DNA of 52,768 nucleotides, from NCBI GenBank assembly GCA_014859545.1, contig JACUTZ010000002.1, forward strand, positions 1 to 52,768. The letters run 5' to 3'. Origin of the DNA: Gammaproteobacteria bacterium. GTDB taxonomy: Bacteria; Pseudomonadota; Gammaproteobacteria; Thiohalomonadales; Thiohalomonadaceae. The notes beneath the pieces are model-generated. The model did not search any database. It was given only the letters and a program-made list of their open reading frames with translations, and had not been told where the DNA came from. Positions 1-52,768 of the stretch are shown here, one piece after another; the stretch's first letter is position 1; each line of letters starts with the position of its first letter. Both the position numbers and the translations under genes were made by a program.

Positions 1-1031
1 TCGGCGACGGCCTGGGCCCAGGGGGCGAATTCGGGCACCGCGAAGATCTCCTGACCGATGGCGCGGTGCAGGTCGGAGACCAGCATCACGCCCATTTCGC
101 GCTGGCGAAAACGTCCGGCAAAATCGAGGATCGCACCATAGACCTCGCGGGCCTCGGCCTTGCTCTCCTGACGGGCGCGCAGGGCACGGCCCACCAGTGC
201 GGAGGCGACCGCATACTGCAGGTCGATCTCCTTGGGCATGCTCACCGCCTCGCGGCGCAGGATCGCATCCAGGTCCGGCAATTTATCCAGGTTCGCAACA
301 AAGGCGCCCAGCTCGATACCCGCCGCCGGGCCCACGCAGGCCTGCAGCGTATTCACCAGCAGCGTGCCGTGGCCAGAAAATTTCTGCAACGCGCGATGGG
401 CAAATTCCCAGGAACGCGGCGAGGGGAAGGCGACCGGGTTGTGGGCCGGATCGAAATCAAACAGCAGTTCGGGACGAAAACGCAGGAAGGCGATGATGCG
501 TTCGTCGATGCCATTGGCATAGGCCCAGCTCACCCAATCATCCAGGTGGGTCTCGACCTCGAAGTGGGCAAAGCGATTGGCCAGCGGGGCCGGCATGGTA
601 TAGGTCACGCCGCGATCGCCCTGGCGGTTGCCGGCGGCAAAGATCGCCCAACCGTCCGGGACCTGGTATTCACCCAGCTTGCGATCCAGGATCAACTGAT
701 AGGCCGCCGCCGAGACACTGGGCGGGGCCGAGGTGACCTCATCCAGGAACAGGATCCCACTCGAACCATGGCGCTGCGCATCCGGCAACATCGCCGGCAC
801 CGCCCATTCCACCCGCTCGCCTTCGCGAAACGGGATCCCACGCAGGTCGGATGGCTCCATCTGCGACAGGCGGATGTCGATGACCGTCACCCCATGGCGT
901 TGGCCAACCTGCTGCACCAGCTGCGATTTGCCCACCCCCGGTGGGCCCCAAAGCATCACCGGGGTATGGTACCCATCATGGGTGCTGAGAAATTCTTGTT
1001 CCAGTACGGTGGCAATCTGTGCGGGCCGCAT
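1..1031 (-). CDS. MoxR-family AAA+ ATPase, truncated at the window edge (not in the ORF track because its stop lies outside)
   Basis: Reverse-strand translation from ATG at 1031: MRPAQIATVLEQEFLSTHDGYHTPVMLWGPPGVGKSQLVQQVGQ...GILFLDEVTSAPPSVSAAAYQLILDRK...WAIFAAGNRQGDRGVTYTMPAPLANRFAHFEV. Walker A (GPPGVGKS), Walker B (LFLDEV). Confidence 0.9.
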   Translation of the reverse strand, partial: MRPAQIATVLEQEFLSTHDGYHTPVMLWGPPGVGKSQLVQQVGQRHGVTVIDIRLSQMEPSDLRGIPFREGERVEWAVPAMLPDAQRHGSSGILFLDEVTSAPPSVSAAAYQLILDRKLGEYQVPDGWAIFAAGNRQGDRGVTYTMPAPLANRFAHFEVETHLDDWVSWAYANGIDERIIAFLRFRPELLFDFDPAHNPVAFPSPRSWEFAHRALQKFSGHGTLLVNTLQACVGPAAGIELGAFVANLDKLPDLDAILRREAVSMPKEIDLQYAVASALVGRALRARQESKAEAREVYGAILDFAGRFRQREMGVMLVSDLHRAIGQEIFAVPEFAPWAQAVA

Positions 1032-1116
1032 GGCTGCTCCCTATCAATCAAAAGGAAAATATCTTAGCGTTTTTGTCAGAATTAACCAAGTCATTATCGG
1101 GTGGAAAAAATGATTG

Positions 1117-1200
1117 GCCACAGAGTTCACAGAGGGCGCAGAGATCCTATGTGTTGAACAGCACGCTAGTCCCTCTGTCTCCTCTGTGCTCTCTGTGGCA
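1117..1200. repeat. Intergenic palindromic element E1 (CACAGAG class)
   Basis: Left arm gccacagagttcacagagggcgcagag; right arm ccctctgtctcctctgtgctctctgtggc. Confidence 0.85.
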
Positions 1201-1212
1201 ACAGCTTTTCTA

Positions 1213-1593
1213 TCAGGCGTTCTGGCTTTGCTGGGCCTGCTGCTCGGCGATCTGCTTGCGCACATCGTCCATGTCCAGCTCACGGGCTTTTTCGATCAAC
1301 TGCTCGAACTGACCACCCATCAGCGCACCGGGCTGGGCATAGACAACAATCTGATCGCGCATGATCATCAGGGTGGGGATGGAACGGATCTGGAAATGTC
1401 CGGCCAGCTCCTGCTCTTCCTCGGTGTTGACCTTGCCAAAGACGATATCCGGATACTTTTCCGAAACCTCTTCATAAATCGGACCAAAGTTCTGGCAGGG
1501 ACCGCACCAGGGGGCCCAGAAATCCAGGATCACGAAGTCATTGCCGCCCACTTGCTGGTCAAAATTGTCTTTGTTCAATTCTACAGTCGCCAT
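1213..1593 (-). CDS. Thioredoxin with C-terminal Gln-rich extension
   Basis: ORF 1213..1605, start trimmed to MATVELNKDNFDQQV; DFWAPWCGPCQNFGPIYEEV active site. Confidence 0.92.
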   Translation of the reverse strand: MATVELNKDNFDQQVGGNDFVILDFWAPWCGPCQNFGPIYEEVSEKYPDIVFGKVNTEEEQELAGHFQIRSIPTLMIMRDQIVVYAQPGALMGGQFEQLIEKARELDMDDVRKQIAEQQAQQSQNA

Positions 1594-1696
1594 GGCGCAC
1601 TCCATTGGTTTGGGGGCCGTTTCCGGAAGAAATCGGCAAAAAAACGGCAGGATACCCTGCCTCTTGTTGGGTTTATCGGGGTTGACGCGGCGGATA

Positions 1697-2086
1697 TCAA
1701 GTCAATTGTTTGAAACGGTGGATCTGGCGGCGGCCTTTTTTGTCCGGGCGTCCGCCCGGCTGTACCCCGGCGGCCTCCAGCTTGCGCAGTTCGGCCTGTT
1801 GTTCGCGCTGGCGACGGCTGGCCTCGTCTTCTTCATAGAGTTGCTGGGCCTGCACCGCCGGGCCGCGACGTTCGCTCAGGCCAAGCACCCTGATCCGCAA
1901 GCGTTCCTGACCGCGCACGATCTCCAGTTCATCACCCACCTGCAGGGCGCGGGCCGGCTTGGGACGGTGGCCATTCAACTGCACATGGCCGCCATTGATG
2001 GCCTCGGTGGCCAGAGCGCGTGTCTTGAAAAAGCGCGCCGCCCACAGCCATTTGTCCAGACGCAGTTTCTGTGCCGCCTCAGTCAT
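1697..2086 (-). CDS. hslR: S4-domain ribosome-associated heat shock protein Hsp15-like
   Basis: RLDKWLWAARFFKTRALATEAINGGHVQLNGHRPKPARALQVGDEL, with basic C-terminus. Confidence 0.88.
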   Translation of the reverse strand: MTEAAQKLRLDKWLWAARFFKTRALATEAINGGHVQLNGHRPKPARALQVGDELEIVRGQERLRIRVLGLSERRGPAVQAQQLYEEDEASRRQREQQAELRKLEAAGVQPGGRPDKKGRRQIHRFKQLT

Positions 2087-2306
2087 CCGACATGGACTCC
2101 AGGCGCGCCTGCAGCTCTTCCATCATCTCGCGGTAGTAGTCGATAGGGATCAGGGCGTGCTCGGTGGACTCGCAAGCCGGGCAGTGCTGCACCAGCATCA
2201 CCCCGGCGGCCTGTTCATCGCTGTAGTTTTCCCCAGCGATATGCCGATATTCCAGCATGCCCTCGAAGTGGCAATCGAAGCAGTGGCCCCAGGCATTGAA
2301 GATCAT
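2079..2306 (-). CDS. Small zinc-ribbon-like conserved protein
   Basis: 75 aa with CFDCHFEGMLEYRH...CPACES (two CxxC pairs); overlaps the start of hslR by 8 nt, suggesting coupling. Confidence 0.7.
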   Translation of the reverse strand: MIFNAWGHCFDCHFEGMLEYRHIAGENYSDEQAAGVMLVQHCPACESTEHALIPIDYYREMMEELQARLESMSDD

Positions 2307-2439
2307 GGCGTCGTGATTCCGTTAGTACTTGATAAGCGGCAAGGTTGCACCAAAATAGCCTGCCTGCCAAGGATCAACGATGGCAAAGTAGGACAAACAT
2401 GGCCAGCCAGGGCTGATTTTCTTTGCTCCCTTGCTTTCT

Positions 2440-2853
2440 ATGCCGCCAGCGGCTGCGGGCGCAGCGGATTGCGCGGCTGGTCATCCTGCGCCAGCAGGTA
2501 TTGCAGCAGATGATCGCCCACGTTTACCCCGAGCGATTCAAGCCACCCAGGCCAAACAGCAAATTGCATTCCAGCAACATCGGATACCCATCGCCACATC
2601 AAAACCGGCATGATTGATCTCCAGGGCCTGGGCCAGCTCGCTGACCAGGCTCAGGGCCTGGGTGGGATGTGCTCATAGTTGATCTGACCACCGCGCCACG
2701 TTGAAATGCCCCCCCCTGCTCGCGCCAGTAGGCGCCGATCACCTGATCGCCCACCCATATCACCCGCAGATCCCGCTGCAGCGGCAATAGCCCTTGTAGA
2801 TAGCGGAAGTGATGGCCGGTGGCATGGGCACGCTATCTGTCCACACAAACATG
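2440..2853 (-). pseudogene. Frameshifted C-terminal remnant of an ATP-grasp (RimK-like) protein
   Basis: Reverse strand in several frames: HHFRYLQGLLPLQRDLRVIWVGDQVIGAYWREQGG / HFNVARGGQINYEHIPP / ALSLVSELAQALEINHAGFDVAMG / YPMLLECNLLFGLGGLN...VNVGDHLLQYL. ATP-grasp-type motifs are spread over at least three frames and there is no N-terminal part. Confidence 0.65.
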
Positions 2854-2858
2854 CCTGA

Positions 2859-2896
2859 CTCTTGGCGTGCTTGGCGTGCTTGGCGGCTTGGCGAGA
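2859..2896. repeat. Solo arm E2 of the palindromic family (TTGGCG class)
   Basis: cttggcgtgcttggcgtgcttggcggcttggcg; similar to the right arm of E11 (cttggcaatctttgcgtcttggcg). Confidence 0.55.
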
Positions 2897-2925
2897 TCAC
2901 GCCATTCAAAATCTGACCGCCCGGA

Positions 2926-2960
2926 AACAACAAGGGCGGCCCGTGGGCCGCCCTTGTTGT
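2926..2960 (-). terminator. Hairpin downstream of htpG
   Basis: acaacaagggcggcccgtgggccgcccttgttgt, near-perfect stem just 3' of htpG on the minus strand. Confidence 0.75.
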
Positions 2961-2980
2961 GATGCGCTGAGGGGATCAGC

Positions 2981-4900
2981 TTAGGCACTCAATTCCAGCA
3001 ACACCTTGTTGAGCTTGGCAACAAAGCTGGCCGGGTCGTCCAGCTGGCCACCCTCGGCCAACAAGGCCTGGTCGAACAGAATACTGGCCAGATCGTCGAA
3101 CCGCTCGCCCTGCTCACTCTTGAGGCGGCCCAGCAGCGGGTGCTCGGGATTGAGTTCCAGGATCGGCTTGATACTGGGTGCATCCTGGCCGACGGACTTG
3201 AGGATGCGCTCCAGGTTGGCGCTCATCTCATGCTCGCCAGTCACCAGGCAGGCCGGAGAATTGGTCAGGCGGTGGGTCAGACGTACCTCCTTGACCTTCT
3301 CGCCCAGGGTCTCCTTGACCTGCTTGAGCAGTACATCAAAGTCCTTGGCGGTCTCTTCCTGTTGCTTTTTCTCTTCCTCGTCTTCCAGCTTGCCCAGATC
3401 CAGCTCACCCTTGGCGACGGATTTGAGCGGCTTGCCGTCAAACTCATGCAGCGAGGAACTAAGCCACTCGTCCACCCGATCGTACATCAGGATGACCTCG
3501 ATGCCCTTCTTGCGGAAAATCTCCAGGTGTGGGGAGTTCTTCGCCGCGGCGAAGGAATCGGCGGTAATGTAGTAGATCGCCTCCTGGCCCTCCTTCATCC
3601 GCGAAACATAGTCGGCCAGGGAAACACCCTGCTCTTCGCTGTCGTTATGGGTGGAGGCAAAGCGCAACAGCTTGGCGATCTGCTCACGGTTGGCAAAATC
3701 CTCACCGGGACCTTCTTTCATCACCTTGCCGAACTGCTCCCAGAATTCCTGGTATTTCTCGGGCTCATCCCTGGCGATCTGCTCCAGCAGGCCCAGCACC
3801 TTTTTCACCGAGGCACCACGCATGGTATCGGTGATCTTGTTGTGCTGGAGGATCTCGCGCGAGACATTCAGCGGCAAGTCGTTGGAGTCGATCACCCCGC
3901 GCACAAAGCGCAGATAATTGGGCATCAGGTGTTCGGCATCGTCCATGATGAAGACCCGCTTCACATACAGCTTGATGCCATTGCGCCGCTCCCGATCCCA
4001 CAGATCGAAGGGGGCCTTCTTGGGGATGAACAGCAGCGAGGTGTATTCCAGCTTGCCCTCGACCCGGTTATGGCTCCAGGCCAGCGGGGCCTCCCAGTCG
4101 TGGGAGACATGCTTGTAGAACTCGGCATATTCCTCGTCGCTGATCTCGGACTTGGCGCGGGTCCACAGGGCATTGGCCTTGTTGACCTGCTCCTGATCCT
4201 GCTCAGGGATCACGGTCTCGTCCTTGGCCTCATCGTCCTGGCCAGGCATTTCCTCCTTGGCCATCATGATCGGCAAGGTAATATGGTCGGAGTACTTGCG
4301 GATGATCGAGCGCAGCCGCCAGCCATCGACGAATTCGGCGGCATCCTCGCGCAACTGCAGTACGATCTCGGTGCCACGCGTGGGCTTTTCGATATTCTCC
4401 AGGGTGTAGTCGCCCTCGCCATGGGATTCCCAACGCACCCCGTGTTCGGCAGTCAGCCCGGCACGGCGGGTGCTCACGCTGACGCTCTCGGCGACGATGA
4501 AGGCAGAATAAAAACCCACCCCGAACTGGCCGATCAGCTGTGCATCTTTTTTCTGATCGCCGCTGAGCTGCTCCAGAAAGGCGCGGGTGCCAGACTTGGC
4601 GATGGTGCCCAAGTTGTCGATGACCTCCTGGCGGGACATGCCGATACCGTTATCACGCAGGGTGATGGTGCGGGCGTCCTTGTCAAAGGACAGTTCGATC
4701 TTCAGTTCCTGATCGCCCTCGTAGAGGGCATCGTCGGAAAGGGCCTCAAAGCGCAGCTTGTCGCAGGCATCAGAGGCATTGGAGATCAACTCACGCAGAA
4801 AGATCTCCTTATTGGAGTACAGGGAATGGATCATCAGCTGCAGCAGCTGCGTGACCTCGGTTTCAAACCCCAGTGTTTCCTTGTGCGCATCGACGCTCAT
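2981..4900 (-). CDS. htpG: Molecular chaperone HtpG (Hsp90)
   Basis: [45 protein letters not shown]...[16 protein letters not shown]. Confidence 0.98.
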
Positions 4901-4982
4901 GTATTACTTCCTCTGGTTAGATGGATAAGACTGGGCAAAAGTAGGGTTATGCCTGACCAATTTCAAGCCTGAAAAGAATATT

Positions 4983-6817
<1,835 letters not shown>

Positions 6818-6821
6818 AAGA

Positions 6822-6931
6822 TCTTCACCGCAGAGGACGCAGAGTACGCAGAGAAAACACCAGGCACGGCATGGATACTGAACATTCACCCACTCCACAT
6901 CCTCTGCGTCCTCTGCGTTGAGATCTTTTTC
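6822..6931. repeat. Palindromic element E4 (CGCAGAGGA class), convergent intergenic region
   Basis: aaaagatcttcaccgcagaggacgcagag ... cctctgcgtcctctgcgttgagatcttttt; complementarity extends outward through AGATCTT. Confidence 0.9.
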
Positions 6932-7901
6932 AGCAACGCTCGAAGTCGAAGGCCTGCACCTCGCCAATCGACTCGATGCCCAATGCCAGCATGATCAGGC
7001 GATCCAGCCCCAGCGCCACCCCGGCGCAGTCGGGCAGGCCATCTGCCAAAGCAGCGAGTAAGGCCTCATCGATGGGCGACTCAGCCAGACCGCGCTCACG
7101 GCGGGTGACCAGGTCCTGCTCAAAACGCCGACGCTGCTCGGCCGCATCACTCAACTCATGAAAACCGTTGGCCAGCTCGATCCCCTGGCAATAAAGCTCG
7201 AAGCGTTCGGCCACACGCGGGTCTTGCGGACTCAGCCGCGCCAGCGCCGCCTGGGAGGCGGGATAGTGTTGCAGGAAGCACAGCCCACCCCGGCCCAGCT
7301 GTGGCTCGATGTGATGGCTGAGGATCAGGTCCAGCCAGCCATCGCGACTCTCGCCCATCTCCATCCCACCGCAGCCCAATCGTTGTGCACAGGCTCGCAA
7401 TCCCGGAATAGTTTCTTCCAGCGGGTCGATATCGGCATATTCAACAAAGGCATCCCGATAATCCAGCCGCCGGGCCGTCCCCTGCAAGCCAAGCATTGGT
7501 GCCACCAGCGCCTCGACCTCATCCATCAGGCGATGGTGATCCCAGCCAGGCCGATACCACTCCAACATGCTGAACTCGGGGTTGTGGCGTCGCCCCGCCT
7601 CGCCCTGTCGGAAGACCTTGCAGATTTGGTAGATTGGCCCGCTGCCAGCGGCCAACAGGCGTTTCATCGCAAATTCGGGGGAGGTATGCAAATACAGGGG
7701 CAGCCCAGCAGCGTGGCCTGGACCAAAATACTGAGTGGTAAAACTTTCAAGCTGGGGATCACTTGTCCCGGCGCGACCAAGCAGCGGCGTCTCCACCTCC
7801 AGCACCCCACGCTCAGCAAAAAAAGCCCGTACCTCAGCGAGGATACGGGCCCGCTCATGCAGGGTGGCCAGCTCGGACGATGGTTGCCAGTTCATGTTCA
7901 A
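6930..7901 (-). CDS. epmA: EF-P--(R)-beta-lysine ligase EpmA (GenX/PoxA)
   Basis: Class II LysRS-like catalytic core without an anticodon-binding domain: FAERGVLEVETPLLGRAGTSDPQLESF...PEFAMKRLLAAGSGPIYQICKVFRQGEAGRRHNPEFSMLEWYR. Confidence 0.95.
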   Translation of the reverse strand: MNMNWQPSSELATLHERARILAEVRAFFAERGVLEVETPLLGRAGTSDPQLESFTTQYFGPGHAAGLPLYLHTSPEFAMKRLLAAGSGPIYQICKVFRQGEAGRRHNPEFSMLEWYRPGWDHHRLMDEVEALVAPMLGLQGTARRLDYRDAFVEYADIDPLEETIPGLRACAQRLGCGGMEMGESRDGWLDLILSHHIEPQLGRGGLCFLQHYPASQAALARLSPQDPRVAERFELYCQGIELANGFHELSDAAEQRRRFEQDLVTRRERGLAESPIDEALLAALADGLPDCAGVALGLDRLIMLALGIESIGEVQAFDFERC

Positions 7902-7908
7902 AAGCTTG

Positions 7909-8052
7909 CAACGCAGAGAACGCAGAGAACGCAGAGGTAATATGGCCTCATGTCAGACAGCAAGACAGCACACTGCTGCTTGCACTTGCCCTGATCAATA
8001 GGCCCGAATCCATTAAAGGGAATTTCTCTGCGTACTCTGCGTCTCTGCGGTG
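7909..8052. repeat. Palindromic element E5 (CGCAGAGAA class)
   Basis: gcaacgcagagaacgcagagaacgcagagg ... ttctctgcgtactctgcgtctctgcggt. Confidence 0.9.
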
Positions 8053-8058
8053 AGCGCC

Positions 8059-8628
8059 TTAATCCCTGGCACGGGAGATGTATTCGCCGGAGCGGGTATC
8101 GACCTTGAGCAGGTCGCCGATCTCGACGAACAGGGGCACCTGTACCACCGCGCCGGTTTCGCAACGGGCCGGCTTGGTGCCGCCGGTGGCGGTATCACCA
8201 CGCAGGCCGGGGTCGGTCTCGACCACGGTGAGGATCACGTGGTTGGGCGGGGTGACGCTGATCGGCACGCCGTTCCACAGGGTCACGGTACACATGTCCT
8301 GTTCCTTGAGCCATTTGGCCTCGTCGCCCACCGCAGAGGGGTCGGCCGCCAGCTGTTCGAAAGACTCCGGATGCATAAAGTGATAGGCTTCGCCATCGTT
8401 GTAGAGGTATTGCATTTCGGTGTCCATCACATCCGCTGCCTCTACCGTATCGCCGGACTTGAAGGTCCGCTCGATGGTACGACCAGTCTTCAGATTGCGC
8501 ACCTTGACGCGGTTGAAGGCCTGGCCCTTGCCCGGCTTGACGAACTCGTTTTCGACGATGGTATTGGGATCGCCGTCGAGCATGATCTTGAGTCCGCGCT
8601 TGAATTCATTGGTGCTGTATGTGGCCAT
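8059..8628 (-). CDS. efp: Translation elongation factor P
   Basis: [50 protein letters not shown]; Lys in loop KPGKGQ. Confidence 0.98.
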
Positions 8629-8659
8629 AAAGGTTTCCCGGAAACGGTTGAGTCGACAA

Positions 8660-9676
8660 ATGTTGGTGAATCACGAACCCCATATGATAGCGCGATCTGC
8701 GGATTGGAAAAATGCCCTGGCCAATGCCGTGCGTGATCCGGCCGAATTGTTGGCGCTATTGGACTTGCCCGATAACCTGTTGGCCGGGGCCACAGAGGCC
8801 GCCAAGGCCTTTCCACTGCGGGTGCCACGGGGTTTTGTGGCACGCATGGCGCGCGGCAATCCAGCCGACCCACTGCTACGCCAGGTACTACCGCTGGGTG
8901 AGGAAATGCTGCCGGTGGCGGGTTTTGGCCCCGATCCGGTCGGTGATCTGGCCGCCCAGGCCGGTGCCGGGCTATTGCATAAATACCATGGACGCGTGTT
9001 GATGACCGCCACCGGTGCCTGTGCGGTGCATTGTCGCTATTGTTTTCGCCGCCACTTCCCCTATGGTGAGCAACGTCCGGGGCGGGATGACTGGCAGGGG
9101 GTGGTCGACTACCTGCAGGCCCACCCCGAGGTAGACGAACTGATCCTCAGTGGCGGCGACCCGCTGATGCTGGATGACCAGCAGCTGCACGCACTAAGCC
9201 AGCGTCTGCGCGAACTGCCCCAACTCAAACGCCTGCGCCTGCACAGCCGTCTGCCCATCGTGCTGCCGGAACGCATCGACAGCGGCCTGCTGGCATGGCT
9301 GGCCGGACTACCCTGGCCGGTGGTGATGGTGGTGCATTGCAACCATCCCCAGGAACTGGATGAAACGGTCGCCGCCGCCCTGGCACAGCTCCACCGGCTT
9401 GGGCTCACCCTGCTCAACCAAAGTGTGCTGCTGGCCGGGGTGAATGACGATGCGGAGACTCTCATCCGCCTGAGTCATCGCCTGTTCGACTGCAAGGTCT
9501 TGCCGTACTATTTACATCAACTGGATCGGGTCAAGGGTGCTGCACATTTTGAGCTTGCCGAATCACAACTCGCGCTACTGACAGAAACTTTGCGTGCCCG
9601 GCTACCCGGCTACCTGCTGCCGCGGCTGGTACGCGAGCTTCCCGGCGACGTCGGCAAACGCCCATATAGCGGCTAG
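8660..9676 (+). CDS. epmB: EF-P beta-lysylation protein EpmB (radical SAM lysine 2,3-aminomutase-like)
   Basis: [27 protein letters not shown] (CxxxCxxC radical SAM cluster); start trimmed from ORF 8420 to [16 protein letters not shown]. Confidence 0.94.
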
Positions 9677-9750
9677 CCCCACTTGCTATCAACACCTTCG
9701 ACTGTTATAAAACAAAAAGTTAGCGACTGTTCCTAAAAAGGACATTAAAG

Positions 9751-11505
9751 ATGGGAAGCACAAAGGGACAAATCGGACTTCACCTGGCCGAGCGTAGTAA
9801 ACCCGGCAAGTCCTCGTTTGACTATCGTAGTTCAGCCACCCAGCGTTGGGTCGCTGACCTTCCGGTAGGCAATATCGGCGAAACGGCCAAACAGCTGTTC
9901 GGTGTACTGCAAGAAGTCAACCGCCTGGATATCGCCTGGAAAGACCGTATGGCCTTTCTCGAACTGCTGCGTGAGCCGGTTTCGTATGTGCAGGCCTCAC
10001 TGATTCGCCACTACACCGGCATGTCCTTCCCGTTACCACCCAAAACCCAGCGTGTCGCGACCCTGGCCCAAACCCTCCATTCGGAAATGGCGCTGGGTTA
10101 CAAAACCGCCATCGAGGATATGCAGGCCGGCAACTTCCTGACCCGCGATAACAAGGCCTTGACCCTGCTGGTGCACCGGGCGATACGTTACCTCAGCCAG
10201 GCGGTCATCACCTGTTACCAGATCTATGCCCCCCATCCCCAACACAGCTGGCTGGAACTGCACCGTCTCTATCAGTTCGCCCTGCAGAAAAAGATCCAGC
10301 AGGATGTCGTGCATGACGAACTGAACACCCACATGTCCAAAACCAGTATCGCCCGCGCCTATAAGCAGATCCTGCTGTTGGCCCTGGCCAGCCCCTATCG
10401 ACTCCGTCAGGGTGAAGCCGAGGTCATCTATACCGTCTTGGTACGCTGGGGCGGCCATGTGGAGATCCTTGCCTATGACCACCCCGAGGCCCATGAGGCC
10501 CTGTTTGTGGTCCATACCGACAGCGACGAGGCCCCGGACTATCAGGCCTTCAACCGGCGTGATTGCGACAGCAGCCACTGCAGCCTGGTCGACACCCGAC
10601 AGCTCAGCAAGGTCCTGCAGGAGGAATATCAGCAACTCAAGGAGGCCCACAGCAAGGCCCCCCTATCGACCGAACTGCTGTTTCGTCTGATCTGTGCCTG
10701 GGGACAGGCACCCAAACGTCAATTCAGTCGCACCAATCGTCAGCGCACCATGGAAGTGGTGGTCGGCACCGCCATGCTCCACCATGCCCTGGCCAATGAG
10801 CTGGGCGATGCCGCCATGCAGGGCAAACGCTCAAGCTTCGAAAGCCGTGTGGTTACCCCAGCCGATCAACCCCGCGATGACATCTGGAATATCTTCGCCA
10901 GCAATAAACTGCAAAAGGCCTACGAGACCTACAGCCAGGCATTCGAATCGAACAAGGCTGATGAACCCAAACCGCCTGTGCCACTTCAAATCCAGCACTG
11001 GCAGCTGCGCAATGAAAGTGCCGGCGGCTATCGTCTCTCCCTGGGTGATGAACAGGAATGCAAGGTGCAGGTGGGGGAGCTGGTGGGGATGCGTCCCTTG
11101 ACCAGCCAGCAGGCCTGGGAGATCGGCGTGGTACGCTGGTTGCGTCAAAGCAGCGAATTGGGGCTGGAGATCGGCCTGCAGATCCTTGCCCCACAGGCCA
11201 GACCCGCGATGGTCAAGAATGAAAAGGCCGGCGGACGCGCTGCCGAATTCCAGTATGCCCTGCTGCTGCCAGAACTGCCCTCAATCAAACAGCCGGCCAG
11301 CATTGTCACCCCCATCCTGCTGTTCCAGCCCGGCAATGAATTATTGCTACACATGCCCGGCCAGCACATCAGCCTGCGCCTGGAAGAAAGCCTGCAGGAT
11401 AGTGGCAGCTTCATCCAGTTTCGATACAGCTACATCAAGGATGACGCACTGCAGCACAGCAGCCAGAGCAACGGTAACCTGGACGAGCTCTGGGATAGCC
11501 TCTGA
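9751..11505 (+). CDS. Large conserved protein with C-terminal PilZ-like region (putative c-di-GMP receptor)
   Basis: 584 aa; C-terminal LRNESAGGYRLSL...VQVGELVGMR...WEIGVVRWLRQ...LGLEIGLQILAP. NESAGG fits the PilZ (D/N)xSxxG motif. Confidence 0.65.
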   Translation: MGSTKGQIGLHLAERSKPGKSSFDYRSSATQRWVADLPVGNIGETAKQLFGVLQEVNRLDIAWKDRMAFLELLREPVSYVQASLIRHYTGMSFPLPPKTQRVATLAQTLHSEMALGYKTAIEDMQAGNFLTRDNKALTLLVHRAIRYLSQAVITCYQIYAPHPQHSWLELHRLYQFALQKKIQQDVVHDELNTHMSKTSIARAYKQILLLALASPYRLRQGEAEVIYTVLVRWGGHVEILAYDHPEAHEALFVVHTDSDEAPDYQAFNRRDCDSSHCSLVDTRQLSKVLQEEYQQLKEAHSKAPLSTELLFRLICAWGQAPKRQFSRTNRQRTMEVVVGTAMLHHALANELGDAAMQGKRSSFESRVVTPADQPRDDIWNIFASNKLQKAYETYSQAFESNKADEPKPPVPLQIQHWQLRNESAGGYRLSLGDEQECKVQVGELVGMRPLTSQQAWEIGVVRWLRQSSELGLEIGLQILAPQARPAMVKNEKAGGRAAEFQYALLLPELPSIKQPASIVTPILLFQPGNELLLHMPGQHISLRLEESLQDSGSFIQFRYSYIKDDALQHSSQSNGNLDELWDSL

Positions 11506-11611
11506 GACCACAGTCACAGCCTCGGAGCGGGCCTTTGTTAGCCGACCCGTTTTCGGGCTAAAATGCCGGTCCGGAAATCCAGACCATCATCCAAGGACGC
11601 GCTAAATACCC

Positions 11612-13687
11612 ATGCTGAATAACAGACCTCTCTCGCTGCTTGTCATCGACGACAGTTCCAATGATGCGGAAATCATTTCCAATATGCTGCGCAACGCCGG
11701 GCATGCCGTACATACCACCCGCATTGAAGACGATGAAGACCTGCGCGAGGCCCTTAACAATCAGGTCTGCGACATGATCCTGGCCAAACCGGAGCTACCC
11801 TATTTTACCGCTACCGAGGCGCTGGATGTGATCGCCCAAAGTGGCAAAGCTACCCCCCTGCTGCTGATCGCTGACGGACTGGAAGAAGAAAAAGCCACCG
11901 AACTGCTCAAGGCCGGTGCCCTGGATGTGGTCTTTCTTACCCAACCCGCCCGCCTGCTGCATGCCGTATTGCGCGAGGCACAGGCCGCCGAAGCGAAGCG
12001 CTCCCTGTTACGCTGTGAGGCGCTGCTCGAAGCAACCAACCTGCGTGCGCAAAATCTGGTCGACAGCTCACGCGATGCCATTACCTATATCCACGAGGGC
12101 ATGTACATCTATGCCAACAGCTCCTATCTGGAAATGTTCGGCTACAGCGACATGAATGAATTGGAAGGCATGCCGATCCTCAATATGGTCAAAAGTGAGG
12201 ACCATGTCGGTTTCAAGGCCTTTTTACGTGATTACATGAGCGGCAAGGCCAAGGCCAGCAGCTTTGAACTGACCGGGCTACGCAGTGATGGCAGCGATTT
12301 CGACATCACCATGGAACTGAGCAATGCCAGCTATGATGGCGAACCCTGCACCCAGATCATCATCCGCGCCCAGGCCAATAGCGAAGAACTGGAAAAACGC
12401 CTGGAGGATATGAGCAAGCTCGACCTGCTCACCGGGGTATTCAATCGCCAGTACTTCCTCGATGAATTGCATCAGGTGATAGGTAAGCCCGGCAAGCAGG
12501 GTGCGGTACTCTACATCCAGCCGGATCACTTCAAACAACTGCGTGATGATCTGGGACTGGCGCATAGTGATCAACTTCTTAGCGAGATGGCCAAGGCGCT
12601 GAAGCATGCCCTGGGAGAAGGGGAGCATTTTATCGCCCGCTTCGAGGGGGAGTATTTCTGCGCCCTGCTCAAGAATGTCGATCAAAACGCCGCCGAAACC
12701 ATTACCGAGGCCCTGAGCAAGGCTGTCGATGCCTATCATTATCAAATCGATACAAAAACCATTGCGGTCACCGGCAGCATCGGGATAGCCCTGTACAACG
12801 AAGGCACCGAAGACAGCCAAAGCCTATTGCAACGGGCCGACAAGGCCATGCGTGAGGCTGCCCGTCAGGGGGGTAATCACTACCATACCTACATCCCCGG
12901 CGAAGATGAGATGGCGGAACAGGAACGTACCGCGCACATAACCCAACGCATCAAGGACGCCCTGCGCAATAACCAGATGCACCTGCTGTTTCAGCCCATC
13001 GTCAGTATCAAGGGCGATAAACAGGAAAATTATGAGGCCTTCGCGCGGATGCAGGATGAGCATGGCCAGGCCATCCCACCCAATGAATTCATCCCTGCAG
13101 CCGAAAAGGCCAATCTGATGCCGGTTCTGGATCGTTGGGTTCTCGCCTACGGCATCAAGGCGGTCACACAACATCGCAAGAAAGGCCATCCGGCCGTACT
13201 GTTCGTCAAACTTTCCGGGGCATCCCTGCGCGATGAAAAATTCCTGCCCTGGCTGCGCGATATTATCAAGGCGGCCCATGCCGAACCCGGCTCACTGGTG
13301 CTCTCTGTCAGTGAGGATGTGGCCAGCACCAATCTCAAATCGCTCAAGCAGCTGATCGAGGGCCTGCAACAACTGCATGTCAAACTGGCCCTGGATCACT
13401 TCGGCCAGGCGAGCAACTATGCCAACCTGCTCAAACACTGCAATGCCCATTACCTCAAATTACACGCATCGTTGATCGGTGACCTGGCCAAGAATCCCGA
13501 GGCCACAGAAAAAGTCAGGGAGATCACCGGTATGGCTGCCGAATCCCATAAGCTGGTGATCGCCAATGCGGTGGAAGATCCACATACCCTCGCGCTGATC
13601 TATTCCACCGGCATCGATTATATTCAGGGTTATTTCCTCCAGGAACCCAGCCCGCAGATGGATTATGACTTTAGCTCAATGGGCTAA
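11612..13687 (+). CDS. FimX-like REC-PAS-GGDEF-EAL protein with degenerate GGDEF and EAL motifs
   Basis: REC (LLVIDDSSNDAEIISNMLRNAGH), PAS (DAITYIHEGMYIYANSSYLEMFGY), GGDEF position FEGEYF (12641-12658), EAL position EAF (13034-13042) with other catalytic motifs lost (FVKLSGASL, LVLSVSEDVA, LALDHFGQAS). Confidence 0.85.
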   Translation: MLNNRPLSLLVIDDSSNDAEIISNMLRNAGHAVHTTRIEDDEDLREALNNQVCDMILAKPELPYFTATEALDVIAQSGKATPLLLIADGLEEEKATELLKAGALDVVFLTQPARLLHAVLREAQAAEAKRSLLRCEALLEATNLRAQNLVDSSRDAITYIHEGMYIYANSSYLEMFGYSDMNELEGMPILNMVKSEDHVGFKAFLRDYMSGKAKASSFELTGLRSDGSDFDITMELSNASYDGEPCTQIIIRAQANSEELEKRLEDMSKLDLLTGVFNRQYFLDELHQVIGKPGKQGAVLYIQPDHFKQLRDDLGLAHSDQLLSEMAKALKHALGEGEHFIARFEGEYFCALLKNVDQNAAETITEALSKAVDAYHYQIDTKTIAVTGSIGIALYNEGTEDSQSLLQRADKAMREAARQGGNHYHTYIPGEDEMAEQERTAHITQRIKDALRNNQMHLLFQPIVSIKGDKQENYEAFARMQDEHGQAIPPNEFIPAAEKANLMPVLDRWVLAYGIKAVTQHRKKGHPAVLFVKLSGASLRDEKFLPWLRDIIKAAHAEPGSLVLSVSEDVASTNLKSLKQLIEGLQQLHVKLALDHFGQASNYANLLKHCNAHYLKLHASLIGDLAKNPEATEKVREITGMAAESHKLVIANAVEDPHTLALIYSTGIDYIQGYFLQEPSPQMDYDFSSMG

Positions 13688-13704
13688 ACCATGCGACTAA
13701 GGAA

Positions 13705-15267
13705 ATGAGACATTCCGATGATAGTCTCGGGCAGCATCCGACGTCGTCCACAGCGACGACCGATACCCCCTTGCATGCCCTCGATATAGAACAAAACATC
13801 CCGCTGCGTCCTCACGCCCGTATTCCTATTGCCCTGAAGCTGGCCCTGGCCTTTATCCTGCTGATCGCCAGCGGCATGCTGGTACTCGGGGCACTGGCCG
13901 GCAAGACACAAACCCAATTGCTCGAACAACAGATGGAACAGTTCGGCAGCACCCTGGTGCAACAAATGGCCGAATCGGCTCGCGAACCGCTACTGGCCAA
14001 TGATCTGCTCAATCTGGAACGGATCATCCACAACCTGATCCAGGACGGCAACATCATGGGCGCGGCGATCTATTCCGACGAGCTGCAAACCGTGGTCAAG
14101 ACAGGTGCCATTCCGGCCACACGCAACCAACTGTCACGCCAGCCCCGCGAACAGCTATCTCTCCGCTTTCGGCTACCACCGAATGAGCAGACGCAATCGG
14201 AACGCCTTCTGGTCGCCTACCTCACCCCGGTAGTGTTCAGGGAGGTCACCGTCGGCTACGTGCTACTGAGTTTTGATTACTCGCTAATCCGCGAGGCCAA
14301 ACAGGAAACCATCGCCACCGTTGCTGCAACCATCGCCCTGATGCTGATCCTGGCCCTGGCCCTGTCGATTTATCTTGGTCGTCGCTTCACCCGCCCGATA
14401 CAGGAGCTATTGCTCGCCAGCCAGGCCTTCAGCCAGGGGCGCTTCGACTATCGCATCCGCTCAACGCGCGATGATGAACTGGGCAGCTTGATGCAGGCCA
14501 TCAATCAGATGGGAGAAGGCCTGCAACGCAAGGAACAGGTAGAGCGCGCCTTCTCCCGCTATGTTTCACCAAAGGTGGCGCAACGCGCCCTGGCCGGGAT
14601 GGATTCGCTGGGCGACATTCCACTCGGGGGACACCATGTCGAGGCCAGCGTGCTGTTCGCCGACATCGTTGGCTTTACCAGTCTCTCGGAAAAAATGACA
14701 CCGCAGGAAGTCAACAGCCTGCTGAATCACTACTTCAGCAATATCGCTCGCGCAGTGCATTTCTGTCATGGTCATATCGACAAATACATGGGTGACTGTG
14801 CCATGATCGTCTTCGGTGTGCCGGATGCGGATGAGGCCCACAGCTTCAACGCCCTCGCCTGTGCCTGGATGATCCTGGAACTGGTGCGACAGATGAACGC
14901 CCAACGGCGGGCCAGCCAATTACAACCCTTGGAATTCCGGATTGGGGTTAATAGTGGCATCATGCTGGCCGGCAACATGGGCTCCAGCGAGCGCATGGAG
15001 TACACCGTGATTGGCGATGCGGTCAATCTGGCCTCGCGCCTGTCCCATGCTGGTGAGCCAGGCCAGGTCATCCTCACCGAAGAGATGCTGGCACATGCCA
15101 GCCTGAACAAACGCATCGCCACGATTCACCACGGCAAGATCCTGGTGCGCGGCAAGCAGGAGCCCATCTCGATCTTCCACCTCGGTGATATCATCGATCC
15201 CTTCCGTGCCCGCATGCTGGAAGAGATCCGTCGCATCCTGGACAACAAGGCGAGTAAGGTCGCATGA
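13705..15267 (+). CDS. Membrane class III adenylate/guanylate cyclase with HAMP domain
   Basis: IALKLALAFILLIASGMLVLGALAG (TM), HAMP (YLGRRFTRPIQELLLASQAFSQGRFDYRI), cyclase VLFADIVGFTSLSEKMTPQEV...DKYMGDCAMIVFG...RIGVNSGIMLAGNMGSSERMEYTVIGDAVNLASRL. Confidence 0.9.
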   Translation: MRHSDDSLGQHPTSSTATTDTPLHALDIEQNIPLRPHARIPIALKLALAFILLIASGMLVLGALAGKTQTQLLEQQMEQFGSTLVQQMAESAREPLLANDLLNLERIIHNLIQDGNIMGAAIYSDELQTVVKTGAIPATRNQLSRQPREQLSLRFRLPPNEQTQSERLLVAYLTPVVFREVTVGYVLLSFDYSLIREAKQETIATVAATIALMLILALALSIYLGRRFTRPIQELLLASQAFSQGRFDYRIRSTRDDELGSLMQAINQMGEGLQRKEQVERAFSRYVSPKVAQRALAGMDSLGDIPLGGHHVEASVLFADIVGFTSLSEKMTPQEVNSLLNHYFSNIARAVHFCHGHIDKYMGDCAMIVFGVPDADEAHSFNALACAWMILELVRQMNAQRRASQLQPLEFRIGVNSGIMLAGNMGSSERMEYTVIGDAVNLASRLSHAGEPGQVILTEEMLAHASLNKRIATIHHGKILVRGKQEPISIFHLGDIIDPFRARMLEEIRRILDNKASKVA

Positions 15268-16316
15268 AGTGGCTGCTACTCTTTGGTTTGACGCCCCTGT
15301 TGCTCGGCGGCTGCGTGCTTTTGCCCAGCCAAAAAACTCAGGATGTCGATGCACTACTGGCCCAACAGCAATACGGTCGCGCACTTGAAATCCTGGCCCA
15401 GGCCGATCCCAGATCGCCAGAATATACCGCAATGGCCGAACGCCGACGCGAGGTTGAGGCGCAAGCGGCCAATTATGAACAGACAGTAAGGGATCGGGCG
15501 CGACAATACATCGCCAGCGGTGACTGGGCTGCAGCACTGGATCACTATGATGAAGCCCTGGCGCGATTGCCACAAAGCATGGTACTGCGTGACGGATTGG
15601 CACAACTACACCAGCAACAGACACAGATCCTGGAAGACCTCGAGATCGAACGCCTGCTGGCCCAGGCTAACTGGCTAAAAACCACCCGCCCCACATACCT
15701 GCAAATCGCCCAGGTCGATCCCCGCAGCCGTCAGACCCGCCAGCAACTGGAACGCTTTGCGCAACAGGCCAATGAGATCGCCAGTCAGCTGGCCTTGCAC
15801 GGCAACCGTGCCCTGGCCAATCAACAACTGGATACTGCCAACAAAACCCTGTTACTGGCCCAGGACTTGAGTGACAGCCCAGCCATCAGCGAAAGTGTGG
15901 CCAAATTACGCCAGGAACAACTCGCGCAACGTAACCGCCAGCAGCAGCAACAGCAGCGACAACAGCAACAGATCCTCCGCCTGGAAAAACAATATCAAGC
16001 GGCCCGTGATACGAATGATTACGCCACTGCACACAGCCGACTGGCTGAACTGCGCAAACAGGATCCGGCTAACCAACACTGGGAACAGCAGCAACAGGTA
16101 GTGGAGGCACTAATCCAGGCAAGGGTGGAGACCCTGCTCAGCCGGGGCATCAATGCCTACAGTCGTGGCCATTTTGAAGAGGCAGCGCAAGCCTGGCGTG
16201 AAACATTAAGCCTGGATCCCCGTAACAAACTTGCCCAGGACAACCTGGAACGGGCCGAGCGAGTACTGCAACGGTTCGAAGAGCTGCAGCAACGCCAGGG
16301 TGGTGCCACCGAATAG
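15264..16316 (+). CDS. TPR-type lipoprotein
   Basis: MKWLLLFGLTPLLLGGCVLLP lipobox; TPR-like ASGDWAAALDHYDEALARLP and SRGHFEEAAQAWRETLSLDPRNKLAQDNLERA; ATGA overlap with the cyclase stop. Confidence 0.8.
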   Translation: MKWLLLFGLTPLLLGGCVLLPSQKTQDVDALLAQQQYGRALEILAQADPRSPEYTAMAERRREVEAQAANYEQTVRDRARQYIASGDWAAALDHYDEALARLPQSMVLRDGLAQLHQQQTQILEDLEIERLLAQANWLKTTRPTYLQIAQVDPRSRQTRQQLERFAQQANEIASQLALHGNRALANQQLDTANKTLLLAQDLSDSPAISESVAKLRQEQLAQRNRQQQQQQRQQQQILRLEKQYQAARDTNDYATAHSRLAELRKQDPANQHWEQQQQVVEALIQARVETLLSRGINAYSRGHFEEAAQAWRETLSLDPRNKLAQDNLERAERVLQRFEELQQRQGGATE

Positions 16317-16366
16317 TGGATCACCACAGGGATTTAGCCGGAAGACAAATCCTTGCCAGTGATGCC

Positions 16367-18619
16367 TTAGGCGGTCGCCAGCAGTCCATCGACACGCTGG
16401 AAACCACGCGGCAGCTTGTTCCCGCGACGACCGCGTTCGCCCAGATAGTGTTCCAGGTCATCGCCCTTCAGACTGATATGCCGCTTGCCCGCCAACACCG
16501 TCAGTTCACTCCCCCTTGGCAATACCGCCATCGCCACTACGTATTCCTCGCGTGTGGCATGCTTTGCGCTGGGAATGCTGATCATTTTATTTCCCTTGCC
16601 CTTGCTCAACTGCGGCAGTTCCGTAGCGGGGAAGATCAACAGGCGTCCCTCATTACTGACCAGGGCAATGCGTGCCGTCTCGGCATCGCTGAGGCGCTGC
16701 GGAGGCAGCAGGCGTGCCCCACTGGAAAGATTGATCACCGCCTTGCCCGCCTTGTTGCGACTCTGCAGATCCCCCAGCTTGGTGATAAAGCCATAACCGG
16801 CATCACTGGCCAACACATATTGCTCATCATCACTGCCCAGTAACACCGCCTCGAATGTCGCCCCGGCAATCGGATTGACCCGGCTGCTGAGTGGCTCGCC
16901 CTGTCCGCGTGCCGAGGGCAGGGTGTGACTGGCAACGCAATAGCTGCGCCCGGTCGAGTCGATAAAGGTCGCCTGCTGATTACTCTTGCCAGTAGCGCTG
17001 TCCTTGAAACCGTCTCCGGCCTTGTAGCTGAGGCTGGCCGGATCGACCTCATGGCCCTTGGCGGCACGTACCCAACCCTTCTCTGAGAGCACCACGGTGA
17101 TCGGCTCGGCACTGATCAGCGCGGTTTCGTCCATGGCCTGGGCCGCACTGCGTGCCACGATCGGGGAACGACGTGCATCCCCATAGTTTTCCGCATCGGC
17201 CAGCAGTTCTTTTTTGATCAGGGTCTTCATCCGTGCGGCCGATCCCAGGGTTTTCTCCAGATCGGCCTTTTCCCTGGCCAGTTCTTCCTGTTCGCCACGG
17301 ATCCGCATTTCTTCCAGACGCGCCAGTTGGCGCAGTTTTGTATCCAGGATGTAGTCGGCCTGCACATCGCTCAGGGCAAAACGTGCGATCAAGACCGCCT
17401 TGGGCTCGTCCTCGGTACGAATGATGTGAATCACCTCATCCAGATTGAGGAAAGCAATCAGCAAACCTTCCAGCAGGTGCAACCGACGCTCCACCTTGTC
17501 GAGGCGATGTTCCAGGCGACGGCGCACCGTCTGGGTTCGGAATTCCAACCACTCGCTGAGGATCTCTCGCAGGTTTTTGACCCGTGGCCGACCATCCAGA
17601 CCGATCATGTTCATGTTGACCCGGTAACTGCGCTCCAGATCGGTGGTGGCAAACAGATGGGCCATCAGTGCCTCCACATCGATACGATTGGAACGCGGCA
17701 CGATCACCAGGCGGGTGGGGTTTTCATGATCCGATTCATCGCGCAGGTCCTCGACCATCGGCAATTTTTTGGCCTGCATCTGTGCGGCTATCTGTTCCAG
17801 CACCTTGGCACCCGAGGTCTGAAACGGCAGTGCGTTGATGATCACATCACCCTCTTCGCGCTCCCAGCGCGCACGCATGCGTACACTGCCATGTCCGGTT
17901 TGATAAAGCCTTTGCAAGTCGGCGCGGGGCGTAATGATCTCCGCATCGGTGGGATAATCCGGGCCCAACACATGTTCACACAATTCATCGACGCTGCTGG
18001 CCGGGGCCTCCAGCAGGCGGATACAGGCCGAGACCACTTCGCGCAGATTATGCGGCGGGATATCGGTCGCCATACCCACCGCAATGCCGGTGGTACCATT
18101 GAGCAATACGTGCGGGACACGGGCAGGCAGTACCCGTGGTTCTTCCATGGTGCCATCAAAATTGGCGACCCAATCCACCGTCCCCTGGCCCACTTCGTTA
18201 AGCAGCAGGTCGGAAAAACGACCCAGGCGTGCCTCGGTATAACGCATCGCGGCAAAGGATTTGGGATCATCTGGTGCCCCCCAGTTGCCCTGCCCGTCCA
18301 CCAGTGGATAACGGTAGGAAAAGGGTTGCGCCATCAATACCATGGCCTCGTAACAGGCCGAGTCCCCATGGGGGTGGTACTTACCCAGTACATCACCGAC
18401 GGTGCGCGCGGATTTTTTGTGCTTGGCATCGGACTTAAGTCCCAGCTCCGACATCGCATAGACGATACGCCGCTGTACCGGCTTGAGTCCGTCACCGATG
18501 TTCGGCAGGGCGCGATCCATGATCACGTACATGGAATAATCAAGATAGGCCCGCTCGGAAAAATCCTTCAGCGGCAGCTGCTCGATGCCTTCGTAATTGA
18601 TGCCGTTTTCAGTCGTCAT
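16367..18619 (-). CDS. parC: DNA topoisomerase IV subunit A
   Basis: [61 protein letters not shown]. Confidence 0.97.
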
Positions 18620-18644
18620 TGCTTGTCCTGATGCTTAAAAGCCT

Positions 18645-18803
18645 TTGCCACAGAGAACACAGAGGACTCCGAGGAAATGCGCTCATCATGCGATGGATAC
18701 CTGGATTGCAGACCAGAGCGTTGCCCCATAACACGGCACGGTGCGAAAGCAAGATGTTGCCCGCACACCACTCTGTGCCCTCTGTGAACTCTGTGGCCAA
18801 TCA
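18645..18803. repeat. Palindromic element E6 (CACAGAG class)
   Basis: tttgccacagagaacacagaggactccgagg ... cactctgtgccctctgtgaactctgtggcca. Confidence 0.88.
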
Positions 18804-19163
18804 CTACTCGCTCAGCCCCACCAGCAGTTCGACGATGCCTTCGGCCGAACCCAGGTAGGGGGCGATGCGGATCGGGATCTGCGGATATTGCGCCTGCTTG
18901 GGCGCGACCTCAGCAGGGATATCCTGCGCCACGTGGCGACCGGCGGAGAGAAAATATGGCAATACCACCACCTCGCTGGCCCCCTGGCGGATCAGGCACT
19001 CGATCCCGTCCGGGATCAGGGGATCGGCCAGTTCAAGAAAACCCGCTTCCACCGCGCCATAGCGATCCCCAGCACGCTGGCGCAGAAGATCGGCGATCTT
19101 GCGTACCTCATCGTTCGACGCCTCGCGCCGGCTGCCATGTGCCACCAATAACAATCCACGCAT
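18804..19163 (-). CDS. CbiX/SirB-type short chelatase (sirohydrochlorin chelatase family)
   Basis: MRGLLLVAHGSRREASNDEVRKIADLL...VEAGFLELADPLIPDGIECLIRQGASEVVVLPYFLSAGRHVAQDIP. Confidence 0.88.
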   Translation of the reverse strand: MRGLLLVAHGSRREASNDEVRKIADLLRQRAGDRYGAVEAGFLELADPLIPDGIECLIRQGASEVVVLPYFLSAGRHVAQDIPAEVAPKQAQYPQIPIRIAPYLGSAEGIVELLVGLSE

Positions 19164-19180
19164 TATTTCATCCTCAAAAA

Positions 19181-19305
19181 GATTTCACCGCAGAGAACGC
19201 AGAGTTTGCAAAGAAAGGCGATGCCGGAAAATACCGGGTACCCACTGTACTACCCGAGACTCAGGCTGCCTTTCTCTTTGCGCACTTCGCGTTCTTTGCG
19301 GTAAA
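19181..19305. repeat. Palindromic element E7 (mixed CGCAGAG/GCAAAG class)
   Basis: gatttcaccgcagagaacgcagagtttgcaaagaaagg ... cctttctctttgcgcacttcgcgttctttgcggtaaa. Confidence 0.88.
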
Positions 19306-19312
19306 CCTTGTT

Positions 19313-21199
19313 TTAAACCTCGGCCAGATTGCCCTTGCTCTCCAACCAGCTCTTGCGTTCACCGGCGCGTTTTTTCGCCAGCAGCATGTCCATTAACTGG
19401 TTGGTTTGATCACCACTTTCAATGGTCAGCTGGACCAAACGGCGGGTATCGGGTGAAAGTGTGGTCTCACGAAGCTGGATCGGGTTCATCTCACCGAGAC
19501 CTTTGAAACGGGTCACCGCGATCTTGCCCTTTTTCTTTTCGGCGCTAATCCGATCCAGCACCCCTTTGCGCTCACTGTCGTCCAGGGCGTAGTAGGTGTC
19601 CTTGCCCACGTCGATACGGTACAGCGGCGGCATCGCAATATAGACATTGCCTGCCGCGACCAGTGGACGGAAATGGCGCACAAACAAGGCACACAGCAGG
19701 GTGGCGATATGGGCGCCATCCGAGTCCGCATCCGCAAGAATGCAGATCTTGCCATAGCGCAGACCATCCAGTTTATCCGAGCCGGGATCGACCCCGATCG
19801 CCACCGCAATATCGTGTACTTCCTGGGAGGCCAGCACCTCGTTGGAATCAACCTCCCAGGTATTCAGGATCTTGCCACGCAATGGCATGATGGCCTGAAA
19901 CTCCTTGTTGCGCGCCTGCTTGGCCGAACCGCCGGCCGAATCCCCTTCCACCAGGAATAACTCGCTGCGGGCGGAGTCGGTGCTGGCGCAGTCGGCCAGT
20001 TTGCCGGGCAGGGCTGGCCCCTGGGTCACCTTCTTGCGTACCACCTTCTTGCCGGCACGCAGGCGGGATTGAGCACTGTTGATCGCCAGTTCGGCGATCT
20101 GCTCACCCAGATCCACATGCTGATTCAGCCACAGCAGAAAGGCGTCTTTCACCACACCGGAAACAAAGGCCGCGCTTTCCCGTGAGGAAAGGCGCTCCTT
20201 GGTTTGTCCGGAAAACTGCGGGTCTTCCAGCTTCAGGGAAAGGATATAGCTGACCTTTTCCCAGACATCCTCCGGGGCCAGCTTGACGCCGCGCGGCAAC
20301 AGATTGCGAAACTCGCAAAATTCGCGCATCGCTTCGGTCAGACCAGTGCGCAGACCGTTCACATGGGTGCCACCCTGGGCGGTGGGCACCAGATTGACAT
20401 AGCTCTCGGCCACCGCCTCACCACCTTCCGGCAGCCAGCTCAAGGCCCAGTCCACCGCCTCGCTACTGCCGGCAAACTTGCCCAGAAACGGGTCCTCGGG
20501 CAGGCGCGGGCTGTCCTGCAACTCATCCAGCAGATAATCGCGTAGACCATCCTGGTACAGCCATTCGTCACGCTCGCCATTGGCCTCATCGTAAAACCGG
20601 ATCGTCAGCCCTGGGCAGAGCACCGCCTTGGCGCGCAACACATGGCGCAGGCGCGGCACCGAAAATTTGGGGGAATCAAAAAATTGCTCTTCCGGCCAAA
20701 AACGCACCGAGGTACCGGTATTGCGCTTGCCGACCTCGCCAACCACCGCCAGCGAGGAGACCTTGGCGCCGCTCTTGAAGGCGATATTGTATTCCTTGCC
20801 ATCGCGCCGGACCCACACCTCCAGGTGCTTGGAGAGGGCATTGACCACCGACACCCCGACCCCATGCAGACCACCGGAGAACTGGTAGTTCTTGTTGGAG
20901 AATTTGCCGCCCGCATGCAGCTTGGTAAGGATCACCTCTACCCCGGGGATCCCTTCACGCGGATGGATGTCCACCGGCATGCCGCGACCATCGTCGCTCA
21001 CCTGCAGGGAGTGGTCCTTGAACAGGGTGACCTCGATCTGCTTGGCATGCCCGGCGATGGCTTCATCCACCGAATTATCGATGACTTCCTGGGCCAGGTG
21101 GTTGGGCCGTTCGGTTTGGGTATACATCCCGGGGCGCTTGCGCACCGGCTCCAAACCGGACAGTACTTCGATCGCGTCTGAATTATAATTTGATGACAT
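19313..21199 (-). CDS. parE: DNA topoisomerase IV subunit B
   Basis: NSDAIEVLSGLEPVRKRPGMYTQTERPNHLAQEVIDNSVDEAIAGHA...LFLVEGDSAGGSAKQARN. Confidence 0.97.
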   Translation of the reverse strand: MSSNYNSDAIEVLSGLEPVRKRPGMYTQTERPNHLAQEVIDNSVDEAIAGHAKQIEVTLFKDHSLQVSDDGRGMPVDIHPREGIPGVEVILTKLHAGGKFSNKNYQFSGGLHGVGVSVVNALSKHLEVWVRRDGKEYNIAFKSGAKVSSLAVVGEVGKRNTGTSVRFWPEEQFFDSPKFSVPRLRHVLRAKAVLCPGLTIRFYDEANGERDEWLYQDGLRDYLLDELQDSPRLPEDPFLGKFAGSSEAVDWALSWLPEGGEAVAESYVNLVPTAQGGTHVNGLRTGLTEAMREFCEFRNLLPRGVKLAPEDVWEKVSYILSLKLEDPQFSGQTKERLSSRESAAFVSGVVKDAFLLWLNQHVDLGEQIAELAINSAQSRLRAGKKVVRKKVTQGPALPGKLADCASTDSARSELFLVEGDSAGGSAKQARNKEFQAIMPLRGKILNTWEVDSNEVLASQEVHDIAVAIGVDPGSDKLDGLRYGKICILADADSDGAHIATLLCALFVRHFRPLVAAGNVYIAMPPLYRIDVGKDTYYALDDSERKGVLDRISAEKKKGKIAVTRFKGLGEMNPIQLRETTLSPDTRRLVQLTIESGDQTNQLMDMLLAKKRAGERKSWLESKGNLAEV

Positions 21200-21352
21200 A
21201 AGTATCTAATTTATAAAGGAAGTTTCTCTAAGGCATGTCGCCTCGGCCATTGTAGCGCAAAAGCCCGGCGGGGGGATAGCAAGCACATCGACCGGGACGG
21301 CAACAGCATGATGACCTTGTGCAAATCACCCACCCGGCCCCAAAAACCCATC

Positions 21353-21435
21353 TCGCCGCAAAGACACAGCGGTGATCCATCGTGGACTGCTGCCTTGGCG
21401 GTCAACCCTCTGCGCCGCTGCGTCTCTGCGGTGCA
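21353..21435. repeat. Palindromic element E8 (CGCAGAG/CGCAAAG class, short centre)
   Basis: ctcgccgcaaagacacagcggt ... ccctctgcgccgctgcgtctctgcggtg. Confidence 0.75.
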
Positions 21436-21465
21436 ATGCCTTTCCTTATCAACTGTTAATCCCGA

Positions 21466-22845
21466 CTAGTGGATTGCCCTGACCTTGAAACGACGACCCT
21501 TGATATTCCCCTCGCTCAAAACCTTGAGGGCCTTTTTGCGGATATTCCGGTCGATGGCCACATAGGCCTGATGCTCGAAGATGTCGATCTTGCCCACCAT
21601 TGCCGCCGGTACCGCATCATTGGCGGTGAGCGCACCGAGTATATCCCCGGCGCGCACCTTCTCCTTGCGCCCGCCGTCGATACAGAGGGTTTGCATCGGT
21701 GCCGGCAGGGAAAAGCCTTCCGGCAGAGTCAGGCTGCGCACTTGCTCCAGCTGCACTGGTGAGCCCTGGTAAGTCTCTATCGCATTGACCCGATAGGCCT
21801 CAGAGGCAATAAACAGACTCAGGGCTATCCCCTTGCTGTCGGCGCGTCCGGTACGTCCTATACGGTGGACATAGATCTCCGGATCACGAGGCAGTTCGAA
21901 ATTAATCACCGCTGCCAGATCCTTGATGTCCAGGCCGCGCGAGGCCACATCGGTCGCCACCAGCACCGGCACACTGCGATTGCTGAAGCGTACCAGCACC
22001 AGATCACGTTCCTTCTGATCCAGATCCCCATGCAGGGCCAGGGCCGCGATACCACGCTGCTGCAATTCCTCACAGACCTCCTGACACTGTTGCCGAGTAT
22101 GGCAAAACACCACCGTTGAGGCCGGTTTGTACTGGGCCAGCAAGGCGGTCAGGCTGCGTACCCGACTGCCCTTCTCCACCTCGTAAAAGAGCTGTCGAAT
22201 CTTGTTGGCATCATGCTGCGCCTCCACCGTGACCTCGACCGGTGAGCGTTGGAAGGCGCTGCTAAGTTGGCGTATCCCCTCGGGGTAGGTGGCCGAGAAC
22301 AGCAGGGTTTGACGCTGCGATGGGGTGGTCGAGAGGATCGCCGCAATGTCATCGTAAAAACCCATATCGAGCATACGATCTGCCTCATCCAGCACCAGTG
22401 TTTGCACATTGGCCAGATTCAGCGTGCCCTTTTGCAAATGTTTGAGAATGCGTCCGGGGGTGCCGACCACGATGTGCGCCCCATGCTCCAACGAGCCGAC
22501 CTGGGGCCCAAACGGCGCACCACCGCACAGTGTCACGATCTTGGTATTGGCACTGGCACGTGCCAGGCCACGCAGGGCCTTGGCTACCTGGTCGGCCAAC
22601 TCACGAGTAGGACAGAGCACCAGTGCCTGGATGGCAAAGATCGCCTGTTTAAGCCCCTGCAACAGACCCAGACCAAAACACACGGTCTTGCCACTGCCGG
22701 TTTTTGCCCTGGCAATCAGATCCGCACCGGCCAGCACATGGGGCAGGGCCTCGGCCTGGATCGGGGTCATCTGCTGGTAGCCCAGCGCATCGAGGTTCGC
22801 CAACACATCGGGCGACAGCTTAAGGCGGGAAAATGCTTGATTCAC
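21466..22845 (-). CDS. dbpA: DEAD-box ATP-dependent RNA helicase DbpA
   Basis: AFSRLKLSPDVLANLDALGYQQMTPIQAEALPHVLAGADLIARAKTGSGKTVCFGLGLL...VLDEADRMLDMGF. Start reassigned to GTG at 22845 (VNQAFSRL). Confidence 0.95.
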   Translation of the reverse strand: MNQAFSRLKLSPDVLANLDALGYQQMTPIQAEALPHVLAGADLIARAKTGSGKTVCFGLGLLQGLKQAIFAIQALVLCPTRELADQVAKALRGLARASANTKIVTLCGGAPFGPQVGSLEHGAHIVVGTPGRILKHLQKGTLNLANVQTLVLDEADRMLDMGFYDDIAAILSTTPSQRQTLLFSATYPEGIRQLSSAFQRSPVEVTVEAQHDANKIRQLFYEVEKGSRVRSLTALLAQYKPASTVVFCHTRQQCQEVCEELQQRGIAALALHGDLDQKERDLVLVRFSNRSVPVLVATDVASRGLDIKDLAAVINFELPRDPEIYVHRIGRTGRADSKGIALSLFIASEAYRVNAIETYQGSPVQLEQVRSLTLPEGFSLPAPMQTLCIDGGRKEKVRAGDILGALTANDAVPAAMVGKIDIFEHQAYVAIDRNIRKKALKVLSEGNIKGRRFKVRAIH

Positions 22846-22948
22846 AGGGAAGCTCTTCGGGGTTGCGACAAGGCCAGGATGTTGGCAACAGGCGCTATGA
22901 TAACAGTAAATCTCCAGCTGGCTGCGCTGCCCTGCCACAAAATGCAAA

Positions 22949-22979
22949 AGGCCCGCAGCACAGCGTGCAGCGGGCCCTG
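22949..22979 (-). terminator. Rho-independent terminator of the chemoreceptor gene
   Basis: Minus strand GGGCCCGCTGCACGCTGTGCTGCGGGCCTTTTGCATTTT. Confidence 0.8.
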
Positions 22980-22998
22980 TCTCGGATCAAGTCGGGGA

Positions 22999-25026
22999 TC
23001 AGGTCTTGAAGTGACCAACCAGCGATTGCAATTGATGGGACATACCGGCCAATTGCTGACTGGCCTCTTCCAGTGAAGCGGTGCTCTCTACCGCCTGATC
23101 GGCAATCTGGGTGATGGTCACCAGGTTGCGATTGATCTCACCGGCCACATCGCCCTGCTGACGTGCCGCATCGGCCATGTGCTGATTCATGTCACGGATG
23201 CGCCCGACCGCGGTGGCGATCGCCTGCAGGGAACTGCCCGCGTGACTGGCCTGTTCGACGCTGCTATTGGCCTGTTCGCGACCGCTTTCCATCACCTTCA
23301 CCGCCTCACGGGCGCCACTTTGCAATTGATTAATCATCGTCTGGATCTCGCTGGTGGAATCCTGGGTACGCGAGGCCAGGCTGCGCACCTCGTCGGCGAC
23401 CACCGCAAAGCCGCGCCCCTGCTCACCGGCACGGGCCGCTTCGATCGCGGCATTGAGGGCCAGCAGATTGGTCTGATCGGCGATATCACCGATCACCACC
23501 AAGACCTTGCCGATCGCCGTCGAATCATGCTCCAGACGCTGGATGACCTCACCCGCCTGACCGACGGCCTTGGCCAGGGCATTGATTTGATTCACCGTCA
23601 GGCGCACCACCTCGGCACCGGCCTGGGCCTCCTCATCGGCCTGACGGGTGGCCTCGGCGGCCATCCCGGCGCTGTCGACCATGTCCTGGGCCGTGGCCAG
23701 CATTTCATTCATGGCGGTGGCCACCTGCTCGGTTTCCTGCTGCTGACGTTCGGCCCCCTGACGGGTCTGCAGGGTAATACTGGACATATTGTCAGCAGCC
23801 TGTGCCAACTGCCCGGTTGACTGGCTGACCGGACCGATGATCTCGCGAATCTTGCCCACAAAGCGGTTAAACGCAACACACATCTGTCCCAGCTCGTCCT
23901 TGGTGTCCATATGCAGTTTGCAGGTCAGATCACCGCCGCCACGGGAAATATCATCCATGGTCGCCGCCGCCAACTTGATCGGTTTGACAATCACCTCTAC
24001 CAGCCACCATATCGCCAACAGACCGACCAGCAAGGCGATCACCGCCATCACCAGCACCACCTGACGGGTGGCATTGGTCTGATTCATCAGATCCGCACTG
24101 CGCAGCTCGGTGGTCTCGCGAAGATGCCCCAACAGGCCATCCAGCTCCTGACTGATGCGCCGATTATGACTCCCCAGCTCGGTGCGGAGCAGCCAGGCAT
24201 CGGTGCGCCACTGCTCACCACCATGGATCACCAGTACGCGCGGGTAATTGCTGACGAACTGGGCATGCGCCTCCAACAACTGCTCGGCGGCATCTTCCTG
24301 TTCGAAGGTAAACAATCTGGAATATGCCTGAAGCTCATCCATCTGCCTGGCCATGTTGCCCATCAGCATTTCAATGGAGTCCACATCATTGGCACCACGA
24401 AACGCCAGATAACCACGCAGGCTGCTCATCACACTGGCCAGGGTGTAGCGCATCTCGCCAAGCAGCAATAACAATTCACGCCGCTCCGCCAACGCGTCCT
24501 GGTTGCGCTCAGCCAGGATCATCTGGCTCAGCAGGTGTAACATGTTCTGGGTGTGAGGATTGATATCTGCTCCCGCATAGGCAAAGGCGGGCTGATTGGC
24601 CTGCAGGTTTTCCACCAGCCCCAGCATCTGTTCGCGCATCGCCGCAAAATCCTTGACACCGGCCTCGACCCCGGACAGGTATTCACCCACCCTGGCATCC
24701 TGACGACTCAACGGCATTTGTTGCAGCGTTTGCAACAGGCTAGCGATACGTTCCAGGCTGCGCTGATAGGCATCCCGATGGATGTCTTCGCTGGTCAGTA
24801 AAAAAAAGCCCAGGGATTTATTGGCCGCATCCACTTCACGGGCCAACTCCATCGCACTGAGGACCGCCGGTTGCACGCTACCGGTAACCATTTCAGCCTG
24901 ATAGCGCACCTGCGCCAGGTTGGCCCAGACCACTACCGCCACCAGCGTGATGATACCCATCAACATGCCAAAGGCCAGCATCAGCTTGGTGCGGACGCGT
25001 AAACTGCCCAGCTTCAACATGGACAT
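22999..25026 (-). CDS. Methyl-accepting chemotaxis protein
   Basis: N-terminal TM, HAMP (AAATMDDISRGGGDLTCKLHMDTKDELGQMCVAFNRFV), signalling tip VIGDIADQTNLLALNAAIEAARAGEQGRGFAVVADEVRSLA. Confidence 0.96.
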   Translation of the reverse strand: MSMLKLGSLRVRTKLMLAFGMLMGIITLVAVVVWANLAQVRYQAEMVTGSVQPAVLSAMELAREVDAANKSLGFFLLTSEDIHRDAYQRSLERIASLLQTLQQMPLSRQDARVGEYLSGVEAGVKDFAAMREQMLGLVENLQANQPAFAYAGADINPHTQNMLHLLSQMILAERNQDALAERRELLLLLGEMRYTLASVMSSLRGYLAFRGANDVDSIEMLMGNMARQMDELQAYSRLFTFEQEDAAEQLLEAHAQFVSNYPRVLVIHGGEQWRTDAWLLRTELGSHNRRISQELDGLLGHLRETTELRSADLMNQTNATRQVVLVMAVIALLVGLLAIWWLVEVIVKPIKLAAATMDDISRGGGDLTCKLHMDTKDELGQMCVAFNRFVGKIREIIGPVSQSTGQLAQAADNMSSITLQTRQGAERQQQETEQVATAMNEMLATAQDMVDSAGMAAEATRQADEEAQAGAEVVRLTVNQINALAKAVGQAGEVIQRLEHDSTAIGKVLVVIGDIADQTNLLALNAAIEAARAGEQGRGFAVVADEVRSLASRTQDSTSEIQTMINQLQSGAREAVKVMESGREQANSSVEQASHAGSSLQAIATAVGRIRDMNQHMADAARQQGDVAGEINRNLVTITQIADQAVESTASLEEASQQLAGMSHQLQSLVGHFKT

Positions 25027-25197
25027 AACTCCTCCTCAATGATTGGTACCGCCCCTCAAACACCAGCTTGAACTCTGGTGACAGTTATTACCTACTATAG
25101 CAGTAGTCTATATGAAACATAAGCGTAACATGCCCTTTTTTCTGTCGGTGTCTGTCCTATCCGTTTACGCCCTTCCGATGGACGACAAACCGCAATA

Positions 25198-25231
25198 AAA
25201 AAGGCGGTATCCTCTCGGATACCGCCTTGCC
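25198..25231 (-). terminator. Hairpin terminator of purC
   Basis: aaaaaaggcggtatcctctcggataccgcctt, with A-run on the left (T-run on the minus strand). Confidence 0.85.
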
Positions 25232-25251
25232 ATCTCCACGATAAAACCACA

Positions 25252-25965
25252 CTAATCCAGCTTGATACCAAGCCGACTGGCCACTTCTTCGTAGGCCTCG
25301 ACCACCCCACCCAGGCCCTGACGAAAACGGTCCTTGTCCAACTTGTTGCGGGTTTGCTTGTCCCACAGGCGACAGCCATCGGGACTGAATTCGTCACCAA
25401 GGATCACCTGGCCATGGAAACGACCAAACTCCAGTTTGTAATCCACCAGCAGCATACCGGCATCATCGAACAGTTTTTTCAGCACCTCATTGACCCGAAA
25501 GGTCAGGGCTTTCATCTGTGCCACGTCCTCATCGCTCGCCCAACCAAAGGTGCGGATGTGATAATCATTGACCATGGGGTCATGCAGGGCATCGTTCTTG
25601 AGGAAAAATTCAAAAGTTGGTGGGTTGAGATCCATCCCATCCTGGACCCCAAGACGGCGCACGATGGAACCGGCGGCGATATTGCGCACCACACACTCCA
25701 CCGGGATCATCGCCATGCGCTTGACCAGGGCCTCGTCATCGCCGAGCAAGCGCTCGAAGTGGGTCGGGATGCCAGCGGCCTGCAAGGTTTGCATGATAAA
25801 GGCATTGAACTTGTTATTGACCATGCCCTTGCGATCCAGCTGCTCGACCTTTTCCCCATCGAAGGCCGAGGTGTCGTTACGAAACTGCAAGACCAGGTAG
25901 TCCGGGTCATCGGTCAAAAAAACCGATTTCGCCTTGCCCGCATAGAGTTCTGCCCGCTTTTCCAT
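25252..25965 (-). CDS. purC: Phosphoribosylaminoimidazole-succinocarboxamide synthase
   Basis: [47 protein letters not shown]; start trimmed from ORF 26040. Confidence 0.96.
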
Positions 25966-25997
25966 CGTTTTACCCTTACAAGGAAGTCCAGAAGAAG

Positions 25998-26033
25998 ATT
26001 TTGCCACAGACGACACAGGGCTCACAGTGAAAC
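25998..26033. repeat. Solo/degenerate arm E9 (CACAGAG class)
   Basis: gattttgccacagacgacacagggctcacagtg; no matching right arm seen before the next CDS. Confidence 0.5.
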
Positions 26034-26051
26034 CTGCCAAGGCCTCCGCTC

Positions 26052-26819
26052 TCAGGCTATTTCGCGCCAGTCCAGCCCATGCTCCTGATCGGCCAGACCA
26101 ACCCAGTCGGCCTCGCAGCCCAGCACCGCACTTAACACTGCTGCAGCCAGCTCGGGGCGATTATTCTGCTCACTCAAGTGCGCCGCCACCAGATGCTGCA
26201 GGCCGTTGTTATCCAACTGCGACAAGAGCTGCCCGGCCTGGGCATTACTCAAGTGCCCCATCCCACCGCCGACCCGCGCCCGCAGCCTGGGTGGATAGGG
26301 TCCGTCTGCCAGCATGGCCTCGTCGTGGTTACATTCCAGGATCAGCGCATCGCAGCCACTGAGTTGGCGGGCAATATGCGCGGTGGGATGGCCGGTATCG
26401 GTCAGCACACCCAGCCGATGCTGGCCATTGCCAAACACAAACTGACAGGGCTCGCGGGCATCGTGCGGTACCGGAAAGGGCTGCACCTGCAGGGCGTCGA
26501 TGGTGAACTCGCTGTGGCAATTGAGCAGCCGGATCTCGGGAAGGCTGCCCAGCCGGTGGGCCGCCGCGCGTGCGGTGCCACCACTCAGCCAGACCGGGAT
26601 ACGATATTTTCGCGCCAGAGGCCCAACCCCACCAAGATGATCCTGATGCTCGTGGGTGAGCATAATCGCACTCAGCTGACTGGCGGATTTCCCCAGGCGT
26701 GCCAAGCGTTGCTCGGTCTCACGCAGGGTAAACCCGCAGTCCACCAGCACGCTGGTCTTCCCTTCTTCGACCAGGGTGCCATTGCCCTTGCTGCCGCTGC
26801 CAAGTAGCGCGAAACGCAC
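26052..26819 (-). CDS. Metallo-beta-lactamase fold hydrolase (YycJ/WalJ-like)
   Basis: [34 protein letters not shown]...[14 protein letters not shown]. Confidence 0.9.
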
Positions 26820-26836
26820 CCGTATCGTGTCCGAAA

Positions 26837-27895
26837 CTAGCGCAGCAATTCGGCCAGCTTATCAAGGATGAGCATCGCCTCATCCTGAGGCAGAACACCA
26901 CCGTCTGCGTCGCGCACCACGATACGGGTGGCCTGATCATCACCACTCAACACAACCTGCCAGCTGCGTTTTTCCTCCGCATCGGCACTACGGCTGAAGA
27001 GGGAACGCAAGCGGCCACGGCTGGCAGGGGCATCGGACAGGGCATCCAAGTCACTGACGTAGTAGATCCCTGCGCTAAAGTTCCGGTCTTGCACGATCAA
27101 ACCGGCCTCATCCAGGGCGATACCGGTGCGCCGCCAAGTCCGTGACAGGCCCTCGCTGACAAACAGGGTATCGGCCACCACACGGGTGCGTGAGACCGGA
27201 CTGGGATCCGGTTCTGTACTCATGACCTGGCGTGCCTGTTGCTCACCATAACCCAGGTGCAGTACCAGACGGTTGAGGATTTCATGCGCCAGCTCCGGGT
27301 CGCTGGGGCGCACATTCCAGGTAGTCTCGACGATATCGGCACTGCGTGAGGCCACCAGCTCCTGCAAGCCATAGTGGCTGACAAAGATTTCTGTGCTGCC
27401 ATCTTCACGGCGTTCCACACGCAGTCGGTATTTATCACGCGTACCAGCCGCATAGGCATTGGGGAAGATGCTGCGAACCAGGCCGGTCAGGAATCCGGCA
27501 GGCACATCGGCGCGGTTCTCGGCCCATTCGGTTTCCATGATGCCAATCGCCATCTCATTACGGCTGAGTTGCAAACCCAGGCTGGACCAGAATTCAACTA
27601 GCCGCGGCCATAACTGCTCGGGCGGACGCTCCACCACCAGCCAGCGATGACGGGCATCCCGCTCGATGCGGATCCCTGTGGCCAAAGGCAGAATAGGACT
27701 GTCTGCCCCCATGCTGCCCAGCGGCAGACGAGCAATATCCTGTTCCGCCGGTCGGGTCAGATCCGGTGGCGTTTCCAGGGTCGGCAGGGATTTGGCTTCC
27801 TTGTAATCGATACGACTGCTTGGGCCGCTGCTACAGGCACTCAGTGCCAGCACAGTGGTGCCAAGCACCATGGCGAAAAATAATCTGGGATACAA
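26837..27895 (-). CDS. bamC: Outer membrane protein assembly factor BamC (NlpB)
   Basis: FFAMVLGTTVLALSACSSGPSSRIDYKEAKSLPTLETPPDLTRP; lipobox LSAC; upstream of dapA is not bamC's usual order but both are adjacent on the same strand (dapA-bamC). Start approximate (TTG). Confidence 0.9.
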   Translation of the reverse strand: MYPRLFFAMVLGTTVLALSACSSGPSSRIDYKEAKSLPTLETPPDLTRPAEQDIARLPLGSMGADSPILPLATGIRIERDARHRWLVVERPPEQLWPRLVEFWSSLGLQLSRNEMAIGIMETEWAENRADVPAGFLTGLVRSIFPNAYAAGTRDKYRLRVERREDGSTEIFVSHYGLQELVASRSADIVETTWNVRPSDPELAHEILNRLVLHLGYGEQQARQVMSTEPDPSPVSRTRVVADTLFVSEGLSRTWRRTGIALDEAGLIVQDRNFSAGIYYVSDLDALSDAPASRGRLRSLFSRSADAEEKRSWQVVLSGDDQATRIVVRDADGGVLPQDEAMLILDKLAELLR

Positions 27896-27914
27896 AACGT
27901 GTTCCTCTACTGAA

Positions 27915-28802
27915 CTACAATACGCCGGCCTGTTGCATCGCCTCGCGTACAGTCGCATGGCAGGAGGCAGACAGCTCGGTCAGTGGCAGACGGATCCCCG
28001 CAGGGATCAGTCCCATTTCGTGCAAGGCCCACTTCACCGGAATGGGGTTGGCCTCAACAAAGAGTTTTTGGTGCAAGGGAATCAGGCGCTGATTGATTGC
28101 CTCGGCGCGGACGAAATCCCCGGCCAGGGCTGCCTCACACATCTCGTGCATGGCCTTGGGCGCCACATTGGCGGTCACCGAGATCCCACCCTTGCAACCC
28201 ATACGCATGAATTCCAGGGTGGTGGCATCGTCACCACTATAGATATCCAGCCGGTCAGCGCAGCGTTCGATCAAGTCCTTGCCGCGCAGCATATCACCGG
28301 TGGCATCCTTGATCCCCACGATATTGGAGATGCTGGCCAAACGCTCGACGGTGTCATTATGCATGTCACAGGCGGTACGCCCCGGTACGTTATAGAGGAT
28401 CTGCGGGATCGCCACCGCCTCTGCCACGGCACGAAAATGGCGATAGAGGCCTTCCTGGGTGGGCTTGTTGTAGTACGGGGTCACCAGCAGGCAGGCATCG
28501 GCCCCGGCCTTCATCGCACAGTGGGTCAGCGCGATCGCCTCACGGGTGGCATTGGCACCGGTACCAGCAATCACCGGTACCCGGCCACGAGCCCATTCAA
28601 CCACCAGACGGATCACCCGGCAATGCTCGTCCTCATCCAGGGTTGAGGCCTCGCCGGTGGTACCCGCCACAACCAGGGCATCGGTGCCATTCTCCACATG
28701 GAACTCAACCAACCGGGCGAAGCTGGCCTCATCAATGCTGCCATCCTCCCGCATCGGGGTCACCAGGGCCACCATGCTGCCGTGAAACATGCCTTTCTCC
28801 AA
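27915..28802 (-). CDS. dapA: 4-hydroxy-tetrahydrodipicolinate synthase
   Basis: [51 protein letters not shown]...[17 protein letters not shown]. Confidence 0.97.
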
Positions 28803-28971
28803 TGGAAAAAATCAAACGAGCATGGTACTTGGCCACCAAGATTCTGACAAGGGCGAACCGCTGGACGGAACGGACAGGATCAGCCCTGGGGATTCCCGCA
28901 CCCACCCCCTTACTGAGGCATTCAGTACGCGATATCAACGACTTACCCTGGAGCTTCGTCGAAAAAACCGA

Positions 28972-29382
28972 TTACTTGAGCTGTGGCCGGACCAACATAA
29001 TGGAGATGTCGATCATATTCACCACCAGCCCGGCCACGGAGTCATCCATGAAACGCTTCAGGCCGCATGAGCCAGAGCTGCCAAGGACCAGCAAGTCCGC
29101 CTCCCACTCCCTGGCGGTGCAGGCAATCGCCTGGGCGATTCCGCTCACCCCATACACGGGATCGGATTCGAGAAGATGGGTTTCCACCACAATCCCCTCA
29201 CCTACCGCTTTGCTTGCCGCTTGCAGGATTGCCTGCGCGTCGCGGGTATCCGGATCCGCGTCATGATGCACATAAATGATCCCCAAAATACCACCAGAAC
29301 TGACGGCGAAATACCTTGCCTCTGCCAGTGCCTGTTGGTAGGAGTCATCCCTGTCGATCGCAAGCAAGATACGCTGATACAT
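28972..29382 (-). CDS. Universal stress protein (UspA family)
   Basis: MYQRILLAIDRDDSYQQALAEARYFAV...ADLLVLGSSGSCGLKRFMDDSVAGLVVN. Confidence 0.9.
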   Translation of the reverse strand: MYQRILLAIDRDDSYQQALAEARYFAVSSGGILGIIYVHHDADPDTRDAQAILQAASKAVGEGIVVETHLLESDPVYGVSGIAQAIACTAREWEADLLVLGSSGSCGLKRFMDDSVAGLVVNMIDISIMLVRPQLK

Positions 29383-29383
29383 G

Positions 29384-30724
29384 TCAATTCACCCCGCCAC
29401 CGTCGCGTTTAAGTCTGTCGATATAGCGGCGCAGGATCTGCCTCGTTCCCATCTTGCCGACATTGAGGTAGATAACAAAGTGCACAATCGCATGCAAGGC
29501 CATCGCGATCAGCAAGCCCTCAAATATCCCCACCTGATAAACCAGTCCGCCACAAAGAATGGCCAGCACCATCGGATAGGGGCCAAAGTGTGCGACATGC
29601 AACACCCCGGCGATCATCTTGTAGCCAGTAAACATCATCATCACCGCCAGGGTAAACATCGGCAGATATTCCAGATACTGGACCTGCCAAGTGAATAAAC
29701 CCACCACGATGGCGACAATAAGAATGGAAAACTTGGTATAGGCGCCCGCCAGTTTATTGGTGGTGCTTTTTGCCAGGCCATCCAGGTTGGTCATCCCCCC
29801 GAAAAAACTGGCACCGAGGTTTGCCACCCAGATCGCCAATAAGCTATTGTTTGAGTCACATTTGCGCTCCAGCGGATCGATCTTTTCAATCGCCGCATTA
29901 CTCATCACCTGCTCGATAACATCGATCACCGCCAGCATCGCACAGAACAAGACCATATATACCAATAGCAGTATGTTATCGACCTGGGGAATGGGGGCCG
30001 CCAATCTCAGCGCCACCTCTTCCACATGCAGCATCGGTACCTCCACAAATAGCGCGAAGATGACTCCGGAGATAATCAAGACGAAATAGGGAATGGCGGG
30101 CTGCGTATCCCTGAACCGGTATACCAGGGCCACAAAGATCACGTAGGTCAGGACCGAGATCAGCAACATCTGGATACGGGCCGCATCCCAGAAGCCAGCA
30201 GTAGAGACCGCCGTATCAGAAATGGCATAGGTAAAGCTGAAAAACTTCAGGAAGATAGTCAAACCCACCCCGGCCAGAAGCCCTTCCACCAGGTAGATCG
30301 GCACGGCGACCAGCAGGTAGCGTTGCCAGTTGAACCGCCAGATGATGGCCTGCATAATCGCGGTAAGAAAAATGCAGAAGGCCATATTCTCGATGCCGAA
30401 GGATGCAACCCCAAGCGCCAGCACCGGTGCCAGGCCTGCGGCAATACCAGGGCTGCCGATATAATTACCGGGGCGAAACCAGGAAAACAGCCAGCCGATC
30501 AAGCTGGCGAATACCACCGTCGCCAGACCAACCTGGATCGGGTAATCCGACATTATCGCGATGCCAACGGTCAGTGGAATGGCAACCGTACCGGTTACCA
30601 GCCCTGCAGCGACATCACGGGAGGCATAACGCGCCTGAAATGCTGCGCCACCCTTTCCGCCGCTCTCCTCCCCCCCAGCAACGGCACTACGTTCGAAGGA
30701 TAATTTTTTATCGTGTGAATCCAT
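29384..30724 (-). CDS. SulP-family anion transporter (no STAS domain evident)
   Basis: VAAGLVTGTVAIPLTVGIAIMSDYPIQVGLATVVFASLIGWLFSW..GNYIGSPGIAAGLAPVLALG; start trimmed to MDSHDKKLS. Confidence 0.8.
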   Translation of the reverse strand: MDSHDKKLSFERSAVAGGEESGGKGGAAFQARYASRDVAAGLVTGTVAIPLTVGIAIMSDYPIQVGLATVVFASLIGWLFSWFRPGNYIGSPGIAAGLAPVLALGVASFGIENMAFCIFLTAIMQAIIWRFNWQRYLLVAVPIYLVEGLLAGVGLTIFLKFFSFTYAISDTAVSTAGFWDAARIQMLLISVLTYVIFVALVYRFRDTQPAIPYFVLIISGVIFALFVEVPMLHVEEVALRLAAPIPQVDNILLLVYMVLFCAMLAVIDVIEQVMSNAAIEKIDPLERKCDSNNSLLAIWVANLGASFFGGMTNLDGLAKSTTNKLAGAYTKFSILIVAIVVGLFTWQVQYLEYLPMFTLAVMMMFTGYKMIAGVLHVAHFGPYPMVLAILCGGLVYQVGIFEGLLIAMALHAIVHFVIYLNVGKMGTRQILRRYIDRLKRDGGGVN

Positions 30725-30838
30725 TGTTATTGCATTCCTCACCCTTTGCTGGAGAATGTTAGCATGATGGTTTACAAACAGGTATTTTAGCAATCAATTA
30801 TACTACCCGTGTGCGACTGATAACGAGGCCTAGCATCC

Positions 30839-31381
30839 ATGAGTACATCCAACAAGCAGTATCTGGTTATCTCCGCCCTGGGTCAGGACCGCCCCGGCAT
30901 CGTCCGTAATCTGACCCAGCCGATCACTGAACTGAGCGCCAACATCCTCGACAGTCGCATGACCATTCTCGGTGGCGAGTTTGCGATATTAATGATGATC
31001 GAGGGCAGCTGGGACACCATCGCCAAATTGGAGGCCCAGCTGCCGGCGCTGGAGAAAAAACTCGAACTGACCCTGATCAGCAAACGCACCAGCAGCCAGC
31101 GCCAGGAAAACAACAGCCTGCCCTATGCCATCAATGTGATCGCCCTGGACAATCCCGGCATCGTCAGTCAGTTGGCTGAATTCTTTTCCAATCGCCATAT
31201 CAACATCCAGGATTTGCACACCGACAGCTATCATGCCGCCCATACCGGCACGCCAATGTTTAGCGCCACGATGACCGTCAACATTCCAGCCAACACCTCG
31301 ATTGCCCGCCTGCGCGAGGAATTTCTGGATTTCTGCGACGGCATGAACCTGGACGGTCTGATGGAGCCCAGCAAAGGCTAA
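30839..31381 (+). CDS. gcvR: Glycine cleavage system transcriptional repressor-like ACT-domain protein
   Basis: YLVISALGQDRPGIVRNLTQPITELSANILDSRMTILGGEFAILMMIEG; second ACT VIALDNPGIVSQLAEFFSNRHINIQDLHTDSY. Confidence 0.85.
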   Translation: MSTSNKQYLVISALGQDRPGIVRNLTQPITELSANILDSRMTILGGEFAILMMIEGSWDTIAKLEAQLPALEKKLELTLISKRTSSQRQENNSLPYAINVIALDNPGIVSQLAEFFSNRHINIQDLHTDSYHAAHTGTPMFSATMTVNIPANTSIARLREEFLDFCDGMNLDGLMEPSKG

Positions 31382-31420
31382 TCGCTGAATTACACGTACT
31401 GCTCAGCTTTTTTGAAAAGG

Positions 31421-31455
31421 GGCTCACCGCAGAGGCGCAAAGTCGCAGAGGAGTT
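31421..31455. repeat. Solo arm E10 (CGCAGAG class)
   Basis: ggggctcaccgcagaggcgcaaagtcgcagaggag; no clear right arm before bcp. Confidence 0.65.
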
Positions 31456-31614
31456 TTGCCCTTGGCGACATGTTCTTGACATTGCCAACCGCACGTAGTG
31501 TTGCCATCTGCGCTAAAGTAGCCTCTGATTGCGTGTGAGCGGTTAGCGCTACTGTATGAATGCCCCCAATAGGGGAGCAAATATTTACCATTAGACATTA
31601 TTTGAGGAGTCAGC

Positions 31615-32085
31615 ATGAGTCACGTCAGCCTGAATGAAAAAGTACCCGACTTCCGCCTTCCCGCCACTGGCGACCAGCAGCTCAGTTTGAAGGATTTCAA
31701 GGGCAAGAATCTGGTAATCTACTTTTACCCCAAGGACAGCACCCCCGGCTGCACCACCGAGGGTCAGGATTTTCGCGATCACCACGATGCGTTTACCGCC
31801 CTGAATACCGTGATCCTTGGGGTCTCCCGCGACAGCATCAAATCCCATGAAAACTTCAAGGCCAAGCAGGATTTCCCCTTTGAACTACTGTCCGATGCCG
31901 ATGAAACCCTCTGTCAGCTATTCGATGTGATCAAGGAAAAGAACATGTATGGCAAGACCGTACTGGGGATCGAACGCAGCACCTTTCTGATCGACAGCCA
32001 GGGCACGCTGCGCCAGGCCTGGCGCAAGGTCAAGGTCGATGGCCATGTGGCCGAGGTACTGGCCGCAGTCAAGGCGCTGGCCTAG
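31615..32085 (+). CDS. bcp: Thioredoxin-dependent peroxiredoxin (Bcp/PrxQ)
   Basis: LVIYFYPKDSTPGCTTEGQDFRDHHDAF. Confidence 0.95.
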   Translation: MSHVSLNEKVPDFRLPATGDQQLSLKDFKGKNLVIYFYPKDSTPGCTTEGQDFRDHHDAFTALNTVILGVSRDSIKSHENFKAKQDFPFELLSDADETLCQLFDVIKEKNMYGKTVLGIERSTFLIDSQGTLRQAWRKVKVDGHVAEVLAAVKALA

Positions 32086-32143
32086 CCCTTCTTAATCCGG
32101 TAATGTCGAGAAATCGCTTATTAACCACACGGAAACCGCCCTG

Positions 32144-33541
32144 ATGACCCAAACCCGCCTGTTCGTCCTCGACACCAATGTCCTGATGCACGATCCGACC
32201 GCCCTGTTTCGCTTTCAGGAGCACGACATCTACCTGCCGATGATCGTGCTTGAAGAGCTGGACAACAACAAGAAAGGCCATTCCGAGGTCGCCCGTAACG
32301 CACGCCAGGCCAGTCGTTTCATGGACGACCTGATGATGGGTACCGATACCGACTCGGTGGCAAATGGCATACCGCTAAGCCGGGGCAGTCTGATGACCAG
32401 TAGCAAGGCCCCCAACGGTAATCTGTTTTTCCAGACCGAGGTAATGGACGCTACGCTTCCTTCCAGTCTGCCCGGCAGCAAATCGGATAACACCATCCTG
32501 GGTACCGTACTGGCGCTGAAGAAGGAATACCCGGATCGCAATGTCACCCTGGTGTCCAAGGACACCAACATGCGTATCAAGGCGGCGATCCTCGGGATCC
32601 ACTCCGAGGACTACCGCAACGACCAGGTACTGGAAGATGTCGAGCTGCTGTATCGCGGCATGACCGAGCTCTCCCCCAATTTCTGGGAAGAGCACAGCAA
32701 GGAAATGGCCTCCTGGCAGGAACAGGGGCGCACCTTCTACAAACTCAGCGGCCCCGGCATCGAGGACTGGTATCCCAATCAGTTCGTCCACCTGCCCGAG
32801 GAAGACGGCTTTCAGGCCGTGGTGCGCAAGGTCGAAGGCGAGGATGCCACCATCGAAACCGTGCGGGACTTCAGCAGCCAGAGCCACAATGTGTGGGGCA
32901 TTATGGCCCGTAACCGCGAACAGAATTTCGCCCTCAACCTGCTAATGGATCCGGAGATCGATTTCGTCAGCCTGGTCGGCCAGGCCGGTACCGGCAAGAC
33001 CCTGCTGACCCTGGCAGCGGGTCTGGCCCAGACCATGGAAGATCAGCGTTATGCGGAAATTATCATGACCCGTGTGACCATCCCGGTCGGTGAAGACATC
33101 GGTTTTCTGCCGGGTACCGAAGAGGAAAAAATGACCCCCTGGATGGGTGCACTGATGGACAACCTCGAGGTGCTGACCCAGTCCGAGCACAATAGCGACT
33201 GGGAACGCGCCGCCACCCAGGACCTGCTCAACAAGCGCATCAAGATCCGTTCGCTCAACTTCATGCGCGGGCGCACCTTCCTGAACAAATTCATCATCCT
33301 GGATGAGGCGCAGAACCTGACCTCCAAACAGATGAAGACCCTGATCACCCGCGCCGGCCCCGGCACCAAGGTGGTCTGCCTGGGCAATATCGCGCAGATC
33401 GACACCCCCTACCTGACCGAGACCAACTCGGGACTGACCTATGTGGTTGACCGCTTCAAGGACTGGGCCCACAGCGGCCATGTGACCCTGACCCGTGGCG
33501 AGCGCTCACGTCTGGCCGATTACGCCTCGGAGGTACTCTAG
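32144..33541 (+). CDS. PIN-domain/PhoH-like ATPase
   Basis: N-terminal PIN RLFVLDTNVLMHDPTALFRFQEHDIYLPMIVLEELD; PhoH VGQAGTGKTLLTLAAGL...FIILDEAQNLTSKQMKTLITRAGPGTKVV. Confidence 0.95.
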   Translation: MTQTRLFVLDTNVLMHDPTALFRFQEHDIYLPMIVLEELDNNKKGHSEVARNARQASRFMDDLMMGTDTDSVANGIPLSRGSLMTSSKAPNGNLFFQTEVMDATLPSSLPGSKSDNTILGTVLALKKEYPDRNVTLVSKDTNMRIKAAILGIHSEDYRNDQVLEDVELLYRGMTELSPNFWEEHSKEMASWQEQGRTFYKLSGPGIEDWYPNQFVHLPEEDGFQAVVRKVEGEDATIETVRDFSSQSHNVWGIMARNREQNFALNLLMDPEIDFVSLVGQAGTGKTLLTLAAGLAQTMEDQRYAEIIMTRVTIPVGEDIGFLPGTEEEKMTPWMGALMDNLEVLTQSEHNSDWERAATQDLLNKRIKIRSLNFMRGRTFLNKFIILDEAQNLTSKQMKTLITRAGPGTKVVCLGNIAQIDTPYLTETNSGLTYVVDRFKDWAHSGHVTLTRGERSRLADYASEVL

Positions 33542-33547
33542 GCAAGG

Positions 33548-34250
33548 ATGGTGAAAACAGGCGGGAACGAGATCGGCTACCTGCTGCAGCTGGAAGACGG
33601 CAGCGAGTGGCGCTATCTAGTGGACATTCAGCGGCCACAGCAGGCCAGTGCCCACAATCATGAAAACCACCCCGCCTGGACCCGCCTCGGATTTCAGCAG
33701 TGCGACAACTGCCCCCTATCAGGAATCCGAGGTCGTCTATTGCCCGGCGGCACTGGATTTTGCGGATATCGCCCAGCATTTTGCCAATACCGCCTCGATC
33801 GCCCGTGCCGATGTCTGGATACACAGCCGCGAACGCAGTTATTTCAAAAACACCGACATGCAGAATATCCTGCGTTCCCTGTTTGGTCTGCTAATGGCCA
33901 CTGGTGCCTGCCCGGTGCTATCCCGGCTCAAGCCCCTGGCAGAATCCCATCTGCCCTTTGCCAGCCTGCAGGAAACCGTGCAACGTATGGTCGGAACCTA
34001 TCTGATCCGTCAGTACCTGAAACAGCAGGATGGCGAGCAAGAACCGGACTGGCAGTTACACGGCCTGCAGGCGCTCTACCGGGAGATCAAGACCGTCAAC
34101 CTGGCACTGATGCGCCGTATCCGCCAGGCCTCGCAGGATGACGCCAATATCAATGCTATCCAAGGCTTTGTCTCGATCAGCAGCATCGTCGAAATGGGCG
34201 TGGACGACATCATCCACAAAATGTCCAACAGCCTGCGCCAGGGCATGTAG
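33548..34250 (+). pseudogene. Conserved protein split by a one-base frameshift
   Basis: N-terminal part from 33548 (MVKTGGNEIGYLLQLEDGSEWRYLVDIQRP...PAWTRLGFQQCDNCP), C-terminal part in the frame of ORF 33648..34250 (YQESEVVYCPAALDFADIAQHFANTAS...). Removing one C from C5 at 33712-33716 gives continuous CDNCPYQESEVVYCPAALDF. Confidence 0.75.
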
Positions 34251-34407
34251 GCTCATGCTGCTTGTACCCCAATCAGGTCTTGCTAAAACGCGCACCCTTT
34301 ACGCGCAGCGAGATCCAACATGCCATGTGGATAACTGCGCTCCCCCAGACAGTCAACATGGCTTTTCCTTTTCCAGGCTACAACTGTCATAAAACCACAC
34401 AGGAATG

Positions 34408-34555
34408 CTCTCGCAAAGCCGCCAAGAGCGCCAAGAGAACCATATAGGCATGGGGATGATTTTTCAGCACTCCATGATGGCGGGAGACTAATAGATGCTC
34501 TGATATCAGAATGAAACCTCGCGTTCTTGGCAATCTTTGCGTCTTGGCGAAAAAA
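34408..34555. repeat. Palindromic element E11 (CGCCAAGA/CGCAAAG class)
   Basis: ctctcgcaaagccgccaagagcgccaagagaac ... ctcgcgttcttggcaatctttgcgtcttggcgaaa. Confidence 0.85.
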
Positions 34556-34587
34556 TTATCAGATAGGCAAACAGGTAAGCAGTACGT

Positions 34588-35220
34588 ATGAACAAACAGA
34601 AACGCACCGAGATCTTTCAGCGCCTGCGCGCCGAAAATCCCCAGCCACGCACCGAGTTGCACTACAGCACAGCCTTCGAATTGCTGGTGGCAGTCACCCT
34701 GTCCGCCCAGGCCACCGACAAGGGGGTGAACAAGGCCACCGCCAAACTCTTTCCGGTGGCCAACACCCCGCAGGCGATCCTCGACCTGGGCGAGGAAGGA
34801 CTCAAGCAATACATCAAGACCATCGGGCTGTTTAACAGCAAGGCGGCGAATATCATCAAGGCCTGTCGCATCCTGGTGGAACAACACCAGGGCGAAGTAC
34901 CCGAGGATCGCGCGGCCCTGGAGGCCCTGCCCGGGGTTGGGCGCAAGACCGCCAATGTGGTACTCAACACTGCCTTTGGCCATCCGACCATGGCGGTCGA
35001 TACCCATATCTTTCGGATTGCCAACCGTACCCGCATAGCGCCGGGAAAGACCGTATTGGACGTGGAAAAGAACCTGCTCAAGTTTGTGCCCAAGGAGTTT
35101 CTGCTGGATGCCCATCACTGGCTGATCCTGCATGGGCGCTATGTCTGCGTGGCACGCAAGCCCCGCTGTGGTGCCTGCATCATCGAAGACCTGTGCGAAT
35201 ACAAACAGAAGACGGAGTAA
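34588..35220 (+). CDS. nth: Endonuclease III
   Basis: ALPGVGRKTANVVLNTAFGHPTMAVDTHIFRIANRT; C-terminal CVARKPRCGACIIEDLCEY Fe-S loop. Confidence 0.97.
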   Translation: MNKQKRTEIFQRLRAENPQPRTELHYSTAFELLVAVTLSAQATDKGVNKATAKLFPVANTPQAILDLGEEGLKQYIKTIGLFNSKAANIIKACRILVEQHQGEVPEDRAALEALPGVGRKTANVVLNTAFGHPTMAVDTHIFRIANRTRIAPGKTVLDVEKNLLKFVPKEFLLDAHHWLILHGRYVCVARKPRCGACIIEDLCEYKQKTE

Positions 35221-35223
35221 ACC

Positions 35224-35649
35224 ATGTTATTTGGCCAAAGCCGTGATGAGCTGCGCCGTTTTTATCTGCGCAGCTGGGCGAAACACCAGCAGGGCCAACC
35301 ACTGGAGCCCTTGGAAAATATCGTTGCCCAGGTGATCGCCATGCACCCGGAATACCAGGATCTGTTGGCCGATCAGGAACAGGCCATCGGTCGCGATTTC
35401 GGCCCCGAGCAGGGCCAGAGCAATCCCTTTCTGCACATGGGCATGCACCTGGCCTTGCATGAGCAACTCAGCACCGATCGCCCCACGGGAATACGCGCTG
35501 TTCACAGTGCCCTGCGTCTGCGCCTGGGTGATGTGCACGCGGCCGAGCACCTGATGATGGAATGCCTGGGACAGGCCCTGTGGGAGGCGCAACGCAGCGG
35601 GCAGATGCCCGATGAACAGGCCTATCTGGCGTGTTTGCGGGGATTGTAA
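35224..35649 (+). CDS. DUF1841-family protein
   Basis: MLFGQSRDELRRFYLRSWAKHQQGQPLEPLENIVAQVIAMHPEYQ...NPFLHMGMHLALHEQLSTDRP; 3 nt after nth. Confidence 0.85.
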   Translation: MLFGQSRDELRRFYLRSWAKHQQGQPLEPLENIVAQVIAMHPEYQDLLADQEQAIGRDFGPEQGQSNPFLHMGMHLALHEQLSTDRPTGIRAVHSALRLRLGDVHAAEHLMMECLGQALWEAQRSGQMPDEQAYLACLRGL

Positions 35650-35658
35650 TAAAAGCAC

Positions 35659-35917
35659 TTCACCGCAGAGACGCAGAGGCGCCGAGAAAATTTCGCAAGC
35701 TTATGTCTGCTACCAGTCATCATCATGGGTGTTGCAACATGCCGCCCATTGAGCGGTAAGCGGTTGCGATTCATCTGCCATGATAAGCTATTCATCGCAC
35801 AGCCAATGGCATGCCGAGTCAGCTTTCTCCTGAATAATGGATGATGACTGCGCAATAGCCCTGGCTATGTAGCCATGCTCCCTCCGCGTCTCTGCGTCTC
35901 TGCGTCTCTGCGGTGAT
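35659..35917. repeat. Palindromic element E12 (CGCAGAGA class, long centre)
   Basis: cttcaccgcagagacgcagaggcgccgag ... ctccgcgtctctgcgtctctgcgtctctgcggtgat. Confidence 0.9.
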
Positions 35918-35933
35918 CTTTATATTCAGTTCC

Positions 35934-36317
35934 CTAACGCTTGCCGATCAGCTCGATCGGATAGCCATCCGGGTCTTCGACAAAGGCAATGATGGTGGTG
36001 CCGGCATTCATTGGCCCGGCCTCGCGCAGGATTCGGCCGCCTTGTTGACGGATCGCCTCGGTGGCCTGGTAGACATCCTCCACCTCGATGGCAATATGCC
36101 CATAACCGGTCCCGAGATCGTAGCTGTCTACCCCCCAGTTATAGGTCAGCTCGATGGCCGTATTGCTGCTCTCATCCCCATAGCCGAGAAAGGCCAGGGT
36201 GAACTTGCCGTCAGGATATTCCTTGCTGCGCAACAGTGTCATCCCGAGGATCTCGGTGTAAAAGGCAATCGATCGCTCCAGATTACCGACCCGTAACATG
36301 GTGTGTAGTAGTCGCAT
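35934..36317 (-). CDS. gloA: Lactoylglutathione lyase (glyoxalase I)
   Basis: [49 protein letters not shown]. Confidence 0.96.
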
Positions 36318-36337
36318 GAAAATACTCCTCGGTTTGA

Positions 36338-39262
36338 TTACTTGCGTGTACCCGGCTGGGATCGGGCGAGCATCTCATCCATGGGGAATGGTCTGGCAAT
36401 ACCGTAACCCTGGGCATAGTCCACGCCCAAATCTTTTAGCACCAGCATGATTTCATCATTCTCGACGAATTCTGCAATGGTCTTCAGGCCCATCACATGG
36501 CCGATTTGATTGATCGACGAAACCATCGCGCGATCAACCGAGTCCTCCACGATATCTTTAACAAAGGCGCCATCAATCTTCAGGTAATCCACATCCAGCC
36601 CCTTGAGATAGCCAAAGGAGCTCAGGCCACTGCCAAAATCATCCAGCGAAAACAGACAACCCATGGATTTCAAGGTGTTGATAAATTGTTTTGCCCTACC
36701 AAGATTGGTGATTGCCGCTGTCTCGGTGATCTCAAAGCAGATATATTCACCGGCCACGTCCGATTCATGAATATTGGCGATAACAAACTCAAGAAAGTGT
36801 TCGTCATTCAGGGATTGACCAGACAGATTGATGCTGCAGTGAAAAGGCGGCGCCTCCGCCGGTCCCTGTGCCTCGCGCATCTTGCCCAGGGTAGTGCGTA
36901 CCACCCAGCGATCAATGATCGGCATCAGATTATAACGCTCCGCCGCTGGGATAAATTGCATCGGCGGCACCACCCTGCCCTCACGATCCAGCATGCGCAT
37001 CAGCACTTCACCATGCTCACGCTCGCCCCTGCCGACACCCAGAGCAATGATCGGCTGGTAGTAAAGCACAAAGCGATTTTCCTCAAAGGCGTCGTGAATA
37101 CGATGAATCCACTCCATCTCACGATGGTGACGTGCCACCGCCTTATCATCACTGCTATAGAGATGTACCCGGTTACGCCCGGCATCCTTGGCTACATAAC
37201 AGGCCGCATCCGCGTAACTCAGCGCATCAATCATGCCAGTACTGCTCCCATCGATGGGTACCACACCGATACTGACACCGATATCGAATACCCGGTCTTG
37301 CCAGGTAAAGCGAAAATCACGCACCTGCTGCCGTAGGGTTTCGGCGATCTCGGCGGCCTTGTTCAGGGGGCAGTCATGCAGCAGGATGCCGAATTCATCC
37401 CCCCCCAGCCGGGCAATCATGTCATGCTCACGTATCGCGGCGCTAAAGCGCTGTGATAACTGACGCAGCAGCTCATCGCCGACGCGATGTCCGCAGGTAT
37501 CATTGACCACCTTGAACTGGTCCAAATCCATGTAGAACAGAGCATGATGAATATCCGAGCCACGTGCCTGCTTGATCGCCGCATCCAGGCGACGCTCGAA
37601 TTCACGACGGTTATACAGGCCGGTCAGCATGTCATGGCTGGCCTGATAACCCAGCTGACGCGCCATGGTCATCACCTCGGTGATGTCATGCAGTACCAAC
37701 ACCACCCCGACGATACGATGCTGCGTATCGCGCATCGGCGCTGCCGAGATATTGATGCTGAATTCACTGCCATCGCTGTGGCGCAGGATACCATCGTCCG
37801 CATTCACCGTGGCGCTATCATGATGAAGGATCATCTCCACCAGATCGCGCAGTGCCCCACCATCGGTCTCCCCACTGAGTTTCAGCACATCCAAATAGTG
37901 ACGACCAAGCGCCGCGCCATTACGCAGCTCCAGCAGATTCTCGGCAACCGGATTCAGGTACTCGATGATGCCATTGGTATCGGTGGTGATCACCCCATCA
38001 CCAATCGACTTAAGGGTGACCAGGGCACGCTGGGTTTCCCGTTCGAGGGCCGCCTGGGTTTGCTTTAGGGCAGTCACATCACGACAATTTCCCTCAATAC
38101 CCGCGACATTGGCCGCCGGATCACTGAAGAAATGCGCGTTGGTCGTCACCCATACGGTCGCGCCGTTGCGGTGACGCAAGGCCATGGACAGATTACGCAC
38201 CAAGCCATTTTCTGACTTAATGAGTTCATAGAGACTCACATGCCCCATGCTCGGACAAAGAAACGCATCAATCCGTTGTCCAATCATCTCGCTGGGAGCG
38301 TAGCCCAGGGTCTGTTCGATCATTGGCGTGATATAGCGGATCACACCCTGTTTGTCGGTGCGAAAATAGGTGTCCTGCATATTGAGCAGGATGTTGTTGT
38401 GTGCTGCCTCCGAACTGCGCAGGCGGGCTTCAACCCGATAATGGTGTTCTAGCAGCCGCCGGTATTCATTGGTCAGTACACCGAGCTCATCGGTGGATTG
38501 TGAGACCAGGCTGGCCAGATCCAGGTGACAGGGTTCGACCCGTTGGCTGAGCAGACTTTGCAAGGGGGCCAGGGACTGACGAAAACTGCCCCTGAACAGC
38601 CAGGCACCCACTGCCACTATCAGCAGCAGCAGGCCCCATACAAGCAAGGTTTCATAGGTGAAGTAGGCGGTTCGCGACCAGTAATACAGCACCAGGATGG
38701 TGCTGCTAAGCAGCGGCACCAGTCCTGAAATCAACAACAGTTTGCTGAGCAAAGTGAAATGCGGTGTGCCGTCGATCTGTCCCGGCATACTGCGCCCGAA
38801 CAGATCCAGCAGCAGGAAAAACAGGGGCAGACCGATCAAAATGGAGACCGTCAGGGCAACCAGGTGGATACGCAGCCCGGCCTCGGTATCCATGATGATG
38901 CCAAACTGCTGCGCAGCCAGCCACAGCACCAAATTTGATGCCAATAACAGCGTCAACAGGAACAGCACCCAGTAATGCAGGGGAAAGAAGCGGATCCGTC
39001 GCAGCGCCAGGCCAACATCCGCATCGCCTGGCTTGGCCAGAAAATACAAAATGGGTTTTGCGTAGTAGTAGAAATAGCCCCCGGCGAGAAGGATCGACGC
39101 CAGGATGAAGATTGACATTACCGGGAAAAAAAAGATCGCTCGGATTTCCTCGAAACCGAGGATATTCATAAAGATAATGAAGCCCATGCCTGCCGCAGGC
39201 GGGATCACCCAAGCCGACAGAATCAGCGTCAGATATCTGTATAGAAACGATTTAACGGTCAA
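36338..39262 (-). CDS. Membrane PAS-PAS-GGDEF-EAL protein
   Basis: N-terminal multi-TM region; [18 protein letters not shown] position EVL ([13 protein letters not shown]), with [34 protein letters not shown] and YLKIDGAFV retained. Confidence 0.93.
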
Positions 39263-39308
39263 GTGCGCTTCCTACCACCCTAACCGCCATCCATGGCCGG
39301 AACAGGTC

Positions 39309-40523
<1,215 letters not shown>

Positions 40524-40615
40524 GCAAACTCCCGATGACAGGTTCGCCCCTGGGGGGCTGGGTAATAGGGCTGGGCGGGGATTATACCTGAGAGCAGGGG
40601 CAGGAAGACAGGGGC

Positions 40616-41488
40616 TTAACCCCCCTGCAAGCTTACGATAACGGTGCGATTCTGTGCCCGCCCGGCCTCGGTGCGGTTACTGGCCAGCGGGCGGCGTTCA
40701 CCATAGGCGCGCAGGTCAAACTGAAATTTTTCCGCATCCACCCCCTGGGCAATCAGGTATTCGCGCACCGCCTCGGCACGGCGCAATGACAGGGCATCAT
40801 TGTAACGTGGCCAGCCACGGCTGTCCGCATGCCCCTCCAGCACCACCCCATCGATCCGCTCATCCAGACGCATGAACTCGGCCACCACATCCAGGCGGCG
40901 GCGTGCCTCAGGGCTCAACTCGCTCTTGTCAAAGGCAAAGTGCACACGGGTATCACGTACCTGTTCAAACCCATAGGGCAGCTGGCTGTCCAGGCATTGC
41001 TGGAACTCGCCCAGGGCCTGGCGCACCCGCACTGCAGACAGCGCCACGGTTACGCTATCACGCCCATCGGCCCAGTCTGAAAAAGAGAAGCTGGGAAACA
41101 TCCCGTGTTCCAGCTCCAGCAACAGCCGCCGGGCCTGGGCTTCGGGCAGATGCATGCTGGCACGCTCGGTGCGGATATCCACCTGGCCAAGATCCCGAAT
41201 CAAGGTATCGTGCTTCCACTGGGGTGGTGCCGAGACCAGTCTGGCCATCGCAACCTGCCGGGGGGACAGGCGTGTTTCCAGGCGAAAACCCAGCTCACCG
41301 CCGGCACGACGTTCGAAGATGGCCAGACCATAGCGGGGAACTTCGTGACTGAGACGGCAGAACAAACGGTTGCCATCGGCCTGCCAGTCGGATTGGTGTT
41401 CATTGGCGCCATAGCGGATCTGCCCCGCCAGGGCGGGCAGGCTCAGGCCAAGCGAGAACAACAGGATCAGGACAGCGCGCAGGCTCAT
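40616..41488 (-). CDS. motY: MotY-like flagellar motor OmpA-family protein
   Basis: Signal peptide; [40 protein letters not shown]; OmpA-like [34 protein letters not shown]...[11 protein letters not shown]. Confidence 0.82.
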
Positions 41489-41609
41489 GGTAAAACACCG
41501 TATGGATAGCGATGCAGACTCAGCGGCCCGGCAGGAAAAAACTTTAGGTATACAGGGGCTTGCTGGGTGATAATTCTTCCCCCGACCCTGTACAGACAAG
41601 GCTCCCTGC

Positions 41610-42263
41610 TTGCCATCCCTCGCCCCACCCTATCAGGCAGCATCAACCCGGCTCGAGGAAATTTGTCAGACTCTGGCCGAACAGGGCTATGTGATTCAGC
41701 CAGATTTCCTCGATCCCGGTGCAGCCCTGGCCCTGGCCACCGAATGCCGCCAGTTGCAACAGGCCGGGGAATTTCGCCCCGCCGGGGTTGGCCGTGGTGA
41801 AAACTGGCGTCTGCGCGATGACATTCGCGCCGACCAGATCCACTGGCTAGATGACACGGCCTGTGGTCCCGAGCAGGGCCAGTACCTGGCACTGATGGCG
41901 GCCTACCGGCAGACCCTGAATCGCCAGCTTTTTCTGGGCCTGGTGGAGTTCGAGGGGCATTGCGCCCTGTATCCACCCGGTAGTTTCTACCGACGCCATC
42001 TGGATCAGTTTCGTGGGGTCGAGCAACGCCAGGTCACCACCATCCTCTACCTGAATGAGGACTGGCAGGCCGAGGATGGCGGGCAATTGCGCATTGAACT
42101 GGATGACGAGCAATCCATCGCGGTACCGCCACGCCTGGGTAGCTTCGTCAGCTTCCTCAGCGCCCGCTACTGGCATGAGGTCTTGCCCGCCCGGCGTGAT
42201 CGCCTCAGTATTACCGGGTGGCTGAAGACCCGCCCCATCGGCGAGGTCTTTCCCTTATCGTGA
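41610..42263 (+). CDS. 2OG-Fe(II) oxygenase superfamily protein
   Basis: CALYPPGSFYRRHLDQFRGVEQRQVTTILYLNEDWQAEDGGQLRI...RYWHEVLPARRDRLSITGWLKTRP (HxD...H...R). Confidence 0.9.
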   Translation: MPSLAPPYQAASTRLEEICQTLAEQGYVIQPDFLDPGAALALATECRQLQQAGEFRPAGVGRGENWRLRDDIRADQIHWLDDTACGPEQGQYLALMAAYRQTLNRQLFLGLVEFEGHCALYPPGSFYRRHLDQFRGVEQRQVTTILYLNEDWQAEDGGQLRIELDDEQSIAVPPRLGSFVSFLSARYWHEVLPARRDRLSITGWLKTRPIGEVFPLS

Positions 42264-42267
42264 ACCT

Positions 42268-42475
42268 CTACCGCAGAGACGCTGAGGCGCGGAGCAAGAC
42301 AACCGTCCAGCATTGTTGCATCCAACTATGGCCGACTGGGCTGACAGGACAATGTGCGCAGTAGACATTACCGACTCAAAACGATTCGCGCATACCATGC
42401 CGAGGTTCAAAAAACACAACGGGCCGTAGCAGCAAAACCAGATCTTCTCTGCGCCTCTGCGCCTCTGCGGTAAAA
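42268..42475. repeat. Palindromic element E13 (CGCAGAG class)
   Basis: ctaccgcagagacgctgaggcgcggag ... ttctctgcgcctctgcgcctctgcggtaaaag. Confidence 0.9.
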
Positions 42476-42489
42476 GACTTTTAAGGAGA

Positions 42490-43416
42490 ATGGGCATGGC
42501 AAAACCACGCATCGGCCTGGCACTGGGCAGCGGCTCGGCCCGTGGCTGGGCACACATCGGCGTTATTCAGGCGCTCAAGGAACAGGGTATCGAACCAGAT
42601 CTGGTCTGCGGTTGTTCGATTGGCGCCCTGGTCGGTGCTTCCTACTGTGGTGACCAACTTGGGACCCTGGAAGAATGGGTGCGCAAGCTCGGTTTCTGGG
42701 ATGTGGTCAAACTCCTGGATGTGCGCATGAGCGGCGGACTAATCGAGGGCGACAGCCTGATGGCCGCCTTTGCCGACAAAATCCGCGACATTCGCATCGA
42801 AAAACTCGACAAGCCCTTTGCCTGTGTCGCCACCGATCTGCAAAACGGGCGCGAGATCTGGTTGCAGCAAGGCAGCCTGCGTGCGGCGGTGCGCGCCTCG
42901 ATCGCCCTGCCAGGACTGTTTTCGCCGGTACAGCATGAAGGCCGCTGGCTGTTGGATGGTGGACTGACCAACCCAGTGCCGGTATCCCTGTGCCGCGCCA
43001 TGGGCGCGGATGTGATCATCGCGGTCAACCTCAACAGCGATATCATCGGCCGCCACATCAAGCATCAAGCGCCGCGGGAAAATGCCGACAAGGGCGATCA
43101 GGCCCTGCTGGATCAGCTGCTGGAAAAACTCAATGGCAGCATCAAGGACACCCGCCTCGGTGCCTGGGCCAACAGCAAACTACGCAACCACGACGAAGGG
43201 CCCGGTGTCTTCGACGTGGTCGCCAGCGCCATCAACATCATGCAGGATCGCATCACCAAAAGCCGTATGGCCGGTGACCCGCCGGACGTCGTCCTCACCC
43301 CGCGCCTGGGCAAACTGGGCCTGCTGGAATTTGATCGCGCCGAAGAGGCCATCGCCGAGGGTCATGACAGCGTGCGCCGCGCCCTGCCGACCCTGCAACA
43401 CCTGATTGGCCGTTAG
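42490..43416 (+). CDS. rssA: Patatin-like phospholipase (RssA-like)
   Basis: RIGLALGSGSARGWAHIGVIQALKEQGIEPDLVCGCSIGALVGASY...LLDGGLTNPVPVSL. Confidence 0.9.
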   Translation: MGMAKPRIGLALGSGSARGWAHIGVIQALKEQGIEPDLVCGCSIGALVGASYCGDQLGTLEEWVRKLGFWDVVKLLDVRMSGGLIEGDSLMAAFADKIRDIRIEKLDKPFACVATDLQNGREIWLQQGSLRAAVRASIALPGLFSPVQHEGRWLLDGGLTNPVPVSLCRAMGADVIIAVNLNSDIIGRHIKHQAPRENADKGDQALLDQLLEKLNGSIKDTRLGAWANSKLRNHDEGPGVFDVVASAINIMQDRITKSRMAGDPPDVVLTPRLGKLGLLEFDRAEEAIAEGHDSVRRALPTLQHLIGR

Positions 43417-43433
43417 CGCAGGGGAAAGTACAA

Positions 43434-43838
43434 CTACAGCTTCATCGCAGTCAGCAGGCACTGCACCACCGCTTCACGCTCTGCCAGGGCATAGGGCTGT
43501 GTCCGGCCCTTGCCCCAAACCGGGCCGGGCCAGCTCTCATCATCCCGATAGCGCACGACGTGATGTAGATGCAACTGCGGCACCAGATTGCCCAGCGCAC
43601 CGATATTCAGCTTGTCGCCACCAAAGGCCTGCATTGCCGCCCTGCCCAACCAGGCAGACTCCTGCCAAAGTTGCTGCTGGTCGGCCTCGTCCAGTTGATA
43701 GATCTCCTGGATATCCTCACGGCGAGGCACCAGGATGAACCAGGGATAACGGGCGTCATTGACCAGCAACAGTAGGCTGAGCGGTAATTCGCGCACCGGC
43801 TGGGTATCTTCGGCAAGGCGTGGATGCAGTTCAAACAT
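43434..43838 (-). CDS. HIT-domain protein
   Basis: LLLLVNDARYPWFILVPRREDIQEIYQLDEADQQQL...PQLHLHHVVRYRDDESWPGPVWG (HxHxH-type). Confidence 0.88.
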   Translation of the reverse strand: MFELHPRLAEDTQPVRELPLSLLLLVNDARYPWFILVPRREDIQEIYQLDEADQQQLWQESAWLGRAAMQAFGGDKLNIGALGNLVPQLHLHHVVRYRDDESWPGPVWGKGRTQPYALAEREAVVQCLLTAMKL

Positions 43839-44068
43839 TATCGCAACTCCCCAATGCGCTGCAGATCAACAAACTTGTGCTGCGCATCAAAGCGCAGCAA
43901 AAATTCCCCATGAATGCCACTGTGCAACACAAACGGACGCAGACGCTCGGCGGGAAACTGCACCCGCCGCCCGTCATGACTGATGGTCCGCACAAAACTG
44001 GCACGTCCCTGGTAATAACGCAGGTAGTCCTCGGCACTAATCTTCAGATAGAAACGCAACTCGTGCAT
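43838..44068 (-). CDS. DUF2835-family small protein
   Basis: MHELRFYLKISAEDYLRYYQGRASFVRTISHDGRRVQFPAERLRPFV; overlaps HIT gene by 1 nt. Confidence 0.82.
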   Translation of the reverse strand: MHELRFYLKISAEDYLRYYQGRASFVRTISHDGRRVQFPAERLRPFVLHSGIHGEFLLRFDAQHKFVDLQRIGELR

Positions 44069-44094
44069 ACTGGTACGATCCACCGGGCAGGGGT

Positions 44095-44391
44095 ATGGCA
44101 ATGTTGAAGAGCATCTTTTGGTTGGGAGTGATTATCGTGCTTTTGCTAGCGGCAAGCTATATCTGGCGTGATGATTTTCCCTGGCTGGCGCGCCTGCATC
44201 AGGAACTCGCTATGCCGCCACTGCCCACCGCCGTGGATCCATTACCTGCCCCCAGCGGCAAGGTCGTGGTCTACCGCTGGCAAGATGAGCAGGGCAACTG
44301 GCACTTTGACAGCCAGCCACCCCGTGACCAAGCCTATGAGCGCCTCGTCCTCGACCCGGATGTCAATCTGATGCCTGGGGGTGGGCAGTAA
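44095..44391 (+). CDS. Small membrane-anchored DUF4124-like protein
   Basis: IFWLGVIIVLLLAASYIW...VVYRWQDEQGNWHFDSQPPRDQAYERLVLDPDVN. Confidence 0.75.
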   Translation: MAMLKSIFWLGVIIVLLLAASYIWRDDFPWLARLHQELAMPPLPTAVDPLPAPSGKVVVYRWQDEQGNWHFDSQPPRDQAYERLVLDPDVNLMPGGGQ

Positions 44392-44579
44392 GTGCTAAAA
44401 AAGATCATTAGACGACTAGGACGGAGTCGGTTGGCGATGCCGGGAACAGATCGCCCAGACACAGAGGCATTCAGTGGTGTATTTGCACCACATCGGCGTT
44501 CATATACGGTCGACCATCCGTGAGAGTTTCCTCCATCTGAATATCGAACAGACCTTCGACATACGGTTTGACCATTAAT

Positions 44580-44615
44580 CCTCTGCGCCTCTGCGTCTCT
44601 GCGGTAATATCTTTT
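44580..44615. repeat. Right arm E14 (CGCAGAG class); left arm degenerate or absent
   Basis: cctctgcgcctctgcgtctctgcggtaatatcttttt; only a weak cagacacagaggcattc at about 44456 on the other side. Confidence 0.65.
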
Positions 44616-44641
44616 TCAAGAGGGCGAGTAGTTACCAAAAA

Positions 44642-44929
44642 CTACTTCTTAGGCTTACCAATACGATCGATCGGGATCACCACATCACTCTGTGGCTTGG
44701 GTTCATCCACATAGCGCGGACGCTGGTCCATGCTGCGCCCGGCCTGCTGGGCCAGCTCCTGCTCACGCTGGCTGATCAGCATCAGGCAGTCGCGCATGCC
44801 ATTGATGGTATTGCCGGAAAGGGGATGGAGCTGGCCAGGCTCGGTGGCGGTGTCCTTGATCACCTCGGTCAACACACGCTTGACCGCATACAGGATCTGT
44901 TCTTCTTTACTCATGTCATTCAAATTCAT
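44642..44929 (-). CDS. Conserved hypothetical protein, 95 aa
   Basis: MNLNDMSKEEQILYAVKRVLTEVIKDTATEPGQLHPLSGNTINGMRDCLMLISQREQELAQ; start trimmed from 45367. Confidence 0.7.
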   Translation of the reverse strand: MNLNDMSKEEQILYAVKRVLTEVIKDTATEPGQLHPLSGNTINGMRDCLMLISQREQELAQQAGRSMDQRPRYVDEPKPQSDVVIPIDRIGKPKK

Positions 44930-45068
44930 TGGGATAGGCTCCGCTTCGGGTGTCTGGCCAGTATAACCGACAATCCCCCATATAATTAGGGCGCCGTCGC
45001 GCCATACAAGCCCCCCAGGCCTTCGCGAGCAGACTGATTGGCTTGAATCATCCGGGCATGCCCCCATA

Positions 45069-45722
45069 ATGCAGCAAGTATCCGCTGATGAAGGAAGGCC
45101 CATGCACCCACCTGTCAATGCCCTGCTGTTTACCGCTCCCGGCTGCCCCCATTGTCCCGGGGTCAAGGCCGCGCTGGAGGGTTTGCAGCGCGAGGGCAAA
45201 CTGGGCGAACTGACGGTCATGGATATCAGCCAGGACCCTGCAAAGGCCGCAGAATATGGGATACGCAGCGTACCCTGGCTCCAACTGGGGGATTTCATCC
45301 TCACTGGTGCCCAGACGCCCTCGGCACTCCGCCAGTGGAGCGAACGGGCCGCCAGCCCCGATGGCATGGCCGGCTACCTGGAACACCTGCTGGCCGGTGG
45401 TGAGCTGAGCGAGGCCGAGCAGCTGCTGGCCCGCCAGCCCCAGCACTACCCCACCCTGCTGGCACTGTTAAAGAAAGCGGATCGACCAATGCAGGTGGGG
45501 CTGGGGATTAGCGCCATCATCGAATCCCTGGGGCAGCCCGAACTCACCACCCTGCTGCCGGATCTGCTGAGCCTGGCCGACGAGCCGGATCACCGCCTGC
45601 GCACCGATGCGGCCCACTATCTCGGCCTGTTGAACAACCAGGCGGCACGGGCCAAACTGTCGCTCTTGCGCGATGACCCCCACCCCGAGGTGCGCGAGAT
45701 CGCCGCCGAGGCGCTGGACTGA
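45069..45722 (+). CDS. Thioredoxin-fold domain fused to HEAT-like repeats
   Basis: LLFTAPGCPHCPGVKAALEGL...YGIRSVPWLQLGDFILTGAQ; C-terminal LRTDAAHYLGLLNNQAARAKLSLLRDDPHPEVREIAAEAL. Confidence 0.85.
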   Translation: MQQVSADEGRPMHPPVNALLFTAPGCPHCPGVKAALEGLQREGKLGELTVMDISQDPAKAAEYGIRSVPWLQLGDFILTGAQTPSALRQWSERAASPDGMAGYLEHLLAGGELSEAEQLLARQPQHYPTLLALLKKADRPMQVGLGISAIIESLGQPELTTLLPDLLSLADEPDHRLRTDAAHYLGLLNNQAARAKLSLLRDDPHPEVREIAAEALD

Positions 45723-45734
45723 ACAAACCCCCTA

Positions 45735-45853
45735 CAACACAGAGGGTACCGAGCACACAGAGAAAATCCATCGAGTCATGCTGCAGACACAGCCTGGCGT
45801 GCTGGCGCTGATTTTCGCCTTGGCATGACAGCCTCCGTGCCCTCTGTGTTGAA
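45735..45853. repeat. Palindromic element E15 (CACAGAGG class)
   Basis: acaacacagagggtaccgagcacacagag ... cctccgtgccctctgtgttg. Confidence 0.82.
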
Positions 45854-45881
45854 AAGCCTATAAATACCAGGATCAATAGCC

Positions 45882-46514
45882 ATGCCGACCACTGCCGAAC
45901 AGCTTCACGCCCTACTCCACCGTTTTGACAAGACCCGTCTGCCCGAGATACAAAAAGCCGCCGAGGCCGGCGACCCCAGGGCCCAGTTCCAGCTGGGCGC
46001 ACTGTACGCCAATGGCAAGGGCGTCAGTCAGGATAGCGATCAGGCCCTGCACTGGCTGCGTGCCGCCGCCGAACAGGGCTGGGTTGCGGCCCAGACGCTG
46101 CTGGGCTGGTGTTATGTGCAGCGCGAGGGCTTTGTGCATGACCCGAGCGAGGCCCACCGCTGGTATAGCAGCGCCGCCGAACATGGCGATGCGGATGCCA
46201 TGTGTGCGCTGGGCGACCTCTACGCCCAAGGCGCAGGGGCGATCGAAAAGAACACCCAGGCGATGTTGCACTGGTACCAGCAGGCGGCCAATAACAACCA
46301 CCCCAAGGCCCAGTACATGCTCGGCAAGCTACTGGCCGAGGGCAGCCTTGTGGCGCAAAATGACGAGGCCGCCTTCCAGTGGCTCAGTCTGGCGATCATC
46401 AGCGGCAGCGAGCTAGCACAAAAGGAGCTGGCGATGCTGAGCGCACGGGTCGACAGCCAGACCCTGCAGGACTGGAAAGACCGGATGCTGGCACAGATGC
46501 AGCCGACTCACTAG
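45882..46514 (+). CDS. Sel1-repeat (TPR-like) protein
   Basis: GDPRAQFQLGALYANGKGVSQDSDQALHWLRAAAEQGWVAAQTLLGWCY...GDADAMCALGDLYAQGAGAIEKNTQAMLHWYQQAA. Confidence 0.9.
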   Translation: MPTTAEQLHALLHRFDKTRLPEIQKAAEAGDPRAQFQLGALYANGKGVSQDSDQALHWLRAAAEQGWVAAQTLLGWCYVQREGFVHDPSEAHRWYSSAAEHGDADAMCALGDLYAQGAGAIEKNTQAMLHWYQQAANNNHPKAQYMLGKLLAEGSLVAQNDEAAFQWLSLAIISGSELAQKELAMLSARVDSQTLQDWKDRMLAQMQPTH

Positions 46515-46521
46515 ACAACAA

Positions 46522-46643
46522 CACACCGCAACACAGAGGCCACAGAGTCCACAGAGAACAACAGGTCGCAGACATCAGGAACGCACACCAACATCTGCCA
46601 GGCTGAGTAAACTCTGTGTTCCCTGTGCCCTCTGTGGTGATCG
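46522..46643. repeat. Palindromic element E16 (CACAGAG class)
   Basis: acaccgcaacacagaggccacagagtccacagag ... actctgtgttccctgtgccctctgtggtga. Confidence 0.87.
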
Positions 46644-46673
46644 TTTGGTGAATTCCACCAGGGTGATTCGAAG

Positions 46674-47120
46674 ATGGATGAAAAAGAATTCAAAAAGACC
46701 ATACGCGACGTCAACAACGCCCCCTGCATCTTTGCCAAGGCCTTGTTGCGCCGCTGCTGTGGCTGCTCCCGCGGCGAAAAACTGTTTATCGGCGAGCGTG
46801 AGGCAGTCGCCTGCAAATCCCCCGGCGCGCGCCAACTTTGTGAAGATGTGCTGGGGCAGCTGCACCACAAGGCGATCTTTGCTCTGCACCTGCCCCATGC
46901 CGAGGTGGTGCTTCCCCACGGCAAGGAACTCAAGGTACAGTGTGGCGGCATGCTGGGGCTGCAGGCCTCCCTGGATGAAACTCAGATCGACGCCGAACGG
47001 GTGGTCGATATCTACGGCCTGCTGACCGCTGCGGTGGCGGAACACGGCAGCGTCGAGGCACTGCCCTACAGCCAGGTGGTGCGCGGTATCACCCGCTTCC
47101 AACCCCGGGAAAAAAAATGA
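46674..47120 (+). CDS. Cysteine-rich conserved hypothetical protein
   Basis: MDEKEFKKTIRDVNNAPCIFAKALLRRCCGCSRGEKLFIGEREAVACKSPGARQLCEDVLGQL. Confidence 0.75.
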   Translation: MDEKEFKKTIRDVNNAPCIFAKALLRRCCGCSRGEKLFIGEREAVACKSPGARQLCEDVLGQLHHKAIFALHLPHAEVVLPHGKELKVQCGGMLGLQASLDETQIDAERVVDIYGLLTAAVAEHGSVEALPYSQVVRGITRFQPREKK

Positions 47121-47126
47121 CGTGTT

Positions 47127-47280
47127 CTCACCGCAAAGGGCACAAAATATCCACGGGGTGGGCGAAATCACCAGCTATCCAATCCCATGCCAGGCAAATG
47201 GCGCTCACACTCGTGTGTCGCGATACGCAGTGACCATTTCAGCACTTTTTTCTTTGCGAACTTGGCGTCCTTGCGGTTAA
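47127..47280. repeat. Palindromic element E17 (CGCAAAG class)
   Basis: tctcaccgcaaagggcacaaaa ... ttttttctttgcgaacttggcgtccttgcggtta. Confidence 0.78.
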
Positions 47281-47296
47281 CACAGAAGGCATAAAA

Positions 47297-47854
47297 ATGG
47301 ATCTACGAGAAGATTTGGTACGCCATTACCAGTGGCTGCGCCAGTACGGCAATAACGACTCCCACAGCGGCAATGCCTCGGTGCGGGTCGAGGATGATTT
47401 CTGGATCACCCCGACCGGCTGCTGTGCCGATCTACTGAGTGCCGACCAGCTGATCCGTTGCGAGCTAGAAGGCACAGATGGTGCCAATGCTTCACTGGAT
47501 GCACCCCTGCACCGAATGGTCTATCAACACAACCCCACTGCCCGTGCGCTGCTGCACAGCCACGGCCCCCATAGCGTGGCAATGACCATGCAAGGCGAGG
47601 ATTTCATCCCGCCGGATTTTGAAGGCCAACTGTATTTTCCCCGCGTGCCGGTGATCGACATCCCCTTTGATCGCTACACCAGCGAGGCCCCGCAGCAGGT
47701 GGCCGAGTTGCTGGCCGAACACCGCATCATCGTGGTACGCGGCCATGGGGTGTTTGCCCAAGCCGAAACCATCAACCTGGCCTACAAATGGCTATGCTCA
47801 CTGGAGCTGTCCGCCAAGACCGCCTGGCTGGCCCAACAGGCGGGCACCCTGTGA
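47297..47854 (+). CDS. Class II aldolase/adducin-family protein
   Basis: NDSHSGNASVRVEDDFWITPTGCCADLLSADQLIRCELEG...ALLHSHGPHSVAMTM. Confidence 0.9.
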   Translation: MDLREDLVRHYQWLRQYGNNDSHSGNASVRVEDDFWITPTGCCADLLSADQLIRCELEGTDGANASLDAPLHRMVYQHNPTARALLHSHGPHSVAMTMQGEDFIPPDFEGQLYFPRVPVIDIPFDRYTSEAPQQVAELLAEHRIIVVRGHGVFAQAETINLAYKWLCSLELSAKTAWLAQQAGTL

Positions 47855-48654
47855 GCGGCATTCCAGTGGTGCTATGCCTGTCCGGCAACGATCCCTGCGG
47901 CGGGGCCGGCATCCAGGCCGATATCGAGGCCATCGCCAGCATGGGGGCGCTGGCTGCCCCGGTGATTACCGCGCTGACGGTACAGGACAGCCAGAATGTG
48001 ATGCGCCTGGAGCCGGTGGACCCGCTGCTGATCATCGAACAGGCCCGCGCGGTGCTGGAAGACATGCCAGTGGCGGCGATCAAGATCGGTCTGATCGGCA
48101 GCGTGGAAAACATCCAGGTGATCCACAGCCTGTTGCACGACTACCCGGACGTCCCGGTGGTGCTCGACCCAATCCTGCGCGCCGGTGGTGGCAATCGCCT
48201 CAGCACCGACGCGATGGAGCAGGCGTTGCGCCAGCTGCTATTTCCCTATGTCACGGTACTCACCCCCAATAGTCAGGAGGCCCGCGCCCTGGCCCAGGAG
48301 GCCGACACCCTGGATGCCTGCGCCCAGCAGCTGCTTGACGATGGCTGCGAGCTGGTGTTGATCACTGGCACCCATGAAGATACCCAGGCGGTGGAAAACC
48401 GTCTCTATGGTAATCATCGCCTGCTGGAGACCTTCAGCTGGGAACGCCTGCCACACAGCTACCACGGCTCCGGCTGCACCCTCGCCGCCAGCATCGCCGG
48501 TCTGCTGGCCCACGGCCTGGAACCCTTTAGTGCCATCCACGAGGCCCAGGAATACACCTGGCAAACCCTCGCCCATGGCTTTCGCCTCGGCATGGGCCAG
48601 CACCACCCCAATCGCTTGTTCTGGGCCCGTGGCGAGGATGATGAACAAGATTAA
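47851..48654 (+). CDS. thiD: Hydroxymethylpyrimidine/phosphomethylpyrimidine kinase
   Basis: VLCLSGNDPCGGAGIQADIEAIASMGALAAPVITALTVQDSQ; GTG start at 47851 overlaps the aldolase stop (GTGA). Confidence 0.94.
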   Translation: MSGIPVVLCLSGNDPCGGAGIQADIEAIASMGALAAPVITALTVQDSQNVMRLEPVDPLLIIEQARAVLEDMPVAAIKIGLIGSVENIQVIHSLLHDYPDVPVVLDPILRAGGGNRLSTDAMEQALRQLLFPYVTVLTPNSQEARALAQEADTLDACAQQLLDDGCELVLITGTHEDTQAVENRLYGNHRLLETFSWERLPHSYHGSGCTLAASIAGLLAHGLEPFSAIHEAQEYTWQTLAHGFRLGMGQHHPNRLFWARGEDDEQD

Positions 48655-48872
48655 CCGCAAAGGGCGCGAAGGTCGCAAAGAAAAGAAACCGTGCCACAGA
48701 GGACACAGCGATCACGGAGGGCATTCCGGCAACCGTCGTGTTCAGACGCGTTTGTGACAGGCACATCGCCCGTCAAAACCTTCGGCAGGCCAAATGAGCA
48801 TTGAATTCTCTGTGTTCTCCGTGTCCTCTGTGGCTAATTTTTCTTTGCGTACTTTGCGGTTTGCTTTTATTT
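48653..48872. repeat. Composite nested palindrome E18: outer CGCAAAG arms, inner CACAGAG arms
   Basis: aaccgcaaagggcgcgaaggtcgcaaagaaaag..gccacagaggacacagcgatcacggagg ... ctctgtgttctccgtgtcctctgtggc..tttttctttgcgtactttgcggttt. Confidence 0.9.
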
Positions 48873-48885
48873 CTTAGGTTATCCG

Positions 48886-49515
48886 ATGACAAAACGACAA
48901 CTGCCCCGTGGGCTTTATGCGATTACCGACAGCAAGCTGCTGTCGCCGGAACAGATGGTCCAGGCAGTAGCCCAGGCCATCCACGGCGGCGCGGTGATGA
49001 TCCAATACCGCGACAAGGGCGAGGATGCCTCGCGCCGTCTGTGGGAGGCCCAGGACCTGTACAATATCTGCCGCCCACTGGGGGTGCCGCTGATCATTAA
49101 CGACGATGTGGCACTGGCCGCGCAGGTGATGGCCGACGGGGTACACCTGGGCCGGGACGACGGGGATATCGCCATCGCCCGTGCCAAACTGGGTGAGCAG
49201 GCGATCATCGGGGTGTCCTGTTACGACCAGCTCGATCTGGCCCTCGCCGCCGAGGCCGCCGGGGCCGATTACGTGGCCTTCGGCAGCTTTTATTCCTCCC
49301 AGGTCAAACCCACGGCGGTGCGTGCCAGCCTTGAGCTACTGCAACAGGCCAAACAGCGCCTGAACATCCCGGTGGTTGCCATCGGCGGCATCAATGCGGA
49401 CAATGGCGCCCCATTGGTGGCCGCCGGTGCCGACATGCTGGCGGTGATCAACGCCGTGTTCGGCCAGGCCGACGTGAGCGCCGCAGCGGCACACATCACC
49501 AAACTGTACGAATAA
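48886..49515 (+). CDS. thiE: Thiamine-phosphate synthase
   Basis: LPRGLYAITDSKLLSPEQMVQAVAQAIHGGAVMIQYRDKG...DYVAFGSFYSSQVKPTA. Confidence 0.95.
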   Translation: MTKRQLPRGLYAITDSKLLSPEQMVQAVAQAIHGGAVMIQYRDKGEDASRRLWEAQDLYNICRPLGVPLIINDDVALAAQVMADGVHLGRDDGDIAIARAKLGEQAIIGVSCYDQLDLALAAEAAGADYVAFGSFYSSQVKPTAVRASLELLQQAKQRLNIPVVAIGGINADNGAPLVAAGADMLAVINAVFGQADVSAAAAHITKLYE

Positions 49516-49518
49516 CAT

Positions 49519-49743
49519 ATTCACCGCAGAGACGCAGAGACGCAGAGACGACAAAATATAGCCACAGAGGACACAGGGGTCACAGAGATTTGCTTTCCGG
49601 TAGAAGCCAAAGTCTTGTGGCAAGCGCATCACCTTTCCACTGCCACAATAATATCCCGGTAATGGTTAAACCTCTGTGTCCTCTGTGGCAAATCTTTTCT
49701 TTGCGTTCTCTGCGCCTCTGCGCCTCTGCGCCTCTGCGGTGAG
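49519..49743. repeat. Composite nested palindrome E19: outer CGCAGAG arms, inner CACAGAG arms
   Basis: ttcaccgcagagacgcagagacgcagagacg..gccacagaggacacaggggtcacagag ... cctctgtgtcctctgtggcaaatcttttctttgcgttctctgcgcctctgcgcctctgcgcctctgcggtga. Confidence 0.93.
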
Positions 49744-49772
49744 ATTTTTTTGATTTTTAAGGAGCACAAAAA

Positions 49773-51059
49773 ATGCCCAACGCCCACGAACTGTTTGTCG
49801 CCGCCCAGCAACACATCCCCGGTGGAGTCAATTCGCCGGTACGCGCCTTCAAGGGGGTCGGTGGTGAGCCGGTGTTCTTCAAGAAGGGCCTCGGTGCCTA
49901 TGTGTGGGCCGAGACGGGCGAGAAGTACATCGACTACGTGGCCTCCTGGGGACCGATGGTGGCCGGCCATGCCCACCCGGAGGTGATCAAGGCGGTACAG
50001 GAAACCGCGGTCAACGGTCTATCCTTCGGTGCACCCACGGTGTTGGAAACAGTAATGGCCGATGAGCTGGTCAGACTGGTGCCCTCGATGGACATGGTGC
50101 GCATGGTCTCCAGTGGCACCGAGGCGACCATGAGTGCGATCCGCCTGGCCCGTGGCTATACCGGGCGCGACAAAATCGTCAAATTCGAGGGCTGTTACCA
50201 CGGCCATTCCGACTCGCTGCTGGTCAAGGCCGGTTCCGGCGCGCTGACCCTGGGCGTGCCCAGCAGCCCCGGCGTGCCGGCAGCACTGGCCGACTTCACT
50301 ATCACCCTGCCCTATAACGATATCGATGCGGTGAAAACCGCCTTTGCCGAGATCGGCCCGCAGGTCGCCTGCATCATCGTCGAGCCGGTGGCGGGCAACA
50401 TGAACTGCATCCCGCCGGTACCCGGCTTCCTCGAAGGGCTGCGCGCAGTTTGTGATGAACACGGCAGCGTCTTGATCTTCGACGAGGTGATGACCGGTTT
50501 TCGCGTTGCCCTGGGCGGCGCCCAGGCCCACTACAAGATCCAGCCGGACCTGACTACCCTGGGCAAGGTGGTCGGCGGCGGCATGCCGGTGGGGGCCTTT
50601 GGTGGCAAGCGTGCGATCATGGAACACATCGCCCCGCTGGGCCCGGTCTACCAGGCCGGCACCCTCTCCGGCAATCCGGTGGCGATGGCCGCCGGCCTGG
50701 CCACCCTCAAGCTGGCCGCCGCCCCCGGCTTCTATGAGGGCATCGCTGCCAAGGTCGAGCGCCTGGTCACTGGCATCATGGCCAAGGCGAAAGCGCACGG
50801 CATCCCGATGAGCGAAAACCACGTCGGCGGCATGTTCGGCCTGTTCTTCACCGAGGAGAAGACCATTACCTCCTTTGGCCAGGCGGTGGAAAAATGCGAT
50901 GTGGAGCGCTTCAAGCGTTTCTTCCACGGCATGCTCGAAGAAGGGGTGTATCTAGCCCCCTCCGCCTTTGAAGCTGGCTTCGTCTCCGCCGCCCATACGG
51001 AGGCGGATATTGACGCCACCATCGAGGCGGCCGGTCGGGTACTGGCACGCATCGGCTAA
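49773..51059 (+). CDS. hemL: Glutamate-1-semialdehyde 2,1-aminomutase
   Basis: [63 protein letters not shown]. Confidence 0.98.
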
Positions 51060-51321
51060 GGCAAGCGCGCCGGGGGGGCTGAGGCCGTCCAGCCTCACCT
51101 CCCGGGCACTACCCAACAGCCGCTAACACACGCCTCCATTGCCACTGCCCCGAAACCCAACGACAGGGGTTCACGCGCGCCCCGGCAAGCCAAGACGCTC
51201 AGGAAGCTCTGGACCACTGTGCACGCCTGAGGCAAAAAGCGGGAACACCCGCTTAAGCACGTGGTCATATCCGCCAGCGAGTACCAGACGATACCTCTAC
51301 CCGAACAATAGAGACCTGACG

Positions 51322-52602
51322 ATGCGTCCATCATACCGTTCCACTGGCACCCTGCTATCGGCCCTGCTCCTGAGTCTGCTGCTGGCCCTACCCGGTCTGC
51401 TCAGCGCCGCCCCGCAAACCCTCCTGATCGAGGATGACGAGGGGGTAGAGCTACCGGTGAGCGCCTACCCAGCCGAGGGTGAACACTTGATCCTCTGGCT
51501 GCTACCCCAGCAGGGCGAACGCCCCGCCCATGCCGCGCTGGCCAAGGCCCTGAATCGGCTCGACATCGAGGTCTGGCAGGTGGACCTGCTGGATGCCCAT
51601 TTCCTCGCCCGCACCAATGACAACATGCGCGACCTGAGTGGGGTCAGCGTTGCCAGCCTGCTGCGTGCCGCCCATCAAGAAACCGGCAAGCAGGTGATGA
51701 TCGTCGCCTCCGGCCGTCCAGCGATCACCGCCCTGCGCGGCATGCGTCAGTGGCAGCGCGACGGCCCCGACAGCGACTATGTCCTCGGCACGGCACTGTA
51801 TTTCCCCAACCTGATGCAGGCCACCCCGGTGGCCGGTGAGCAAGCCATCTACGTGGACGAGGCCTATGCCAGCAATCTACCGGTGCTGCTGATGCAGCCG
51901 GAATTTGGGGTCTATCGCTGGCACTTGGAAGAGATCATCGCCATCCTGCAACAGGGCGGCGCGCCGGTATTCAGTCAACTGATCGGCGGGGTACGTGATT
52001 TCTACTACCTGCGTCGCAATGACCCAGAGCCGGAAGAACGCCTCGCCCAGGATGCCATCCCCGCCCAGTTGCAGCGTGCTGCCAGACTATTTGCCCGCAT
52101 GGAACGCCCGCTGCAGGCCGCCGCCCTGCCCCAGGCCAAGGCCACCGAGGTCAGCACCCGTCGCGGCCTGGTCCGCCTGGATGGCAGCCGTCAGGCCACC
52201 CCCATCGCCCTGCCCGACCAGCTCGGCAAACAGCACCAACTCAAGGACTATGACGGCAATGTGATCCTGCTCAACTTCTGGGCCAGCTGGTGCCCGCCCT
52301 GCGTGGAAGAGATCCCCTCGATGAACCGCATGGCCGAGACCCTCGGCGAGGGCTTCGCCATCGTCTCGGTCAACTTCCAGGAAGACGCCGCCCACATCCA
52401 GGACTTCATGCGCCAGGTACAGGTGGATTTCCCGGTGCTAATGGACAGCGATGGGCGGGTATCCGCCGAATGGAAGGTCTTCGCCTTCCCCTCCTCCTTC
52501 ATCCTCGACCGCCAGGGTAGGCTGCGCTACTCGGTCAATAGCGCGATAGACTGGGAAGAACCGGAGGTACTGGATGCGGTGCGGGGCTTGATGGCGGAGT
52601 AA
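51322..52602 (+). CDS. Exported two-domain protein: N-terminal alpha/beta-hydrolase-like region plus C-terminal TlpA/ResA-like thioredoxin
   Basis: Signal peptide MRPSYRSTGTLLSALLLSLLLALPGLLSAA; C-terminal VILLNFWASWCPPCVEEIPSMNRMAETLGEGFAIVSVNFQED; start trimmed from 51139. Confidence 0.85.
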   Translation: MRPSYRSTGTLLSALLLSLLLALPGLLSAAPQTLLIEDDEGVELPVSAYPAEGEHLILWLLPQQGERPAHAALAKALNRLDIEVWQVDLLDAHFLARTNDNMRDLSGVSVASLLRAAHQETGKQVMIVASGRPAITALRGMRQWQRDGPDSDYVLGTALYFPNLMQATPVAGEQAIYVDEAYASNLPVLLMQPEFGVYRWHLEEIIAILQQGGAPVFSQLIGGVRDFYYLRRNDPEPEERLAQDAIPAQLQRAARLFARMERPLQAAALPQAKATEVSTRRGLVRLDGSRQATPIALPDQLGKQHQLKDYDGNVILLNFWASWCPPCVEEIPSMNRMAETLGEGFAIVSVNFQEDAAHIQDFMRQVQVDFPVLMDSDGRVSAEWKVFAFPSSFILDRQGRLRYSVNSAIDWEEPEVLDAVRGLMAE

Positions 52603-52702
52603 TTGGCCGGAGGGGCTTCAAAGTCCCCTGTCGAGCCTCAGATCTTATTCGCCTGTGCTGCGGAAGCGCCGAACTTATCCTTAATAGGGTTCTTCGCAGA
52701 TT

Positions 52703-52719
52703 AGTGTGATAATCACACT
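52703..52719. promoter_or_regulatory. 17-bp perfect palindrome, possible operator
   Basis: AGTGTGAT-A-ATCACACT near the right edge; regulator unknown. Confidence 0.3.
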
Positions 52720-52768
52720 TGGGATAGTACTTGTGTCGCTAGCGCGACGGCATATTGGATGCGGGGGG

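Follow-up and report, generated by a model that had tools for sequence, protein, structure and literature searches.

Nested hairpin elements on either side of thiE are probably non-coding members of a dispersed fold-back family associated with GxxExxY genes

We find that the two composite elements on either side of thiE, here called E18 and E19, are probably nested, non-coding copies belonging to a dispersed family of fold-back elements that lie between genes and whose coding members carry a single GxxExxY gene, with thiE itself a bystander. For this family we directly observed the anatomy, the copy number, the association with GxxExxY, in-place flipping, and the conservation of occupied sites under a change of unit class. 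GxxExxY (TIGR04256/PF13366) is a PD-(D/E)XK nuclease family of unknown function, and may be the partner enzyme of the hairpin elements.

More tentatively, we propose that GxxExxY proteins could be dedicated, structure-specific nucleases of pan-bacterial mobile fold-back elements with 8-12-nt units, with S23p as their heptamer counterpart; spread, replacement and flipping would then proceed via arm hairpins, and composites would be a by-product. This proposal would give GxxExxY a testable role, would use a simple rule of arm period to connect each of two orphan gene families with its own kind of inverted tandem-repeat arm, and would offer a common explanation for the CGCAGAG/CACAGAG-type intergenic repeats of several phyla. 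Additionally, hairpin elements that are flipped in place between bacterial species join dispersed repeats to replication template switching and, possibly, to a dedicated nuclease.

Results

Architecture of E18 and E19

Within the window (the whole stretch of 52,768 nucleotides that was analysed), E18 occupies the spacer between thiD, which lies upstream (47788-48654), and thiE (48886-49515, forward strand), and E19 the spacer between thiE and hemL, which lies downstream (49773-51059). The gene names, including the identification of thiE as encoding thiamine-phosphate synthase, follow the initial annotation and conserved synteny, with no family search behind them. Each element consists of an outer arm pair that encloses an inner arm pair.

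The outer left arm of E18 (48653-48684, forward) overlaps the thiD stop codon and holds three 8-9-nt units of the CGCAAAG class (CGCAAAG/CGCGAAG/CGCAAAG). The inner left arm (48693-48719, forward), GCCACAGAGGACACAGCGATCACGGAG, is of the GCCACAGAGGACACAG class and matches an arm of L158, a GxxExxY element of the same genome, with 22/27 identity. An interior of 88 nt (48720-48807), without counterpart among the sampled elements, is followed by an inner right arm of the GCCACAGAGGACACAG class (48808-48834, reverse) and an outer right arm of two CGCAAAG-class units (48839-48861, reverse). E19 begins 6 nt past the thiE stop codon with an outer left arm of CGCAGAGA units of the CGCAGAG class (49521-49550, forward), and continues with the inner left arm GCCACAGAGGACACAGGGGTCACAGAG (49561-49587, forward; 24/27 identity with the L158 arm), the interior (49588-49669) and the inner right arm (49670-49689, reverse). 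Its outer right arm (49695-49742, reverse) has five units versus three in the left arm, and leads into a T-tract.

The initial annotation had placed two composites directly before and after thiE. Both are real and lie where they were placed, with the same outer and inner classes, and the gene positions agree. The gaps between outer and inner arms, given there as 10-20 nt, are shorter, at about 4-10 nt, and the description of the two elements as near-identical inverted modules was overstated: the best match across thiE, formed by the inner arms of E18 and E19 as mutual inverted repeats, is 17 nt perfect or 39 nt at 82%.

RNA folds of E18 and E19 are far more stable than those of shuffled sequences (z -7.0 and -10.0). 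E19 has a coding sibling in its own genome for both of its unit classes (L136 and L158). The inner-arm identity to L158 (22-24/27) and an outer class as in L136 place both composites among the GxxExxY-bearing inverted-tandem-arm elements as we define them.

The element family in the genome

Elements in the genome that contains the window (G000; 2.44 Mb, 253 contigs) consist of two inverted arms around a mostly unique interior, each arm holding about three tandem 8-9-nt units of the form C[AG]C[ACG][ACG]AG (also written CRCRRAG) plus 1-2 nt. The units come in the dialects CGCAGAG, CGCAAAG, CACAGAG and CGCCAAG, and 58 of 62 simple two-arm elements use the same dialect on both arms. Arm-to-arm identity also exceeded a same-class permutation, a comparison that is biased by the choice of elements and that we do not count as proof. 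Interiors typically span 50-130 nt and are unrelated between elements, except in one multi-copy family of 165 nt.

The pattern CGCARAG-N1-2-CGCARAG has 474 matches in G000 versus 10 for the reversed-pattern control, and GCCACAGAGGACACAG with one mismatch has 53 versus 0. From these motif counts we estimate that the genome probably holds 200 or more of these intergenic hairpins. Sampled sequence of 521 kb contained 79 long inverted repeats, the majority of them CRCRRAG-unit elements, and simple elements occupy ~10% of intergenic DNA (7.7 of 75 kb sampled), figures that come from stretches partly picked for containing hits, from simple element detectors, and from a simple ORF heuristic for the gene calls that define spacer context. 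The elements had no match in Rfam, and a search of the open-access literature with the repeat strings found no relevant paper. The nearest named genome, judged by ThiE (83% identity), is that of an Ectothiorhodospiraceae MAG (L061).

The window itself carries roughly a dozen CRCRRAG-type elements or more. Simple elements of the CGCAGAG class are found at 4984-5111, 6825-6921, 7911-8049, 35660-35916 (with a long interior) and 42269-42472, and one with mixed CGCAGAG/CGCAAAG arms at 19189-19300. At 46532-46636 the window has a CACAGAG-class element where the spacer of the sister genome G001 has one of the CGCAGAG class. Arrays of the CGCCAAG class are present as a lone arm without a partner (2861-2893) and as a pair (34396-34549). 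The genome also contains a distinct inverted-repeat family, GCAGGCGTAACCCCCTGATTTCTGGT (L098 10418-10528, L109 1268-1371 and 6828-6931), and a further dispersed family of GTAGGGTGGATAAGCG-type inverted repeats (L104 145-228, L110 10918-11003).

Further composites occur elsewhere in G000 and in other genomes. At L104 4194-4390 a CGCAAAG pair encloses a CACAGAG pair, at L099 8164-8568 a member of the 165-nt family lies inside another element, and two genomes of one genus (L039 and L040) have a composite at the same thiE-hemL site, with CACGGGG outside CACAGAG. Composites number about 4 among some 80 sampled elements of G000 (~5%), a frequency that needs no targeting, because simple elements already fill ~10% of intergenic DNA. 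Nested composites are about as frequent as crowding predicts, E18 and E19 do not form a device centred on thiE, and the data support nothing peculiar to thiE. The idea that one class is inserted into another by targeting survives in its first half: the inner element at L099 is a member of the multi-copy 165-nt family, and element-into-element insertion is therefore well supported there, while nesting at about the chance rate does not support targeting. A fixed or modular outer-inner order, also put forward, was not borne out, as CGC outside with CACAGAG inside occurs in only three cases in G000 and is not significant.

GxxExxY and four-helix-bundle genes inside inverted arms

The interior of one CACAGAG element of G000 (L109 2403-2842) is a complete TIGR04256/PF13366 ORF. 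With an arm score of at least 12 as the call, inverted arms enclose the GxxExxY gene at 25/28 loci in relatives and 21/28 in Desulfobacterota, compared with 0/29 for ParE, 3/30 for thiE and 0-1/140 for shuffles. Unit sequences in these arms vary widely, and their periods are mostly 8-10 nt, occasionally 12. Eight GxxExxY records from a plasmid collection showed clear arms in three (Gemmatirosa, Bacteroides finegoldii and Bernardetia) and weak arms or none in five.

The number of GxxExxY genes per genome follows the number of arms (rho 0.64 over 56 genomes, without phylogenetic correction), yet G007, G009 and G015 are rich in elements and had no GxxExxY detected. Coding and non-coding elements of G006 share an arm dialect (93-94% over about 30 nt), and ATCCTG arms are confined to G051, whose GxxExxY gene bears ATCCTG arms. 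The catalytic residues of the family (E, D, ExK and Q) are invariant. An empty site is evident between radA and a gene for an FAD protein, which are 13 nt apart in Parabacteroides and enclose an arms-GxxExxY-arms element in B. finegoldii. We found no relative of GxxExxY in viral contigs or phages and no convincing homologue in a profile search of the PDB; PADLOC returned weak Cas4 hits only, with a weak Cas4 likeness in one member. The open-access literature searched held no paper describing the link between GxxExxY and arms, nor one on GxxExxY function.

Inverted arms also surround four-helix-bundle genes (TIGR02436) from relatives (L166-L191, for example L167, L172 and L185), in 14/25 loci. 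The arm period is 7 in 13 of these 14, which suggests that the bracketed loci are chromosomal relatives of rRNA intervening sequences (IVS). In Coxiella, the 23S rRNA IVS combines terminal inverted repeats with an S23p ORF that is preceded by tandem heptamers, and the IVS of Coxiella and Leptospira is described as a selfish element whose RNA stem is cleaved by RNase III (PMC4990558). The Coxiella IVS matches the pairing of heptamer arms and four-helix genes seen here.

Flipping and turnover between genomes

Whole elements, a composite included, flip in place between genomes. An element of 74 nt in the spacer from gmd to the GDP-L-fucose synthase gene (gmd-fcl) differs between Bacteroides ovatus and B. 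finegoldii by 4 mismatches when inverted versus 16 when compared directly; its flanks are collinear and the element alone is inverted. The thiE-hemL composite has turned over as a whole between L039 and L040: the spacers between its arms match only in inverted orientation (p<1/5000; p=0.25 for direct). The pair G015/G018 was also compared, and its orientation was ambiguous. Other short inverted repeats (AATGTGCCAATCCG...) occur in B. ovatus L341, for example at 24605-24654 and 25397-25518, and are absent at the same junctions of B. finegoldii.

Between thiE and hemL, some genomes have just a short spacer without any element, and others have elements of various classes there. Structural variants and empty sites in relatives, which the initial annotation had proposed as a check, were found as empty spacers and the inverted L039/L040 composite, and no rearrangement of thiE was seen in the fetched relatives holding all three genes. 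Because the thiD-thiE site of G001, the only same-genus genome, has a CACAGAG element alone, the inner element of E18 could be older than the outer one. Simple insertion of the inner element into the outer would then not explain E18.

Comparison of spacers between G000 and G001 found 12 occupied in both, 8 and 1 occupied on one side, and 23 in neither (p=1e-4). Spacers empty in G001 include those at 44375-44642 of the window and at L126 6885-7162. The unit class differs in most pairs of co-occupied sites and the interiors do not align; homology between loops of the two genomes, sought in either orientation, was absent beyond the element near position 7901 of the window and a weak match at thiD-thiE. 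Sites thus persist while element identity turns over, and conserved occupancy could instead reflect selection for a hairpin at the site. The interior of the window element at 7911-8049 is homologous to that of a G001 element, and in the G001 ortholog of 7901-8077 (L314) the element is tandemly duplicated, with an additional CACAGAG-class element next to it.

Discussion

We suggest that the arms of an element would pair into a hairpin or cruciform, on which two processes could act. Slippage inside an arm, together with template switching by DNA polymerase from one arm to the other, is a known mechanism that may keep the arms alike and flip the interior. GxxExxY probably acts on the arms as well, with a putative cut at the hairpin or cruciform followed by repair or copying that would lead to spread or replacement, and non-coding copies would be served by GxxExxY in trans. 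Composites would arise where one element lands within another in crowded intergenic DNA. Nearly every copy has an interior of its own, so spread is not simply a matter of whole elements being copied intact.

GxxExxY might instead be a passenger, a small gene that survives in fold-backs maintained by slippage and template switching alone, and we consider this unlikely but deserving of weight. Template switching between imperfect inverted repeats, as outlined in PMC8604942, homogenises arms and inverts the spacer; on that outline, flips and matched arms are explicable without a special enzyme, host replication being sufficient for both. The unrelated S23p four-helix-bundle family is likewise found in similar arms. 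However, the arm period tracks the gene it surrounds, GxxExxY having mostly 8-10-nt units and four-helix loci 7-nt units in 13/14, ParE genes, which are likewise small and accessory, never lie inside arms (0/29), and the GxxExxY catalytic residues are invariant.

It is rather improbable that the elements are host-functional hairpins, either bidirectional terminators or stabilisers of mRNA 3' ends, that are under structural selection and in which nesting provides a longer stem. Many elements do lie 8-15 nt past a stop codon, their RNA folds are very stable, and 32/56 have AAAA ahead of the left arm and 35/56 have TTTT behind the right arm (9 and 7 for the opposite arrangement). The continued occupation of G000/G001 sites (p=1e-4) despite changed class and interior is also consistent with such selection. 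The spacers that hold elements, however, are divergent, co-directional and convergent in 15/25/13 cases versus a background of 59/109/52, with no bias to gene 3' ends, and elements lie within the conserved thiD-thiE-hemL order. Intrinsic terminators are short-loop GC hairpins with a T run directly behind them; in these elements T-tracts are common but offset, and interiors are long, those of ~100 nt being poorly suited to termination. Host-functional hairpins would also leave the GxxExxY link unexplained.

Mobilisation by a RAYT (Y1 transposase), as for REP/REPIN-type elements, is very unlikely. The likeness is real, in that REPINs are hundreds of intergenic hairpins of inverted pairs, non-autonomous and with a proposed dedicated partner protein (PMC3116915). 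However, REPs are single palindromes that are mostly GTAG- or CGTC-tagged (PMC3733652), whereas the arms here are tandem CRCRRAG units with no REP palindrome. The REPIN partner is a HUH transposase and the candidate partner here is a PD-(D/E)XK nuclease; G000 has a single Y1_Tnp match, a weak one interrupted by an internal stop, and Y1_Tnp number barely follows arm number (rho 0.31 versus 0.64 for GxxExxY).

Least credible is the earlier suggestion that thiE is a cassette inverted or excised via its flanking modules: E18 and E19 do carry inner arms that are inverted relative to each other across it (17 nt perfect; 39 nt, 82%), but this homology is short, the same elements adjoin many other genes, and thiD, thiE and hemL are collinear, with constant order and orientation, in every fetched relative holding all three, which also argues against a site-specific invertible cassette.

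The dispersed fold-back family that we favour resembles the IVS/S23p system in its inverted terminal arms, which in coding members form a long stem enclosing one small ORF. IVS differ in lying in rRNA genes, encoding S23p and having 7-nt units, whereas the present family occupies intergenic DNA, is built mostly of 8-9-nt units and includes coding members with a PD-(D/E)XK nuclease gene. E18 and E19 fall outside that system, as their interiors are too short for an S23p ORF and their units are of 8-9 nt. Foldback (FB) transposons of animals have a variable middle flanked by inverted repeats, which are themselves composed of short tandem units. They have tandem-unit inverted arms in common with the present elements, but are far longer, eukaryotic and without GxxExxY. 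MITEs are short, non-coding and bounded by terminal inverted repeats, and their copies share interiors; the elements described here differ from them in having unrelated interiors, and no target-site duplication was established for the elements.

The one exception is the 165-nt family, whose members with a common interior lie at L098 16273-16428, L099 8270-8434 and L115 330-495. This family sits within a larger repeat that ends in GTAACTACTCGCCC/GTATCTACTCGC-like sequence, and the same end is present in the window at about 44603-44640, where it adjoins the element at 44581-44603. Additionally, some CGCAGAG arms are chimeric with another repeat (GTCGGTTGGCGATG...GAACA..GCCCAGA and CGACTAC-GTAGTCG hairpins), at 44420-44640 of the window, at L098 200-330, and in the spacers of G001 that are orthologous to those at L100 15813 and L126 5059.
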